From positions 1 to 64,000 of the forward strand of contig LDWW01000005.1 of NCBI GenBank assembly GCA_001045525.1: a DNA stretch of 64,000 nt, read 5' to 3'. Positions within the stretch are counted from its first letter, which is position 1. Each line of letters starts with the position of its first letter. A model generated the notes under the pieces. That model saw only the letters and a program-made list of their open reading frames with translations, ran no database searches and was not told the DNA's origin. Origin of the DNA: Chitinispirillum alkaliphilum. Lineage in GTDB: Bacteria > Fibrobacterota > Chitinivibrionia > Chitinivibrionales > Chitinispirillaceae. A program made the translations under genes and the position numbers. Positions 1 through 64,000 of the stretch are shown here, piece by piece.

Positions 1-1
1 T

Positions 2-451
2 AAGAATAATCTGATACCACAGCTGTCAGGATACAATACTGTAAAAACAGAAATTCGTTTCGGTGACAGCCGGTTTGATATTTTTGCAGAAAACGACAGG
101 GAAAAATGTTTTATAGAAGTGAAGAATGTCACTATGAAGGATGATATCTATGCCAGTTTTCCTGATGCGGTTACAGGGCGCGGGTTAAAACATCTCCAGA
201 CGCTCATAAAGGCAAAGATAGCTGGATTCAGAGCTGTAATGCTTTACATCGTTCAGAGGGGTGATGTTGATTTGTTCACACCTGCATTCGAAATCGATCC
301 TCTCTATGCAGAAAAGCTTAAAGAAGCATGCGACGCCGGAGTCGAGATAATACCTTTACAGGTAAAGGTCACCCCCATCGGCATAGAGCCTGTAAAACTG
401 CTCAGCTACGTTCTTACAAATGATAGGAGTGGGTCAGTTAAATTCTCATGA
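2..451 (+). CDS. sfsA: SfsA family protein, C-terminal part (cut by window start)
   Basis: This is the C-terminal ~149 residues of an SfsA (sugar fermentation stimulation) protein. The frame is open from base 2, so the true start lies outside the window. Visible family signatures are the segment RFGDSRFDIF, then CFIEVKNVT and FPDAVTGRGLKHLQTL, then AVMLYIVQRGDVDLF and FEIDPLYAEKL. SfsA proteins carry a nuclease-like fold with an OB-type N-terminal domain and are thought to bind DNA; the cellular role is poorly defined. The length from these motifs to the stop is normal, so only the left end is missing. The next feature downstream is a pseudogene on the opposite strand. Confidence 0.9.
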   Translation, partial: KNNLIPQLSGYNTVKTEIRFGDSRFDIFAENDREKCFIEVKNVTMKDDIYASFPDAVTGRGLKHLQTLIKAKIAGFRAVMLYIVQRGDVDLFTPAFEIDPLYAEKLKEACDAGVEIIPLQVKVTPIGIEPVKLLSYVLTNDRSGSVKFS

Positions 452-715
452 GTTTTGCGGTTTCAGAAAAACACCTGTCCCCTTTACTTGCTCTAAGCAG
501 AACTGTCCTGAGGTTTTTTATGCTCTGGAGCGTCAGGTCTTCTTTTTGCTTGAATTTCTGTAAAGAAGTCTAAAACGGGGATTTTTCCTTAAGACAGATT
601 CACACCTTTTCGAGAAATGATTGATACAAATTGTCCCATACAACCCACCACTAATCTCTCTTGTAATCGCTCATTTTCAGAATGTAATTGAAGGGCTGAA
701 ATAAGGCTTGGTAGT

Positions 716-1097
716 TATTACTCCGGCAATTATATATGCATAAGAGAGTGTTTGAGTTTCATACTTTTTTTAAGAGTCCAGCGCTAAGAAGCGCTGTTTC
801 AAAAACAATTGGGGCCTTCAGCCCCAAACCCCGACCTACTTTCTTTCCAAGGCCAAAGAAAGTAGGCAAAGAACGCCTTGGGATCCCCACACTGGCTCCA
901 ATATTCGCGCTTTCGCCGGGGAAGGGCCAAAACTCGAGGACTCGAACAATTGGCTTCTGGAAAGGGCCGGCGAAAGCGCTCATTCGCCAGTGATTGGGGC
1001 GGATTTGTACCCGATAGTTTTTTTAGGAGCTTACTGCCGTTCGCCCTGTGAAATAGATGGAAAAAATTTTTATGCAAGTTTAATTGCCGGAGTAATA
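716..1097. mobile_element. MITE-like element with 17-bp perfect terminal inverted repeats and TA target duplication
   Basis: Bases 716-732 (TATTACTCCGGCAATTA) are the exact reverse complement of 1081-1097. The match extends inward to 27 bp with three mismatches (716-742 against 1071-1097). The interior has no convincing gene and is full of nested hairpins. Removing the element and one TA rejoins the photolyase-related reading frame as ADGGIL-TTKPYF, which matches the family, so the element inserted into a TA dinucleotide and duplicated it. TA duplication is typical of IS630/Tc1-mariner-type elements. With no transposase it would be non-autonomous. No second copy was noticed in this window. 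Confidence 0.8.
809..999. repeat. Cluster of three nested inverted repeats inside the MITE
   Basis: Three hairpin-forming units follow one another. Bases 809-815 pair with 821-827 (TTGGGGC/GCCCCAA). Bases 835-846 pair perfectly with 855-866 (CCTACTTTCTTT/AAAGAAAGTAGG) around an 8-base loop. Bases 885-919 pair imperfectly with 967-999; the inner 13 bp (GCGCTTTCGCCGG and its complement) are perfect and enclose a 47-base loop. Arrays of this kind resemble dispersed palindromic intergenic repeats, which often yield spurious ORFs. A structured RNA or DNA role is possible but not shown. Confidence 0.75.
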
Positions 1098-1622
1098 GAA
1101 TGCCACCATCAGCAAATTGATTCATGGAATACACATTGGGAACCATGGCCCGTTCATATGTATCTATGAAAAGCTCCATAAATCATCGGTAAATTTTATT
1201 GAAGTCGATTTCGTTTAGAAGTGTAAAGTTACCAAGAATCAAGAGTCTCTCAATATGATGACAATTCGAAGTGTTGAGCACATTTTTGGATCATGTTATC
1301 GACCGGAAAAACACCGGTTTTGCCCTGATACCAAAATTGCGGCAATTTCTGGGAATGAATAGGAAAATTGGATGCCTTAATCTGTTCTCACTTCAACAGG
1401 TAAGCAGTGCGCGCATAAATTCCCGCCACCAATAATCTGTCTTATAAATCCCTCTACAGATGCAGGTGGAACTTCTGCTGCCTTCGCAAGCACAGCATCA
1501 AATATTACCCGGGTGCAAGGAGTCCTATATTCAAAGATGAAAAAAGCATGCTGTGAAACAGGACATTTTCATTCTGGGAGATGACATCCTCATATGTTAA
1601 CCAGACTTGAGAGTATATATAC

Positions 1623-3824
1623 TCAGGATGTTACAACTGTATAGAAACCAGGCCTTTTTACAATAAAGTAACGTTTACCCTGAGAGCTTATTACCGTTTC
1701 CGATCGGTTGCACTCCTTCAAGCAATCTTTGTCACATCTCTTTTTTTTACAACCTGATATGTTTTTGATAAGGCATTGACGAGTTGTTATGACTGTTTTG
1801 GGTAAGTTGATAGATTGCCACAGGTCAACCTGGGGTGGTATCTGAACAGACCCTCTCTCTTTTTTAGTAAACTCACAAGAGAGAAACAGGCCGCAAAAAC
1901 CGTCTATCTGTGTCAGAGCTTCTACTGCATAAGAGTTTACAATGTTAAATCCGGGGCCGGCAATCCAGTTTATGCCAAACGCGGAAGCAGAATCTGCAAT
2001 GCCGGTATTATCTGTCATAATTGTTCTTCCATCCAGTCTTTTCAGAAGTTCTAAGGCATTTGAGAAATCCTTCCCTATGAGAATTGAACTGAAGAACGGT
2101 GTGATTTGTTTGTTTCTGTTTATCAGGTCTGCAGTTTTGCTGATTTCCTGTATGCAATTTGGAAGAATTAAAACATGTGCATCACAGCTTGTCTCTGAAC
2201 TGATTGAATCTATGTTTTCTGCAAAATATGCTTTTTTAATCTTTCTTTTATGTGAAGCGGAGCGGGAAACGGTGGGGATATTGAAATGGGAGGGATCTAT
2301 AAAATTGTGGCTGAGTTTTTCAACAGCTTCACATCTCAAGCGATTGAGTTCTTTTTGCGGAATAAAACAGTTGGGAGAAAGGTTCGAAAACTCAATGTTG
2401 TCCAGCACAAAAGGGGTCGTGCCCAGTCTTGAAAACTGAGAAAAAAGAACCTCACGGTTTAGAGGCCTGTTAGATGCCTCGGTAATGGGCATATGGGAAA
2501 ACAAAGTCAAGCTTTCCTTCGGAGATGTAAATACGACCTTGAGCTTTGAACCCAATGTGCCGGATACACTTATCTTTAATGGTTCCTTTACCCATTTTAC
2601 TCTGTCTATTATTGACCTGATCTTATCGGCAGTTTCGGAAAACTCCTGAGTAAATACCTGGTATCCCTTGCTGATTTTGCCCATGAGTTTATGCTCAATA
2701 TTAAACTGATATTCAACGGGAGAGATTTTTTTGGTAAGAAAACCTTTACAAATGAATGTAAAATCCGGTGTGTATATGAGAATTTCAGTATTGGCGCATA
2801 GCTCTGATTTTGATTGGAATGTGAGGGTTTTTTTATCTGCCCAGTACCGCTGTACGTTTCCAACAAACTTAAGGGACTGATCCCGTGAAGAATCGATGAA
2901 CATGTCCTTTTCTATGCGGCCCTTAAGATACCCGGCAGTGAATTTTCTGTTAAATACTGTTTCAAGCCTTTTATCTTCACGACGGATTTTCTTGTCTGCC
3001 TCCAATGCATCGATCTGTTCTCTCCATGCGGATGTTACATTGTATACATAGGAGAACTTTTTAATTCTTCCTTCTATTTTGAAAGAGTCTGCACCAGTAT
3101 TATAGAGAACGTCGGCTTCGGGAAAGAGAAAATTATCCTTGAGGTTAAATACCGCCCTGACATTTTTGTTTCTGTTTGATAATGAGTACTGACGTCTGCA
3201 TGGTTGCACACACTCCCCTCTGTTTCCCGATTTCCCACACAGATCGCTGCTCATGTAACACTGACCGGAAAAAGAGATGCAGAATGCGCCATGCACGAAA
3301 ACCTCTATCTTTATGTTTTTTTGATGCGCACTGAGGCATAACAGACTTATCTCTTCGGAGGAGAGTTCTCTGGAAAGGTTTACCTGAGATACACCGAAAC
3401 GGTTTAGAAAAGAGATCTGGCCTTCGTTATGGGTAGTGAGCTGAGTTGAAGCGTGCACTTCAAACTCAGGCAAGTAGGTTTTCAGGATATGCAAAAGACC
3501 AAGATCCTGAACGATAATTACACGAATTCCAAGCTGATACACTTTTTCCAGAAGAGTGAGAACCTGAGCTATTTCATGATCAAAAACAAGTGTGTTCAGG
3601 GTGAGATAGAGCCGGCAATCTCTTTGTTTGGCTATTTGTGCGAGTTGTTCTATTTCCTGCAAAGAGAGATTGGTCGCTCTTTTTCTGGCATTGAATGAAC
3701 CCGTTCCGCAGTACACTGCATCAGCACCGGCACAAATCGCCGCTTTTACACTATCTGCATCCCCGCCGGGTGCGAGAAGCTCTACTTTTCTGTTAACTTG
3801 TTTTCCCATATCTGCTGCAATCAT
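1623..3824 (-). CDS. U32 family peptidase (RlhA/YhbU-like), long form
   Basis: The 733-residue protein belongs to the U32 'collagenase-like' family, whose members act on tRNA/rRNA modification (for example RlhA in 23S rRNA C2501 hydroxylation) or as reported proteases. The N-terminal TIM-barrel part starts ELLAPGGDADSVKAAICAG (about residues 15-33). The diagnostic cysteine block at about 178-210 (VHGAFCISFSGQCY, then DLCGKSGNRGECVQPCR) supplies the four or five Cys expected of a metal or Fe-S site. It is followed by the collagenase-like middle domain. The extreme C-terminus has a second Cys-rich stretch (ISGCKKKRCDKDCLKEC). The start is uncertain between 3824 and 3809 (MGKQVNRKVE); neither has a strong ribosome site. 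It is divergent from ygiQ across about 90 bp. The substrate cannot be told from sequence. Confidence 0.88.
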   Translation of the reverse strand: MIAADMGKQVNRKVELLAPGGDADSVKAAICAGADAVYCGTGSFNARKRATNLSLQEIEQLAQIAKQRDCRLYLTLNTLVFDHEIAQVLTLLEKVYQLGIRVIIVQDLGLLHILKTYLPEFEVHASTQLTTHNEGQISFLNRFGVSQVNLSRELSSEEISLLCLSAHQKNIKIEVFVHGAFCISFSGQCYMSSDLCGKSGNRGECVQPCRRQYSLSNRNKNVRAVFNLKDNFLFPEADVLYNTGADSFKIEGRIKKFSYVYNVTSAWREQIDALEADKKIRREDKRLETVFNRKFTAGYLKGRIEKDMFIDSSRDQSLKFVGNVQRYWADKKTLTFQSKSELCANTEILIYTPDFTFICKGFLTKKISPVEYQFNIEHKLMGKISKGYQVFTQEFSETADKIRSIIDRVKWVKEPLKISVSGTLGSKLKVVFTSPKESLTLFSHMPITEASNRPLNREVLFSQFSRLGTTPFVLDNIEFSNLSPNCFIPQKELNRLRCEAVEKLSHNFIDPSHFNIPTVSRSASHKRKIKKAYFAENIDSISSETSCDAHVLILPNCIQEISKTADLINRNKQITPFFSSILIGKDFSNALELLKRLDGRTIMTDNTGIADSASAFGINWIAGPGFNIVNSYAVEALTQIDGFCGLFLSCEFTKKERGSVQIPPQVDLWQSINLPKTVITTRQCLIKNISGCKKKRCDKDCLKECNRSETVISSQGKRYFIVKRPGFYTVVTS

Positions 3825-3916
3825 TGAAGAAAAGAAATATTCGCATAGAAATATCGTATATTTAACTGCAAAAGATGAAAAAATTACAATCTTACCTTCA
3901 ATAACTGGCTGTTAAG

Positions 3917-5713
3917 GTGTTCATACCAACCTCAAAAAAAGAGATCGAAAAACTGGGCTGGAAACAGCTCGATATCATTCTCGTAACCGGTGACTGCTAT
4001 ATCGATTCGCCCCTGGTGGGGGTAGCAGTAATAGGGCACTGTTTATTGCACGCCGGGTTCAGAGTGGGGATAATTGGTCAACCTGATTTGGATTCTCAAA
4101 AGGATATAGGCAGACTCGGGGAGCCTGCACTTTTCTGGGGCGTTACCGGTGGTTGCATTGATTCACTGGTTGCAAACAGAACCGCATCCGGCAAACCGCG
4201 AAGAACCGATGACTACACCCCCGGAGGAGTTAACAACAAACGGCCTGATCGTGCGGTTATCGCCTACTCTAATCTTATCAGACGCCACTTCAAAAAGAGT
4301 GCTCCAATAGTGCTTGGTGGACTTGAAGCGAGTCTTCGAAGAGTTGCTCACTATGACTATTGGTCCCAAAGTATACGTAAATCTGTTCTGTTTGACAGTA
4401 AAGCGGACTACCTTCTCTATTCGATGGCAGAAAAATCGGTTGTCGAGCTTGCCAACTGTTTGAAAGATGGACGGGATTGTCGCACTGTCAGGGGACTCTG
4501 TTATATTGCCAGATCTGCTCCGGATGAGGGGATTGCGCTGCCGAGCTATGAATCTGTAAAATCCAACAATACCGCACTTATCGAAATGTTCAATATTTTT
4601 TACAGAAACAACGACCCTGCTACCGCACAGCCCATCTTTCAGAAGCAGGATACACGGTTTTTGGTACAAAATCCGCCTCAGCCATATCTGACACAGAAGG
4701 AACTCGACAAAGTTCACTCCTTTGATTACATGAGAGATGCCCATCCTGTTCATTTAAAGAGCGGACCGGTAAGGGCTCTGGACACCATTCGTTTCTCCGT
4801 TCTGACCCATAGGGGCTGTTATGGAGAGTGCAGTTTTTGCTCTATTGCGGTTCATCAGGGACGTGCGGTCAGATGTCGCAGTAAGGACTCTGTTATAAAC
4901 GAAGTGAAAGCTATAACAGCTCATCCGCTCTTTAAAGGAAATGTCATGGATGTGGGCGGGCCGACCGCAAATATGTATGGCTTTGAGTGTGAAAAAAAGT
5001 TGAAAAAAGGTGCCTGTAACGATAAGGCATGTCTGTTTCCTGAGGTTTGTTCAGGTATGAAAATTGACCACTCAAAACAAATCTCTCTTCTTAGCGATAT
5101 TAAGAGGGTCCCCGGAGTAAAACGAGTGTTCGTTACATCCGGTATACGGTATGATATGATACTTGCAGACAGGAAAAACGGTACCCGCTATCTGAAGGCA
5201 CTCATACGGGATCACATATCGGGACAGTTGAACATAGCTCCGGAACACTCATCCCCCTATGTTCTGGAAAAAATGGGGAAACCTGCGTTTGCCACTCTTG
5301 TAAAGTTTAAAAGGTTATTTCAGGAATATACAAAGCTTACCGGTAAGAAACAGTTCCTCTCCTATTATTTCATTGCAGCCCACCCTGGGTGTGGTATTGA
5401 GGATATGAAACAGCTCAAGTATGCCTGCACCAAAGATCTGCAGTACACCCCGGAGCAGGTTCAGCTTTTTACCCCCACCCCTTCGACCCGCTCCACCATA
5501 ATGTACTGCACAGGTAAAGATCCCTTCACCGGTGAAAACCTCTTTGTCGACAAGAGTGTTTCTGGGCGTCAGAGGCAGATGTCTCTTTTGCTCTCTGCAC
5601 CGGGGTTTCTTAAAAAGACGTGCGGTAATGATAAAAGACGTGGGGATGTGAAACGCTCTAAGCACCATACCAAAAGGGCTGTGGGTATTAAAAACGGAAA
5701 ACCAAGAAAATAG
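3917..5713 (+). CDS. ygiQ: YgiQ family radical SAM protein
   Basis: This 598-residue protein matches YgiQ-type radical SAM enzymes, whose reaction is not established. The N-terminal segment (GDCYIDSPLVGVAVIGHCL) is characteristic and precedes a B12-binding-like region. The radical SAM 4Fe-4S motif is HRGCYGECSFC, with Cys at about 301, 305 and 308. Later blocks IAPEHSSPYVLEKMGKP and YYFIAAHPGC are also typical. The C-terminal tail is basic. The start is GTG at 3917 directly before the conserved N-terminus, with only a weak upstream purine stretch. It is divergently arranged with the U32 gene and 90 bp from rlmH, so it may be cotranscribed with rlmH. Confidence 0.93.
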   Translation: MFIPTSKKEIEKLGWKQLDIILVTGDCYIDSPLVGVAVIGHCLLHAGFRVGIIGQPDLDSQKDIGRLGEPALFWGVTGGCIDSLVANRTASGKPRRTDDYTPGGVNNKRPDRAVIAYSNLIRRHFKKSAPIVLGGLEASLRRVAHYDYWSQSIRKSVLFDSKADYLLYSMAEKSVVELANCLKDGRDCRTVRGLCYIARSAPDEGIALPSYESVKSNNTALIEMFNIFYRNNDPATAQPIFQKQDTRFLVQNPPQPYLTQKELDKVHSFDYMRDAHPVHLKSGPVRALDTIRFSVLTHRGCYGECSFCSIAVHQGRAVRCRSKDSVINEVKAITAHPLFKGNVMDVGGPTANMYGFECEKKLKKGACNDKACLFPEVCSGMKIDHSKQISLLSDIKRVPGVKRVFVTSGIRYDMILADRKNGTRYLKALIRDHISGQLNIAPEHSSPYVLEKMGKPAFATLVKFKRLFQEYTKLTGKKQFLSYYFIAAHPGCGIEDMKQLKYACTKDLQYTPEQVQLFTPTPSTRSTIMYCTGKDPFTGENLFVDKSVSGRQRQMSLLLSAPGFLKKTCGNDKRRGDVKRSKHHTKRAVGIKNGKPRK

Positions 5714-5803
5714 GAATCCGATTGATTTCGGTCGAAAACCAAAAACAGAACATATGACATAAGTTATTCTGAATAAATGAGCATTCCCGGAGGAAAACGC
5801 TGA

Positions 5804-6238
5804 ATGTTTTTGAAAATTGCAGCAGTCGGAAAGGTTAAGGACCGTAATATCAAAGCTAAATGCCAGGATTACATCTCAAGGATCAGCCACGATGCACAGC
5901 TGAGCATTTCTGAGATCAAAGACAGTGATCCGCAGACAGAGGGGCGCAAACTATTGCAAACAATGAAAGGAGAAAAAGCCTTTGTTTTCGCAATGGGTGA
6001 AGAGGGCAGGCAATACAGTTCAAGAGAATTCGCACGGCGTCTTGAATCCTGTAACCGTAGAGCGGTATTTGTAATAGGTGGGCCTGAGGGATTGAGCATG
6101 GAAGTCAAAGATTACGCAGCAGAGATTATTTCACTTTCCAGAATGACACTTACACATGAGCTGGCAAGACTGTTTCTTCTCGAGCAGTTATACAGGGGTA
6201 TTTCAATCATTCACAACCGCAAATACCACAAAGATTAA
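5804..6238 (+). CDS. rlmH: 23S rRNA (pseudouridine-1915-N3) methyltransferase RlmH
   Basis: RlmH is a small SPOUT-class methyltransferase that methylates pseudouridine 1915 in helix 69 of 23S rRNA after subunit joining. The 144 residues are close to the usual ~155. Visible motifs are the N-terminal LKIAAVGKVKD, the SAM-knot motif FVIGGPEGLS (about 89-98) and the C-terminal MTLTHELARLFLLEQLYR, ending in NRKYHKD. A good ribosome site (CCGGAGG) lies about 9 bases before ATG 5804. It ends in a hairpin region convergent with the next small gene. Confidence 0.95.
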   Translation: MFLKIAAVGKVKDRNIKAKCQDYISRISHDAQLSISEIKDSDPQTEGRKLLQTMKGEKAFVFAMGEEGRQYSSREFARRLESCNRRAVFVIGGPEGLSMEVKDYAAEIISLSRMTLTHELARLFLLEQLYRGISIIHNRKYHKD

Positions 6239-6293
6239 GGAGAGGAGCACTCCTCCCTTATACCTCTTGAGGCATAATAAAAGTATGCTCCTC
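6237..6293. terminator. Two hairpins between convergent genes
   Basis: Bases 6237-6247 pair with 6250-6259 with one bulged base (AAGGAGAGGAG against CTCCTCCCTT). A second weaker hairpin pairs 6269-6276 with 6284-6293. They lie between the convergent rlmH and the 74-residue gene. No clear T-run follows, so a terminator role is likely only from position. Confidence 0.4.
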
Positions 6294-6309
6294 CTCAAAT
6301 ATTCCCGGG

Positions 6310-6534
6310 TTATCCGAGCTCATCCTTTGTTCTGTCATGCTCTTCACCAAGATCCGTTTCTTTTCCTTTCTGGTCCTTCAGTTTCATCTTTATGTGACCC
6401 CGTCCATCTGGTCTGTATTCAATCACCCCGACCTCTTTGTCGTTGTAATAGATAGGCTGTTCACCATAAGCACCTTCAGGGAAATTCGGGGTTGCTGCAA
6501 GATGAAAATATCCAACAATTGTTTCACCTTCCAT
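6310..6534 (-). CDS. Small hypothetical protein (74 aa)
   Basis: I do not recognise this protein. ATG at 6534 (MEGETIVGYFHLAATPNF) is chosen because a strong GGGGAGG site sits five bases upstream; a longer frame from 6567 has no such site. The product is soluble and charged, with a central YYNDKEVGVIEYRPDGRG segment that looks like a beta-hairpin, and a charged tail. It is convergent with rlmH and divergent from recG. Codon use and the ribosome site support a real gene. Confidence 0.6.
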   Translation of the reverse strand: MEGETIVGYFHLAATPNFPEGAYGEQPIYYNDKEVGVIEYRPDGRGHIKMKLKDQKGKETDLGEEHDRTKDELG

Positions 6535-6652
6535 GATACCTCCCCTTTTGAATTCAAAAGAACCCAACCGATCTATTAATATTACCCCTGAAAGGAGTAT
6601 TATATTTTCAATTGGAGCTCGATAAAATCTTAAAACTACAGGCGGCAGATAA

Positions 6653-8665
6653 ATGGGAAAAAAAGCATCGGATTCACAGTTGGACTTTCTATCCCCTCTG
6701 GATTACATACCTGGTCTTGGGCCAAAAAGAGTGGCTGCGCTGAAAGAATCGGGGATTTCAACGATTGGTGATTTTCTTAACTATTTACCAATTCGCTATA
6801 TCGATAAAAGCAAAACCATACAGATGAAGGACTTGGGGGGGTACCAAAACAGAGTGTGCTCGGTGGTTGGAACGGTTGAGAGGGTAAGGCTTGAAAGGGG
6901 ACGAAAAAAGCGGTTAAGAATACTGCTTAGGGATGAAACTTCAACCATGGAAGCGCTGTGGTTTCAGGGGCTGCATATATATGCAAAGAATTTTGAACAG
7001 GGAAAAAAGCTCATGCTCACAGGGAAAGTTACTTTTTATGGTCATTACCAGATGGTACACCCTATGGTAGATTTTATCTCTGAGGAGCAGGAGTGCTCAC
7101 TCCGTCCTTTCTACCCTGTATACTCCATAAAAAAGGCAATGAGCGATGCCGGGATCACTCAGAAAAGCATCCAAAAATGCGTGAGGTGGATAATTAAGAA
7201 CCTGAAAAATTATCCAAGAGTTCTGCCCCAATCCATCGAAAAAAACAAAGAATTTCCGCCTCTCAGGGAATCTCTGAAGCAGATCCATGACCCGGACAAT
7301 GCTGCCAATCTCTCTGTCTACCACAAAAGGCTCACTTATGAGGAGTTTTATAAGATAGCTCTCTGTCTCAGATGGAACAGGAAAAAATTCTCACTGCCTG
7401 GAAGAAAAATGAAAGCCGGCCAGCTCTGTGAAAAAATGGAAACACTGCTGAGTTTTTCTCTTACTTCCGAGCAGAAAAAAGCTATAAAGCTCCTCTATGA
7501 GGATGCAGCATCTAATCACCGTATGCACCGGCTGCTTCAGGGCGATGTTGGCTCCGGAAAAACGCTGGTTGCCTTTTTTGCCTCACTCTGCTCGTTGAAT
7601 GAAGGTCTTCAGGTTGCATGGATGGCTCCGACAGAAGTGTTGGCAAAACAGACATTTCAGGTACTGAACAAGTGGCTTGCACAACTGGGGATTACATCGG
7701 GAATTTTGTGTGGCGGTATCTCAAGCAAAGAGAAAACAGAAGCCCTTAAAAGTCTGGCATCGGGAGATACTCAGTTTATTGTAGGCACACATGCGCTATT
7801 TATGCCCTCGGTTGATTACAAAAAACTGGGAATGGTAATAATCGACGAGCAGCAGAGGTTTGGAGCACAGCAGCGACTGGCTCTTCAGGAAAAAGATTCA
7901 GCCTGTGACTTTCTTCTGCTCTCGGCAACACCTATTCCACAAACACTGGCCAAAACGGTATACGGGGATCTTGATGTAGTAACCTTAAAAGGTTTGCCGC
8001 CGGGGCGAGTTCCGGTTTCAACCCATGTGGTTGGCTCACATAAGCGGCAGGACATGGAGAAGTTCATTCTTGAACGGATCACTGAGGGTGAAAAAATTTA
8101 TTATGTCGTCCCGAGGATCGATTCTTGTGAGGATGACGGGGAAATACGCAGTATCGATACGGTATACCAGGAACTGAAAAAAGGGCCACTGCGGGATATC
8201 GGTATAGAAATGATTCATGGGAAGATGTCACCGGAGCTCAGGGCACAGGCTATGGAACAGTTCAAAGACGGAAATTCAGGGATCCTTCTTGCCACAAGTA
8301 TCATTGAGGTGGGGATAGATATTCCCGAAGCGACTATTATGGTAATAGAGAGCGGAGAGTACTTTGGTCTCTCGCAGCTTCATCAGTTGCGGGGGAGAGT
8401 CGGCAGAGGAGAGAGAAAGTCGTACTGTTTTATACTGTCAGATTTACCCGATGAGAAGGCGGGTTCAAGAGAGCGTTTACAGAAGTTTTGCTCAACAAAT
8501 GACGGGTTTGAAATTGCCGAATACGATCTTCGGTTGCGGGGTCCCGGTGAAATGAGTGGGTTTCGTCAATCAGGCTTCGACGATTCCGGGATGGTGCGCG
8601 TTATGTGGAATTATGATATTTTTCAGGAAGTTACCAAAGATATCGATACCTTGTTTTCCTCCTGA
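6653..8665 (+). CDS. recG: ATP-dependent DNA helicase RecG
   Basis: RecG remodels stalled replication forks and recombination intermediates by branch migration. The 670-residue protein has the expected order. An N-terminal wedge/OB region comes first, including a helix-hairpin-helix-like LDYIPGLGPKRVAALKESG at about 16-34. The SF2 helicase core follows with Walker A GDVGSGKT (about 297-304), a Walker B-like motif IIDEQQRFG (about 394-402; DEQH in E. coli RecG), SATPIPQTLA, and TSIIEVGIDIPEA. The RecG C-terminal block GRVGRGERKSYCF leads to LRGPGEMSGFRQSG. A purine-rich AGGCGG lies 7 bases before ATG 6653. Slightly shorter than E. coli RecG (693) but complete. Confidence 0.96.
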   Translation: MGKKASDSQLDFLSPLDYIPGLGPKRVAALKESGISTIGDFLNYLPIRYIDKSKTIQMKDLGGYQNRVCSVVGTVERVRLERGRKKRLRILLRDETSTMEALWFQGLHIYAKNFEQGKKLMLTGKVTFYGHYQMVHPMVDFISEEQECSLRPFYPVYSIKKAMSDAGITQKSIQKCVRWIIKNLKNYPRVLPQSIEKNKEFPPLRESLKQIHDPDNAANLSVYHKRLTYEEFYKIALCLRWNRKKFSLPGRKMKAGQLCEKMETLLSFSLTSEQKKAIKLLYEDAASNHRMHRLLQGDVGSGKTLVAFFASLCSLNEGLQVAWMAPTEVLAKQTFQVLNKWLAQLGITSGILCGGISSKEKTEALKSLASGDTQFIVGTHALFMPSVDYKKLGMVIIDEQQRFGAQQRLALQEKDSACDFLLLSATPIPQTLAKTVYGDLDVVTLKGLPPGRVPVSTHVVGSHKRQDMEKFILERITEGEKIYYVVPRIDSCEDDGEIRSIDTVYQELKKGPLRDIGIEMIHGKMSPELRAQAMEQFKDGNSGILLATSIIEVGIDIPEATIMVIESGEYFGLSQLHQLRGRVGRGERKSYCFILSDLPDEKAGSRERLQKFCSTNDGFEIAEYDLRLRGPGEMSGFRQSGFDDSGMVRVMWNYDIFQEVTKDIDTLFSS

Positions 8666-8776
8666 CTATAATGTTTGTCACATTTTGTTTGCTCAATAAT
8701 TATATTCTATCTTATTTTTTTAGCTGAAACAAACTGACATTTAAGACTTTTTCACCTAAGGAGCGTCATTGAGCTT

Positions 8777-10321
8777 ATGACAGCCCTCATTATTGTATGT
8801 ACACTTTACGCATTTTGTTCTCTCATTTTACTGGCCTATGGAGTTCAGTGTTACGTATTGACCTATCTCTTTCTGAGAAAACGCAAGGAGAAAGTTACTT
8901 CTCAGGCGCAAACTATGAAACACTATGATACGGTAACCGATGAGTCACGCTATCCTCTTGCAGTTACTCAGCTGCCGATGTTTAATGAAAAACAGGTTGC
9001 ATCGAGAGTAATTGAAGCCGCTGCGGCTATGGACTATCCTAAAAGCAGGCATGAGATTCAGGTGCTTGATGACAGTACCGATGATACCATTGACTATGTA
9101 AACAAAAGTGTTGAAAAGCTTAAAAAACAGGGATACAATATCTCTGTTGTCAGAAGAACCGACCGCACGGGGTTCAAAGCCGGAGCGCTCCAGAACGGTC
9201 TTAAGTTTACTGATGCAGAGTTTGTGGCCATCTTTGATGCTGATTTCGTTCCTCCAAAAGACTTCCTGAGAAAAGCACTGGCATTTTTCGTAGATAAACC
9301 AGAGCTTGGACTTGTCCAGGGACGCTGGACACATCTCAATAATAAATCTTCCCTTATCACCAGAGGGCAGGCTCTTGGTATTGATGGGCATTTCATGATC
9401 GAGCAGGCCGCAAGAAGCTGGAACGGGCTTTTTATGAACTTCAACGGAACCGCAGGAGTGTTCCGCAGAAAAGCTATTGAAACAAGTGGCGGGTGGCAGC
9501 ACGATACTCTTACAGAGGATATGGACCTTTCTTACCGCATGCAACTTGCAGGCTGGAAAACCGAGTATGTTCCTGATCTGGCTGTGCCGGCTGAAATTCC
9601 GGAAGATATAAACGCCTTTAAAAATCAACAGTTCAGATGGGCTAAAGGATCAATTCAAACCGCGCTTAAAATCATTCCCAGACTCTGGGAGAGAAAGCTT
9701 CCGGCGTTTAAATTGTTACAGGCCGTTTTTCATCTTACACATTATGTGGTACATCCCCTGATGTTCCTGCTTGCACTGCTTACTATGCCTGTTCTTTTTT
9801 ATGTAAAAGTGTTCCTGCCACCGTTCTGGTTTGCATGTGTCATATTTGCGATGATCCTGGCCACCAGCGGACCATCGACTATGTATATGGTTTCCCAGTA
9901 CTATATGGGCAATAGGATCAAAAAGCAGATATTTCTCATACCTGCTATGATGCTTATAGGAACCGGACTGGCTGTTAACAATGGTAAAGCTGTTCTGGAG
10001 GCTCTGTTCAAAATGGAGTCACCTTTTCACCGCACCCCCAAAAAGGGACAGCAAAACGGTAAAACTGCTTATAAACCGATTAAGGATATCACATGTGTGA
10101 TAGAAATCCTGCTGGGTATCTACTGCCTGATAAGTTTCAGAATGTTTTTGGGTTATACAAATTTTCTTGTATCTCCATTTTTGATGCTATACGCTTCAGG
10201 TTTTCTCTTCGTAGGGATAATCTCTATTATACATTTCAGAAAGCCAGAGTTGGTTGATCTGAAGATTCCGGTAAAAAGAACACTTTCCCTGTTAGTACCG
10301 GGATGGAATGTTTCAAAATGA
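8777..10321 (+). CDS. Membrane glycosyltransferase family 2, cellulose-synthase-like
   Basis: This 514-residue integral membrane GT2 resembles bacterial processive beta-glycan synthases and plant CslA-type mannan synthases. It starts with a transmembrane helix (about 3-30). The cytosolic catalytic domain carries LDDSTDDT, the DxD-type FDADFVPP (about 152-159), TEDMDLSYR (about 248-256) and the product-binding QQFRWAKG (about 285-292). Several transmembrane helices follow (about 320-420 and 450-500). These motifs indicate a processive polymerase using a nucleotide sugar; the sugar cannot be assigned. ATG 8777 follows AAGGAG at a longish 13 bases. No partner PilZ or secretion gene is adjacent. 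Confidence 0.88.
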   Translation: MTALIIVCTLYAFCSLILLAYGVQCYVLTYLFLRKRKEKVTSQAQTMKHYDTVTDESRYPLAVTQLPMFNEKQVASRVIEAAAAMDYPKSRHEIQVLDDSTDDTIDYVNKSVEKLKKQGYNISVVRRTDRTGFKAGALQNGLKFTDAEFVAIFDADFVPPKDFLRKALAFFVDKPELGLVQGRWTHLNNKSSLITRGQALGIDGHFMIEQAARSWNGLFMNFNGTAGVFRRKAIETSGGWQHDTLTEDMDLSYRMQLAGWKTEYVPDLAVPAEIPEDINAFKNQQFRWAKGSIQTALKIIPRLWERKLPAFKLLQAVFHLTHYVVHPLMFLLALLTMPVLFYVKVFLPPFWFACVIFAMILATSGPSTMYMVSQYYMGNRIKKQIFLIPAMMLIGTGLAVNNGKAVLEALFKMESPFHRTPKKGQQNGKTAYKPIKDITCVIEILLGIYCLISFRMFLGYTNFLVSPFLMLYASGFLFVGIISIIHFRKPELVDLKIPVKRTLSLLVPGWNVSK

Positions 10322-10323
10322 AA

Positions 10324-10351
10324 CAGGGGTGATCCATTATGAACACCCCTG
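10324..10351 (+). terminator. Hairpin after the GT2 gene
   Basis: CAGGGGTG (10324-10331) pairs perfectly with CACCCCTG (10344-10351) around a 12-base loop, three bases after the GT2 stop codon. There is no downstream T-run, so this may be a 3'-end stabiliser or a factor-assisted terminator. Confidence 0.45.
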
Positions 10352-10398
10352 AGGATCTGACCTCCTCCTGTATCCTCCCCAAAAACGGCTTGGCCATT

Positions 10399-10413
10399 TG
10401 GCACGGTTATTGT
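10399..10413 (+). promoter_or_regulatory. Sigma-54-like -24/-12 promoter candidate for dnaK
   Basis: The sequence TGGCACGGTTATTGT matches the sigma-54 consensus TGGCACG-N4-TTGC at every specified position except the last base (T for C). A start site about 12 bases downstream would give a ~48-base leader before dnaK ATG 10473. No CIRCE (HrcA) inverted repeat was seen in the same interval. The invariant GC of the -12 element is GT here, which weakens the call. Confidence 0.4.
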
Positions 10414-10472
10414 TTACACAACAGGCGACATCACAGAACTCTCAACACTTTTTAAAATTTCAGGAGGAAATT

Positions 10473-12398
10473 ATGGGTAAGATTATTGGAATAGATCTTG
10501 GAACCACTAACTCATGTGTGTCGGTCATGGAAGCAGGAAAGCCTGTGGTGATTCCAAACCCAGAAGGCGGCAGAACATCTCCATCAATCGTTGGATTCAC
10601 CAAATCAGGAGAACGCCTTGTCGGAGCAATCGCAAAACGTCAGGCAATCACCAACCCCGAAAACACAATCTATTCAATCAAAAGATTTATGGGAAGACGC
10701 CATAATGAGGTGCAGTCTGAGGAAACCAGGGTGCCCTATAATGTCGTAGGCGGAATGGAAGATCCGGTAAAGGTTAAAGTGGAGGATAAGGAGTTTTCTC
10801 CACCGGAAATCTCTGCAATGGTGATTCAGTACCTCAAGAAGGCTGCCGAAGATTATATCGGGGAAGAAGTCAAGGAAGCGGTTATTACGGTTCCGGCCTA
10901 TTTTAATGATGCGCAGAGACAGGCTACAAAGGATGCAGGAAAAATCGCAGGCCTCGATGTAAAAAGAATTATTAATGAACCTACTGCTGCATCTCTGGCA
11001 TATGGACTGGAGAAAAAGAAAAACGAAAAAATTGCGGTGTTCGACCTCGGAGGGGGAACTTTTGATATCTCTATCCTTGAGATCGGGGAAGGTGTTTTCG
11101 AAGTTAAATCTACAAACGGAGACACCCATCTGGGTGGAGATGATTTCGATAAGGTTCTCATCGACCATATAGCTGATGAGTTCAAGAGCTCAAACGGAAT
11201 TGATCTGCGTAATGACCGCATGGCTCTGCAGCGTCTCAGGGAAGCTGCTGAAAAAGCAAAAATTGAGCTCTCTTCTGCAATGCAGACAAATATAAACCTG
11301 CCCTTTATTACAGCTGATGCAAGCGGACCAAAGCATCTGGATATGAATCTCTCAAGGGCAAAATTCGAGCAGCTCGTTTCAGGATTGGTGGATAGAGTGG
11401 TTGTACCCTGCAGAAAAGCTCTGGAGGATGCAAAGCTTGGTTTCAACGATATAGACGAAGTTATTCTGGTGGGTGGAACAACCAGAATACCTGCTATTAT
11501 CAGCAAAGTTGAAGAGATCTTTGGAAAACCTGCTCACAAGGGTGTAAACCCCGATGAAGTTGTAGCTGTTGGGGCCGCAATACAGGGCGCGATCCTCAGC
11601 GGGGATGAGAGTGTAAAAGACGTTCTTCTTCTCGATGTTACCCCACTGTCTCTGGGTATAGAAACTATGGGTGGTGTGATGACAAAGCTGATCGAGAGAA
11701 ATACCACTATCCCAACAAAGAAAAGTCAGGTCTTCTCTACTGCAGCAGACAGTCAGACCGCAGTTACTATCATGGTGTATCAGGGTGAAAGAGAAATGGC
11801 TGCTCACAACAGGTTGTTGGGTAAATTTGACCTTATGGATATTCCACCAGCGCCAAGAGGTGTTCCGCAGATTGAGGTGAGCTTTGATATCGACGCCAAC
11901 GGTATCCTGAATGTAAGTGCAAAGGATCTGGGAACTGGTAAGCAGCAGCAGATTCGAATCGAATCTTCAAGCGGTCTCTCTGAGCAGGACATCGACAAGA
12001 TGGTCAAAGAAGCCGAAGCCAATGCAGCACGGGATAAAGAGGAACGTGAAAAGATCGAGGTTAAAAACCAGGCTGATCAGCTCATTTACCAAACAGAAAA
12101 GACCATGGGTGAAATGGATGGAAAAATCTCCGATGAGGAGAAAGGAAAGATCCAGACCGCACTTGATGATCTTAAAGAGAAGGCAAAGGGCAATGATACT
12201 TCCGCTATTAAGGAAAGTATTGAGTCTCTGACCAAAGCTTCACATGCCATGGCCGAAGCACTGTACAAGGCTGCTGGAGCTCAGGGTGGAGCCCCGGGGG
12301 CAGAACAGGCTCAGCAAGGAGGAGCCCAGGAACAGCAGAAAAGCCCTGATGATAAAAATGATGGTGCCGAAGATGCTGATTTCGAAGAAGTAAAATAA
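10473..12398 (+). CDS. dnaK: Hsp70 chaperone DnaK
   Basis: DnaK is the ATP-dependent Hsp70 chaperone working with DnaJ and GrpE. The start is ATG 10473 ([15 protein letters not shown]), with CAGGAGG six bases upstream; the frame is open further upstream but that part has no family match. The 641 residues show the nucleotide-binding domain ([35 protein letters not shown]), the linker [18 protein letters not shown], the substrate domain, and a C-terminal helical lid with a Gly/Ala/Gln-rich tail ending EDADFEEVK. grpE and dnaJ are not adjacent, which is less common. A sigma-54-like sequence lies upstream and a hairpin follows the stop. Confidence 0.98.
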
Positions 12399-12417
12399 AG
12401 TAGTAATCTGTAAAGGT

Positions 12418-12466
12418 AAGGGGACAGCAGTTATCCTGTTTGAGGGAAAACTCTGTCCCTTTGTTT
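12418..12466 (+). terminator. Probable intrinsic terminator of dnaK
   Basis: GGGACAG (12421-12427) pairs with CTGTCCC (12453-12459), extended by AA/TT with one bulged G. The right arm runs into TTTGTTTT. It lies between the convergent dnaK and antiporter genes. Confidence 0.65.
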
Positions 12467-12499
12467 TCAGGTGATCTTCAGTTTAGAACTATCCAGAGT

Positions 12500-13945
12500 T
12501 TACTTTAATTCAAAATTATCCATTATCTTCGCAGTTACATGATCGATATATGTACTTCTTACCAATACATAAAGCACATCACTCGGCTTTATTACTGTCG
12601 AACCATGAGGTGCAATAATTTCATCTTTTCGGTTTATCATAGTAATAACTGTGCCTTTTGGAAGTCTCAAAGAATCCACACGCACCAAACCGGAATACAC
12701 ATCCTCATCTATTTGAATCTCCACAAGCTCCAAATCGCTTTTGTGAAGGGTTGCCAGCTCCATAACCTGGCTGGGTTTAGGCTTTGTTTTCACAGTTAAT
12801 TTTAACAGGTCTGCCATTTTGGTGATTGTTGAGCCCTGTACAAGAAGAGAAAGCACCACGGCAAAAAACACCATATTGAAAATCACCCGCGAATTAGGTA
12901 TACCAGCAGCCAAAGGGTATGTGGCCAGTACAATCGGAACTGCACCCCGCAAACCGCTCCAGCTTATAAACAATCTGTCTTTATAATTGAACTTAGTGAA
13001 TGTCGTACATATCAGAACCGACAGCGGACGGGAAAAAAAGGTAATGATAAGAAAAAGAGCTATCCCTTCCCTGTAAACTACCAATAAATCGCGGGGAAAA
13101 ACCAATAAGCCAAGAATCACGAAAATTATAACATTAGCGATAGTTGAGATGGCTTCCAGCAGTGTGGATATTGTTTTTTTATAGGGGATATCAGAATTGC
13201 CCATAAAAAATCCGGCGAAAAAAGCGGAGATCATTCCGCTTGCCCCTGCCACATCAGCAAGGCCAAAAGAGAACATAATCAGCCCTACCAGAAATATGTA
13301 GAAATACCCCCTGTCCAACACTTTAACCTGATGAAAAAGAAATACCCCCAACTTTCCTACAAGTAATCCGATCGCGATTCCGATTATAAGATTCCAGAAC
13401 AGAGTGAGCCCCATCCCAAGAGGGTGTTCCATTCTGGCAACAATCAGCCGAACCGCCAGAGTGGTAAGTACAATTGCCATCGGGTCATTTGTGGCCGATT
13501 CAATTTCAACCAGAGAGGAGAGTCTCTTATTCAAAGACCTTGAACGAAGAATTGAAAAAACAGCAGCTGCATCGGTGGAAGATATAATGCAGCCGATAAG
13601 AAATGCCATCACCAGACCATAATTTAAAAACACTACCAGTGAAACACCCGTTAACAGAGCTGTAAGTGCTACCCCCACTGTGGCAAGAGTCATCGAAGAA
13701 GCAAATACAGTTTTCAGTCTTTCATACCTGGTGCCGAAACCCCCGATAAAGAGTACAAAGATGAGGGCAAAGTCGGCAATCTGTCTTGCCATCACCGCAT
13801 CGTCAAAATAGATGAGCCCGGTGACACCACTTCCAAAAATAACTCCTGTAGCAAGTGCAATCACCACAAGGGGCACACGCCACTTACTGGCTATTCTGGC
13901 AATTAAAACAATTGACAACAAAATTATTGCTGCAATAAGGTACAT
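12500..13945 (-). CDS. K+/H+ antiporter, NhaP2/CvrA-like, with C-terminal RCK domain
   Basis: The product is a CPA1-family cation:proton antiporter most like NhaP2. About 12-13 membrane helices span residues 1-390. Family motifs are GCIISSTDAAAVFSIL, ESATNDPMAIVLT and FISWSGLRGAVPIVLATYP. The C-terminal ~80 residues (from about 400) form a TrkA_C/RCK_C-like domain (SDLELVEIQIDEDVYSG) that would regulate transport by ligand binding. I place the start at ATG 13945 (MYLIAAIILLSIV), which has GGAG 11 bases upstream and begins the first helix. A longer frame to 14080 would add a charged, unconserved leader. That gives 481 residues against 578 in E. coli, the difference being at the C-terminus. It is convergent with dnaK. 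Confidence 0.9.
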   Translation of the reverse strand: MYLIAAIILLSIVLIARIASKWRVPLVVIALATGVIFGSGVTGLIYFDDAVMARQIADFALIFVLFIGGFGTRYERLKTVFASSMTLATVGVALTALLTGVSLVVFLNYGLVMAFLIGCIISSTDAAAVFSILRSRSLNKRLSSLVEIESATNDPMAIVLTTLAVRLIVARMEHPLGMGLTLFWNLIIGIAIGLLVGKLGVFLFHQVKVLDRGYFYIFLVGLIMFSFGLADVAGASGMISAFFAGFFMGNSDIPYKKTISTLLEAISTIANVIIFVILGLLVFPRDLLVVYREGIALFLIITFFSRPLSVLICTTFTKFNYKDRLFISWSGLRGAVPIVLATYPLAAGIPNSRVIFNMVFFAVVLSLLVQGSTITKMADLLKLTVKTKPKPSQVMELATLHKSDLELVEIQIDEDVYSGLVRVDSLRLPKGTVITMINRKDEIIAPHGSTVIKPSDVLYVLVRSTYIDHVTAKIMDNFELK

Positions 13946-14141
13946 GTGTTTGGGATCTCCATCAATTTGAAAGGCCCGTCTCAGGGGTAAGAGCGCGTCC
14001 CGCCCTTTCACTCTTTCACCCATCAGGTGAAACAAATGTATGCGGTAGTAATCAGGGGCAAATAACATACCACAGCCCAAACCTTTTCCCGGTTACTGAA
14101 GCAACCTTCAGTTTCCGGCAAAAAGGTTGAAGCTGGCACGG

Positions 14142-14166
14142 AAAAAGCCTCCATCATTTCGGGAGG
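14142..14166 (-). terminator. Intrinsic terminator of the propeller protein gene
   Basis: On the minus strand CCTCC and GGAGG (plus positions 14162-14166 and 14148-14152) form a short stem with a 9-base loop, followed by C and five T (14142-14146). It lies 20 bases past the stop of the gene at 14186. Confidence 0.5.
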
Positions 14167-14185
14167 AGATTACCAGTTTAGCGGA

Positions 14186-16375
14186 TCAGGGGAGTATAAG
14201 AAGTTTTGCTTTTTTGCCTGAAGGTCTGGTCAGAACAACGTAAGTACCGGGAACAATGTCCTGTGGAGGTCTCCAGCCGCTTTGCCATTCGTAATCTGAT
14301 ATTCTTTCAGATTCCAGTTGAGCTACGAGCTGTCCGTCAACTGAATACAGTGAAACAGTTGAACGGGGTTCAAGTTTTGAAAACGTTATCCTGTCAGCCC
14401 CCTGATGCCTGTTGCTTACAGAGTAAGGGTTGGGGAAAACCTCAATCTTCTCATCTGAGCTCAGGCGGCTCTGACTTCCGAGATAGAGCTTGGATACACC
14501 GGCATCGGTAGCAACCCAGAGTAGCCCCTTCTCCCTGTTGACTGAAATATCAACAATCGAATTTGAGAGTATTCCGTTATCGGTGGTGATGAACTGCAGA
14601 GAAACAGAATCCTGTCTGTAGGGGTGAAGTTCACCCCGTATCAAACCATCATCGTTTGTTCCTATCCAAAAGACATTTTCATTTTGCACTGCAATAGAAT
14701 TGGTATTACCCAGAGAACTTTTAAGTTTGACAGGAGTTGTGGTATTGGGTAAAAAGGTGTAAAGGCCATTTGTGCTGGCAACGTATACCCTTCCATCCGG
14801 GGAAGCGGCAATATCTGAGATTATTCCAAGACTTGTTGATTGATGCCTTACAGTTATACCCCTTTCAAGCGGATTACCACTATACTCCAGAATCAGTAAG
14901 CGATCACGGCTATCAACCAGAAAGATTCTGTTATCCCTGTCGACTTCTATTAATTTGATGTAATCAGCATGATAGGGCGATTCTTTTGGGAAAAATCTTC
15001 TGAACCCGGCCTGCAACGGATCATCCCTGCTGTCATCGGGAATTCTTCCCGGATCATAGCAAACCAGGCTTCCGAGGTTATGGTCATGTACTGAAATCCA
15101 TAAAAAGCCATTGGAGTCAGTGCTCAGGGCTCTTGACAAACCAAACCCCAGAAATCCACCTTCTGTGTAATAACCGAACTCAGGATCATCTTTTTCACCA
15201 ATATATAGTTGTGAAACGTTGTTTTGAGCAGGATCGATTTTTTTTACATTCCCCCCCCATGTTCCAACCCACATATGTCCCGATCTATCCTCTGCAATAT
15301 CGGTCATGTTACCATAACCTATGTTTCCGAAGCTGTAATTTCCAAAGGTGTAGGAATTGTACATATCCCATTGGGAACCATCAAAACGGATAATTCCGGT
15401 ATACCAAGGCTGATACCCATCTGTGTGGGTAAAGGCAGGCAACAGCCAGACGTCACCATTTTTTGCGGCGTAAATACGGTTGATGTTTTTAAGGGGCAAT
15501 CCCTCTATTTTTATCTGGTATGGGCTGTTTTGTCCGTCCCACCCGAAGAAAAACTGATCATCTGTACCAACCCATAAATGGTTGTTACCGTCATTGTACA
15601 GTGCAGTCACAGTTTCCCGCTCCCCGAAATCAAGAGCCGGAACACTGTCGAGCATAACCATTCCGCCCATTGCAGAATAACTCTGATTTTTAAAAGACAC
15701 GACCGGAACCGAAGAAGGTATCAGTTCTCTGTTTCTGATCTGAAAATCAACAACTGCGGAGTCGGTTTGTACCGTTCTCCATACGGTTCTGTCATAGAAG
15801 TTGGCCCGGGAAATATCGGATGTAAGTACTGCGACTCCCTCCTCACAACCCAGATATAGAGTGTCCCTGAAAAGGGTAACTTTATTTACCCGCGGATTTG
15901 AGAAAGAGCCGATTGCAGCTGAATTTTTTAAGGCCACTCCTTTTTTTGTGTCAAACACACTGCATCCCCGCTGTGACCCGATAATCAGCAGGTCGTTGTG
16001 CGGGTAAATGTCAAGAATGCCCCAGCCGGCCCTGTTATAATTAGAAAAGGTGTGGAAGACGCCCTCTGGGGTACGCTTGTAAAGGTAGCCGTTTCTTGAA
16101 CCTATCCATATGTTTCCTCTTTTGTCAGAGATTATTGATGTGAGGTAGGGGTCTGGGAATCTTCTGGAATCACTAAGCAGTTCAGAATCTCCGGTTTTGG
16201 TATTATACAGATACAATCCACCACTTGATGCTACCCATAGTGTATCAGATTTTCGGAGAAATCCATTTGCTGTTAGTGTATGACTGTAATTGGTGATTCG
16301 CTCAAAGGAGAACGCCGACAGTGCAGAACAAAGCAGAAATAGGCAAAACAAGTATTTGATTTGATTGTTTTTCAT
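14186..16375 (-). CDS. Secreted two-component-regulator-like beta-propeller protein with C-terminal sorting-type Ig domain
   Basis: The 729-residue protein begins with a signal peptide (KYLFCLFLLCSALSAFS). The body is built of repeated short blades with the pattern LWVASSGGLYLY, IWIGSRNGYLY, LWVGTDDQFFF, MWVGTWGGNVKKI, LWISVHDHN and LWVATDAGVSKLY, typical of 'Reg_prop' propellers normally found as sensor domains of hybrid kinases. No kinase is attached here. The last ~80 residues (EVFPNPYSVSNR to the end) look like a FlgD-like Ig or Por-type secretion tail ending LLILP. It is probably exported to the cell surface or medium, possibly by a type IX-like route. Ligand unknown. It stands alone between the antiporter gene and a 411-bp gap. 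Confidence 0.8.
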   Translation of the reverse strand: MKNNQIKYLFCLFLLCSALSAFSFERITNYSHTLTANGFLRKSDTLWVASSGGLYLYNTKTGDSELLSDSRRFPDPYLTSIISDKRGNIWIGSRNGYLYKRTPEGVFHTFSNYNRAGWGILDIYPHNDLLIIGSQRGCSVFDTKKGVALKNSAAIGSFSNPRVNKVTLFRDTLYLGCEEGVAVLTSDISRANFYDRTVWRTVQTDSAVVDFQIRNRELIPSSVPVVSFKNQSYSAMGGMVMLDSVPALDFGERETVTALYNDGNNHLWVGTDDQFFFGWDGQNSPYQIKIEGLPLKNINRIYAAKNGDVWLLPAFTHTDGYQPWYTGIIRFDGSQWDMYNSYTFGNYSFGNIGYGNMTDIAEDRSGHMWVGTWGGNVKKIDPAQNNVSQLYIGEKDDPEFGYYTEGGFLGFGLSRALSTDSNGFLWISVHDHNLGSLVCYDPGRIPDDSRDDPLQAGFRRFFPKESPYHADYIKLIEVDRDNRIFLVDSRDRLLILEYSGNPLERGITVRHQSTSLGIISDIAASPDGRVYVASTNGLYTFLPNTTTPVKLKSSLGNTNSIAVQNENVFWIGTNDDGLIRGELHPYRQDSVSLQFITTDNGILSNSIVDISVNREKGLLWVATDAGVSKLYLGSQSRLSSDEKIEVFPNPYSVSNRHQGADRITFSKLEPRSTVSLYSVDGQLVAQLESERISDYEWQSGWRPPQDIVPGTYVVLTRPSGKKAKLLILP

Positions 16376-16786
16376 TGGTTTAAGCTCTTAACTTCTGATG
16401 TTTGGTTGTCATTTTAACAAGCGTTACCGTCTTGTGAAAAAAAGGTCTGGTGTAGTAAAAAACTAATGCAATGCATGGGTTAAAGCCAAAATTCATCGTT
16501 GAAAACCTATTCTTTTATAGCCGACTACAAAATATTCTTTTTACAAAGGTGAAATTTCGGGGCCGTTGTAGTAAGATAGCAATGAGCTGTATAACCTTAA
16601 AAACAAGCCCTCTTGGGGCTTCGATTTTTACCGGCAAACCTATCTGCGAATTCTAATCAAGTAATTAATACTAGAAATTATTTACTTTGAGCTCTGGAAA
16701 CGAATATTTTTTTTATATTCTGTATTGACTCAGAACTCCTTGAGAGATAAAATTAGAATAGAAACCAAGTTAAGGAGTTTCGCTTT
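16376..16786. other. Intergenic stretch between divergent genes
   Basis: This 411-bp gap separates the minus-strand propeller gene from the STAS operon. I see no convincing gene. It holds the near-consensus promoter at 16725-16753 for the STAS operon and a possible weak minus-strand promoter near 16410-16440 (TTTCAC and TAAAAT). The rest is AT-rich and featureless to my reading. Confidence 0.6.
16725..16753 (+). promoter_or_regulatory. Sigma-70-type promoter of the STAS operon
   Basis: TTGACT (16725-16730), a 17-base spacer and TAAAAT (16748-16753) form a near-consensus promoter. The start site would fall near 16760, followed by AAGGAG and ATG 16787. Confidence 0.7.
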
Positions 16787-17350
16787 ATGCCAAACAACCC
16801 AGCTGACCTTTCAGACACAATGTACCGTCGGCTGTACAGACTGATGAAACGCAATATTGAACCGGCAGTTATAGCATCTACTCTGAAATTACCTCTGAGC
16901 ACAGTTCAGGGGATAATTTCAAAGCTCCATCAGAGCTCCGGTGCCAAATCCTCCCTTACTTCCAAAGCAAACGACCGGTATCTTGATATCTACTTTTTTG
17001 CCAAAACGCGATATGCAAAACTACAGCTTGTAGGAATGGCAGTTCAGGGGACTTTAAAAGAGCTTGAAGTGGAATTTGAGAAAATTGAGTCATCAAAGTG
17101 GAAAGCTGTTGCTATAGAAATGTGCGATGTTGTTGAATTGGATAAAGCAGCCAGTGAAATGATATTACAATTTTACCATGAGATGCACAAAACTGGTCGC
17201 TATGTAGCTATCCTTGATCCCTCCGGAAATATCGATCCATCCCTGCAGAAGTTTGGTCTTGAGGGGACTGTGCCGATTTTTGGCACGACAAATGCTTTTG
17301 AAGATAAAGCGTTCTCCAAAAACAGCGGTTACAAGACTAAATTATTATAG
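16787..17350 (+). CDS. HTH-STAS regulator-like protein
   Basis: The 187-residue protein has two parts. Residues ~10-50 (MYRRLYRLMKRNIEPAVIAS, then LPLSTVQGIISKLHQ) look like a helix-turn-helix. Residues ~75-175 look like a STAS domain (anti-sigma-factor antagonist fold), with VQGTLKELEVEFEKIES, AVAIEMCDVVELDKAASEM and YVAILDPSGNIDPSLQKFGL. STAS proteins usually switch anti-sigma factors or act in partner switching; no kinase or phosphatase partner is nearby. AAGGAG precedes ATG 16787 at a good distance. It is the first gene of a run that includes a small protein, a toroid protein and an Rmd-like reductase. The HTH-STAS combination is uncommon. Confidence 0.65.
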   Translation: MPNNPADLSDTMYRRLYRLMKRNIEPAVIASTLKLPLSTVQGIISKLHQSSGAKSSLTSKANDRYLDIYFFAKTRYAKLQLVGMAVQGTLKELEVEFEKIESSKWKAVAIEMCDVVELDKAASEMILQFYHEMHKTGRYVAILDPSGNIDPSLQKFGLEGTVPIFGTTNAFEDKAFSKNSGYKTKLL

Positions 17351-17429
17351 TTCTTTAAATTAGCGAACACATTTAATTAATTTAATCCCGATAATGAGAA
17401 TTTATTCGGATTATTAAAAAGGAGATTTA

Positions 17430-17660
17430 ATGGCTTATCTTGGAATAGGCTACTGTGGTCCCAATCGCTCCTTTTTACGAGATCAGGTGAACAAACATAT
17501 GGCCTGGCTTAAAGGTGATCGTCTCCCACGGTTTTTTGGTGATGGTTTTATTGTGCTGTACGATTCCAACACCGCCAGGGAGTTTGCAAAGAAATGCGAA
17601 CTTGCTGCAGAAAAAGAGTGTCTGATAACTTACCCAATGGATCACCCGAACCAAAAATAG
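17430..17660 (+). CDS. Small hypothetical protein (76 aa)
   Basis: I do not recognise this protein. It is soluble, begins MAYLGIGYCGPNRSFLRDQV and has a central RFFGDGFIVLYDSNTAREF. An AAGGAG ribosome site lies just before ATG 17430. It sits 80 bp after the STAS gene and 15 bp before the toroid gene, so it is probably cotranscribed and translationally close to the latter. A role as a small regulator or partner in that operon is a guess from position. Confidence 0.65.
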   Translation: MAYLGIGYCGPNRSFLRDQVNKHMAWLKGDRLPRFFGDGFIVLYDSNTAREFAKKCELAAEKECLITYPMDHPNQK

Positions 17661-17675
17661 AACTGGGTATAAAAA

Positions 17676-19712
17676 ATGCTTAACTTCATTGAAAAAATTG
17701 AGCAGGACAAAATACTCCAACTCCTTTCAAGGAGTTTGCCCTATTATCTCAAATCTTGGAATGAAGTAGATAAGAGAAGCGGGATATTTGGCTCCCTGGA
17801 TCCAAAGCATTTCAATATGCGTTCGGTAGGTTCCTCTTCGCCAGTAATAGAATACGTCCTCAGGCCCCATCTTAACATTCTCTGTATACTGAGCAGTTAT
17901 CTGTACCTCGATAAACTCGAGATGGTTGGAGAGGGTGTAAGCGAAGAAGAGCTTAAGGATAAACTAATCAAAGGGCTGCGATGGGCCTGCAATACTCATC
18001 TCACCGGCAGCAGGGATGAGGATGTTTTTCTCGAGCGCAAGCGCTGGGGGGAGAACTGGAGAAGTTCCCTGTGGGCCTCGGTTCTTGGGCTCATTTCTGT
18101 TTTTGCAAAAAACACAATCGACACCGTTACTCAGGATAAAATAAAACTGATCGTATCCTTTGAGGCAGACCGGTTTACCGATGTCAGGCCCCCCAGTGGT
18201 TGTGAAGTAGATACCAAAGTAGAAGAAAACGCCCAGGATGCCATGATCCTGGCCTGGGCCATCAATCTCTGCCCTGAACACCGCAATGTCAAAAACTGGG
18301 AAAACTCACTTCGGCTGTGGGCTGTAAATATCGCATCAAGCATTCAGGACAAGTCCGATCATTCTGAATACTTTGACAATTCAATTGCCTCTGCGGTTAC
18401 AACCCAGAATCTTTTCCCCGATTTCACCGCCGAGAACCACGGATTTTTCCATCCTGAAGTTCTCTCATACGGAATGTGGATCATTTTGGCCACCTGTGCA
18501 TATGAGCTCAACGGCAACGAAAGACCATCTTATCTGCACAGAAAGAGCCATCAGAAAACATTCGAAATACTGCTGAGGTTTTGTTTGCCTTCAGGGATGA
18601 TTTTTGCACCTGGTGGACACGATATGCCGATGTTTATCCCCCGCCCTCTCGCTCTTGCGTGGGGTGTTTGGAGAAATGACCCCAGGGCACTCCACCTCAC
18701 CGCAAAGCTTCTGAACTGGATGAACACAAATCTCTATGCTGATCACAATACCCAGGGACCATGGGTGTTTGGGTTTGAACAAAACTATGAAGGATGGGAG
18801 TTGTTGTTCCAGAGTCAGACTGGACTTGAGCTTGCGCTGCTGGCATCTCTTCCCTTCCCTAAAGAGCAGAGAACCTTTTCTGCAGGCCAGGTTGAAAACG
18901 CAATAAATACCAGGCATATCTACCCCTATATTCAGGTCTGCTACAGGAGAAATGTACGCACAACAAGAAGCATGGCCTGGAAAGCACTGGGGAATCATCC
19001 GTTGGTCGGGCTGAACGTTCACTCACAAACTGAGTTGATTGCTCCGTTTAAAGCAGCGCTGCTTGGTATCCCAACCGTTTCAGACCCAATCAAATCCTGG
19101 AAAGTTTTACACCATCAGGACCGTTTTCAAAGAGATGGGTTTGATACAAGCGGCCTTGTGGCCTATTACAATAATGCTGGTACCAAAATTATCTCAAGGG
19201 AAATACGAGTGATCACCTGGGGTGATGAGGGGCTCATTGTTTTAGACAGGATTACCCCTGAAAAGGATCTGCAGGTGCAAGAGCAGTACCTCTCCCCCGT
19301 TTATCTGGTTAATGATTACTGGACCGGAAACAATCTGGAACTAACCAGCGGTTCTCTAAAGGAGTCTTTCAGCGCATATCAGCGCAAATTCCGTGAAGTC
19401 CCATGTCCGGCATTCTGGGCAAGCATAGAAAATCACCTGCTGTTTCAGTTTGTATGGAAACAAAACAAGGGCCTTTATTATCTTCCCGGCGGAGAGCGCA
19501 ATGCTCCCCCTTACTGGAAAAACTGCAGGCTCGATATGATGGCGATCCATGTGGACCCAATCGATGCCAAAGAGGGAGAACCCTTTTATGAAGTCGGTTT
19601 TTTTATCGGTTCAGGTAAGGGGCCAAGGCCATTTAAAACTTCCGGGATTTCCCAACATTTTTTCAAAGGCCTCGTTATTATGGATGGGAAAATCACAGTC
19701 GGACTGGACTGA
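17676..19712 (+). CDS. Uncharacterised polysaccharide-lyase-like (alpha/alpha-toroid) protein
   Basis: The 678-residue protein has no signal peptide or membrane helix, so it appears cytoplasmic. The N-terminal ~400 residues are helical with Trp-rich repeats (GLRWACNTHLTG, RWGENWRSSLWASVLGL, DAMILAWAINLCPEH, MLIFGPGG-like FAPGGHDMPMFIPRPLALAWG), suggesting an alpha/alpha toroid. The C-terminal ~250 residues are beta-rich with EIRVITWGDEGLIVLDRI, reminiscent of heparinase II/III-type lyase sandwiches. I infer a carbohydrate-active enzyme but cannot name the substrate or identify catalytic residues. The next gene is an Rmd-like nucleotide-sugar reductase, consistent with sugar metabolism. The ribosome site is weak and translation may be coupled to the small upstream gene. 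Confidence 0.55.
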   Translation: MLNFIEKIEQDKILQLLSRSLPYYLKSWNEVDKRSGIFGSLDPKHFNMRSVGSSSPVIEYVLRPHLNILCILSSYLYLDKLEMVGEGVSEEELKDKLIKGLRWACNTHLTGSRDEDVFLERKRWGENWRSSLWASVLGLISVFAKNTIDTVTQDKIKLIVSFEADRFTDVRPPSGCEVDTKVEENAQDAMILAWAINLCPEHRNVKNWENSLRLWAVNIASSIQDKSDHSEYFDNSIASAVTTQNLFPDFTAENHGFFHPEVLSYGMWIILATCAYELNGNERPSYLHRKSHQKTFEILLRFCLPSGMIFAPGGHDMPMFIPRPLALAWGVWRNDPRALHLTAKLLNWMNTNLYADHNTQGPWVFGFEQNYEGWELLFQSQTGLELALLASLPFPKEQRTFSAGQVENAINTRHIYPYIQVCYRRNVRTTRSMAWKALGNHPLVGLNVHSQTELIAPFKAALLGIPTVSDPIKSWKVLHHQDRFQRDGFDTSGLVAYYNNAGTKIISREIRVITWGDEGLIVLDRITPEKDLQVQEQYLSPVYLVNDYWTGNNLELTSGSLKESFSAYQRKFREVPCPAFWASIENHLLFQFVWKQNKGLYYLPGGERNAPPYWKNCRLDMMAIHVDPIDAKEGEPFYEVGFFIGSGKGPRPFKTSGISQHFFKGLVIMDGKITVGLD

Positions 19713-19738
19713 CAAATCACACTTTCACAGGCAGGTTA

Positions 19739-20686
19739 ATGAATAATTCTCCGAAAAGGGCTTTTATTACAGGCGTAAACGGATTCGCAGCAATTCATCT
19801 TTGCCAACACTTAAAAGAGTCGGGTTTTACTGTTTTTGGTATGGATATCCAAGAAAAGCCCGTTCTTGATTATATTAACTACCGCAAACTCTCACTGCCC
19901 GGAAACTATGAACTGGATGATTTTCTCAAATCCACCAATCCATTACATATCTACCACTTAGCAGCTGTAAGCTATATTCCCGATGCCGACCTATCACCCT
20001 ACAATGCCATAGAAATCAACCTAATGGGAACGGTTTCGGTGCTTGAGGCTGCCCTCAGAACGTGTCCCGAATCTCAAATCCTTGTTGTGGGTTCATCTAA
20101 GGAATATGGAGAAGCGGATTCGGCCACAAAAAAGATCACCGAAAACACGAATCTCAATCCTCAGAGTTTTTATGGAATAACAAAGTTTACATCAGAGCTC
20201 ATCGCTAAACAATATGGTAGACAGTTTGGGCTTGATGTCAGATTTACCCGTTCATTCAATCACACCGGTCCTGGGCAATCTCCGAAATTTGTGTGTTCAG
20301 ATTGGGCAAAACAAGTGGCAGATATCGATAGAGGGCTTACAGCCCCACGGGTAGAAGTTGGTGACCTGGAACACTCTATCGACTTTTGTGATGTGAGAGA
20401 TGTGGTTAAGGCGTATCATCTCATATTAAAGCACGGAAAGAGGGGAGATGTTTACAATGTCTGTTCAGGCAGAACAGTTCCGCTTACAGAGATTCTGGAT
20501 TATCTGATCAGAAAATCGGGTAAAAAAATCGAAATCATTAAGTCAGATTTCAGGATCCGGCCCGGGAAAAGAAAATTAGGTATTGCAGGCGACAATGAAA
20601 AGTTGGTTTCTCAGACAGGTTGGAATCCACAGATCGGGATTGATAAAACTCTTGATGACCTCTATGAATGCTGGTTTAACAGGTAA
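19739..20686 (+). CDS. NAD(P)-dependent sugar epimerase/reductase, Rmd-like
   Basis: This 315-residue extended short-chain dehydrogenase is most like GDP-6-deoxy-D-lyxo-4-hexulose (GDP-4-keto-6-deoxymannose) reductase, which makes GDP-D-rhamnose. Evidence: the N-terminal Rossmann motif ITGVNGFAAIHL, the catalytic YGITK (YxxxK) after VVGSSKEYGE, RSFNHTGPGQSPKFVCSDWA, and the C-terminal DVRDVVKAYHLIL. The usual third Gly of GxxGxxG is Ala here (GVNGFAA), a mild departure. No GDP-mannose 4,6-dehydratase is in the window. It begins 26 bp after the toroid gene on the same strand, so it is probably in the STAS operon. Confidence 0.75.
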   Translation: MNNSPKRAFITGVNGFAAIHLCQHLKESGFTVFGMDIQEKPVLDYINYRKLSLPGNYELDDFLKSTNPLHIYHLAAVSYIPDADLSPYNAIEINLMGTVSVLEAALRTCPESQILVVGSSKEYGEADSATKKITENTNLNPQSFYGITKFTSELIAKQYGRQFGLDVRFTRSFNHTGPGQSPKFVCSDWAKQVADIDRGLTAPRVEVGDLEHSIDFCDVRDVVKAYHLILKHGKRGDVYNVCSGRTVPLTEILDYLIRKSGKKIEIIKSDFRIRPGKRKLGIAGDNEKLVSQTGWNPQIGIDKTLDDLYECWFNR

Positions 20687-20734
20687 ATGATTCTTGCCTT
20701 GGAATTTGCATTTTTTCAACCAAACTACTTCTGT

Positions 20735-20763
20735 TTGAACCACCTGCTGGCTTCATATATTTT
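20735..20763 (+). promoter_or_regulatory. Candidate sigma-70 promoter of ahcY
   Basis: TTGAAC (20735-20740), a 17-base spacer and TATTTT (20758-20763) lie upstream of ahcY. The leader of about 50 bases shows no SAH-riboswitch-like structure that I can recognise. Confidence 0.4.
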
Positions 20764-20820
20764 CATATACCTGAATAAAAATTCGTGATTTGTCAAATTA
20801 CAATAAAGGAGTTTTGAGGC

Positions 20821-22251
20821 ATGACACCTAAAGTAGATATCTGGGCAAGTCTGCCCTATGTGGTAAGGGACATGGAGCTTGCTGACTGGGGAAGAAAAGA
20901 GATTGAAATAGCAGAAAAAGAGATGCCCGGACTGATGGCTGTGCGTGAAAAATACTCAGCAGAAAAGCCACTGGCTGGTGTCCGCGTTTCCGGCTCACTT
21001 CACATGACTATTCAAACTGCCGTGCTGATCGAAACACTGGTTGAGCTTGGAGCTGATGTGCGATGGGCATCGTGTAACATCTTCTCCACACAGGATCATG
21101 CTGCCGCAGCGATTGCCCGTGCGGGAGTGCCCGTTTTTGCCTGGAAAGGGGAGAGTCTTGAAGATTACTGGGCATGCACTTATCAGGCTTTGACCTTCCC
21201 CGGTGGTAAGGGGCCCAATCTGATTGTAGATGATGGGGGGGATGCCACGCTTCTTATCCATAAAGGGGTACAGCTTGAAGATGGAGATAAATGGGTAGAT
21301 GAGTCCACTGACAATGAAGAGGAAGCTGTAGTTAAGTCGCTTCTTAAAAAAATACACGCCAAAAATGCTGATCACTGGCACAAAGTTGCACAGGAGTGGA
21401 AAGGTGTATCAGAAGAGACCACTACCGGAGTGCACCGTCTGTATCAGATGATGAACGAGAATAAACTCCTGGTGCCGGCAATCAATGTGAATGACTCTGT
21501 TACCAAATCGAAATTCGACAATCTTTACGGGTGCAGGGAAAGTCTGGCTGATGGTATCAAACGTGCAACGGATGTGATGATTGCCGGAAAGGTGGTTGTG
21601 GTTTGTGGTTTTGGTGATGTGGGCAAAGGGTGCGCACAATCAATGAGCGGTTTCGGAGCTCGTGTGATTGTAACCGAAATTGACCCGATCTGTGCTCTTC
21701 AGGCTGCAATGGCAGGTTATCAGGTCACTACAGTTGAAGACACTCTTGGGGTAGGTGATATATATGTAACCACCACAGGAAATGTGGATATCATCACTGC
21801 TGAACATATGTCTAAGATGAAGGATCAGGCCATTGTGTGCAATATTGGCCACTTTGACAATGAAATACAGGTCTCGCAGCTTGAAAAATGGCCCGGTGTT
21901 GAGAAAGTGAACATCAAGCCTCAGGTGGATAAATATGTCTACCCTGACGGGCATGAAATATTTCTCCTTGCACAGGGGCGTCTTGTAAATCTTGGTTGTG
22001 CTACAGGCCATCCATCTTTTGTGATGTCAAACTCATTTACCAACCAGACTCTGGCTCAAATTGATCTCTGGAAAAACAGGGACAGCTATAAACCAGGCGT
22101 CTACATCCTCTCAAAGAGCCTCGACGAAGAGGTCGCACGCCTGCATCTGAAAAAAATCGGGGTGAAACTCACAAAACTTTCACCAAAACAGGCCGACTAT
22201 ATCGGGGTTTCTGTAGAGGGACCGTTCAAGCCAGAACATTACAGGTATTGA
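20821..22251 (+). CDS. ahcY: Adenosylhomocysteinase
   Basis: AhcY reversibly splits S-adenosylhomocysteine into adenosine and homocysteine, removing the inhibitor left by SAM-dependent methylation. The 476-residue protein is full length. Motifs: [36 protein letters not shown], the NAD-binding [13 protein letters not shown] (about 263-275), FDNEIQV, and the C-terminal [12 protein letters not shown], whose Lys and Tyr complete the neighbouring subunit's NAD site. The insert [16 protein letters not shown] is typical of the long bacterial form. AAGGAG lies 10 bases before ATG 20821. Confidence 0.98.
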
Positions 22252-22303
22252 TTTCAGGCTCATGAACAGATTTAGACAATAGAGCAGAGGAGACTACAAA
22301 CAG

Positions 22304-23659
22304 ATGAATGTAACCGGCATAGCTTTAAGAACTCCCCCCGGAGCACAGGATAACCCCGAAGTGACTCCGGAGCTGCTTGCCAGCTGTCTGGCCAAATATT
22401 CCCGTTCAAACAAAGGGATCGACTCTATTCTCGCATCTATCGATTGGAGCGATCCGGACAAATCGGTTGATTCCATTTTCAGGTTTGTCGATTATGGTCA
22501 TGCCAGTATTACTGGTATGACCGGCGGTATCGCCATAGCGATCGATGGACTTTCAATGTTTCTGGCGTACAAAATATTTGAAATAGCCCAGCTTTCAGAC
22601 GGGCAGGAGTCGAGCACCCGATATATTCAACTTGACAAAACAAATCTCCCGGATGCTCAGAGCCTTGGGATACCGGCCTCTTTGGAAAAAGAGTGGCAGG
22701 ATTTAATGGAATCTTCCTTTGATATGTACCACACTACCTACCAACAGCTTGATTCCAAAGCTCAGCAGGATCCATCCCTGATTAGGGTTCCGGAAGGAAC
22801 AAGCGAAAAGGTGGTTGACCGGCTCAGACGCAACTATGCTCTTGACAGGTCCAGGTACCTTATCCCTTTTGCCACAAAGACCAATGCTGCATATGTGATG
22901 ACTGCCCGTGTGTGGGCGGATACTATTCGCCAGCTCGATTCTCTTCCATTGCCGGAAGCTGCCGAGTGTGCAGGAAAGATCCGCAAGGAACTGGAGAAAT
23001 TCGTACCGCGTATGATAAAACACAGCTTCCCGACTGAGGCCAGCAGGGCACAGGTTCTTAGCATGCTAAATTTTGCTACGCGGAATATAAACGCAAAGGG
23101 CGTTTGTATTGACAATATCCCAAGCGAGGTTTTTCTTTCAGTTCATGACCAGATGCCTTCATTTCTCCCCTTGACTCAAAAGCTTGAGGATGGATTTATG
23201 GGCAAAGTCAACAGATACAGCACAACCGGAGCTGCGGTAAACAGAGTAATGCTCAGAGCTGCCTGGAATAACATGGCAATAGCTGAATTGCGGGATCTGA
23301 ACAGACACAGAAGCGGACATCGTTTTTCTCCGTTGCTGCCTGTAGGATTTTACTCTCCCGAGGAGGTGGATCGGCAGAAAATCCTTCCGCTTCTTGAGAA
23401 AAAGAAAAAACTCATAGAGAAAATCTGTGCCAGGAGCGATAACGCTTCTTATCTGTATGCTCTTCTCCTGGGGACTCAAACACCTTTCGAGCACTCCACT
23501 CATCTCGAAAAATTCATCTACGAGATCGAACTTCGCACCGGACTTGGTGCACACTTCAGGTATGCCGAACATCTCCGGGATGCTTACCAGAAACTGATAG
23601 AGGCCAGACCTCAGTTTAAAGATCATATCCATATCGGTGATGCAGAACCTGAGTTTTAA
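22304..23659 (+). CDS. Tandem ThyX-like protein (flavin-dependent thymidylate synthase homolog)
   Basis: The 451-residue protein looks like two ThyX (Thy1) domains in one chain. The first half has HASITGMTGGIAIAIDG then DGQESSTRY (about 99-107), equivalent to the end of the ThyX motif, but lacks the RHR triad. The second half has AELRDLNRHRSGHRFSP with RHR at about 334-336, but lacks the following SxRY. Single-domain ThyX has RHR-x7-S-x-R-Y together and forms dTMP from dUMP using FAD and methylene-THF. Here the motif is split between halves, so a composite active site or a different reaction is possible. GAGGAG lies 12 bases before ATG. The gene follows ahcY by 52 bp and is probably cotranscribed. 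Confidence 0.75.
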   Translation: MNVTGIALRTPPGAQDNPEVTPELLASCLAKYSRSNKGIDSILASIDWSDPDKSVDSIFRFVDYGHASITGMTGGIAIAIDGLSMFLAYKIFEIAQLSDGQESSTRYIQLDKTNLPDAQSLGIPASLEKEWQDLMESSFDMYHTTYQQLDSKAQQDPSLIRVPEGTSEKVVDRLRRNYALDRSRYLIPFATKTNAAYVMTARVWADTIRQLDSLPLPEAAECAGKIRKELEKFVPRMIKHSFPTEASRAQVLSMLNFATRNINAKGVCIDNIPSEVFLSVHDQMPSFLPLTQKLEDGFMGKVNRYSTTGAAVNRVMLRAAWNNMAIAELRDLNRHRSGHRFSPLLPVGFYSPEEVDRQKILPLLEKKKKLIEKICARSDNASYLYALLLGTQTPFEHSTHLEKFIYEIELRTGLGAHFRYAEHLRDAYQKLIEARPQFKDHIHIGDAEPEF

Positions 23660-23685
23660 TCTCAGCAAAATAACAAATCAAAGAC

Positions 23686-23719
23686 AGAATCCGGGGGCAC
23701 ACAGATGTCCCCGGATTCT
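23686..23719 (+). terminator. Hairpin after the ThyX-like gene
   Basis: AGAATCCGGGG (23686-23696) pairs perfectly over 11 bp with CCCCGGATTCT (23709-23719) around a 12-base loop. No T-run follows. Position 27 bases past the stop suggests a transcript end or 3' stabiliser. Confidence 0.5.
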
Positions 23720-24112
23720 ATGAATATGATATCTTCGTCACTTATGTTCAGGGCGGAGGTGATTCATTTGTCTGTTTTATCTCCCTGAATCCCGGTAAAA
23801 GCACACTTGTTTCTGAATTTGCAGCCCACCTCTAACAGCTTTCTCAGGTGTCGGACTTTCAGAACCGGACAGGACAAACTCTGCTGAGGCAAAAAAACAC
23901 GCAAAAAAAGAAGTATGCTTTTGGCAGATTTAAACCGATATAATAAATCTTAAACACTTTTTTACCAATTGGAACGAATAGTAAAAGCAGTATTGTTTGA
24001 AATATACAGCCCCTGTTTTCAGGAGAGCTTTGCATATGATCCTGCGTTGTGGTTTTCGAGTAATTGAGAATGAATAAAACTTTTTGAACCTAAACGAAAG
24101 GTGTGAAGTGTG

Positions 24113-24244
24113 ATGTCGGAGAGGGGAAAAGAACATGCAGACAGGAAATGTAAAGTTGCTGAGGTTTGTTCATCTCAACCCATAGAGGTCTCTGCTCAGG
24201 TGTTTGAAGTATCAAGAAAACAGCCATTAATTAAGGCTTCATAA
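24113..24244 (+). CDS. Possible small ORF (43 aa)
   Basis: ATG 24113 opens 43 codons (begins MSERGKEHADRKCKVAEV). An AAAGG lies 13 bases upstream. It has two Cys and is hydrophilic. No homology is recognised and the codon signal is too short to judge, so this may be chance. Confidence 0.25.
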   Translation: MSERGKEHADRKCKVAEVCSSQPIEVSAQVFEVSRKQPLIKAS

Positions 24245-24283
24245 CAGGTAAAAAAAAATAAGATTTGTATAAAACTTCTTTCA

Positions 24284-24312
24284 TTGACTCAAATTTCCGC
24301 AAACGTTATTTT
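24284..24312 (+). promoter_or_regulatory. Candidate sigma-70 promoter ahead of the leader terminator
   Basis: TTGACT (24284-24289), a 17-base spacer and TATTTT (24307-24312). A transcript started near 24319 would run almost at once into the terminator at 24348 and then into the aminotransferase gene. Confidence 0.5.
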
Positions 24313-24347
24313 TTTGGGCATATGCACGTATACGTATTATCGAAAAT

Positions 24348-24397
24348 CAGCCAAAAAGCCTTATTTAGGGAGGTTTTTTGGCTGTTTTTATGTTTTT
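24348..24397 (+). terminator. Strong intrinsic terminator in the aminotransferase leader
   Basis: Bases 24348-24361 (CAGCCAAAAAGCCT) pair with 24371-24384 over 14 positions, including one G-T wobble, with a 9-base loop. TTTTTATGTTTTT follows. It ends only ~20 bases before the start codon at 24417, downstream of a promoter-like pair, so it may act as a leader attenuator. Confidence 0.7.
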
Positions 24398-24416
24398 CTA
24401 ACGGAGTACTTAATTC

Positions 24417-25718
24417 ATGCCATTAGATTCTCAGGCTACAGAGCTCAATGAGGCGATTCAAAACGCAAATCCTTATATTTTCAATATGCTCTCTCAAAAG
24501 GGTAAGCAGGTCTATTTTCCTACCAAAGGTATTTTGGGACAAACTGCACAGGCTAAAACCAAGAGCATAAATGCAACCATTGGAATATCTCTGGAGGATA
24601 ACGGGATGCCGATGGTGCTTGAATCAATAGACCGTATGCTCAATATTCAAAAGCAATCCTTTTCCTATGCACCCAGCTATGGTAATCCTGAAATGCGCTC
24701 AATGTGGAAGGAAATGCTTTACCGCAAAAATCCATCACTTAAAGAGAAACCTTTCAGCCTTCCTGTTGTTACCAGTGCACTTACCCACGGGCTTAGCATG
24801 GCAGGGCACCTATTTGTGGAAAATGGAGACAGTATTATTTGTCCAGATCTTTACTGGGAAAACTATGACCTTATATTCAAGCAGACCTATGGTGCACGGT
24901 TAGAAACCTTCCCTACATTTTGTGATGATGAAAAATTCAATATAGAGTATCTGGAAAAGCATATCACAGGGCAGAAGGTTGGTAAGAAGATTGTCATGCT
25001 CAACTTTCCCAATAATCCAAGCGGATATACGGTTTCAGAGCAGGAGGCTGAGCAGATTAAAGATCTGCTTGTAAAGGCAGCAGACAATGGGAACGATATA
25101 ATAGTATTCATAGATGATGCTTACTTTGGGCTTGTATATGAGAAGGGGATACTAAAAGAGTCGATTTTCTCACTTCTTGCAGACGCTCACGAGCGTATTC
25201 TTGCGGTGAAATTCGATGGTCCGACAAAAGAGGATTATGTATGGGGTTTCAGGGTTGGTTTTGTTAGTTTTGCATCTGCCCGAAGCACTCCGCAGCTTTA
25301 CAGTGCTTTGGAGTCAAAGTTAGCCGGTGCAATCAGAGGTAACATAAGTAATGCTTCAAACCTCTCTCAAAACCTTCTTCTTGAAGCGTACAGGGATGAT
25401 TCCTATCAGGCTCAAAAACTGGAAAAGTTTGAGATCTTACAAAAACGTTACAGGAAAATCCGACAAATATTCTCAGAGCATCCGGAGTACGCCACTTTAT
25501 TTAAACCGCTGCCGTTTAATTCCGGATATTTTATGTGTGTAAAGATCCTTTCCGGTGATGCACATGGGGTCAGAAATATTCTTCTGGATAAATATGACAC
25601 CGGTGTTATCGCACAAAATGATCTTCTCAGAATAGCGTTTTCTTCAATACCTTTTCAGTACCTGGAAAAACTATTCGACAACATCTATAAGGCAGCTTCT
25701 GAAGCCAATGGGAATTAA
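24417..25718 (+). CDS. PLP-dependent aminotransferase (class I/II)
   Basis: The 433-residue protein is a fold-type I aminotransferase. Visible features are SYAPSYGNPEMRSMW, the substrate-binding NFPNNPSGYTVS, FIDDAYFGLVYE with the PLP-ring Asp and Tyr, and the lysine motif TKEDYVWGFRVGF, where Lys about 271 should form the Schiff base and Arg about 279 bind phosphate. The lysine motif lacks the usual preceding Ser-x-Ser. Substrate is unknown; a link to aromatic or branched amino acids cannot be judged. The ribosome site is CGGAG. The gene abuts a HAD phosphatase (no gap), so the two form a unit. A strong terminator hairpin lies in the leader. Confidence 0.85.
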   Translation: MPLDSQATELNEAIQNANPYIFNMLSQKGKQVYFPTKGILGQTAQAKTKSINATIGISLEDNGMPMVLESIDRMLNIQKQSFSYAPSYGNPEMRSMWKEMLYRKNPSLKEKPFSLPVVTSALTHGLSMAGHLFVENGDSIICPDLYWENYDLIFKQTYGARLETFPTFCDDEKFNIEYLEKHITGQKVGKKIVMLNFPNNPSGYTVSEQEAEQIKDLLVKAADNGNDIIVFIDDAYFGLVYEKGILKESIFSLLADAHERILAVKFDGPTKEDYVWGFRVGFVSFASARSTPQLYSALESKLAGAIRGNISNASNLSQNLLLEAYRDDSYQAQKLEKFEILQKRYRKIRQIFSEHPEYATLFKPLPFNSGYFMCVKILSGDAHGVRNILLDKYDTGVIAQNDLLRIAFSSIPFQYLEKLFDNIYKAASEANGN

Positions 25719-26390
25719 ATGAGTGATGCAGTGAAAGGAATTATATTCGACCTCGATGGCACCCTTTACCGGATGCATTGGCTAATGCGCCCCTTCATTA
25801 CTCTCAGGGCGTTTCCCAATGTACTGCGTTTGCCAAGATTCATCAGGGAACGGAACAGGTTTGCCGGGGTTGATATGGAGAGTAGGGAGAAGCTCATGGA
25901 AGAGCTTTGCCTCTCTGTTTCAAGGATTGAAAAATGTTCACCTGCTGTTATACAAACCTGGATTGAAAAAAGTTTCTACCCTGCATTTATTGATTCAATG
26001 TTCTTATTTAAAGACAGCCGTCCTGAGCTTAACAGTACCCTGTCGCGTCTGAAGAAAAAAAAACTCAGGCTCGCCGTCTTATCAGATTACAGTATGGTAA
26101 GCGAGCGACTTGAAAAGCTTCGTATTGATCTCTCTCTTTTCGATACAGTGACATCCTCAGAACAGTTTGGTGCTTTAAAACCATCAGGCCGTCCTTTTGT
26201 GGAAATTGCACGTAAGTGGAATTTGAAACCATCTGAAGTACTTGTGGTTGGAGACAGGGTTGATACCGATGGTGAGGGAGCTAAAGCTGCAGGAATGAAA
26301 TTCACCCAAATCTGTGATAAAAAAAATGAACAGTCCACATCCTGGCAGACTGTTCGTGATTACCTGTTAAGTCTCCCCGAGCCACTCTAA
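25719..26390 (+). CDS. HAD-superfamily hydrolase
   Basis: The 223-residue protein is a HAD phosphatase with a helical cap. Motif I is FDLDGTLYRM (about 10-19), motif II LAVLSDYS, motif III lies around GALKPSGRPF, and motif IV is VVGDRVDTDGEGAKAAG. The form resembles phosphoglycolate-phosphatase-like or FMN/sugar phosphatases, but the substrate is not predictable. ATG 25719 follows the TAA of the aminotransferase directly, suggesting coupled translation and a shared pathway. Confidence 0.85.
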   Translation: MSDAVKGIIFDLDGTLYRMHWLMRPFITLRAFPNVLRLPRFIRERNRFAGVDMESREKLMEELCLSVSRIEKCSPAVIQTWIEKSFYPAFIDSMFLFKDSRPELNSTLSRLKKKKLRLAVLSDYSMVSERLEKLRIDLSLFDTVTSSEQFGALKPSGRPFVEIARKWNLKPSEVLVVGDRVDTDGEGAKAAGMKFTQICDKKNEQSTSWQTVRDYLLSLPEPL

Positions 26391-26421
26391 GAATCAACAG
26401 CTTCTAAGTTGGTACAGATTT

Positions 26422-26453
26422 GAGCGGATGTTTTTTAGGGAAAACATCCGCTC
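26422..26453. terminator. Bidirectional hairpin between convergent genes
   Basis: GAGCGGATGTTTT (26422-26434) pairs perfectly over 13 bp with AAAACATCCGCTC (26441-26453), loop of six. It lies between the HAD gene and the convergent 1610-residue gene. The stem carries the T/A stretch inside rather than after it. Confidence 0.6.
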
Positions 26454-26462
26454 AATAACAGT

Positions 26463-29400
26463 TTAGTGAACCATCATAAGTCTTCTGTCAAAAACCTCAG
26501 CCACTTTACCTTTGTGGTCAATCGTTTTTACCCTCACTATATAGGTACCAGCGGGAACTGAGGAGCCACTGCGGTTTATGCCATTCCAATGCAATGTGTT
26601 CCATTGGTTGCGGTTTCCGGTATGGATACTGTTCCAAACTACCCTGCCACGCAGGTCTACTATACTCATCTCTATGGCTGATACTCCAACACTTGGCATA
26701 AAATATTGAAGCGTTACAGATCGCCTGCTGGGAACAGCCGTCAATTCTGCAAGAGAAAATTTCATCCCCTCCAGAGTAAAACCTTCACTCTGAGCGTAAC
26801 TCTGTGATCCGACCACAAGGATAAATTCTTCAGAGGAATTTCCCTGCAGGGTAACATTTAAATCTTCTGCTATGTTACTGCTGCTCGGGTCAACAAACAG
26901 AACTTCTATATCTTCTGGAAAATCCTGACTCTGAAGGGTTGTCAGGTCTACAGATACCCTTTGGTTTGATTTGTTATGCAATTTGAGTCTGAAGGTTTTT
27001 CCTTCGGGCAATTCTGGTGTAAAGATGTGCCCATAGTATGATTCTGCATCGAAATCACTTACGGACATCAATACATTTCCCATCGTTGGAGGAACTGAGA
27101 GCCTTTTTTCAGAATCATTGCTGCCGATCATCACAGGGTTTAGCCTAACATCGCCTGAAGCCACAGCGTCGAGGGTAAGGTGCCAGGCTGGGGATGCACT
27201 TCTTCTGGCAACCGAACTCATGTAAGAAGAAGCTTCCGAGATAATCGGAGGCAGGGTCAAATAAATGGTGTCATTTGAATTATTGTATGCTGTGTAAACT
27301 TTCTCATTACCCCTCTCGCCATAAATTATTTCTGTTGGATTGCTTAAAGCAGACACCCCATGTATATAGAGTGGTTCAGCCCTGTATGAGGATGAACTTC
27401 CGGATTGATCCCATTTATAGATCTCAAGTCTTTCGCTTCCTTCTGTTTTATGTAATATATCACCCAACCGGACATTAAACAGATAAGGCAGAGTAAAATC
27501 GACCCATTGCCGCGGAGGTACCGCAAAAACATAAGGCTCTCTAAGGCTTACGCTCTTTGCGGAATCCAGACTAAGCCATCCCATTTCAGCAGATTTTATC
27601 CACATGACCCTTCCGGGTTCAAGCTTGAAATCATTCTTCAGCTCATCACTGTACTCAACCCACTGGTCTTTGTTGCTACCCGGTTTAGCATACCATCTGA
27701 AAACTCTGTACCTGGTGTTATCATACTCCCAATCACTCTCATCCCCATTGTCATCAAGTGTGGCCAAAACCGCCCCAAGATTTTTATTGTCAAGATCAGC
27801 TTTGACAAACAATGGCTGCCAGGTGAGCGGTTCTATGGTGAGAGCATCCGGAAGACTCCGCACAGATCTGGATATATTGAGAGTATCGGTGTGCATGCCG
27901 TCGGAAATTACCAGAACAGCATTCACGCCAGCCCTGTTTGTAACTCTTACAGAAGGGATGGTAAAAGTTACTTTAGCTTCTTTTGAGGAGAGCACCTTTT
28001 CCGATCTCAGTCTTAATGGCTCATTAGCAGTACTGTTATAATGCCTCAGAGTGATATTGGCAACGTTGACACTACTGATCTTAACTGTATCAATAATGGA
28101 ATCACGCATTTGAACAGGACTGGTGATATCGCTTAGAATATCTACTTCAAACCTGCTGGTATCGATCATGAGCTTAAAAGGCTTACTAAGTGAAGGCGGT
28201 GAACTGAGATCGATTTCGGTGTAGACAAACTTTTTGTCTCTATCCATACTGTAATCGTGCACAACGATCCAACTCTCAAGCTGCTCTATCCATCTGTACA
28301 TTCTTACATCATCAATTGAATATCCATCGGGAATATTTTCGGCCTTTAGTCCTAATGTAAATGGATAGGCATTTTCGGCTACTGTAAACTGATACCCTCT
28401 GCTTACTTCATAAAACCCCTCAAGGTCACCGTCATCGAAACTCCTTATGGTGTCGGGCAGATTTGCAAATCTCCATTGATTTGCAGATAATAACATTCTT
28501 GAATTATCTATGTGCACCGGAGCAGGTGGTTGTGAAAAATAGGAGATCGGCTGCATAGTGAATTCTCCCACTCTAACTGCATAGCTTGTCTTTTGTGGAA
28601 CACCCTTGGTTTGGCCCTCCATTCTGACCCAAATATTTATGTAATAATCTCTTTCAAATTTGATATCACTTCCCAGCGGTGCTGTGGAGAACTCAACAGG
28701 GGATTCAAGTGGTCGGTAGATGGATGGTTTATCGGAGCAATCATTTGTTTTGCAAAGGGTATAGCCGTATTCCAGATTGTCGAAATAGTCATCACTGAGA
28801 CTGAATAACACTCTGAATTTAAGACTGTCACCAATAAATTCTGCCTTCTCAATCTCTACACTGTTAAGATTTGCAAAAATTGCTTCAACCGCAATATCAG
28901 CTGTAACAGCTGTATCGATACGCGGATTATCCCTGACCTGATCACTCCACTTCACAAACCCATAACCGAAATCTGGTATTGCTTCGACTGCATGACCATC
29001 TGCCCCGTGATTAACTCTCTGAACTGTATCGATATCGAGAGTTCCGTTTGGCCCTGCAGTATAGGTCAATGTAAAACCTACAGCATCAAAGTAGGCGTAT
29101 ATTACCTTGTCCTCTGTGATATTTTCGTCTGTACGGGGGTTGTCAACGCTGTTATCACTCCATTCCCTGAATACAAATCCGTCATCGGCAACTGCCTCAA
29201 CTGGTGTGCCGTTTGCCCCGTGTTTAATCTGTTGTTCCAGCTCTCCTTCAAGACTGCCACCGGATCCTGCCACATCGTAAGTGAGTGTGTGCTGTTTGAT
29301 CTGGAACTGAGCAGTTACAGTCAGGTCCTGCTGAACATTATTATCAGTGCGGGGATTTTCAGTGGCTCCGTCGCTCCAGCCGGTAAACGTGAAGCCTTCG

Positions 29401-31295
29401 TTGGCGACAGCGGTTACTGGGGTACCATTTTGACCGCTTACCACATTCTGTTCTGTATCACCAGTAATGGTTCCGCCTTCTTCTGCTTTGTAGGTAAGTG
29501 TAAAGGATACGGGGTTGAAATTCGCGGTCACCGTAATATTTTCAGTTACATTAGTTTCGGTACGGGAGGGTTCGGTTATTCCGTCGCTCCATCCTGCAAA
29601 ATTATAGCCTTCATTTGGTACTGCTGTAACTTCGTTTCCATTGCCGCCATGTGGGACATTCTGGAGAGCCTCACCAGAAATGGTTCCACCTTCACCTGCT
29701 ATGTATGTAAGTGTAACAGATGTGGAAGAAAAATTCGCGGTCACCGTAATATTTTCAGTTACATTTGTTTCGGTACGGGACGGTTCAGTTACTCCGTCGC
29801 TCCATCCTGCAAAAGTATAACCTTCATTTGGTACTGCTGTAACTTCATTTCCATTGCCGCCATGTGGGACATTCTGGAGAGCCTCACCAGAAATGGTTCC
29901 ACCTTCACCTGCTATGTATGTAAGTGTAACAGATGTGGAAGAAAAATTCGCGGTCACCGTAATATTTTCAGTTACATTTGTTTCGGTACGGGACGGTTCA
30001 GTTACTCCGTCGCTCCATCCTGCAAAAATATAGCCTTCATTTGGCACTGCTGTAACGGTTTCTCCATTTCCCCCATCAGGCACTGTTTGTGATGGTATGC
30101 CCTCAATGCTTCCTCCCTTATCTGCATTATATGTCAGTTGCCAGGTTTTTTCTGTAGTAGGTATGACCATAACGGTACATATAGTTGAATGGGATATACT
30201 GCAAGCTCCGCTACGGACTACAGCACGAAATTTCCACTCCCCTGTAACTTCTGGGGTTGTTGCGTAAGTATCGCCACTATGACTAAGGCTTTCAAAACTC
30301 CCTTGATCAATCTTACGTTCCCAGTCCACAACAGCTCCAACCTGTCCGGCAACTGTAAGTGTCACAGATTCGCCAAGGTTTATCACTGTCCGGTCAGCTG
30401 TAACTTCACCACCTTGACTTAGAGGGTTAACAGTGGCAAAGACCTCTGTTCTTGAGGTGCTTACGAGACCTGTCTCCAGATTCCTGGCCTCTGCATAATA
30501 TGTTGTTGTTGCCTCAACATGTATTCCAAGAGCAGTGTTGTTCTGGAGTATAGGGTCACCACCTTCAGACTGATCATACCAGTCTACTGTAATTCCTTCC
30601 GGAACAGTAACACTCAGTGTGACATCACCCGATTCACATACCTCGCCATGTACAGGGTCTGTGGGAGGGTTTGGATTCTGATCGGGTAATTCGTTGGATA
30701 AAACCAGACTGCGGATCTCAAGAGTGCCCTCAATGAGAGTGTTTTCTGATTTAGGTGCAAAAGTAAGACTTGTAACGAGGTCCAAGTCAAGTGGAACTCG
30801 ATCTCCCTCGGATAAATAATCGGGTTGAGCAAATTCGCTTACAAGCAGTGTTTCCGTTCTCCATTCGCTGCTCTGGGGAACCGATTTTTCATAAGCTTGA
30901 CCAAGTTCATCGAGTGGAGGCTGATCGAGACGGACCGCAAATTCGTGGGATGAGCGGTACTCAATTTCAATCGATTGCAAATCGGTGAGCGGGTCTTCAA
31001 ATGAGGAGGTGAGAATTGCCCATGGCCAGATATTTTCTGATGGGTCTTCTGCAATAATAGTGTACAGCATGGTAGCAACCCCTTCAATGAGGGGGGTGGT
31101 ATCTGCTACGGTTGAGCCAAAGTCGTCAGAAGTTGCGCTCCACCAGACGTTGGAGACAAGATTATCAGCTCCTGCATGAAGAACGATTCCGGATAGTATG
31201 ATCAGCAGGAATAACAGTGATGGGCAGTTCATTTTTACCGGTTTAACGTATTTCTGAATGCCTGAACGGTTGTTTTTATCTTTTACCACTTTCAC
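26463..31295 (-). CDS. Giant secreted protein with six InlB-type repeats and C-terminal FlgD-like Ig domain
   Basis: The 1610-residue protein starts at GTG 31295 with GGGGAG four bases upstream. A hydrophobic signal segment (SLLFLLIILSGIVLHAGA) lies at about 26-43. Residues ~45-200 look like a carbohydrate-binding or lectin-like domain, followed by Ig-like stretches to ~380. Six tandem ~71-residue InlB B-type (Listeria-Bacteroides) repeats cover about 385-810, each with the pattern LTY-GG-NG-V-A-P-EGY-F-GWSDG. A long beta-rich region follows. The C-terminal ~90 residues are FlgD-like (IVDLRGRVVWN, SGSSVPAGTYIVRVKT). This suggests a surface adhesin or scaffold exported across the outer membrane. 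It is monocistronic with a terminator-like hairpin downstream. Confidence 0.85.
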   Translation of the reverse strand: MKVVKDKNNRSGIQKYVKPVKMNCPSLLFLLIILSGIVLHAGADNLVSNVWWSATSDDFGSTVADTTPLIEGVATMLYTIIAEDPSENIWPWAILTSSFEDPLTDLQSIEIEYRSSHEFAVRLDQPPLDELGQAYEKSVPQSSEWRTETLLVSEFAQPDYLSEGDRVPLDLDLVTSLTFAPKSENTLIEGTLEIRSLVLSNELPDQNPNPPTDPVHGEVCESGDVTLSVTVPEGITVDWYDQSEGGDPILQNNTALGIHVEATTTYYAEARNLETGLVSTSRTEVFATVNPLSQGGEVTADRTVINLGESVTLTVAGQVGAVVDWERKIDQGSFESLSHSGDTYATTPEVTGEWKFRAVVRSGACSISHSTICTVMVIPTTEKTWQLTYNADKGGSIEGIPSQTVPDGGNGETVTAVPNEGYIFAGWSDGVTEPSRTETNVTENITVTANFSSTSVTLTYIAGEGGTISGEALQNVPHGGNGNEVTAVPNEGYTFAGWSDGVTEPSRTETNVTENITVTANFSSTSVTLTYIAGEGGTISGEALQNVPHGGNGNEVTAVPNEGYNFAGWSDGITEPSRTETNVTENITVTANFNPVSFTLTYKAEEGGTITGDTEQNVVSGQNGTPVTAVANEGFTFTGWSDGATENPRTDNNVQQDLTVTAQFQIKQHTLTYDVAGSGGSLEGELEQQIKHGANGTPVEAVADDGFVFREWSDNSVDNPRTDENITEDKVIYAYFDAVGFTLTYTAGPNGTLDIDTVQRVNHGADGHAVEAIPDFGYGFVKWSDQVRDNPRIDTAVTADIAVEAIFANLNSVEIEKAEFIGDSLKFRVLFSLSDDYFDNLEYGYTLCKTNDCSDKPSIYRPLESPVEFSTAPLGSDIKFERDYYINIWVRMEGQTKGVPQKTSYAVRVGEFTMQPISYFSQPPAPVHIDNSRMLLSANQWRFANLPDTIRSFDDGDLEGFYEVSRGYQFTVAENAYPFTLGLKAENIPDGYSIDDVRMYRWIEQLESWIVVHDYSMDRDKKFVYTEIDLSSPPSLSKPFKLMIDTSRFEVDILSDITSPVQMRDSIIDTVKISSVNVANITLRHYNSTANEPLRLRSEKVLSSKEAKVTFTIPSVRVTNRAGVNAVLVISDGMHTDTLNISRSVRSLPDALTIEPLTWQPLFVKADLDNKNLGAVLATLDDNGDESDWEYDNTRYRVFRWYAKPGSNKDQWVEYSDELKNDFKLEPGRVMWIKSAEMGWLSLDSAKSVSLREPYVFAVPPRQWVDFTLPYLFNVRLGDILHKTEGSERLEIYKWDQSGSSSSYRAEPLYIHGVSALSNPTEIIYGERGNEKVYTAYNNSNDTIYLTLPPIISEASSYMSSVARRSASPAWHLTLDAVASGDVRLNPVMIGSNDSEKRLSVPPTMGNVLMSVSDFDAESYYGHIFTPELPEGKTFRLKLHNKSNQRVSVDLTTLQSQDFPEDIEVLFVDPSSSNIAEDLNVTLQGNSSEEFILVVGSQSYAQSEGFTLEGMKFSLAELTAVPSRRSVTLQYFMPSVGVSAIEMSIVDLRGRVVWNSIHTGNRNQWNTLHWNGINRSGSSVPAGTYIVRVKTIDHKGKVAEVFDRRLMMVH
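28870..30143 (-). repeat. Six tandem InlB-type repeats (~213 bp each)
   Basis: Six in-frame copies of a ~71-codon unit. The copies between about 29500 and 30000 are nearly identical in DNA as well as protein, including silent positions, while the N-terminal copy and the last three are diverged. This pattern indicates recent duplication or gene conversion in the centre of the array. Confidence 0.9.
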
Positions 31296-31467
31296 ATCTC
31301 CCCTTTGTCAGGTGCTGTATTTCGAGAGGTAGTTCATTTCTATTATAATATATTGAAACGGCAGATTTTTTGTACATTTTTTGTAACAATTTTGCCGATA
31401 CAACAGATTTGCTTTCCATCGCCCCTATTTATCCGCTTAAAAAACGAATGGTGGTTCGATTAGAATC

Positions 31468-31509
31468 AAAAAACAAGGGTTTGAATCCGCATAGGGCAGA
31501 TCCAAACCC
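31468..31509 (-). terminator. Intrinsic terminator of the SBP lipoprotein gene
   Basis: On the minus strand GGGTTTG (plus 31503-31509) pairs with CAAACCC (plus 31477-31483), extended by GATC/GATT-type pairs, followed by TTGTTTTTTGA (plus 31465-31476). It lies about 40 bases past the stop codon at 31550. Confidence 0.65.
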
Positions 31510-31549
31510 ATCCTTTATCAACTAAGAGATAATCCTGAGATCCCAGAAT

Positions 31550-33331
31550 TTAATCCAACCCCCAAAAGAATCCTTCCTCAATTTCGCTTTCAGCTTCACT
31601 TTCTACTTCGCTTTCTGCTTCAATTTCCGACAGCTCCTCGTGATTTTCCTCAGGAGACAGGTCTTCCCTTACAATAAAAACCCCCTTCAGTCTCCCCCTG
31701 TGCAGAGCCATATCATCTCGTGTCAGAAGATATCGGTTAATTGAAAACAGAGGAATTTCTTTGTATTCCTGAATTCTGAGGTTTGCATCAGTTTCATCAT
31801 CAAACCAGATTGAGGCGAGTCTGAGGCGCTCTGCCGGATCAGTGAGAATCTGCTCTCCTACCCAGCCAATCGCCAGGTCGTATTCGCCTTTGACGAGTGC
31901 TCTCTGATACTCGCTATAATCAACCCCTGCCAGTTCCAGTCTTATACCCTGATGGCTCATATCTGCCAGCATTTTTTCTGCAATTGCCTTTGATACCGGA
32001 TCTTCCTGAACGAAAATGAGCCTCAGGCTTCCTTCAAAATTTGCTGATGAGGATCCCGCCTGAGGAGAACCGACATCGATATAGTCTGACTCAACAGCGC
32101 TGATAGGTTCTCCTTCGGCTTTGACGAAATTGTTTAGGATATCTGCGGGTCTTAGCTGCCGCGCTATAAATCCCCTGACCCCTCGATCGGAAACCCTGGA
32201 AGACACAAAGTACCTCTCAGAAGGGAGTCTGTGAAGTGCAGAATTAGTTTGCAGATTGTTCTTTGCATACTGAATATCAGCAGAAGAGTAGAGTGTCACA
32301 GCAGAGAATCTGCCAAGGCTAAAAGAAAGTACAGGGTTTGAATCCCCCCCCAGGCGCAGAGTCACTTCATCGAGAAACGGTGTGCTGCTTTGTGTGTTTG
32401 CATTTGGTTGAAGGTTGATCTGATTGGCACTTGTGGTTTGTGTATAATAGGGCCCCATTTTCAGGCCGCTCCAAAGCAACCGGGATGTACGCAACCGTGT
32501 AAGAGCATTAGGATCGGGTCTTTCCATTCTCAGCTGGACGGTGTTTCTGTCTACCGCGTAGAAGCCTCTGATCACCGGTTCCTGCCCTCTGATGAAAGCA
32601 TCAACACCCTGCACATTTCTGAAAAGGGCAAGTCCTTCTGCAGGGTTTTGTCGTATCAGGTTGGTCCAGCTGTGTATCAGATCAAGGGCAGAAAGGGATT
32701 GTCCGGATGCATTCACAATCCTGCCGTTTAGCCTCAGTTCCACCCGCCTGTGGGATGAATCTGTAATGATAAATGCACCGCCGTCCTCTGATTCTGAAAA
32801 AGGGTGTAGGTTCAGGAGTTCAGAAACGATGTTGTCAATAAAAGGGCGTGGAGAATAGAGTACAGCGCTGCCTCCTTTAGTGGGAAGCGGAGCAAAAGGG
32901 TCCTCCAATGAAGCAGTGTCGGTGGTTTCGATTAAGCTCTCTATGAAAGGGTCATCGAAGCTGAAATCATCGATTCCACTGAACCCAAGTGATTCCTCCT
33001 CTTCAGCTGTGATATCAGGAATTTTCCTTGCAATCATCTTGAGATGGAGAAAATCTCTTCCCGAATCGATTACTTCGTAATCGTAGTGTGAACCGAGGAG
33101 AAATTGATTAAATGCTTCGACGAAGCGGTTACGTTCAGAATCGCTGGAAAACTGAAATCTGACAGAAAAGGAGTGCTTATCATCCTCTTCGAGCAGAATT
33201 TTTTGCTGTTTCTCCTCCTCAGCATCAGCGGACAGAGGTCTTCTGACCTGCTGGTACGGAGTGAGACAGGAAGTCAATAACAACAGCCCAGGCATGAGAA
33301 CAACTGACATTCGCCTTATAAATCGATTCAT
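31550..33331 (-). CDS. Family 5 solute-binding lipoprotein (SBP_bac_5), orphan
   Basis: I place the start at ATG 33331 (MNRFIRRMSVVLMPG), with AAAGGGAA upstream and a type II signal ending LLLLTSC, so Cys about 20 is lipidated. The 593-residue product resembles peptide/nickel ABC substrate-binding proteins, for example LSALDLIHSWTNLIRQNP, DAFIRGQEPVIRGFYAVD and RNTVQLRMERPDP. It lacks strong matches in the second lobe. A highly acidic tail (EIEAESEVESEAESEIEEG) ends the protein, which is unusual for the family. No permease or ATPase gene is adjacent, so it may be an orphan receptor or a structural lipoprotein. Confidence 0.7.
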   Translation of the reverse strand: MNRFIRRMSVVLMPGLLLLTSCLTPYQQVRRPLSADAEEEKQQKILLEEDDKHSFSVRFQFSSDSERNRFVEAFNQFLLGSHYDYEVIDSGRDFLHLKMIARKIPDITAEEEESLGFSGIDDFSFDDPFIESLIETTDTASLEDPFAPLPTKGGSAVLYSPRPFIDNIVSELLNLHPFSESEDGGAFIITDSSHRRVELRLNGRIVNASGQSLSALDLIHSWTNLIRQNPAEGLALFRNVQGVDAFIRGQEPVIRGFYAVDRNTVQLRMERPDPNALTRLRTSRLLWSGLKMGPYYTQTTSANQINLQPNANTQSSTPFLDEVTLRLGGDSNPVLSFSLGRFSAVTLYSSADIQYAKNNLQTNSALHRLPSERYFVSSRVSDRGVRGFIARQLRPADILNNFVKAEGEPISAVESDYIDVGSPQAGSSSANFEGSLRLIFVQEDPVSKAIAEKMLADMSHQGIRLELAGVDYSEYQRALVKGEYDLAIGWVGEQILTDPAERLRLASIWFDDETDANLRIQEYKEIPLFSINRYLLTRDDMALHRGRLKGVFIVREDLSPEENHEELSEIEAESEVESEAESEIEEGFFWGLD

Positions 33332-33603
33332 ACGTGCACATTCCCTTTTGATTATGTAAACCGGATTGCTACCAAAGATTACGACAGTTGTAAGAAACAT
33401 AGCAAACCATCTGATAATACATGCGTTAGAGTGATCGGTAATTAAAAATAACAGGTATGCGAAGGTAAATTCAATAATGTTGGAAAAACGGTTCTAAACA
33501 GAGTAAAAAATAAGAATCTGCGTGATAGCTGAGAAACGCTGCTGTGTTTGGAGAAAACGCTTATGTATGCACATCAAAAAGTGGGCCATTGTTTTTCAGA
33601 AGG

Positions 33604-33864
33604 CTATTTGGCACTTTGCTTACAGGCCTCGATGGCTGCTTCGCACTGATATTGATAAGCGCCTAAGATCGTTTTCGCTTCAGCCTGCTCGTCGGAGCTC
33701 ATTGCAGAAAAGCGATGTTCGAAATCGGATGCTTCTCTGCAAATCTCCTGCATATATTCACATTGATACGAATCTGGCAGATTTGCAATGTTTACCACAC
33801 GAGTTTTGCCGGAGCATCCTAAAAACAGCACTAAGGCAATGAAGAAACAAGTGGTTTTTTTCAT
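33604..33864 (-). CDS. Small lipoprotein (86 aa)
   Basis: The 86-residue protein has a clear type II signal peptide (MKKTTCFFIALVLFLGC), with Cys 17 as the lipidation site. The mature ~70 residues are helical and charged, with four further Cys positions (CEYMQEIC, YQCEAAIEAC) that could form two disulfides. I do not recognise a family. It lies 9 bp downstream of the sigma factor gene on the same strand and may be cotranscribed. Confidence 0.7.
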   Translation of the reverse strand: MKKTTCFFIALVLFLGCSGKTRVVNIANLPDSYQCEYMQEICREASDFEHRFSAMSSDEQAEAKTILGAYQYQCEAAIEACKQSAK

Positions 33865-33873
33865 ATCTGACCT

Positions 33874-34725
33874 CTAATATGATTTGAGAGTCTGTACTGC
33901 CGGAGAGGCTTTGAGCCGACTCAGAGCTTTGGATTTTATCTGCCGCACACGTTCCCGTGTTATGTTGAACCTTCGCCCGATTTCATCAAGGGTGAAAGCC
34001 GCCTCATGATCTATTCCGAAATATAATTTAATGATGTCTCTTTCTCTCTCTGTCAGCGTTTCGAGCATTTTTCTTATTTCACCATTCATGGAAAGTGTCT
34101 GGATGTTTTCCTCCGGACTTGAGCCTTCCAGCTGATGGCCACCCATAAGATCCATCAACGTTGAGCCGTCATTGTCCCTGACTGGCGCATCAAGAGAAAC
34201 ATGGCTGTTTGCTATGGAGATGGTCTCTCTTACAGAATTTTCAGAAATCGAGAGTTCCCGTGCGATTTCAGAGATGTCGGGAATGCGATTGTAGCGTTGC
34301 TCCAACTCGATCTGGGTTTTGCTGATCTTGTGAATAGCGCCGGCCCTGTTAAGCGGAAGACGCATGATTCTGGAATGTTCCGCAAGGGATTGCAGGATAG
34401 CCTGTCGAATCCACCATACTGCATAACTGATAAACCTGAAGTTCTTTTTTTCATCGAACCGTCGTGCTGCACGCACCAGTCCCATATTGCCTTCGTTTAT
34501 CAAATCACAAAGGGAAAGTCCCTGGTTTTGATAATTTCTGGCTACGCTGACTACAAAACGCAAATTGGCCTTTACAAGGGTATCAAGGGCTTTCTTTTCA
34601 CCCTTTTTTATCTTGGCTGCCACTTCTGCTTCTTTTTCGGAACTCAGAGGCTGAAGCCTGCCGATCTCTTTGAGATACAAGGCGAGGTTTCCCTCTTCTA
34701 TTATAGGAAGATTCGATCTACTCAC
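33874..34725 (-). CDS. rpoD: RNA polymerase sigma factor, RpoD/SigA family (short form)
   Basis: A sigma-70 group 1/2 protein of 283 residues, lacking the long region 1.1 of E. coli RpoD. Region 1.2 is ALYLKEIGRLQPLSSEKE, region 2 is RFVVSVARNYQNQGLSLCDL, then FRFISYAVWWIRQAILQSLA, region 3 SRIMRLPLNRAG, and region 4 is ERERDIIKLYFGIDHE, then TLDEIGRRFNITRERVRQIK. The length and sequence match the primary sigma factors of Bacteroidetes and Fibrobacteres. I use GTG 34725 (VSRSNLPIIEEGN), preceded by GGAAA. A longer frame from a TTG at 34770 adds an unconserved leader. A good promoter lies at 34793-34821. Confidence 0.9.
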   Translation of the reverse strand: MSRSNLPIIEEGNLALYLKEIGRLQPLSSEKEAEVAAKIKKGEKKALDTLVKANLRFVVSVARNYQNQGLSLCDLINEGNMGLVRAARRFDEKKNFRFISYAVWWIRQAILQSLAEHSRIMRLPLNRAGAIHKISKTQIELEQRYNRIPDISEIARELSISENSVRETISIANSHVSLDAPVRDNDGSTLMDLMGGHQLEGSSPEENIQTLSMNGEIRKMLETLTERERDIIKLYFGIDHEAAFTLDEIGRRFNITRERVRQIKSKALSRLKASPAVQTLKSY

Positions 34726-34792
34726 ATGGTTTCCGGGTTTCGGGAAACAAAAAATATCGCAGAAAACCAAAAAACTGCGGTGGATTCTTACA

Positions 34793-34821
34793 AATATAGG
34801 TCAAACCAAGCGCAAAGCCAA
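34793..34821 (-). promoter_or_regulatory. Sigma-70 promoter of the rpoD-like gene
   Basis: Minus strand TTGGCT (plus 34816-34821), 17-base spacer, TATATT (plus 34793-34798). The start site near 34786 leaves a ~60-base leader before GTG 34725, which supports that start over the TTG at 34770. Confidence 0.55.
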
Positions 34822-34891
34822 CAAAATTCGTCTGTGCAATTGTAAAAACATCATAACAGTTTAAACCAGACAAGCTGAAAATCTTGAACAC

Positions 34892-35680
34892 TCAGCTTAC
34901 AAGACGTGTTTTAAGCCTGCCTACCCCAAAGACGGCAACAATTGAGGTAAAAACAATCATGAAAAACAAATCCCAAAGAAGTATGGGTGAATATCCAAAA
35001 ATTACCATCTGACGAACCATTCTCACTCCATGGGTCAGTGGTAATGCTTCTGCCAGATACCGGATTGGCTCAGGAAGGTTTTCAATGGGGAACACCACAC
35101 CGGAGAAAAAAAACATTGGGGAGAGAAAGCCTGTGAAATAAAAATTGAAATGGTTAATGCTGGCCACAAAAGTGGTTATAAGCATCGATAAGGAGGCAAA
35201 AAGGATTCCGGTTAAAAATCCGATAAATGGAGTGATTACTACGGCAAACAGCGGGACAATGCCAAATACAGCCATCACCAGTATGACTGCAAAGGAGAAG
35301 AAAAAACCCTTAGTTCCAGCCCACACTATCTCCCCTACTAAAATATCCTCAACCAAAAGAGGTGCGGCGAGCATCCCATCATAAATTTTCTCATACTCCA
35401 GGCGAATAAAAGTTCCATAGGAACACTCAAAAGCTGCTGTATACATGGCAGCAGTCAGCGGTAAGCCGGTTGCAAGAAAAGTAAGATAGGGGATACCGTT
35501 CATCTCCGCAACATACCTCTCCATCCCAATACCGATTCCTGCCAGAAATATCAACGGCTCCAGAAACGGGGGCATGCCATTACTGAGAAGGTTTTTTGAA
35601 TATACCCTGAAATGGCGAAACCACACACTCCAGATTCTGGCTGAAAATGGCGGGTGGAGAATTTGGTTATTGTCGCGCAT
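34892..35680 (-). CDS. ABC-2 type exporter permease
   Basis: The ~262-residue protein is an ABC-2 permease with six membrane helices (NodJ/DrrB-like). Conserved blocks: FLATGLPLTAAMYTAAFECSYGTF, the loop RLEYEKIYDGMLAAPL, and MFFFSGVVFPIENLPEP before the last helices. ATG 35680 (MRDNNQILHP) has AGGAAG nine bases upstream and overlaps the end of the ATPase gene by 14 bp. It forms a two-gene exporter with the ATPase; the substrate (lipid, glycan or drug) is unknown. Confidence 0.87.
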   Translation of the reverse strand: MRDNNQILHPPFSARIWSVWFRHFRVYSKNLLSNGMPPFLEPLIFLAGIGIGMERYVAEMNGIPYLTFLATGLPLTAAMYTAAFECSYGTFIRLEYEKIYDGMLAAPLLVEDILVGEIVWAGTKGFFFSFAVILVMAVFGIVPLFAVVITPFIGFLTGILFASLSMLITTFVASINHFNFYFTGFLSPMFFFSGVVFPIENLPEPIRYLAEALPLTHGVRMVRQMVIFGYSPILLWDLFFMIVFTSIVAVFGVGRLKTRLVS

Positions 35681-36596
35681 TAAGTGTGCTTCCTGTGCTT
35701 TTAAGAAAAAGGTCTTCAAGGTTTGACTGTCTGAGTAAAAACTCCCCCGGGTTCAACTCATCCCCCAGCATGGTAAGCTGCCCATGATTTGAGCAGTATA
35801 TTCTAATGACATCGGTAGAATCATCAATCCTGCATGAAGAGAGAGCTGCATTATTTAATCTCTCGTAGTGTTCCCTTGCATAAACCTCCATCACGTAAGG
35901 TTCAATATGCTTGCTTACCAGAAGCTTGGGGTTGCCCTCCATGATTTTCTCTCCCTTATTCATAATCAACACCGAATCACATATCTGAAACGCCTCTTCC
36001 ATGTAGTGGGTTGTAAGCAGGATTGTCATCCCCTTGCGTTTGAGCATACGGAGTTTTTCCCATATCAATTGCCTCACCTGGGGATCAAGCCCCGTTGTCG
36101 GCTCATCGAGGATCAGTAGGTCCGGGTCATTCAGCAAGGCTCTTGCGATTATCAATCTCCTTTTCATTCCTCCTGAGAGCTGTTTGATTTTGGATTTTTT
36201 CTTTTCTCCAAGCTCCATAAATCGTAATAATTCATCAATTTTCTCCTCTGCCAGAGGGGTGGGGATATTGAAGAACCTTGAAAATATCTTCAGGTTCTGC
36301 TCTACATTCAAATCCTCATCCAGATTGTTGTCCTGAGGAACAACTCCGGAGATAAACTTTATGGCCAAAGAATTCAGGTGTGGGTCATAGCCAAAAACCT
36401 TCATTGCTCCCCCGGAGTTATCGTCCCTTCTGCTGGCTCCATATATCATTTTCATTAAAGTGCTCTTGCCAGCCCCATTTGGCCCAAGAAAGCCATAGCA
36501 CACACTTTTTGGTATAGAAAAATCCACCCCGTTTACGGCTTTTTCCTTTCCGTAACTCTTGACCAGATTTTTTGCAATTATAGCAGCTTTATTCAT
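35667..36596 (-). CDS. ABC exporter ATP-binding protein
   Basis: The ~309-residue ATPase has Walker A GPNGAGKST, Q-loop VVPQDNNLD, signature LSGGMKRRL, Walker B LLILDEPTTGLDP and H-loop TTHYME, as in NodI/DrrA-type exporters. The C-terminal ~80 residues are the extra domain of this class. ATG 36596 (MNKAAIIAKNLVKSYG) has CGGAG six bases upstream; a longer frame to 36641 is not supported. It is the partner of the overlapping permease. Confidence 0.92.
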   Translation of the reverse strand: MNKAAIIAKNLVKSYGKEKAVNGVDFSIPKSVCYGFLGPNGAGKSTLMKMIYGASRRDDNSGGAMKVFGYDPHLNSLAIKFISGVVPQDNNLDEDLNVEQNLKIFSRFFNIPTPLAEEKIDELLRFMELGEKKKSKIKQLSGGMKRRLIIARALLNDPDLLILDEPTTGLDPQVRQLIWEKLRMLKRKGMTILLTTHYMEEAFQICDSVLIMNKGEKIMEGNPKLLVSKHIEPYVMEVYAREHYERLNNAALSSCRIDDSTDVIRIYCSNHGQLTMLGDELNPGEFLLRQSNLEDLFLKSTGSTLNARQ

Positions 36597-36761
36597 ATTT
36601 TCTCCGAAGAGAAAAATAGTTGCGTTCAGAAATATTAGCAATCTGTAAATATCCTATTCTTTATTCTCTAAAGATAGATCCTCTTACAGCTGAATCCTTT
36701 GGCATCATATATTTTTCTTTAAAAATGAAGTATTTTGTTTTACCCCGAAGGGCCCATCGAA

Positions 36762-37586
36762 ATGACTCCAAAAATGTTTGTTTTTGATCTTGATGGAACT
36801 CTCCTGAATTGCCGCAAAGAAATCTCACCGCCTACAATCAGAGCATTAAGAGAGATGGCGGATTACGGAGCTTTGATCGTGCTTGCTTCCGGAAGAATCA
36901 GCAACAGTATCAAGCAGTACCTGCCAGTTCTCGATATTGATGCTGCGGTTCTCTCGCTCAACGGAGCGGTTGTGTGTATGAATAAAGCCCATAACGAAAG
37001 ATGTGTTCACAGATCGATTCTGGGTCAAATCTACTCTGATTATCTGATACAATTCGCCTCAAACAAACCTTTTGCCACCAATATTTACGTAGATGATACA
37101 CTTTATACCTTTGATACCAAACTAGCCCGGTACTGGACGGATCTATATAGTTTACAGACCAAAACGCAGTATATATTCCTAACGTCATATGATAAATTCC
37201 AAAACATTGCTCCCTCCAAGATCAGTTTTATCGGGGAAATCAATGAACTGGACAGACTGGAGATGGATTTCAGGGCTAAATGGGATCACAGGCAAGTCTA
37301 TATCTGCAGGACTTGGGAACATTATCTTGAATTCCTCAATCCGGATGCAAACAAAGGGGATGCACTCTGTAAACTTGCTCAGGCTTACGGCATCGGGATG
37401 TCAGATGTTGTGGCTTTTGGTGACGGAGAAAATGATCTGCCCATGTTACAAAGAGCAGGAACAAGCATCGCAATGCTCAATGGCAGGGAAAATGTAAAAA
37501 TGAGCTCCAAAAGAGTGACCCAATATACCAATGATGAAGATGGTATAGCACACGAATGGGAAAGAATAAAACAAGAGCTTCTCTGA
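36762..37586 (+). CDS. Cof-type HAD hydrolase
   Basis: This 274-residue protein is a Cof/YidA-like HAD phosphatase with the C2-type cap. Motif I is VFDLDGTLLNC, motif II IVLASGR, and motif IV VVAFGDGENDLPML near the C-terminus, preceded by the Lys of NPDANKGDAL. These enzymes dephosphorylate sugar phosphates or flavin nucleotides. ATG 36762 (MTPKMFVF) is chosen with GAAGGG upstream; the longer frame begins at a TTG. The stop codon directly abuts the stop of the convergent MBL gene. Confidence 0.88.
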   Translation: MTPKMFVFDLDGTLLNCRKEISPPTIRALREMADYGALIVLASGRISNSIKQYLPVLDIDAAVLSLNGAVVCMNKAHNERCVHRSILGQIYSDYLIQFASNKPFATNIYVDDTLYTFDTKLARYWTDLYSLQTKTQYIFLTSYDKFQNIAPSKISFIGEINELDRLEMDFRAKWDHRQVYICRTWEHYLEFLNPDANKGDALCKLAQAYGIGMSDVVAFGDGENDLPMLQRAGTSIAMLNGRENVKMSSKRVTQYTNDEDGIAHEWERIKQELL

Positions 37587-38438
37587 TTACCAGATTACCT
37601 GTTTTTCCAATTCTGTATCAACAGCACCTTCCGACAAGTCAAAAAAGTCGGTTCTTTCTTTTCTCGATGCAGTGATCAGCTCCAATTGTAACCCATTTTC
37701 CGATAAAACCTGATTCACCTGTTCTTTAGCTAAATCAGGTGAATTATGGTCCTCACTCAAATGGCACAATATAACCCTGGAAGGAGGAGAAGAAGAACCA
37801 AGCAAAGTAGCAATAGCCTTACCCGATTCATGATTTGAAAGGTGCCCTTTTCCGCCGGTTACCCGTCTTTTGTGGAGATATGTTCTGGACTGATTTTTCC
37901 ACAGCAGTTCCGGATCATGGTTCGCCTCAAAACAAAGAACCGAAACACCACTGAGCGCCTCTATCAGTTCCTCAGAGACACTGCCAATGTCTGCTGCGTA
38001 TCCAACTGCACCGTTACCTTGTCCGTCTGCGTAGAATCTGAAACCACTCGTTACACCATCTGCATCGTGTATTACTCCAAACGGTTGGAAACATATATCA
38101 CCAACCCTGAACATCTCTTTATCAAAACATAACAGGTCAACTCCGCAACGACACTTTCCCGTAAAACGGGAAGAGAAAAAAGGAGCATTCTCATTGTGTA
38201 TCCAAAGCGAGACAGAAAAAGTTCTGCAAAAACTCAAAGTAGATTTGTTTAGGTGATCAGAATGTAGATGAGTGCAGACTACAGCATCTATACTCTCCGG
38301 GTCCACACCGATCTCATCCAGCAAACCTACAATTTTCTTGCGACTCGGCAAGCCCGCATCTAGCAACACCCGTGTGTTTTTGTTTTCAATGTATGTACAA
38401 TTACCACTTGATCCGCTTCGCAGCACAGAAAATTTCAC
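37587..38438 (-). CDS. MBL-fold metallo-hydrolase, WalJ/YycJ-like
   Basis: The 283-residue protein belongs to the beta-lactamase-fold hydrolases of the WalJ/YycJ type, proposed to act on nucleic acids. It starts MKFSVLRSGSSGNCTYIE and has the metal-binding THLHSDH (about 56-62), then GVIHDADGVTSGF, FEANHD and GHLSNHESG, which supply the other metal ligands. A Glu/Asp-rich C-terminus follows. It is convergent with the Cof-type HAD gene with no bases between the two stops. Confidence 0.85.
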   Translation of the reverse strand: MKFSVLRSGSSGNCTYIENKNTRVLLDAGLPSRKKIVGLLDEIGVDPESIDAVVCTHLHSDHLNKSTLSFCRTFSVSLWIHNENAPFFSSRFTGKCRCGVDLLCFDKEMFRVGDICFQPFGVIHDADGVTSGFRFYADGQGNGAVGYAADIGSVSEELIEALSGVSVLCFEANHDPELLWKNQSRTYLHKRRVTGGKGHLSNHESGKAIATLLGSSSPPSRVILCHLSEDHNSPDLAKEQVNQVLSENGLQLELITASRKERTDFFDLSEGAVDTELEKQVIW

Positions 38439-38462
38439 AACTGTAATCCCTGACTCTGGTGA

Positions 38463-38490
38463 AAGATATTTATATCGGGTAAAAAGTCAA
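38463..38490 (-). promoter_or_regulatory. Candidate promoter of the MBL gene
   Basis: Minus strand TTGACT (plus 38485-38490), 16-base spacer, TATCTT (plus 38463-38468). The start site would be near 38456, giving a short leader before ATG 38438. Confidence 0.4.
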
Positions 38491-38526
38491 TGACCACTCA
38501 CCAGGTCAAAAATAGATCATGGGCAC

Positions 38527-39987
38527 TCAGGAATTCTTTAGTCTGTATAAAAGCGAATCCATATCGACTGTTGCTATTCCTGTTGCATAATCACTCATGG
38601 CATAAGGCAGAATGAGTCTGTCCAAATGGATTAATGCGCCACAGGTATATACCACGTTGGGCACATACCCTTCACGCTCATTTTCATTTGGAACCAGTAA
38701 GGGCTCCGATAGCCTGCCGACCACCTGTCGAGGATTTTCAAGATCGAGAAGAATGGCCCCGATACTGTACTTTCTCATTGGTCCAACTCCGTGAGTCAAT
38801 ACAAGCCACCCCTCCGGTGTTTCTATGGGTGGACCACAGTTACCCACCTGAACAAATTCCCAGGGAAAGGTCGGTTTCAGCAGAGGGAGCATTTCATGCC
38901 AGAAATGGATATTGTCGGAATACATTATATAGAGATTTTCATTATCCTGGCGGGAGAGCATTGCGTATTTTCCGTTGATTTTTTTCGGAAAGAGAGCCAT
39001 TCCCTTATTCTGCGCAGCGGTTCCATTAAGGGTTATAATCCTGAAAGTGAGAAAGTCCCTTGTAACCATAAGCTGAGGCAGAATCTTGTTTCCATCATAG
39101 GCTGTGTAGGTGGCATAGTAAGTTTTGTTCCCTGACTCATCTTCAAACCGAACGAAACGGGCATCCTCGATTCCGTTCTGTTCACTTGGGCCTGTGGGGA
39201 AAATTATTCTCTGAGAGATTTTATGTTCACCCGGAAACCTGACCTCATAGTTTGATCGTGCAAGCCAGATCATACCCTCTTTAGTTAAATCTTGTGTTTG
39301 TGAGCGGTTACCGCCCCTGCTCACAAGGCTGTCAATCACAGCGGAAAGCTCATTTAAGGTAAATTTATCGTGGAGTTTTTGAAGCACTTCTTCAGAAAAG
39401 TGATTGTGCAGTCCCATTTCGATCAGTTTTTGAAGGAAAGTACTTTTATCATAAGATGAATTGGCGATAGGTTCCGGAGGTGCCACAAATCGCATCGCCT
39501 CATCAAAGACAATGTTATACTCCTTGTCTATGACCCCTGAGCGAAAAGAGATAGAGGATATATGCCCTTCTCCGGTGGCCCGCAGACTCATGATAAATCT
39601 CATTGATCCGTCCTTTAGATCTGATTGATTTGGATCGGGAACAATGGAGGGATTAAACAGAGCCGCACACTCCAGTGAGTACTCGCTTGTGAATAGGGAA
39701 CCTATCAGTAAGCGTCTCTCTCTTGAGGGTTCAAGGTCACTGAACATATACTCTTTAACTATCTGGAAATGCCGTTCGAAAATAGTTTTTATATCGAAAT
39801 GCCTTCCGGCAAATTCAGAAAGTACCCCGCTGAGCCACTTTTTAACAGCTTCATCCGGCAATGCCATTACTCTTGAGATGATTTTCATTCTTCTTGTTTC
39901 ATCCCTTGGAATAAAGGGTCTTATCAGGACACGTGAGGGGTCAGGAGTGATTTTTACATCTGTGCGAAAAACCTCTACTGTTTTCAT
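38527..39987 (-). CDS. GH130 family glycoside phosphorylase/hydrolase
   Basis: The 486-residue protein matches glycoside hydrolase family 130, mostly inverting beta-mannoside phosphorylases that split beta-linked mannosides to mannose 1-phosphate. Typical blocks: LFNPSIVPDPNQ, RFIMSLRATGEGHISSI, SEQNGIEDARFVRFED, YATYTAYDGN, and VQVGNCGPPIETPEGWLVLTHGVGP. There is no signal peptide, so it acts in the cytoplasm. It follows the GT4-toroid gene by 13 bp on the same strand, so the two make a functional pair, perhaps building and recycling a mannan. The exact linkage cannot be read from sequence. Confidence 0.9.
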   Translation of the reverse strand: MKTVEVFRTDVKITPDPSRVLIRPFIPRDETRRMKIISRVMALPDEAVKKWLSGVLSEFAGRHFDIKTIFERHFQIVKEYMFSDLEPSRERRLLIGSLFTSEYSLECAALFNPSIVPDPNQSDLKDGSMRFIMSLRATGEGHISSISFRSGVIDKEYNIVFDEAMRFVAPPEPIANSSYDKSTFLQKLIEMGLHNHFSEEVLQKLHDKFTLNELSAVIDSLVSRGGNRSQTQDLTKEGMIWLARSNYEVRFPGEHKISQRIIFPTGPSEQNGIEDARFVRFEDESGNKTYYATYTAYDGNKILPQLMVTRDFLTFRIITLNGTAAQNKGMALFPKKINGKYAMLSRQDNENLYIMYSDNIHFWHEMLPLLKPTFPWEFVQVGNCGPPIETPEGWLVLTHGVGPMRKYSIGAILLDLENPRQVVGRLSEPLLVPNENEREGYVPNVVYTCGALIHLDRLILPYAMSDYATGIATVDMDSLLYRLKNS

Positions 39988-40000
39988 ATCTCTCCCTTAA

Positions 40001-42280
40001 TCAGGCTTTGATTGGTCCTCTGAAACTTGCTATTGTATTTTCCATTTCCTGCATTTCCACCAGGGACAGATAGAATGAAAGGCTTGCTTCTGCACCCTGG
40101 TTTTCGTTTACTCTGTCAATATGGAGGGCATCTCTGCACCCTCCGGTCTTCGGATCGTATAGTGACAAACCAACTTCATTGCGCCCCAGAAACCACTCGA
40201 AAGCTTTTCGGGCTTCCGTAAACCATGTTGTATCCTGGGTGATTCTGCAGGCTTCAAGACATGCTGAAATCATTGCATTTGCTTCAATCGGTTTTTGATC
40301 GAAATCTGAGTTCTCAGGATTTGGAGTGCCCTGCATCTGATCAAAGGGATGAAAGCAGTTTTTGATTGAAGACTGTACTTTCGCAAGCCACTTCAGTGAT
40401 TCAAGTCCTGCATTCAGCATTTCTGAGTTTCCTAACCAGTGTCCACTTAAAATCAGTGCGTGGGAGAGTCTGGCACTGCAGGAAGAGAGATGTGGTTCAA
40501 ACCAGGATCTCTGCGAGGTACTCCCTTTTTGGTAGAGCTTATAAAGAGAACCTGCAATCAGTTCACGACCGTAGTTTACAAACCTGTCACCGTCAAATCT
40601 TCTGAAATATTCATGAATTCCGATCAGTGTGAATGCCCACGCTAAAGGTGAATCGAATTCATAAGCTGCAGGCAGAGCTTTTTCGAAAAGCTGTCCTGCA
40701 AGATTTTGAAACCCCTCCTGGCGGGATCTTCCAATGCATGTGCCCAAGGCCCAAAGAGCCCTTGAATGTGTTTCCTGTGACCCACATGGGCTGTCCCATA
40801 TGCGGGCGTAACTTAAGTGATTTCTGAATCTTTTGTTCCTGTTGTTAAATGAATAATTCAGAAAAGAGAGGTAGTTTGACGACAGATCGGTCAATCTGGC
40901 CGATGGGGTTTCACCCGCCTCCTGCAGAATAAGAGTAAGGATGAGTGCACGGGCGTTATCATCCGTACTGTATCCCAGAGAAAAATCGGGTACTGTATGA
41001 ACCGCATGTCTGAAAATACCGGTAAAATCGGACATCCTGAAAAGGTGGTCGAGTTTTATTTTTGGCAGCTCTTTAGCTTTCTGCTCCAAAACTCTCCCTG
41101 AGGTTCGGAAGGGAGTTTTTGCTCTGCTCATACGCGCTTCTTCGAATGCTTTTCTGTAAAGATATGCTACATTACTCCACACCATTTCTCTGCTCAGAAG
41201 GTAGGCATTCTTTCTCATTGTGTGCCGCTCGGTCTCATGCTCAATCAAATGGTTCACTGCGCGGCTTATTGCAGGGGGATCCCTGAAGGGGACAAGTACC
41301 CCTCTGTTTTGGTCCAGAAGTTCTGCGGCATGCCAATAGGGGGTAGAGATAACAGCTTTACCCGCCCCAAAGGAGTAGGATAGTGTCCCAGAAGTTATCT
41401 GCGCTTCCTTGAGATAGGGGGTAATGTATAAATCTGCAGCACCGATAAACTCCTTGAGCTCTTCGGTACTTACAAACCGATTGTAAAATATCACATTTTT
41501 CTCAATCCCCAGATCTTCTGCCAGATACTGAAGCTTCAGTCTGTATGCTTCCCCTTCCCTTCTCACCAAGGCCGGGTGGGTGGCACCCAAAACAATATAA
41601 ACCACATTGGGATATTTTGCTACGATCTCCGGAAGTGCATGAAGCACATTTTCTATACCCTTATCGGGCGAGAGCAGCCCGAATGTAAGCAGCACCATGC
41701 GCCCCTCTACCCCAAACAGATCTTTGTAGAAGTTTGGGTCTACAAAGGGGACATCGATTATGCCGTGTGGGATCAGACACACTTTCGAAGGGTCGACATT
41801 GTATGTGTTGTGGAGAATCTCAGAGGCTTTGTTGGTCATAACAATTAAACGATCTGAGAAGCTTATCAACTGCTCCATTACCCTCTGCTGCTGTTCATTT
41901 GGTTCTGAAAGCACAGTGTGAAGAGTTGTGACTATGGGCATTTTAAGTTGTCTCAGAAGTGTAAGGATGTATGATCCCGAACTCCCCCCGTAAATACCAA
42001 ACTCATGTTGAATACAGGCCACATCTATATTGTTTACGTTCAAAAAATCTGCAGCTCTCTCATAAGAGCCAAGGTCATTTTCCTTTATTTCGAAACGAAC
42101 AATTGAGGGATACTCATATCCGTTCTCGATGTCGGTTACAGGAACAGAGAAACATTGGATTTCTGGAAATTGGGTTGAGATTGATTCACAGATACTTGAG
42201 GTAAATGTGGCGATTCCGCATTGACGGGGTAAATAATTTCCCAAAAATGCAACTTTGCTAATTGCGGATTGTGTATGCAT
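40001..42280 (-). CDS. GT4 glycosyltransferase fused to a C-terminal helical (toroid) domain
   Basis: The 759-residue protein has an N-terminal GT4 glycosyltransferase (about 1-390): FLGNYLPRQCGIATFTSS, VACIQHEFGIYGG, VTTLHTV, FGLLSPDKGIENVLHALPE, and the sugar-nucleotide region KEAQITSGTLSYSFGAGKAVI. From about 400 to the end there is an all-helical domain with repeated Trp-rich segments (ARALILTLILQEAG, TSQRSWFEPHLSSCSARLSHALIL), suggesting an alpha/alpha toroid. GH130 follows directly. The combination suggests a bifunctional glycan synthase-modifier; acceptor and product are unknown. AAAGG lies seven bases before the start. Confidence 0.8.
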   Translation of the reverse strand: MHTQSAISKVAFLGNYLPRQCGIATFTSSICESISTQFPEIQCFSVPVTDIENGYEYPSIVRFEIKENDLGSYERAADFLNVNNIDVACIQHEFGIYGGSSGSYILTLLRQLKMPIVTTLHTVLSEPNEQQQRVMEQLISFSDRLIVMTNKASEILHNTYNVDPSKVCLIPHGIIDVPFVDPNFYKDLFGVEGRMVLLTFGLLSPDKGIENVLHALPEIVAKYPNVVYIVLGATHPALVRREGEAYRLKLQYLAEDLGIEKNVIFYNRFVSTEELKEFIGAADLYITPYLKEAQITSGTLSYSFGAGKAVISTPYWHAAELLDQNRGVLVPFRDPPAISRAVNHLIEHETERHTMRKNAYLLSREMVWSNVAYLYRKAFEEARMSRAKTPFRTSGRVLEQKAKELPKIKLDHLFRMSDFTGIFRHAVHTVPDFSLGYSTDDNARALILTLILQEAGETPSARLTDLSSNYLSFLNYSFNNRNKRFRNHLSYARIWDSPCGSQETHSRALWALGTCIGRSRQEGFQNLAGQLFEKALPAAYEFDSPLAWAFTLIGIHEYFRRFDGDRFVNYGRELIAGSLYKLYQKGSTSQRSWFEPHLSSCSARLSHALILSGHWLGNSEMLNAGLESLKWLAKVQSSIKNCFHPFDQMQGTPNPENSDFDQKPIEANAMISACLEACRITQDTTWFTEARKAFEWFLGRNEVGLSLYDPKTGGCRDALHIDRVNENQGAEASLSFYLSLVEMQEMENTIASFRGPIKA

Positions 42281-42505
42281 CTGCCTTTTAAGCCTTTCGC
42301 TATAGTATAGAAACCCTGCAGTTTTGAAGACTCAATGAGTATAGCAATATCTGTGCCCGTAAAAAATTCACTAAAACAGAAGGTTTTTATTGCTGCGGGG
42401 GAGAAGAAATTATTTTTTTGGGAATTTTGAGGGAAATAAATATCTATTTTTAATAAACGAACTCGTTAAAGGAAACATCTTAACCTCATCAGGATAGAAG
42501 AACTT

Positions 42506-42835
42506 ATGAACATGAACAGCGATCATGACAGATATGTAGCAAAAAACCGCTCTCTTGCTTCTGCTGAGGAAATCAGCCGCAAAGATGGGGCTATGGAGAA
42601 AAAAGGTTTTTCTCACCTTAACAGACAAAAGGAAAGCTCCTGCTTTAATTGCAAAATGAAAAAGAATTGCAGTGAGTTTAAGGCTAAAAGTACCGGGCGC
42701 TCCAGTGGTGTCGTATCCTTTGGAGGAGAACAGAACTTTATCTGTGACAGATATGCACCGGCTCAAACAGAAAAGAAATCATTCACCAATAAACAAATAA
42801 AATCTCTTCTTAAGAACGCAAAAAAGGGATTATAG
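42506..42835 (+). CDS. Small Cys-motif protein (109 aa)
   Basis: I do not recognise a named family. A compact central module is SCFNCKMKKNCSEFKAK, then GVVSFGGEQNFICDRYAP; its four Cys (CxxC, C, C) suggest a zinc or Fe-S site. The N- and C-termini are basic and charged. It starts near 42506 with weak ribosome-site purines and two adjacent Met. It lies alone on the plus strand between minus-strand glycosyltransferase genes, ending only two bases before the stop of the next convergent gene. Confidence 0.6.
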   Translation: MNMNSDHDRYVAKNRSLASAEEISRKDGAMEKKGFSHLNRQKESSCFNCKMKKNCSEFKAKSTGRSSGVVSFGGEQNFICDRYAPAQTEKKSFTNKQIKSLLKNAKKGL

Positions 42836-42837
42836 GT

Positions 42838-44025
42838 TTAATGTTTTGAGGGGGAAGCGTCGAAACCGTTTCCCTGTGGTACGCTTCCGATTATTGCGTC
42901 TTTGACTTTTTTGATCTGAATTTCACGATTGAAAAGTTTTCCAGCTCTTTTGCAGCCTGCTTTTCCCATACTGTTAAGCAGGTCTGAGGATTCAAGGAGT
43001 GTTTCCATTGCATTGCTCAACGCCATGATGTCACTCTGAGTTACCAGTAATCCGCTCACACCATGCTTTACAATTTCCGAAATCCCCCCACTGCAAAAGG
43101 CAATTACAGGCAGCCCCGCACCCTGTGCTTCGGCAACAGAACGACCAAAGGGTTCGTCTGCAGAAGCAGTACAGAAGACTGCATTTCTGGGGATTTTTTT
43201 CCAGGGATCTTCTGTATGGGGTCTCAAAAATGCGGAGTCGGTAAGCCCTTTTTCTTTTATTTCCGCTGACAGTTTTTCCCGGTAGGCATCATCTCCATAA
43301 AATGATGACCCTATCAGAGTCAGGGTGGTTTTCCTTGAGGTCCTTTTCTTTAGCATACTGAATGCTTCGATGAGATGATGACACCCTTTCCATGGAACGA
43401 TTCTGCCCACATACACAAATGATACAGCTCCAGAATAAGCCCCCCGTTTAGCAGGGCCTCTAATTGTGACCCCGTTGTGTATGATTCTGGTTTTAGGCCG
43501 TAATCGCTGAGGTAAGGAGTCTTTTACTGCTGAAGAGATCGCAATCACCTCAACAGACCCGCACAGTAGCAGATTGTAAACCCATCTGGAGAAACTTTTA
43601 TCCGGAAAAATCTCCCTTATATGAAATACCGCTCTTCCTCTGAACCCATACAATCTTAATAATAACAATAACACATGAGACTTAGGCACATTTGCATGTA
43701 TACAGGATGGTGCCAATGTTTTAACAAGTGAACGCACCCTGAAAGAAAAAAGAATAAATTGAAAAAGTGCGGGTGCATTACGGATAAGAGATTTGAAGAG
43801 CGAATCCCTCTTTATGGACGATAGTTTTTCAGTGCAGGGTACTATATGGCAATGAACACCCATTTCAGAAGATTTACTCTGGAGGAATCCGTTTTCTGTT
43901 GTAATAAGATGGGTTTGATAATCCTTGACTGTTTCTTTTAGTATGTCAATCAGAGAATATTCGGCTCCGCCCGGATATTTTCCCCAGTGGTTAAGAAACA
44001 GAATTTTACTCTTTTTACCACACAT
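42838..44025 (-). CDS. GT4 family glycosyltransferase
   Basis: The ~395-residue GT4 enzyme (GT-B fold) begins ILFLNHWGKYPGGAEYSLID and has VSFVYVGRIVPWKGCHHLIEAF, then FGRSVAEAQGAGLPVIAFCSGG, the usual EX7E-type nucleotide-sugar segment. ATG 44025 (MCGKKSKILFLNHWG) overlaps the end of the preceding GT4 gene by 11 bp, so translation is coupled. It is probably cytoplasmic or membrane-associated and adds one sugar to the exopolysaccharide repeat unit. Confidence 0.88.
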   Translation of the reverse strand: MCGKKSKILFLNHWGKYPGGAEYSLIDILKETVKDYQTHLITTENGFLQSKSSEMGVHCHIVPCTEKLSSIKRDSLFKSLIRNAPALFQFILFSFRVRSLVKTLAPSCIHANVPKSHVLLLLLRLYGFRGRAVFHIREIFPDKSFSRWVYNLLLCGSVEVIAISSAVKDSLPQRLRPKTRIIHNGVTIRGPAKRGAYSGAVSFVYVGRIVPWKGCHHLIEAFSMLKKRTSRKTTLTLIGSSFYGDDAYREKLSAEIKEKGLTDSAFLRPHTEDPWKKIPRNAVFCTASADEPFGRSVAEAQGAGLPVIAFCSGGISEIVKHGVSGLLVTQSDIMALSNAMETLLESSDLLNSMGKAGCKRAGKLFNREIQIKKVKDAIIGSVPQGNGFDASPSKH

Positions 44026-45076
44026 AAAGTTCTCTAAGTCGGTTCTGAGCTTTTTCAACATATCCCAAACGCATCTCTTTGTCTCTGGCCATAATGTCTA
44101 TTGCATCTTTGAGTTTCTGGGGATTATGTGGCTCCACCAGCATACCGCACTCGCCATTATCAAGAACATCCGGAATGCCTCCTGCCCTGCTTGCAATAAT
44201 CGGAATGCGGTGTGCCATAGCTTCAAGCAGCACAATCCCAAAGCCCTCAGTGCCCTCTCTGCACTCCCTGGAATAAAGCACAAAAAGATCGGCAAGACTG
44301 TACTGCTCAGAGAGTTCTGAATCCGTTAACCCTTCCAGTATTTCAACTCTGCTACCCACTCCCAACACGCATGAAAGCCTGAGAAGCCTGTTTTTCTCCT
44401 GTCCGGTTCCCGCAATTACGAGAGTCCAGTCAAAATATTTGTCAACAGACGACAGTGCTTTAAGAAGTAAATCGTGCCCTTTATGATAAACCAGTCGCCC
44501 TACCGTTAAAATTCTCAATTTTTTGGATATGTCAACCTTTTCCTTTACAACCCCGGGAAGTTGGATTTTCGGTGTAACCACTCTGACTTCTCCATCATAT
44601 CCACACTCCCTTAAGAGCTGTTGGGTATAACTGCCAAGAACAAACACTACCTGAGCTTTTTTCAAAACTTTGATAAGAAAAAGGGATCGAATGTTTTTTT
44701 TTCGGAGTGCAATAAGCTCTGTTCCGTATGAATAAACAGAATAATTTACATCGAAAAAAAAGGAGAGCAGATAGGGGGCAACCGCTGCATAAACATTTCC
44801 ACACTCGATATTTATTTTTTTGTCCCTTTTTGATCTAAGTGTGAGAAACAATGGAGTAAGCATTGATATCAGGGATAGTTTTTTGTTCCATTTCGAAAGA
44901 AATGTAGAAAAATAGCGTATGGGGCAGGGAAAATTTTGCTCAGTTTGATCCACTTTTCCTGCAGCTCCAACGAAAACCATATCTGATGAAGAAAAGGTAT
45001 GACGAACTATTTCACCCAGATAGTTTTGAATCCCCCCTCTTTCAGGAGCGAAATCAAGCGTTACCATGATTTTCAT
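44015..45076 (-). CDS. GT4 family glycosyltransferase
   Basis: The 353-residue GT4 enzyme has MVTLDFAPERGGIQNYLGEI at the N-terminus, LRILTVGRLVYHKGHDLLL mid-chain, and EGFGIVLLEAMAHRIPIIA before the C-terminus. It starts inside the end of the polymerase gene (23 bp overlap) and overlaps the next GT4 gene, forming a tight run wzy-GT4-GT4. It is expected to act with its neighbours on the lipid-linked repeat unit. Confidence 0.88.
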   Translation of the reverse strand: MKIMVTLDFAPERGGIQNYLGEIVRHTFSSSDMVFVGAAGKVDQTEQNFPCPIRYFSTFLSKWNKKLSLISMLTPLFLTLRSKRDKKINIECGNVYAAVAPYLLSFFFDVNYSVYSYGTELIALRKKNIRSLFLIKVLKKAQVVFVLGSYTQQLLRECGYDGEVRVVTPKIQLPGVVKEKVDISKKLRILTVGRLVYHKGHDLLLKALSSVDKYFDWTLVIAGTGQEKNRLLRLSCVLGVGSRVEILEGLTDSELSEQYSLADLFVLYSRECREGTEGFGIVLLEAMAHRIPIIASRAGGIPDVLDNGECGMLVEPHNPQKLKDAIDIMARDKEMRLGYVEKAQNRLRELYVW

Positions 45077-46541
45077 CAGAACCCATTGCCTTATCTGTGT
45101 TTACATTCCGGGAGAAGTACAAGCTGACAAGCACTCCGTTCCAAAACCAAAAGTAGCTATCTCCTGGAAAGGAATGGATATGTGTGCCGGTGAAGTTAAT
45201 AATTGCAAATGTGATATTAAATACAGTTATACCTTTGGCCAGAACAATCACTGATCTGTCTTTTGAAGAATCTATCAGTCGTATTCCGTAGATTATAAAA
45301 GCCGCTATAAGTGAAATGATGAACAGTAACCCCGGATATCCAAACTGAGCCAAATAATCAAAATATATGGAATCAGAACTGAATGTACCAGTTCCTCTGC
45401 CCAGAATGGCATAAAGGGGGTTCAAAGAGCTTGCAAAAACGTACCTCCACAGTGCAAGTCTTGAGACCATTGAGTACTCGACAAAAGGATTAACCAAAGC
45501 CCCGATTCTGTCAGTTACAAGCATAGATATATAATCTCTTTCCTGCATTCTGCTATAAACAACCGGAGCAGATCTCAGAAACGGGTTTTCCTCAAACCCC
45601 AATTGAATAAACTGAGCTCCAAAATACGCCAGAATCATCACCACCAAAACAGCCAATCTGCGTTTATTCCCTTTTACTGCCAAAATAGTGAACCAAACCA
45701 ATAGTGATATTACCATGCCTGCCCAATTGGAGCGAACAGAAGTGATAAGTATGCCATAAAAAAACAGCGGAATGAAAAGGAGGAAAAATTTCCCTTTTGC
45801 GGAATTACTCCAGGAGTAGAGAATCAACACAGCAATAATCCCAAGCTGAAGATAATCAGCGAAAGCAGCCGGTGATTGAAATGTTGAAAAGGGGCGTGCC
45901 ATCCCTTCAATGAATAATGAGGTAAAGGAGATGGATGAAAACCAGATCCGTTCAGCTTCCGAATACCCCCAAAATAATTGGTTTATTCCATACATAGCTG
46001 TGATAAAAGCGATCAGAAATGTTATCAGCCATAATTTTTTAAGCATTTTGAAATCTTTAGAAAAGGTAATCCCTATGAAAAACATCAGTACCTGAGGAGC
46101 ATAGAATCTTAGATTCAGCACTCCTTCCCGCAATTGGTTGGAGTTGAAAACAAAGGTTCTGAAGATAACATAGATGAAGTAGCAGAGAACTACGGTTGTA
46201 AAGACACGGAGACCGTTGTTATCCTCGGAATATTTTCGAAATACAAACAGAAGTCCAGTTGTAATAAAGATGGTTAAAATATCACCCAGAATAATAAGCG
46301 GGTCTGCATCAGGCCTTAAATAAACAAGGTAGTACAATCTTCTGAAAAAGGGAACAAATGGCATTAAAAAAAAAATTATATATACCCCACACTTTGGATA
46401 CCTGAAAACGGGGTAAAACAGGAGCAACGAGATGAGCGCAACTAATTCAAGCTGAGCAGGAAGTGAAACAATGTTAAAGGCAATAATTTGCCCGACAATA
46501 ACAGCAATTATGCAATAAACGGGAGTAATGCATCTCTTCAT
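45054..46541 (-). CDS. O-antigen ligase/polymerase-like membrane protein (Wzy/WaaL type)
   Basis: The 495-residue protein has about 12 hydrophobic helices and a large periplasmic loop between about residues 330 and 400 (RSAPVVYSRMQERDYISM, ALWRYVFASSLNPLYAILG). Wzy_C-like motifs are SVRSNWAGM and GRGTGTFSSDS. Such proteins polymerise or ligate oligosaccharide units on the outer face of the inner membrane. Its place before two GT4 genes and near wzc/wza makes polymerase the likely role. It is 59 bp downstream of the cheX-like gene. Confidence 0.82.
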   Translation of the reverse strand: MKRCITPVYCIIAVIVGQIIAFNIVSLPAQLELVALISLLLFYPVFRYPKCGVYIIFFLMPFVPFFRRLYYLVYLRPDADPLIILGDILTIFITTGLLFVFRKYSEDNNGLRVFTTVVLCYFIYVIFRTFVFNSNQLREGVLNLRFYAPQVLMFFIGITFSKDFKMLKKLWLITFLIAFITAMYGINQLFWGYSEAERIWFSSISFTSLFIEGMARPFSTFQSPAAFADYLQLGIIAVLILYSWSNSAKGKFFLLFIPLFFYGILITSVRSNWAGMVISLLVWFTILAVKGNKRRLAVLVVMILAYFGAQFIQLGFEENPFLRSAPVVYSRMQERDYISMLVTDRIGALVNPFVEYSMVSRLALWRYVFASSLNPLYAILGRGTGTFSSDSIYFDYLAQFGYPGLLFIISLIAAFIIYGIRLIDSSKDRSVIVLAKGITVFNITFAIINFTGTHIHSFPGDSYFWFWNGVLVSLYFSRNVNTDKAMGSDENHGNA

Positions 46542-46600
46542 ACCAGGCCCAACCCGTTAACCCTTTGCAAAAGAATGGCGCTTTTAACCACACCCATTTA

Positions 46601-47074
46601 CTATCTCTTGGGTTCAGGTGTTTTCAGGGAGATTTCCATAGCGAAATCACCAAGACCGGAATCGAATGGAACCACCAGAGTCGGTACTCCCCTTCCGGAG
46701 GCAATCCTGTGGTCTTTACCGAAGATTACTTTGGGCAGGGAAATGGAGAGGTTATACGAAGTTAAGTGCTGTTTTGCATTTCCCGCGACAATATTGACAA
46801 GTTCCCCAACACCATCGGCAATATCAGGACCGACAATTTTAATTTCCATACCAAGCAAAGCGGAAATAACTTTCAGAGCAACAATTTTTGGAAAACTAAG
46901 ACAAATTGACCCCTGAGCTTCACCGGACAGACCTATGATTCCGGAGACATCGTATGTATAGGATGCCTCATTTTTTTTTATTGCCAGCTTACCCGGTTTT
47001 ATGTCGGTGTTAAGCATTTTTCCGAAAGTTTCTATAGTAGAGATAACAAAAGGATTAACATATGAAACATCCAT
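46601..47074 (-). CDS. CheX-like chemotaxis phosphatase family protein
   Basis: The 157-residue protein matches the CheC/CheX/FliY phosphatase fold. The diagnostic helix DGVGELVNIVAGNAK (about 88-102) carries the ExxN motif (Glu 91, Asn 94), used by CheX to dephosphorylate CheY-type receivers. No chemotaxis gene is near, and it is placed between the rhamnose genes and the polymerase of the exopolysaccharide run, so it may act on a response regulator controlling that locus. Confidence 0.8.
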   Translation of the reverse strand: MDVSYVNPFVISTIETFGKMLNTDIKPGKLAIKKNEASYTYDVSGIIGLSGEAQGSICLSFPKIVALKVISALLGMEIKIVGPDIADGVGELVNIVAGNAKQHLTSYNLSISLPKVIFGKDHRIASGRGVPTLVVPFDSGLGDFAMEISLKTPEPKR

Positions 47075-47173
47075 ACAACTCTCTCCGGATATAGTAAATT
47101 ATTGCAGTATTTATCCTAATATGTTACATTTTTTGGATAGATAATGCAAGGAAACAATGTCCAAACCTATAAA

Positions 47174-48157
47174 TTAAAGGAGTTTTTCCCACCACCATTG
47201 GTTTTCTTTGTACCATTGGATAGTTGTTTTGATCCCCTCTTCAAATGATATTTTTGGAATCCACCCAAGCTCATCCTTTATTCTGGAGGCATCGATTGCG
47301 TATCTTCTGTCGTGCCCAAGCCTGTCTTCAACATACGATATAAGTGATTCCGGCTTTTGTAACACTTTCAGGATTTCTTTAACGATAAATATGTTCTGCT
47401 TTTCGTTGTTGCCACCAATGTTAAAAACACTGCCTGGCTTACCTTTCAGCATAACCGTTTCTACAGCTGAACAATGATCAGAAACATGAAGCCAGTCCCT
47501 TACGTTGAGTCCGTCTCCGTAGACAGGAAGTGATTTGTCGTTCATAGCATTTATAATCATAAGAGGAATCAGCTTTTCGGGGTACTGAAAGGGCCCGTAG
47601 TTATTTGAACATCGTGTAATGATCCCGGGGAAGCCAAAAGTTTCATAATAGGAGCGTACAAGCAGATCGCTGCCGGCCTTGCTTGCTGAATAGGGACTGT
47701 TTGGTGAAATCGGAGTATCCTCTGTAAAATAACCTTCAGCTCCCAGTGTGCCGTACACTTCATCTGTAGACACATGTACGAAACGTTTGTTTTCAAATGA
47801 GCTCTTCCAGGCTTCTTTTGCAGCATGCAGAAGGATTTGGGTACCGAGAACATTTGTTTTAACGAACTGGTCTGGTCCTTCTATGCTTCTGTCAACGTGA
47901 GATTCTGCAGCGAAATGTACAACAAAATCAAAATCGTACTCAGAAAACATACTTTCCACAGTCAACTTGTCACAGATGTCACCCTTTATGAACTTGTAAT
48001 TGTCTTTTTTTTCAACAGATCGCAAATTATCCAGATTCCCCGCATATGTTAGTGCATCAAAGTTGACAATAAAGTAATCATTTCTGTTTTCCAACATCTG
48101 AGAGACAAAATTTGAGCCTATGAAACCGGCTCCGCCAGTAACCAGTACAGTTTTCAT
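47174..48157 (-). CDS. rfbB: dTDP-glucose 4,6-dehydratase
   Basis: RfbB converts dTDP-glucose to dTDP-4-keto-6-deoxyglucose. The 327-residue protein shows TGGAGFIGSNFVSQML, VVHFAAESHVDRSI, the catalytic STDEVYG and YSASKAGSD, TRCSNNYGPFQYPEKLIP, and DWLHVSDHCSA. It overlaps rfbD by 4 bp (ATGA), so the two are translationally coupled. rfbA and rfbC are not in this window. Confidence 0.96.
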   Translation of the reverse strand: MKTVLVTGGAGFIGSNFVSQMLENRNDYFIVNFDALTYAGNLDNLRSVEKKDNYKFIKGDICDKLTVESMFSEYDFDFVVHFAAESHVDRSIEGPDQFVKTNVLGTQILLHAAKEAWKSSFENKRFVHVSTDEVYGTLGAEGYFTEDTPISPNSPYSASKAGSDLLVRSYYETFGFPGIITRCSNNYGPFQYPEKLIPLMIINAMNDKSLPVYGDGLNVRDWLHVSDHCSAVETVMLKGKPGSVFNIGGNNEKQNIFIVKEILKVLQKPESLISYVEDRLGHDRRYAIDASRIKDELGWIPKISFEEGIKTTIQWYKENQWWWEKLL

Positions 48158-49056
48158 CTTTTTTCTTTTTCCTCTTTTAGTTGTGCTTCAGTTTCGAGAT
48201 ATTTTCTAAATCCTTCAAGCCAGTGAGGCATTAGATTTGCCCCTAAGCTTTTAAGTTTTTTATTTTCAAGAACGCTGAAAAATGGCCTTGGTGCAGGCCG
48301 CGGGAACTCCTCTGTCGGACAGGGTTTAATGCAAACAGGAATTTTCGCCTCAGCAATAATCTCAGCTGCAAAGTCATACCAGGAACACACTCCTTCACTT
48401 GTACAATGGAATAATCCGGTCTGCTCCAGCTCAATCAGCTTTAATGCCTGATTGCATACATCCACGGTCCATGTCGGACTCCCAAACTGATCGGAAACTA
48501 CCTTGAGGTTTTCCCCCGAGGCAGCTTTATCAGATGCCACTGAACGCATGGTTTTGACGAAATTTTTGCCATAAAAACCATAGAGCCAGGCAATTCTTAA
48601 GATCAGATTTTTATCCCATGTTTCTGAGATGTTTTTTTCTCCTGCCAATTTTGACTTTCCATACACAGTTTTCGGTTCCGTTGGATCCATCTCTGTATAT
48701 GGAGTTGAACTGTCGCCGCTGAAAACATAATCGGTGCTGAAATGTACAAGCAGGGCACCTGTTTCCCTTGCACTGAGAGCAAGATACTTAGGTCCTTCTG
48801 CATTCAGGGCATAGGCGTTTTTCTGCTCTGTCTCACAAAGATCGACTGCGGTAAAGGCTGCGCAATTTACAATGATATCAGGTGCTTCTGAAACGACAGT
48901 TTTAAGCACAGATTTTTCATCAGCTAAGTTAATGTGAGGAAAATCTGTCCCGGTAACATCGTACCCTGCGTTTCGGGCCGATATCAGGAAATCACTTCCA
49001 AGCTGTCCTCCGGATCCTATCACAAGTAATTTTTTTTTCATAAACTCAAAGCTCAT
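48154..49056 (-). CDS. rfbD: dTDP-4-dehydrorhamnose reductase
   Basis: RfbD makes dTDP-L-rhamnose from the 4-keto sugar. The 300-residue protein shows the N-terminal IGSGGQLGSDF, NCAAFTAVDLCE, FSTDYVFSG, YGKSKLAGE and ILRIAWLYGFYGKNFVKTM. The start is 49056 or 49041 (MKKKLLVIGS). It precedes rfbB with a 4-bp overlap. Presence of rhamnose genes suggests rhamnose in the polysaccharide. Confidence 0.94.
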   Translation of the reverse strand: MSFEFMKKKLLVIGSGGQLGSDFLISARNAGYDVTGTDFPHINLADEKSVLKTVVSEAPDIIVNCAAFTAVDLCETEQKNAYALNAEGPKYLALSARETGALLVHFSTDYVFSGDSSTPYTEMDPTEPKTVYGKSKLAGEKNISETWDKNLILRIAWLYGFYGKNFVKTMRSVASDKAASGENLKVVSDQFGSPTWTVDVCNQALKLIELEQTGLFHCTSEGVCSWYDFAAEIIAEAKIPVCIKPCPTEEFPRPAPRPFFSVLENKKLKSLGANLMPHWLEGFRKYLETEAQLKEEKEKR

Positions 49057-49065
49057 AGTCTGAAG

Positions 49066-50634
49066 TTAAAAAAGGTTACGTGACAACTGCAGCTGAGGTT
49101 CATAACAGGTCCTGTTACCTCTTTTTACAGGTGTAACAGGTAACTCATGCTGTCTGAATACCCACCCCTGCCTTCCGGTAAATCTACTATATTGCGACAT
49201 AATGTCGTTTGAGGTAAGATTCGTTTCGATATTTGAAATAAGCTGATCTGCCAAAAGGGCACTCATGACTATATTTTGTTCCCTTAAACCCTCAAACAGA
49301 TGTCTTAATACTTCAATCTGGCGCTTTTTGCTATCTGCAATTCCCGAAATCCCCGATGAGAGGAATTCTATAAGCTGCGCATCGGAAAGTTTGTTTTGGC
49401 CTCCCGGTACATTGAGCGCAGAAGCTGCAGCCGGATCAACAGGTACAGTGACGCCTCCCAGTGCATTTGCAGTACGAATAATATCGTATCTATCCATTAC
49501 AAAATAGTTTGCGATTCTCAGATTTATAACTCTTTCAAGCAAAGAGCTAACAATAACCGGTCCTCCATACAAAAAAGCCTGATCAATAGTAGCAAATCCA
49601 TGTACAAACTGTTCTATAAGAAGCTCCGGCGGGATTCTGATAACATTAACTGTTGCAGTTTCAAAGTGCAGGCTTATTACATAGAAAGTATAAGGTAGTC
49701 CGCAGAAAAGAAAGTTCAGTGGTAAATTACGTGTAAGATATAACCTTCTTTGTTCTTCAAGGGGAGAAAATCTTGCGCTCATATCGTTTTCGTCAGTTAA
49801 ACTGGTGATCTGAAACGGACGTCCATCCTGATGCACGATCGCAGTCTGTCCTGAAATAATATTTACAGCTTCTGAGCCGTCATGTCTCTCCAGATAGACC
49901 AGCCCGTCGAGATTACTTACGATAACCTGGCCAGCTCTTAGCTGTATGAAAAATTCTGCACCCGATCCCCCGACTGTGATTGATGCCTGAGGTGTATTAA
50001 TACGGTAAACTTCTCTCTTTTCTCCCACTTCGATTTTATACCAGCACAGCCCTGACCGTTGAAAGAGCTCTAATGAAGGCCTTCCCCTGTCATCAACATC
50101 TATTTTGTCGATGATTATTTCAGAGAAGTTATCCAGATCGACTCTTGAGCCTCTGCTCAGCGACACTTCTGCCTGTGAGGCGGCCTCGGTTTGAATCCTG
50201 TCCCCCTCGCTGAGCATAGCACCTTCGACTGCAGGCAAAATCCTGCCATCGCCGCTTAAAAGAGTCATCTCTCCCAGGAAAAATTCAAGCCGCACATTTG
50301 GAATATCTCTTAGCCCGGCAGGTGATTCGAGCTCCCCTACATCAAGAGCGTCATTGTCAATCACCTGGTTTACAAGAGTAAACGGGGAAATGTCTGAGCT
50401 GGATCTCACACCTGCAGCCTTGAGCAGTTCAAATTCTGTTGTTCCATAAGGAACCCTGTAATATCCGGGCCTTCTTACATTTCCTTCAACCACAACCTTA
50501 ATTGAACTGTGGTCAGAAGAGAGAAAGGTTGGGAACATAGTGCGTGTCAGGGCCAAAGCCTGCCAGGCGATTCCGGCAATGACCAGAAAGTAGACAAATG
50601 TTCTGGCTTTTCTAAATCTCTTTTTGGCCCGCAT
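49066..50634 (-). CDS. SLBB-FecR-LCP fusion membrane protein
   Basis: The 522-residue protein has an N-terminal membrane anchor (about 13-32). It is followed by an SLBB-like domain (VVVEGNVRRPGYYRVPYGTT, about 47-66 onward) as in polysaccharide export proteins, and by a FecR-like beta domain (MLSEGDRIQTEAASQAEVSL, then INTPQASITVGGSG, about 140-280). The C-terminal part (about 310-460) resembles LytR-CpsA-Psr (LCP) domains: VNVIRIPPELLIEQF, IDQAFLYGG, FVMDRYDIIRTANALGGV, KKRQIEVLRHLFEGL. The catalytic Arg/Asp of LCP (IPRD and the later Arg pair) are absent (IPPE; FLSSG), so it may bind rather than transfer glycan. It sits between wzc and rfbD in the exopolysaccharide run. Confidence 0.7.
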   Translation of the reverse strand: MRAKKRFRKARTFVYFLVIAGIAWQALALTRTMFPTFLSSDHSSIKVVVEGNVRRPGYYRVPYGTTEFELLKAAGVRSSSDISPFTLVNQVIDNDALDVGELESPAGLRDIPNVRLEFFLGEMTLLSGDGRILPAVEGAMLSEGDRIQTEAASQAEVSLSRGSRVDLDNFSEIIIDKIDVDDRGRPSLELFQRSGLCWYKIEVGEKREVYRINTPQASITVGGSGAEFFIQLRAGQVIVSNLDGLVYLERHDGSEAVNIISGQTAIVHQDGRPFQITSLTDENDMSARFSPLEEQRRLYLTRNLPLNFLFCGLPYTFYVISLHFETATVNVIRIPPELLIEQFVHGFATIDQAFLYGGPVIVSSLLERVINLRIANYFVMDRYDIIRTANALGGVTVPVDPAAASALNVPGGQNKLSDAQLIEFLSSGISGIADSKKRQIEVLRHLFEGLREQNIVMSALLADQLISNIETNLTSNDIMSQYSRFTGRQGWVFRQHELPVTPVKRGNRTCYEPQLQLSRNLF

Positions 50635-50756
50635 TTTCCCTCTCCCCGTTCAGTGGTCAGAAGAACGCTTCTCTTCTAAAGTAATGGTGTGCTTATTCTG
50701 CCCGGCTTTGTTTACAACATTACCAATCAGAAGCAGTGTGTGTCAGGTCGTTTTCT

Positions 50757-53459
50757 TTATTGGCTTAATTTTGGCGCCGGCCCTATATACCTTATATGAT
50801 CCTCTGGTTGACTTGTCATACGTGACCTTTGTAACACGTTTACTCCAAGGAGCAGAATAAATATAGCTATAAGGATAATAAATATTTTTTTCCTCACCAA
50901 GCTTCTTAGAAAAGTAGCTGTCCCTGACAGGTATACCGGTATGGAATAGAGAGCATTTTTAAAACTTCGGATACTGAAATTTTCCAGTTTCAGGCCAATT
51001 TTGCGCAAGGAAAAGGGCTTCGGAGCATCACTTTCGTAAGAGTATTTATAAGAGTAATAGCCGTAATATCCATAATATGGGTAATATCCCTTGGAATAGG
51101 AAACTCCGTTCAGTATTCCTCCATAAATTTTGGATCCTATTCTTGCGAGCTGATTTTTTGCCTGTTTTGCGGCTTTAAGCGGAGTCCACAACATTCTTAC
51201 AACAAACAGACAGCAATCCATTTTCGGCGCCATAATCAGCGAGTCGCTTACAGGAAGTAAAGCCGGTGAATCAAAAAGTACAATATCTGCTCTATTTCTC
51301 AGCTCCCCGATAAGTTTTTTAAACCTTGCAGTGCCTATAAGTTCAGCAGGATTATTTGGCCTTTGTCCGGATGTAATGATCGACAGGTTTTCATATTTTG
51401 TAGGCTTTACTATCTCATCTGCATCTCTGACAGCACAAAGGTACTCACTGAGTCCAATCCCCTTATCCATGCTGAAGAGGTTATGCAGCTGTGATCGTCT
51501 TAAATCAGCATCTATCAGTATCACCTTTTTCCCATCCATTGCAAAAGTAACAGCCAGATTCGCAGCCAGAGTCGTTTTCCCTTCCCCTTTAACAGCACTG
51601 CAAACCATGAATGTCTTTAATGAATTTGCCTGGATAAGATGGTTTATATTCGCTCTTAAGGCCCTGAAAGGTTCAAGGATGTTTTTGGTGATCGAGTCGG
51701 AATTCTCCACCAGTGCTTTATCTGCTTCTATGAATGGAACTATCCCAAGAAGCGGCACTTCAAGATCCCGTTCTATTACAGCGGGATCCTTTATGCTCTG
51801 GTCGATATACTCGATCAGAAAAGCAAGCCCAATCCCTAGAATGAGCCCTACAAATACGCTCACGAAAATTCTATTGATTCGATAATCGGATACCGAGAAA
51901 TTAGGAGTTTCGGCATATTCAAGTATTGAAAGGTCAGCTTCCTGGCTGTCTCTTTTGATCCTGGCTTCCTCGTATCTGGTTCTCAGGAGGTTTAATGTCT
52001 GAAGGGTACTCTCTGTGTCACGCTGAAGGTTAGCATAGGTTTGCTGAATCTGAGGAAGCTGCAACAATTCAGCATTGAGCCTATCAATTATCTGCTCCTG
52101 AGCATTGCGGCGCGTTTCGAGAGCCGATTTTTCAATCGTAATATTTACATATTTCTGCAAAAGAGACTGTCGAATAGGATTAGTCACTCTGGTTTCACTT
52201 GTAGACTGGCGTGAGATCTCAGATGCTGCAGCTTCCTTTATATTATCGATCTGCTGCATCAGTGATCTTACACGAAAGTGTTCAGGGCTGTGCTGGGCCA
52301 GTAAGGTGTTGAGCTGAAGTTCCAGCTCTTCCAGTTTTCTCTGGAAAGGTTTCTGAAAAGTCATGGACTGTACTATATCGGCATCCTGCTGACTTATCTG
52401 AGACTGAAGTGCGACAAGGCGCTCCCTGCTTTCTACTATATCAAGCCTTGTCCTTTGTAAGGCGAACTCCATCTCCGCAAGTTTAGAAACCACAAGGTTG
52501 GTTTCACTTGAGAGCTGCGCCATCTGGTTATCCTCTTTAAATTCCCTCAGACGATCTTCCTTATGTTGGAGATCGGTTTGAAGATTTTCAATTTGTGAGC
52601 GCAGCCTCATTATCAACCTGTTTGCTTCCTGAGCATCCACATCCCTTCGGTAATCGATATATGTTCGGCTGAGTTCATTGAGAACATCCCGTGCCATTTC
52701 AGCGTCCTCATGCCTGAAACTCATCTCGATGATATCCGTTCTCTGTCCTTCCACTTCTCTGCGCGATATTGTAAGCCCGGTTCTTATCTGAGTGGGACTG
52801 ACTTTATTCTGCAGGTTCTCAGATGCCATGTTCAGAACTATATTCGACCTGAGCAGTTCAAAATGAGTGTAGAACATCTTCTCACGATCACGAAACATGG
52901 TCCAGGATCTGTGATCGGAAGCAAAAACATCACGGTCTTCAGGCCTGAAAAGTAAACGTGCCCGCGAAGTATAGTGCCTTGAGCTGTTGAGAAATGAATA
53001 GGCAGAGTGAAGTCCCACAAGAAATGCCACCACAAGAATTATGTATTTGCGTCTGAAGATCACGGCAAGATATTTGCCAATGTCAAATACGTCCTCTTCC
53101 TTATCATCCCCACCCAGAGATAACGGTATTGACTTTACAGGATGTTGCTCCTGTTTATCTTTGCTTTCCTCATTGTGTAATGCTGAAGAGTGTGCCTCTT
53201 GTGGTTTTTCTGCTCTTTTAGCTTGCGGTTGTTCGAAATGCTTTCTGGCGCGGGGATTTGAGTAATCGGGCTGAGGGGGAAGATCGTTTCCCTGAAAGGA
53301 AGACTGATTTTCGTTTTCCTTAATCTTGTCGCTTTGGTTTTCCAGGCGGGAAGGGGTGACTCGATTTTCCGTATCATGCCCTGAAGAGGCAGAAGAACGC
53401 TCTTCTGCTTCGTTAAGTTTTTTTATTATATCCCCTAAGCTGAATTTCTTTTTACTCAT
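50757..53459 (-). CDS. Wzc-like polysaccharide co-polymerase with BY-kinase domain
   Basis: The ~900-residue protein combines a long acidic/basic cytosolic N-terminus (about 1-120), a Wzz/chain-length domain between TM1 (about 140-160) and TM2 (about 530-550) with coiled coils, and a BY-kinase domain with Walker A KGEGKTTLAAN (about 620-630) and IDADLRRSQLHNLF. A Tyr cluster (GYYPYYGYYGYYSYKYSY, about 783-805) is the usual autophosphorylation tail. Unusually, ~90 residues follow it, including a third membrane helix (about 855-875) and a short end that would lie in the periplasm. ATG 53459 overlaps the stop of the AAA gene (ATGA). Likely controls polymer length and export with Wza. Confidence 0.88.
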   Translation of the reverse strand: MSKKKFSLGDIIKKLNEAEERSSASSGHDTENRVTPSRLENQSDKIKENENQSSFQGNDLPPQPDYSNPRARKHFEQPQAKRAEKPQEAHSSALHNEESKDKQEQHPVKSIPLSLGGDDKEEDVFDIGKYLAVIFRRKYIILVVAFLVGLHSAYSFLNSSRHYTSRARLLFRPEDRDVFASDHRSWTMFRDREKMFYTHFELLRSNIVLNMASENLQNKVSPTQIRTGLTISRREVEGQRTDIIEMSFRHEDAEMARDVLNELSRTYIDYRRDVDAQEANRLIMRLRSQIENLQTDLQHKEDRLREFKEDNQMAQLSSETNLVVSKLAEMEFALQRTRLDIVESRERLVALQSQISQQDADIVQSMTFQKPFQRKLEELELQLNTLLAQHSPEHFRVRSLMQQIDNIKEAAASEISRQSTSETRVTNPIRQSLLQKYVNITIEKSALETRRNAQEQIIDRLNAELLQLPQIQQTYANLQRDTESTLQTLNLLRTRYEEARIKRDSQEADLSILEYAETPNFSVSDYRINRIFVSVFVGLILGIGLAFLIEYIDQSIKDPAVIERDLEVPLLGIVPFIEADKALVENSDSITKNILEPFRALRANINHLIQANSLKTFMVCSAVKGEGKTTLAANLAVTFAMDGKKVILIDADLRRSQLHNLFSMDKGIGLSEYLCAVRDADEIVKPTKYENLSIITSGQRPNNPAELIGTARFKKLIGELRNRADIVLFDSPALLPVSDSLIMAPKMDCCLFVVRMLWTPLKAAKQAKNQLARIGSKIYGGILNGVSYSKGYYPYYGYYGYYSYKYSYESDAPKPFSLRKIGLKLENFSIRSFKNALYSIPVYLSGTATFLRSLVRKKIFIILIAIFILLLGVNVLQRSRMTSQPEDHIRYIGPAPKLSQ

Positions 53460-54307
53460 CTCCACTGTTCCTGCATATCATCCAGTATGACCTGTAGATC
53501 TTCCCTTGATATTTCATCAAGTCCCTGTGCGAAGCCATATTGAAGAGCGATTTTGCAAATGCGATTGATCATCCTGGGCACACCACCGGTTGAACGAAAG
53601 ATGAGCTCCTGGGCAAGACTGGTAAAAATTGTAGTTCTTTGGATTCCGGCAACTCTGAGCCGGTGCTGTATATAGTTGATAGTCCCATTATAATCGAGAT
53701 TGTTCAAGTGAAATCTCAGAAATATCCTCTGGTCGACTTGAGGGAGGCGCCTTGTTTTTTCTCTTAGTTCCGGTTGTCCGACAAGAAAAACTGTAATGTA
53801 GTTTTCTGCACCGGAGCCAATATTGGTGAGGTTTTTAATCTCATCCAACACCTTGTCTTCAATCTGCTGAGCCTCATCGAAGATAATAACCAGATGTCTT
53901 TTTTCTTCGAAAAACAGTGTTTCGAGCTGTCTTCTGAAATGGCAGGTGAGTGCATATTTGTCATCTCTTGACGGTACATCAGTCTCCATCAAAGCAAGTC
54001 TTGTGTCACGAAATGTTATTCTGTTGATTATGTCGTAGAGAATATCTTCAAATGAAAAGGATGAGTTGTCGAAATCAATAACTTCGAAATTATGCCTGTT
54101 CAGGGAATTGGAGAAGACATTTTTTGTTATTGTTTTTCCAGAACCAACTTCTCCGGTCAGAAGCCCCATATTCATGTTCCAGTCATTTACTATATATAAC
54201 ATCCTGTCAAGGGCTTCTCTGTGATCTTCGCTTTCAAAATAAAAACGGGTATCGCAAAGTTCTTCAAATGGCTTTTCTCTTAAATCCCAATATGTTGTAT
54301 AGCTCAT
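53456..54307 (-). CDS. AAA ATPase, ExeA/GspA-like (XrtA-associated type)
   Basis: The 283-residue ATPase begins MSYTTYWDLREKPFEELCDT, the hallmark of ExeA-type proteins and of the ATPase found in exosortase/exopolysaccharide loci. Walker A is GEVGSGKT (about 52-59), Walker B is LVIIFDEAQ, and a C-terminal AAA lid has GGVPRMINRICKIA. There is no membrane anchor or peptidoglycan-binding domain, unlike secretion ExeA. It overlaps wzc by 4 bp, so expression is coupled. Role inferred: energy-dependent assembly or regulation of the export machine. Confidence 0.85.
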   Translation of the reverse strand: MSYTTYWDLREKPFEELCDTRFYFESEDHREALDRMLYIVNDWNMNMGLLTGEVGSGKTITKNVFSNSLNRHNFEVIDFDNSSFSFEDILYDIINRITFRDTRLALMETDVPSRDDKYALTCHFRRQLETLFFEEKRHLVIIFDEAQQIEDKVLDEIKNLTNIGSGAENYITVFLVGQPELREKTRRLPQVDQRIFLRFHLNNLDYNGTINYIQHRLRVAGIQRTTIFTSLAQELIFRSTGGVPRMINRICKIALQYGFAQGLDEISREDLQVILDDMQEQWR

Positions 54308-54312
54308 TTTTT

Positions 54313-55236
54313 TTAACCCTGTGTAAGTTTGATAAGATTACGGGTGATAGATTGAAAACAATCACCGGTCTTAGTTTGGCCATTGAGCACAATCGGCTTC
54401 ATCTCTTTAATTGAGGCACGCACCTCATGTGAAAAAGTCACATATCCGATGTAATGCAGACGAATAGACAGGTACTTTTTTACGATTTCGGAAAAACGCT
54501 CTCCGATTTTTATATCCTCATTTGATCTTACCATATTGAGTATGAGAAATGTTTTCCGCTTTTTGAGCCACTCCCTCATTGTATCGGTTTCTGCCGGATA
54601 TTGTTTTGATAACAATCTTATGAGTTCGTCAATCGTAACCGACCCTCTGGCAGTTCCAGGATTGGTAAATGTGCGGATTGCGTTATGAATCTCTCTTCTG
54701 CCAGGAAACAAACGCATCAGCCCCCTTACAATACCGCTTTTCAAAAAGCCATAAGCGTTTTCTATCGACAAAGGCATTCCATCTATCACAACGATACTGT
54801 TAGTGAATGCCGCATAAAAATCGGTAACATTGAAATCACTCCCAGCCCCGAGGTCCACGAAGATATAATCGGCCTTCATTTTTTTCAGGTTATTGAGAAT
54901 TTTCTGTTTCTGGGCATATTTGGGGTTTGATAGTTCCAGAAAATCACTTGCTCCGCTTATAAGCCAGCTTCCCGGCACTGCAGTTTGAACTGCAACATCA
55001 GACAAAGCTTTTTTGCTTCCACATACAAAGTCCTGCAATCCAAAAGCAGGGCGTTTGACTCCGAGGCAAAGATGAAGATTTGCTCCTCCAAGATCAGCAT
55101 CAATAAATCCTACAGAATGTCCCTGATTTGCAATCAACGCACCGATATTGGCAGTGATAGTACTTTTACCTACCCCTCCTTTACCGCCACCTACAGAGAT
55201 AAAAATTGGATTGCTCATTTGAAAGTTATTCAGCAC
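54313..55236 (-). CDS. MinD/FlhG-like P-loop ATPase
   Basis: The 307-residue ATPase has the deviant Walker A GGGKGGVGKSTI (about 16-27), FIDADLGGANLHLCLGV and FVDLGAGSDFNV, as in MinD/ParA/FlhG proteins. The C-terminal part is less typical and lacks an obvious amphipathic membrane-targeting helix. Start is either 55236 or 55218 (MSNPIFISVGGG). It lies between wza and the AAA ATPase in the exopolysaccharide run. A spatial positioning or regulatory role for the export apparatus is inferred from context only. Confidence 0.82.
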   Translation of the reverse strand: MLNNFQMSNPIFISVGGGKGGVGKSTITANIGALIANQGHSVGFIDADLGGANLHLCLGVKRPAFGLQDFVCGSKKALSDVAVQTAVPGSWLISGASDFLELSNPKYAQKQKILNNLKKMKADYIFVDLGAGSDFNVTDFYAAFTNSIVVIDGMPLSIENAYGFLKSGIVRGLMRLFPGRREIHNAIRTFTNPGTARGSVTIDELIRLLSKQYPAETDTMREWLKKRKTFLILNMVRSNEDIKIGERFSEIVKKYLSIRLHYIGYVTFSHEVRASIKEMKPIVLNGQTKTGDCFQSITRNLIKLTQG

Positions 55237-55255
55237 CTGAAGCCGGACCGGTTTT

Positions 55256-55900
55256 TTACCGGGAGCTCAGTCTGTCAATTGTCAAAGTTATACTTAAAGA
55301 AACATTGATGATCCCAAGAATTGTAGCAATAAGGCTCCATGGAACAGAGAACCCTTCAGGAACATACATTGTGTCACCGGGATAAAGCACATATCGGTTC
55401 ATATCCCGTGTTCCGCCTCTCCCAAACAGATCATTAAAAGGAACCTCTACAACAGACCCATCTGAGCGTATGATTCTGATATCGGAAGATCTGCTTCTTC
55501 TTAAACCACCGCTCATTGCGATAGCCTTCATAACATCCAAAGGTTCGTATATGTCATACTGGCCGGCACGAACCACATTGCCTATGATATACACCTTATT
55601 TGCATAATAAGATTCTATAGATACGGAAACCACCGGGTTGTTTACATAGGAGGCGAGTTTTCCCTGCATTATTCTCACAAGCTGAGCCGGAGTGGTGGTT
55701 GCCGCATCAATCTCACCTATAACAGGATAATTTATGCGTCCATCAGGCCTGATTTTGTGTCTCCCCGAAAACTCAGGATGTTCCACAACCGTGATGGAAA
55801 TTACATCTCCGGGCTGTAAAACGTACTCTGCAATCTGACCACTAGAATGCATGGTCAGGAAAAACAGAAACGCTAATATTTTAATTTCTCTCATAGTCAT
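55256..55900 (-). CDS. Polysaccharide export protein (Wza family, short form)
   Basis: The 214-residue protein has a signal peptide (about 1-21), the Poly_export motif YVLQPGDVISITVVEHPEFS, PDGRINYPVIGEI, and one SLBB domain (VYIIGNVVRAGQYDI, AMSGGLRRSR, VLYPGDTMYVPEGF). It ends in a hydrophobic helix (WSLIATILGIINVSLSITL), so it may be membrane-anchored at the C-terminus rather than forming the full Wza barrel. It is the first gene after a near-consensus promoter. Confidence 0.88.
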   Translation of the reverse strand: MTMREIKILAFLFFLTMHSSGQIAEYVLQPGDVISITVVEHPEFSGRHKIRPDGRINYPVIGEIDAATTTPAQLVRIMQGKLASYVNNPVVSVSIESYYANKVYIIGNVVRAGQYDIYEPLDVMKAIAMSGGLRRSRSSDIRIIRSDGSVVEVPFNDLFGRGGTRDMNRYVLYPGDTMYVPEGFSVPWSLIATILGIINVSLSITLTIDRLSSR

Positions 55901-55961
55901 CAGCTCTTGAGTATCTGCAAAGCCAGAGATTTCTGTTTTTTGCCCAGATTCACATTTTACA

Positions 55962-55990
55962 TTTATACCATGCTATAGGTTGATTGTCAA
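55962..55990 (-). promoter_or_regulatory. Near-consensus promoter of the exopolysaccharide operon
   Basis: Minus strand TTGACA (plus 55985-55990), 17-base spacer, TATAAA (plus 55962-55967). The start site would fall near 55955, about 55 bases before the Wza-family start codon at 55900. Confidence 0.75.
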
Positions 55991-56037
55991 TACATTTGTT
56001 GCCTGAAGAAGAAAACCTAAGCCATAACTGATCGAAT

Positions 56038-56727
56038 TCAATTCTCATTCTGATCCAAAGCATCATCTTCAGACTCGGAAATTGTAGTGTCTGTCTCTGT
56101 CAAAGATGTGCTGTCATCACTGAACCGGATATTTTCAGGTTTCTGGATGGAAACGGAGTTCATGTTGCCGTTATGTACGATTCTCTGCAATGCTGCACCG
56201 GGGAAACTGATATCCCGCTTTTCTCCGGATCTCGATAATGACAAAGTCAAAGAAGTATCGGTAAAGATCATCGCGAAAGTTATTATCACCAGCAGAGAAA
56301 AAGTGGAGACAGCTGCCACGGCTGTTATTTTAAACCTCCGATTGTCATCATTTTTCCGCCGGTTTACACACTTACCCTTTATTGAACGATGGGCTGAAAG
56401 CAGAAATTTCTGAAGATTGCTTTGGAACTCCTCAAATTCCTTTTTCTCGGAAAACTCTTCAAACGAAGGTTCGCTTACAGTTCCCTGCCAGTTTGAATAA
56501 AACCATTCATCAGGATCTTCGATTTTTCTGTTTTGTATAAAATCCCTGTAGAGATTTTCACAATGGGGAAAAAGTTCTTCACTTATTTCCTCATACCCCT
56601 TCCCATCCCTTCGCATTGAAATCACACAGCTTCTGATTTGCTGCAAAAAGAGGGTGTGAAAAGCACAGGGATCACCCTGCAACGCCAAATGTACCAACAG
56701 TTCTTGTTTTGAATTTATTTTTTTCAT
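56038..56727 (-). CDS. Single-pass membrane protein with sigma-factor-like N-terminus
   Basis: I do not recognise this 229-residue protein as a known family. The N-terminal ~60 residues (KQELLVHLALQGDPCAFHTL, then FHTLFLQQIRSCVISM) look like the start of an ECF sigma region 2 (LV..A..GD..AF..L). No region 4 is present; instead residues ~68-130 are acidic then basic, followed by a membrane helix (about 133-155) and a ~75-residue periplasmic, Ser/Thr/acidic tail. It lies upstream of the exopolysaccharide promoter on the same strand, and divergent from ribD. It could be a membrane regulator, but this is inference. Confidence 0.6.
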   Translation of the reverse strand: MKKINSKQELLVHLALQGDPCAFHTLFLQQIRSCVISMRRDGKGYEEISEELFPHCENLYRDFIQNRKIEDPDEWFYSNWQGTVSEPSFEEFSEKKEFEEFQSNLQKFLLSAHRSIKGKCVNRRKNDDNRRFKITAVAAVSTFSLLVIITFAMIFTDTSLTLSLSRSGEKRDISFPGAALQRIVHNGNMNSVSIQKPENIRFSDDSTSLTETDTTISESEDDALDQNEN

Positions 56728-56827
56728 AGCTTTTAAAAATAGTTTAGGCTACCTTGATCAACAAAAACCAGTTATATTGCGCTTAAGGTATTTTCATTTA
56801 TATCTATCGGTAAAACAGAGAAAAAGC

Positions 56828-57919
56828 ATGAGTGATAATAAAAAAGATTTAGAGTACATGAAAAAGGCGCTGGAGCTTGCGGAGAGTGTTAAGGGCACTA
56901 CTTTCCCTAATCCTGCGGTCGGAGCCGTCATCGTATCACAAGATATTGTGGTGGGAGCTGGAGCGACAAAGAAATGCGGTGATGACCATGCGGAAAAAAC
57001 GGCTCTGAAAAATGCTCAGAAAAAAGCCTTAGGGGCCACAATGTATGTCACTCTTGAGCCCTGCTCGCATCACGGGCGTACAGCTCCATGTGTTGATATG
57101 ATAATAGATGCAGGTATTAAGAGAGTGTTTGTTGCAGTGAAAGACCCTAATCCTCTTGTGAGTGGGAAAGGAATAGAGACTCTCAGAAAAGCGGGTGTAG
57201 AGGTTATAACCGGTCTTCTGAGCAAGGAAGCAACCCGGGTCAATGAAGACTTTTTCTGGGATATCACAAAAAAAAGATCCTGGATTACACTTAAACTTGC
57301 CCTCACACTGGATGGAAGGGTCGCAGATGCCAGAGGGAAATCCAAGTGGATCACCTCCGCAGATTCCAGAGATTTCGTTCAGGAACTTCGGAGGCGCCAT
57401 GCAGCAATTGGAGTGGGGCTCAACACTTTACGTGAAGACAACCCCCGTCTTACTGCCAGATGCAAAAAAACTTTTTTTCCTGCAAGGATCGTTTTTGCCC
57501 CCGACCGCAATATCCCCCAGGAGAGCCTATTTTTACTTAATGCCTCTGAAACACGGAGCATTGTTGTGCTCAGAGGGGGGAAAAGAGGGATAGAGACCTC
57601 ACCCGCAGGGGTTGAATTCTGGAATACCGGGGTCACCGATCCCCATGAGAGCCTCTTCTCTTTTGTGGAAATGGCCCATGAACAACACATTAGCAGCTTG
57701 TTTGTTGAAGGGGGGCAAAGGCTGGCGTCTCTTTTTATGGAATCCGGATTGGTTAACAGACTTTACTTCTTTTATGGAAATAAAATCGTTGGTAGCGGTA
57801 AAGACGGGCTTCTTTTTTCCCATGGTCTGGATATAGGGAACAGTATTACGCTCAGAGATGCGGAGCATCGGATCTTTGGCTCTGACATGATGATTACGGG
57901 TATTCCGGAATACAAATGA
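56828..57919 (+). CDS. ribD: Bifunctional riboflavin biosynthesis deaminase/reductase RibD
   Basis: RibD deaminates and then reduces the pyrimidine intermediate in riboflavin synthesis. The ~363-residue protein has the deaminase domain with DDHAEKTALK and the zinc motif EPCSHHGRTAPC, then the reductase domain with LKLALTLDGRVADARGKSKW (about 159-178) and FVEGGQRLASLFMESG. The start at ATG 56828 (MSDNKKDLEYM) is the best fit; a longer frame begins at 56777 with no family support. The Zn-motif and the N-terminal position of the deaminase are standard. It opens the riboflavin cluster. Confidence 0.95.
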   Translation: MSDNKKDLEYMKKALELAESVKGTTFPNPAVGAVIVSQDIVVGAGATKKCGDDHAEKTALKNAQKKALGATMYVTLEPCSHHGRTAPCVDMIIDAGIKRVFVAVKDPNPLVSGKGIETLRKAGVEVITGLLSKEATRVNEDFFWDITKKRSWITLKLALTLDGRVADARGKSKWITSADSRDFVQELRRRHAAIGVGLNTLREDNPRLTARCKKTFFPARIVFAPDRNIPQESLFLLNASETRSIVVLRGGKRGIETSPAGVEFWNTGVTDPHESLFSFVEMAHEQHISSLFVEGGQRLASLFMESGLVNRLYFFYGNKIVGSGKDGLLFSHGLDIGNSITLRDAEHRIFGSDMMITGIPEYK

Positions 57920-58067
57920 GGGCTGTAATTCAATATTCACCGGCGCTTCGGTTTATGCACTTAATATAATAAAATAGATATAGTGTTGTTTCGTAGTATG
58001 ATCAAGTATCGCCCTAAACTATTTTCTGTTATCTTTAAACCCAATATATGACGCGATTCACAAAGCT

Positions 58068-58727
58068 ATGTTTACTGGTCTCATTGAAACATCCGCCACC
58101 ATTACATCGGTCCTGAATTCAGGAACGAGCATAGAGTTAACCGTACACCCCCAATCTTCGCTGCAGACAAGAATCGGGGATTCCGTTGCGATTGATGGCA
58201 CCTGCCTTACTGTTACACGACATACCGAGAACGGCGGGATGGTGTTCACTGCGGTGAAAGAGACCCTTAAACGAACAACTCTTTCCCAACCATGCACCGG
58301 CCGGAAGGTAAACCTGGAGAGAGCACTTAAGCTTGGAGACAGGCTCGATGGTCATTTGGTTTTGGGACATGTGGATGGAACCGGGGTGATTGAATCGGAT
58401 CGCAAAGAGGGTGTGAGTCTTCTGCGCTCAATCAGGGTATCAAAAGAACTTGTTCCCTACATGGCAGCCAAAGGTTCTGTTGCTGTTGATGGAATCAGTC
58501 TTACCATCGCTTCTGCAGACCGTGATTTAATCACCATATCTCTTATCCCGCACACACTTAAAGAGACCACAATGTCTCACAAAAAACAGGGCGATCAGGT
58601 AAACATAGAATGCGATGTTTTGGCCCGGTACATTCGGCATATGATATGTCCGGATAAGACAACTGACAACAATGTCAAAACCGGCGGCGAATCACTACTC
58701 AAACAGATGGAAAGGTATGGGTTTTGA
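58068..58727 (+). CDS. ribE: Riboflavin synthase, alpha chain
   Basis: Riboflavin synthase dismutates two lumazines to riboflavin. The 219 residues hold two homologous lumazine-binding domains, starting [14 protein letters not shown] and again near the middle ([12 protein letters not shown]). Motifs [13 protein letters not shown] and [14 protein letters not shown] mark each half. It is 148 bp downstream of ribD and overlaps ribBA by 4 bp. I see no FMN riboswitch in the upstream gap. Confidence 0.95.
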
Positions 58728-59941
58728 AAAATTTCAAGGAAATTGAAGAGATAATTGATGATTACCGTAAAGGTGAGATGGTAATAATAGTTGATGATGA
58801 AGACCGGGAGAATGAAGGTGATCTGGCTTTTGCTTCTGAAATGTGCACCCCGGAGAAGATTAACTTCATGGCTAAACACGGACGTGGTCTGATCTGCATT
58901 TCCATGGAAGGGAAGCGTCTTGATGAGCTGAAAATTCCCCTGATGGTCTCGGAAAATACCTCGCCGTTTGAAACTGCTTTCACGGTTTCTGTAGAAGCGA
59001 GAGAAAAAACCACAACAGGTATCAGCGCTGCAGACAGATCAGAGACTGTGCTGAAACTTGTTGATCCAAGCAGCAAGTCATCCGACTTTGTCAAGCCAGG
59101 GCATATGTTTCCTATCCGGGCGCGTGATGGGGGAGTTTTGGTTCGAAGCGGACAAACCGAGGCATCTGCTGACCTGGCCCGCCTTGCGGGGCTGCGCCCT
59201 TCGGGAGTGATCTGTGAGATAATGAATGATGACGGAACAATGGCACGCATGCCGCAGCTCACAGAATTTGCAAAGACCCATGGACTGAAAATTATCTCTG
59301 TTGCAGATCTTATCAGATACCGCACAGCTCATGAAAAGTTTGTTAAGCGCAATGCAGAGTCAATCCTTCCGACTCAGTTTGGAAATTTTAAAATAATCGC
59401 CTATGAAGAAGCTCTCTCCAAAGCGGTTCATATCGTACTTATGAAAGGGGAGATCGATCCTTCCAAACCTACCCTTGTAAGGGTACATTCAGAATGCTTC
59501 ACAGGCGATCTTTTGGGCTCAACCCGTTGTGACTGCGGAAAACAACTTGACCATGCAATGAATGAAGTGAGTCAAAACGGGGGGATCATTCTCTACTTGC
59601 GTCAGGAAGGGCGCGGAATCGGACTTGTAAATAAGCTCAAAGCCTATGCTCTTCAGGATAAGGGGATGGACACAGTCGAGGCAAATGAACATCTTGGGTT
59701 CGCACCCGACCTCAGGGATTACGGCATCGGAGCTCAGATACTTGCCGATCTGGGGATTAAGAAAATTCGCCTGATGACCAATAATCCCAGAAAAATCGTC
59801 GGACTTGAAGGGTATGGGCTTGAAGTAGTTCAAAGAGTACCTATAGAGATTAAGGCCTGCAATGATAATGAAAAGTACCTGTCAACAAAGAAAGAGAAGC
59901 TTGGTCATCTTCTCGAAGGAGGATTAATATGTCAACCGTAA
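58724..59941 (+). CDS. ribBA: RibBA: DHBP synthase / GTP cyclohydrolase II
   Basis: This bifunctional enzyme supplies both riboflavin precursors. The N-terminal RibB domain has [17 protein letters not shown] and [10 protein letters not shown]; the C-terminal RibA domain has [20 protein letters not shown] (the zinc Cys triad), [17 protein letters not shown] and [18 protein letters not shown]. 405 residues is the normal length. The start codon is TTG at 58724, overlapping the ribE stop (TTGA), with AAAGG upstream, so translation is coupled. Confidence 0.96.
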
Positions 59942-60393
59942 TAGAGGGGCTGCTTAGCGGAAGTGGAAAGCGGTTTGGTATTGTAGCATCAAGATTTAAC
60001 GAACTAATTACAAGAAAACTTCTGGAAGGTTCTCTTGATTGTCTTATAAGACACGGTGCGGATCCTGCCGATATTACCATCTCCTGGGTCCCGGGGGCCT
60101 TTGAAATTCCCATAGCTGCTCAGAAAATGGCCCGCTCAGGAAAGTATGATGCAGTAATTTGTCTTGGGACTGTAATCCGCGGTTCAACACCTCACTTTGA
60201 ATATGTCAGCTCAGAAGTTACAAAGGGAGTTGCAAAGGTGAGCCTTGATGAAAATCTGCCGGTGATTTTCGGTGTTCTAACCACAGACAGTATCGAGCAG
60301 GCGATTGAACGAGCCGGCACCAAATCAGGAAACAAGGGCTGGGATGCAGCGCTGAGTGCTATTGAAATGGCTGATTTAATGTCAAAACTATAA
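59929..60393 (+). CDS. ribH: 6,7-dimethyl-8-ribityllumazine synthase
   Basis: RibH joins the RibB and RibD pathway products to lumazine. The 154-residue protein has [56 protein letters not shown] and [17 protein letters not shown]. An AAGGAGG site lies about six bases upstream, inside ribBA, whose end overlaps this gene by 13 bp. Confidence 0.97.
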
Positions 60394-60447
60394 ATAACCC
60401 TTTTTAAGCATCTTTCATTCAACAATAAAGAGTAGGCTTTTAAAATT

Positions 60448-60915
60448 ATGTCAAATGATAAACCGCATTCATCCGGATCGGAACACAGAAGATTAAGACA
60501 CAAAAGTCGTGAGCTGGCGATGCACACTCTGTATGCCAGTGAAGTAGGAAGTACGGATCAATGGCAGGTTATAATGGAAAGAATCGCGGATTCAGAAGAG
60601 CTCTCCTCTGAGGTCCGAAAGTATGCCAGAGAGCTGGTACATAAAGTAATCCAGGAAAATGATGCAATTTACGATCTCCTTACCAGTAAAGCACAAAACT
60701 GGGAGCTGAAGCGTATGGCGATAATTGACCGTAACGTTTTGAGAATCGCAATCGCCGAACTTTGCTATTTCCCTGATGTACCATACAAGGTCGTAATTGA
60801 TGAAGCCGTTGAGATCGCAAAAACATTCGGCACAGACGACTCTGGCAAATTTGTAAATGGAATACTGGATTCTGCGCACAGGTATTTATCTGAAAATCCA
60901 CCAACCCGAAAGTAA
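60448..60915 (+). CDS. nusB: Transcription antitermination factor NusB
   Basis: NusB binds boxA RNA with NusE (S10) and supports rRNA antitermination. The 155-residue all-helical protein has RHKSRELAMHTLYASEVGS, NWELKRMAIIDRNVLRIAIAEL, and the C-terminal VVIDEAVEIAKTFGTDDSGKFVNGILD. It is 54 bp downstream of ribH, an association seen in many genomes, so cotranscription is likely. Confidence 0.96.
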   Translation: MSNDKPHSSGSEHRRLRHKSRELAMHTLYASEVGSTDQWQVIMERIADSEELSSEVRKYARELVHKVIQENDAIYDLLTSKAQNWELKRMAIIDRNVLRIAIAELCYFPDVPYKVVIDEAVEIAKTFGTDDSGKFVNGILDSAHRYLSENPPTRK

Positions 60916-61174
60916 TTCAGGGTATTTGTTTGGTGCGCAAAATAGGTGTATGTGTTTACTTCCGGGAGGATGTTTATCCGGTAAGGTTATGCCTTTTTAG
61001 CCAGGAGCAGAAGAAGTTTGTAACAGAAAATTATACCAAGAGTAAGCAGTGTGAATGAAAATCCCGCTCTGGAATACCCGAACAACTTTCATGATACTGA
61101 AGCGGCTTGCTCCCGTTTGTCGGCCCGCTCAAAGGCAGACCTTATCGATGGTATAATTGAGGAGTTGTTTATAT

Positions 61175-62203
61175 ATGCAGCACGCAAATGAAGATACTAT
61201 CTCGGTAATAGTGCCTTGTTTCAATGAAGAAGAATCAATCAAACCTTTTTGTGATGAGGTGGGGAGGGTTTTTCAATCAGGTGTTTTAAAATTTGTCAAT
61301 TTGGAAATTCTGTTTGTCGATGACGGATCCAGTGATAATACCCTGAATGTAATCAAGGAAATCGCTTTTACAAATGATAGTGTAAGCTATCTCTCTTTTT
61401 CCAGAAATTTTGGAAAGGAAGCCGCAATCTACGCCGGGTTGGAAAATGCCACCGGTGACTATTGTGCTTTGCTCGATGCCGATCTTCAGGATCCGCCACA
61501 TTTGCTGGAACAGATGTATCTGGCTATTAAAAATGAGGGCTATGATTGTGTTGCTACCAAACGTGTTTCCCGCAAGGGAGAACCTGTTATTCGTTCCTAT
61601 TTTGCAAAACAGTTCTACCGTCTTATTAACTCCATATCAAAAACCAAAATAGTTGACGGAGCACGCGATTTTAGATTGATGACCCGTGTGATGGCAGATT
61701 CTATTGTCTCGATGAGGGAGTATAATCGTTTCTCCAAAGGCCTTTTTAGTTGGGTGGGCTTTAACGTAAAGTGGCTTTCCTACGAAAATGTGCCAAGAGT
61801 AGCGGGAAAATCAAAATGGTCTTTCTGGAGTTTGCTCCTCTACTCCATTGATGGAATTTTAGCCTTTTCTGTTGTACCTCTGGCGTTTGTGTCTTTTGCC
61901 GGTGTTTTGATTTTTATTCTGTCAATATTAGGTGTGATCGCTATTACTGTCAGGACTCTGATATATGGCGATCCGGTTCCAGGCTGGCCCTCATTGGCGA
62001 CAATTGTCTCATTTCTTGGAGGATTACAGCTGGTTAGCCTGGGAATAATTGGTCAGTATTTGTCAAAAACTTATCTGGAGGCGAAAAATCGTCCCGTATA
62101 TCTGATAAAAGAATATTACAAAAGAAAAGAAGATGTAAATGGACCTGACCGAAAAAACAGGGAACCTCTCTCGCCATCCCTGGGAACTGTCACGCGTATA
62201 TAA
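61175..62203 (+). CDS. GtrB-like polyprenyl-phosphate glycosyltransferase (GT2)
   Basis: The ~342-residue GT2 is DPM1/GtrB-like. It begins ISVIVPCFNEEESIKPFCDE, followed by ILFVDDGSSDNTL, LSFSRNFGKEAAIYAGL and the DxD-type LLDADLQDPP. RDFRLMTRVM, EYNRFSKGLFSWVGF and RVAGKSKWSFWSLLLYSIDG follow, then two C-terminal membrane helices. Such enzymes transfer a sugar to undecaprenyl phosphate on the cytoplasmic face for later use outside. ATG 61175 (MQHANEDTIS) follows TGAGGAG by eight bases; the frame opens slightly earlier at a TTG. Confidence 0.92.
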   Translation: MQHANEDTISVIVPCFNEEESIKPFCDEVGRVFQSGVLKFVNLEILFVDDGSSDNTLNVIKEIAFTNDSVSYLSFSRNFGKEAAIYAGLENATGDYCALLDADLQDPPHLLEQMYLAIKNEGYDCVATKRVSRKGEPVIRSYFAKQFYRLINSISKTKIVDGARDFRLMTRVMADSIVSMREYNRFSKGLFSWVGFNVKWLSYENVPRVAGKSKWSFWSLLLYSIDGILAFSVVPLAFVSFAGVLIFILSILGVIAITVRTLIYGDPVPGWPSLATIVSFLGGLQLVSLGIIGQYLSKTYLEAKNRPVYLIKEYYKRKEDVNGPDRKNREPLSPSLGTVTRI

Positions 62204-62864
62204 TCTGCTTAAAATTTTAAAAAAGAGTGCAAACTCGGTATTTGCAGATATTGGAGCTGGTGACGGGTATTTTTCATCCAAGCTCACCGCTGTTACAGAT
62301 AAACCCGTCTTTGCAATAGATAACCAGTTTCAGCAGGCAAACCGATCTGAAAATGGAATCATCTTTTTGGATGATGTTTCCGCTCTTGAAAACAGTAGTG
62401 TTGATTGTGTTTTACTTATGGATGTGTTGGAACATGTGGAACATGAACACTCTTTTCTTGAATTGGTGTTGGATAAACTTAAAGCTAACGGGAAAATCTT
62501 AATCACCGTACCTGCATGGCAGTTTCTGTTTTCTTCCCATGACTCCTTCCTGAAACATTACCGCCGTTACAGCAGACAGCAGATGATTTCTGTTTTAAAA
62601 AGACACAATATTGAAATAGAGCAGAACTATTACTTTTTCATATCCTTGTTTCTGTTACGGTGCTTTTCAAAATTGATTGAAAAGCTCGGAAAAAAAGAGC
62701 GCAAAAACAGGGGCGTAGGTCAGTGGGGATATGATGAGAGAAGTATCGTTACCCGCACACTTCTCCTGATGCTCAATATAGATTTTATGATCAGTAAAAC
62801 TATCGGTAAACACCTCAGATTGCCCGGTTTGTCATTTTTGGCTGTGTGCAGGAAAAAAGGGTAA
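62139..62864 (+). CDS. Class I SAM-dependent methyltransferase
   Basis: The 241-residue protein is a Rossmann-fold methyltransferase with the SAM motif FADIGAGDGYFSS (about 34-46), LLMDVLEHVEHEHSFLELV and ILITVPAWQFLFSSHDSFLKH. Its substrate is not identifiable; the C-terminal half is less conserved. The start at 62139 gives a 65-bp overlap with the upstream glycosyltransferase gene, which is large but supported by the conserved SRHPWELSRVYNLL N-terminus. A shared role in glycan or lipid modification is inferred from position. Confidence 0.85.
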   Translation: MDLTEKTGNLSRHPWELSRVYNLLKILKKSANSVFADIGAGDGYFSSKLTAVTDKPVFAIDNQFQQANRSENGIIFLDDVSALENSSVDCVLLMDVLEHVEHEHSFLELVLDKLKANGKILITVPAWQFLFSSHDSFLKHYRRYSRQQMISVLKRHNIEIEQNYYFFISLFLLRCFSKLIEKLGKKERKNRGVGQWGYDERSIVTRTLLLMLNIDFMISKTIGKHLRLPGLSFLAVCRKKG

Positions 62865-62892
62865 AGTTCTGCATCTAAGAAGAGTGCAGAAC

Positions 62893-64000
62893 TTACATTT
62901 TTGATTTTCTCTTCAGTACATAAATTGCAGTTATACTGCTGATAAGAGTGAGCAGACTGATAAAGGCACCAATATTAAAAGCTGTGGAACTGAACCGGAA
63001 AACTACAGTGCTGTTTCCCTCAGGAACAAAAATCGCCCTGAAACTGTAGTTGGCTCTGTGTACTTTGGTGTGTTCTCCGTTAACGGTAGCTTTCCAGGCC
63101 GGGTACCAGATCTCACTGAGCCATAAAATCCCATCCTCCGGTGTGTTTACCTCTAATGTGATTTTATTATTGCTGTACTCAGAGATGTTTATATCGCCGT
63201 TAAGGTTCTCCTGTGGATTGGAATGGGGGAGAATCGGCTCTGTCAACAAAATTTCTTCATGGTGTTTGTATTGATCGCTGTTCATATATTGGGTTACAAG
63301 GGAGTCAGATTCCAGCACTTTTTGTCTGTAAAAAAGTTTTGCGCGGGGCATATAGGAGCGGTTATAAACGATTACAGGGTCTTCTTCCGATTGTATGAAA
63401 GGGTTGATATAGTATCTGATATTGAGCAGGTCCAAGGCAGTATTGAATTTTTCACTTTTTAGAGGAGGAATTCTATGTGCCAGATTCAGCGGAGTATACC
63501 CTTCGGTGATTTGAATCTGATCTAACAGGCCCTGATTTCTATGCATCAGCAAAAAAGACGTTTTGTTTCCGATTCTGCTGTTCGGTTCCAGGGCAAATTG
63601 TCTCATGTTAACCCTGAAAACTTCTTCTTTCTGCTCTTCTTTGAGAGTTTCAGTAATCTGTACTCCCGAGTTGAAGAAGTTTGGAGCACCGCCATTGGTT
63701 GTGATATGCTGTCCGGTTGCGAAAATGAGCATGTCAATTGCCAGACCAAAACAGATAAGATATCTGGTTACTCGCAGGGAGATAAGATTTTTCAGGTAAA
63801 GTAATAGAATCGTCAGCAGTATACCTGCATTTAGCAATAGAATCCAGCCCTGCCTGGAGGCAAATGCTGCTCTGTCTCCGATGTTCATATCGGGGAAGAA
63901 GCCGGTTAGACCCCCGGCTGCAGTAAAAAGCCCAAATGCAACAAGTATGGCCGCCATAAAGACAGATGCGATCTTTACCCTCTTCTCTTTGAGGCATTTC
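62893..64000 (-). CDS. YfhO-like membrane protein, C-terminal part (cut by window end)
   Basis: The frame is open to the right edge, so only the C-terminal ~369 residues are here. It has three helices near the start of the visible part, a periplasmic domain, and a final helix before the Lys/Arg-rich end (IYVLKRKSKM). The segment ILWLSEIWYPAWKATVNGEH, then NYSFRAIFVPEGNSTVVFRF, is typical of YfhO-family GT-C-like membrane proteins, implicated in glycosylation of envelope polymers. Convergent with the methyltransferase gene, 28 bp apart. Confidence 0.8.
   Translation of the reverse strand, partial: KCLKEKRVKIASVFMAAILVAFGLFTAAGGLTGFFPDMNIGDRAAFASRQGWILLLNAGILLTILLLYLKNLISLRVTRYLICFGLAIDMLIFATGQHITTNGGAPNFFNSGVQITETLKEEQKEEVFRVNMRQFALEPNSRIGNKTSFLLMHRNQGLLDQIQITEGYTPLNLAHRIPPLKSEKFNTALDLLNIRYYINPFIQSEEDPVIVYNRSYMPRAKLFYRQKVLESDSLVTQYMNSDQYKHHEEILLTEPILPHSNPQENLNGDINISEYSNNKITLEVNTPEDGILWLSEIWYPAWKATVNGEHTKVHRANYSFRAIFVPEGNSTVVFRFSSTAFNIGAFISLLTLISSITAIYVLKRKSKM

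Follow-up and report, generated by a model that had tools for sequence, protein, structure and literature searches.

The window analysed here is a 64,000-nucleotide stretch of the Chitinispirillum alkaliphilum genome (contig LDWW01000005.1, positions 1 to 64,000). Its minus strand carries an exopolysaccharide gene run in which one gene encodes a fusion of an SLBB domain, a FecR domain and a degenerate LytR-CpsA-Psr (LCP) domain. The fusion gene and its parts are listed below, with the basis of each assignment in brackets.

50638..50647 (-): ribosome-binding site GGGGAGAGGG of the fusion gene (sequence)
49066..50634 (-): SLBB-FecR-pseudoLCP fusion gene, 522 aa (ORF, Pfam, family alignment, AlphaFold model)
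50536..50604 (-): single N-terminal transmembrane helix, residues about 11-33 (sequence; model helix 2-33)
50323..50508 (-): SLBB domain, residues 43-104 (partial Pfam; structure matches)
49786..50301 (-): FecR / cell-surface-signalling domain, residues about 112-283 (Pfam FecR 145-246; structure matches)
49069..49725 (-): pseudo-LCP domain, residues 304-522 (Pfam, PDB profile matches, structure matches)
49624..49635 (-): degenerate SIPRD motif, IPPE, residues 334-337, R267 replaced by P336 (profile alignment, family)
49351..49365 (-): degenerate YxRxR motif, FLSSG, residues 424-428, R362 and R364 lost (profile alignment, family)
49318..49332 (-): degenerate RxxRQ segment, SKKRQ, residues 435-439, R374 lost, Arg-Gln kept (profile alignment, family)

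The reading frame proposed in the first-pass annotation at 49066-50634 proved to be real: it starts with ATG behind a strong ribosome-binding site and is conserved in relatives, where it is full-length and free of internal stops. Given its lone N-terminal hydrophobic helix, the product is predicted to be a single-pass inner-membrane protein with the remainder in the periplasm. A promoter scan gave a site count not above that of shuffled sequence, and a terminator scan found no clear excess.

The three-domain make-up claimed in that annotation was borne out by Pfam, PDB profile matches and an AlphaFold model built from 18 sequences (mean pLDDT 80). FecR (E=1e-8) and LytR_cpsA_psr (E=2e-6) both scored above the curated Pfam cut-offs. 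SLBB gave a partial Pfam match slightly below the cut-off (E=6e-5); we nevertheless accept this assignment because the corresponding part of the model matches the SLBB domain of ComEA (Z 10.3) and the Myxococcus class-3 OPX protein WzaB (Z 7.9). The FecR part matches PupR (Z 16.6) and BDI_1681 (Z 16.2). With a profile of 18 relatives, crystal structures of LCP proteins were retrieved at E=6e-12 to 5e-6, and residues 304-522 of the model match Staphylococcus aureus LcpA (Z 19.1), Bacillus subtilis TagV (19.0) and Cps2A (18.7). The alpha-beta-alpha LCP fold is complete (Z 19, rmsd 2.8 over 218 residues), so that the fold previously placed at about residues 310-460 is indeed there and extends further than was claimed, over 304-522. 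The NCBIfam model TIGR00350 scored 32.2 bits against a domain cut-off of 62.3, which was thus not reached, and Pfam found no Poly_export domain (PF02563) in the protein. NCBIfam matches to Lsa33, LipL45, LapA retention and ComEA proteins lay under their cut-offs and were set aside as partial domain resemblance. PPR-protein matches at residues 445-488 in the PDB profile search look like sporadic repeats, gain no support from the model and were likewise rejected.

The host group consists of chitin-degrading bacteria with Gram-negative-type cells. The fusion is present in 25 of the 61 Fibrobacterota genomes searched, and weaker matches elsewhere are to the FecR domain alone. Its nearest named relative is from a Chitinispirillum sp. 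(61% identity), and the other loci belong to Chitinispirillaceae, Chitinivibrionales and other Fibrobacterota MAGs. In searches of genome contigs, a single-protein query gave no match and an alignment query found 17 loci. Across 168 Fibrobacterota genomes, PF03816 matches occur in 25, which are the same genomes and lie at the fusion loci; no LCP domain outside the fusion family was found in this set, nor was a second LCP found in the window's own genome. On plasmids the SLBB-FecR-LCP architecture was not found, and the four weak matches there were LCP domains alone. One relative (locus L024 of genome G007, 1339-2757) has no SLBB domain and retains FecR, LCP and the operon position, so SLBB is not indispensable.

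LCP enzymes link glycans to the cell wall. As a reference we used seven canonical LCPs from plasmids of Bacillota, Actinomycetota, Deinococcota and Pseudomonadota, and aligned them profile to profile with the fusion family (E about 1e-17 to 1e-19). All seven share, without variation, the first-loop Asp and the motifs R-x-D, S-x-PRD, YxRxR and DxxRxxRQ. Cps2A numbering was assigned by spacing and checked against the Priestia megaterium reference, in which the 12-residue R362-R374 and 4-residue R374-Q378 spacings match; the roles of the Cps2A residues follow published work (PMC7831098). On this mapping, which rests on the alignment and the predicted model, the Mg-binding Asp positions are gone (D234 loop deleted, D246 replaced by Y315), as are the catalytic Arg positions (R267 by P336, R362 by S426, R374 by S435); R364 and D371 are replaced by G428 and I432, and Q378 (Q439) is the sole one retained. 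The loss of key Arg and Asp residues suspected from the window thus holds against canonical LCPs, and it extends to the 25 family members: R267 is kept in 2/25, R362 in 3/25 and R374 in 0/25, and therefore no member has all three catalytic arginines. Single changes R118A, R219A and R227A in TagT each abolish transfer (PMC11337229), and R149A and R266A of Actinomyces oris LcpA are inactive (PMC6381275), so loss of transfer would be expected from one missing Arg. Since the frames are stop-free and conservation of the LCP part (0.56) is near that of SLBB (0.64) and FecR (0.61), we regard it as a maintained domain and not a decaying gene; G357, G358, E367 and G393 are invariant across all 25 members.

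Prenyl pyrophosphate binding is retained in Cps2A R267A (PMC11337229). At positions mapped to the pocket-lining residues listed for Streptococcus dysgalactiae LytR (PMC11337229), hydrophobic residues predominate in the family (F60 23/25, T97 24/25, M99 22/25, V153 23/25, L160 25/25, A209 25/25, I261 23/23), although this is an ambiguous sign of binding because any folded core also shows hydrophobic positions. Variation is almost absent at the sites equivalent to Y274 and T259, and 24/25 members have a new basic residue (K/R382) near the pocket. Some pocket sites carry bulkier residues (A209 to Leu, S84 to Val), with which the pocket could be filled in.

The fusion gene lies within an operon whose other members are as follows.

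56038..56727 (-): first operon gene; helical domain, one transmembrane helix, periplasmic tail
55256..55900 (-): short OPX, Poly_export + SLBB (domain searches, synteny)
54313..55236 (-): MinD-like ATPase (domain searches, synteny)
53456..54307 (-): AAA ATPase related to the XrtA/PEP-CTERM-associated ATPase (TIGR03015 6e-48, below the equivalog cut-off)
50757..53465 (-): cognate Wzc; Wzz + GNVR + tyrosine kinase, Tyr-rich tail, extra C-terminal hydrophobic helix (domain searches, synteny, co-occurrence)
48154..49056 (-): RmlD-like (dTDP-rhamnose) gene, directly downstream of the fusion (sequence reading; order in relatives)
47174..48157 (-): RmlB-like gene (sequence reading; order in relatives)

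The order OPX, MinD, AAA ATPase, Wzc, fusion, RmlD/RmlB is kept in relatives with flanking sequence; in a few of their loci a member is missing or undetected, and their operon is preceded by divergent riboflavin genes and a gene for a small membrane protein. The C-terminal hydrophobic helix after the Tyr-rich tail of the Wzc is, to our knowledge, unusual among Wzc kinases. The first operon gene has a conserved helical N-terminal domain with the motif LLxxLAxxGDPxAF, followed in relatives by a Pro-rich periplasmic tail. Pfam and PDB sequence searches gave no match for it, and its best three structure matches, all weak (Z 5.5 to 4.9), are to Escherichia coli sigma-E region 2; it may possibly be a membrane-tethered sigma-like regulator. 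Within the same exopolysaccharide run, a CheX-type chemotaxis phosphatase gene (46601-47074, minus strand) stands between RmlB and a gene for a 495-aa polytopic protein (45054-46541, minus strand) that is Wzy/ligase-like by eye and had no match in a Pfam search.

The proposed association with the neighbouring Wzc and OPX is upheld by this conserved synteny and by the distribution of the cognate Wzc, which occurs in exactly the 25 of 61 genomes that have the fusion (E 1e-125 or better, with 2e-49 as the best elsewhere), a co-occurrence that is confined to one lineage and therefore not independent evidence of interaction. Of the 25 fusion genomes, 23 have the cognate AAA ATPase, which was not found in any of the 36 others; G041 and G043, two genomes placed deeper within the phylum, combine fusion and Wzc but lack this ATPase. 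OPX genes occur in 61/61 genomes, so the fusion is linked to one exporter type and not to export generally.

The fusion is probably an LCP pseudoenzyme, anchored in the inner membrane and acting in the periplasm as an accessory to one particular Wzc/OPX exopolysaccharide exporter. Because the active site is lost and the gene lies beside one exporter, its role is probably in sugar export rather than attachment. In the mechanism that we propose, the LCP domain would bind polyprenyl-linked polymer, or the lipid of that polymer, in its pocket, taken as retained, and would not transfer it to peptidoglycan. SLBB and FecR would contact polymer, Wzc or OPX, and the protein would help to pass the chain from Wzc towards the outer membrane. 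That the fusion is both such an accessory and a binder of lipid-linked polymer seems to us a balanced proposition. The fuller reading, in which an undescribed class of LCP pseudoenzymes would take hold of polyprenyl-linked polysaccharide at the inner membrane and hand it from Wzc to OPX through SLBB and FecR, is advanced tentatively.

The first-pass annotation had suggested a possible glycan-sensing adaptor that would tie export to wall attachment. The export half of that suggestion gains support from the synteny and from the co-occurrence with the cognate Wzc. The attachment half, in which the fusion would couple export to covalent attachment alongside an active LCP enzyme, recalls Gram-positive cps/eps operons, where LCP genes adjoin Wzz and CpsD (for example, on a Lactococcus plasmid). 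However, all LCP matches in the 168 Fibrobacterota genomes belong to the degenerate family and no other LCP was found in the window's own genome, which leaves the fusion without an LCP ligation step to be tied to; the described Chitinispirillum type strain (4.4-Mb genome), moreover, has a Gram-negative wall (PMC4814513). We consider this coupling highly improbable. Residual catalysis, with the domain transferring or hydrolysing lipid-linked glycan through a different residue set, could be read from the retained Arg438-Gln439 and from the new basic residue 382 by the pocket in 24/25 members. Nevertheless, the Mg-binding Asp and all three catalytic arginines are lost with no conserved polar replacement set, and the catalytic positions vary freely among relatives, which makes an enzyme improbable.

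Two further alternatives keep the protein in the export machinery. The LCP fold may be a pure scaffold, a protein-protein module bridging Wzc and OPX whose closed pocket binds nothing, as the bulkier pocket residues and the strict co-occurrence of fusion and cognate Wzc would suggest; a precedent is the dead tyrosine kinase EcpK of the Myxococcus EPS machine, for whose PCP it has been proposed as a scaffold (PMC12004946). Yet the hydrophobic pocket lining and the near-invariant Y274/T259 equivalents exceed what a mere scaffold may need, and we regard this reading as possible and somewhat unlikely. Alternatively, the protein may be a sensor or regulator, whose FecR domain would monitor the polymer or the state of the envelope and relay this inward to control synthesis, with LCP and SLBB as ligand binders. 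The likeness of the FecR domain to the signalling domain of PupR, an anti-sigma factor (Z 16.6), and the weak sigma-E region 2-like cytoplasmic domain of the first operon gene (Z 5.5) point this way. However, only about 10 residues precede the transmembrane helix of the fusion, hence there is no cytoplasmic anti-sigma domain; Z 5.5 is under the level counted as telling, and no DNA-binding region 4 was detected in the first operon gene. A sensor is thus unlikely.

If the fuller reading is true, a Gram-positive wall-attachment fold has been repurposed as an export part in diderm bacteria. In diderms, the passage of polymer from the inner-membrane polymerase and Wzc to the outer-membrane channel, and its release from the lipid carrier, are poorly understood, and an inactive LCP domain that is fixed in, and reserved for, a single type of exporter would give a handle on this hand-over step. 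A literature search, outside which most subscription journals lay, found no paper that names LytR-CpsA-Psr together with FecR, or LytR together with SLBB. The individual parts are known, whereas the domain combination and the fixed pseudo-LCP are undescribed as far as could be tested.

Compared with known systems, the fusion shares with the LCP transferases Cps2A, TagT/U/V and LcpA a transmembrane helix followed by an accessory region and the LCP fold, the hydrophobic pocket positions, and a gene within a Wzz/Wzc-type polysaccharide operon. It differs from them in lacking the catalytic Arg and the Mg-binding Asp, in having SLBB and FecR as accessory domains, and in its diderm host with OPX export. 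In the Gram-positive (Lactococcus) operon LCP is a neighbour of Wzz/CpsD, whereas here its counterpart is inactive and joined to export-type domains. Like the OPX proteins Wza and WzaB (class 3, Myxococcus), the fusion has an SLBB fold, and it shares its operon with OPX and Wzc; unlike them, it has no Poly_export domain and carries an inner-membrane anchor, FecR and LCP. FecR/PupR cell-surface-signalling regulators likewise place a periplasmic FecR-type domain after one transmembrane helix, but the fusion lacks their cytoplasmic anti-sigma domain and, unlike in those systems, the neighbouring genes that were examined included none recognisable as encoding a TonB-dependent transporter. The operon also resembles XrtA/PEP-CTERM-associated EPS loci in combining relatives of the XrtA-associated ATPase, the tyrosine kinase and OPX; the genome also has two exosortase (EpsH) genes (C5:90758-91441 and C10:92600-93367), one of which lies 27 kb past the window end. 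In contrast to those loci, scores here are below the equivalog cut-offs and the operon contains no exosortase gene. Finally, EcpK is, like the fusion, a dead enzyme retained in a Wzx/Wzy-type exporter, the Myxococcus EPS machine, although the two differ in fold and sit on opposite sides of the membrane; the fusion would thus add an LCP example to this known pseudoenzyme of such machines.
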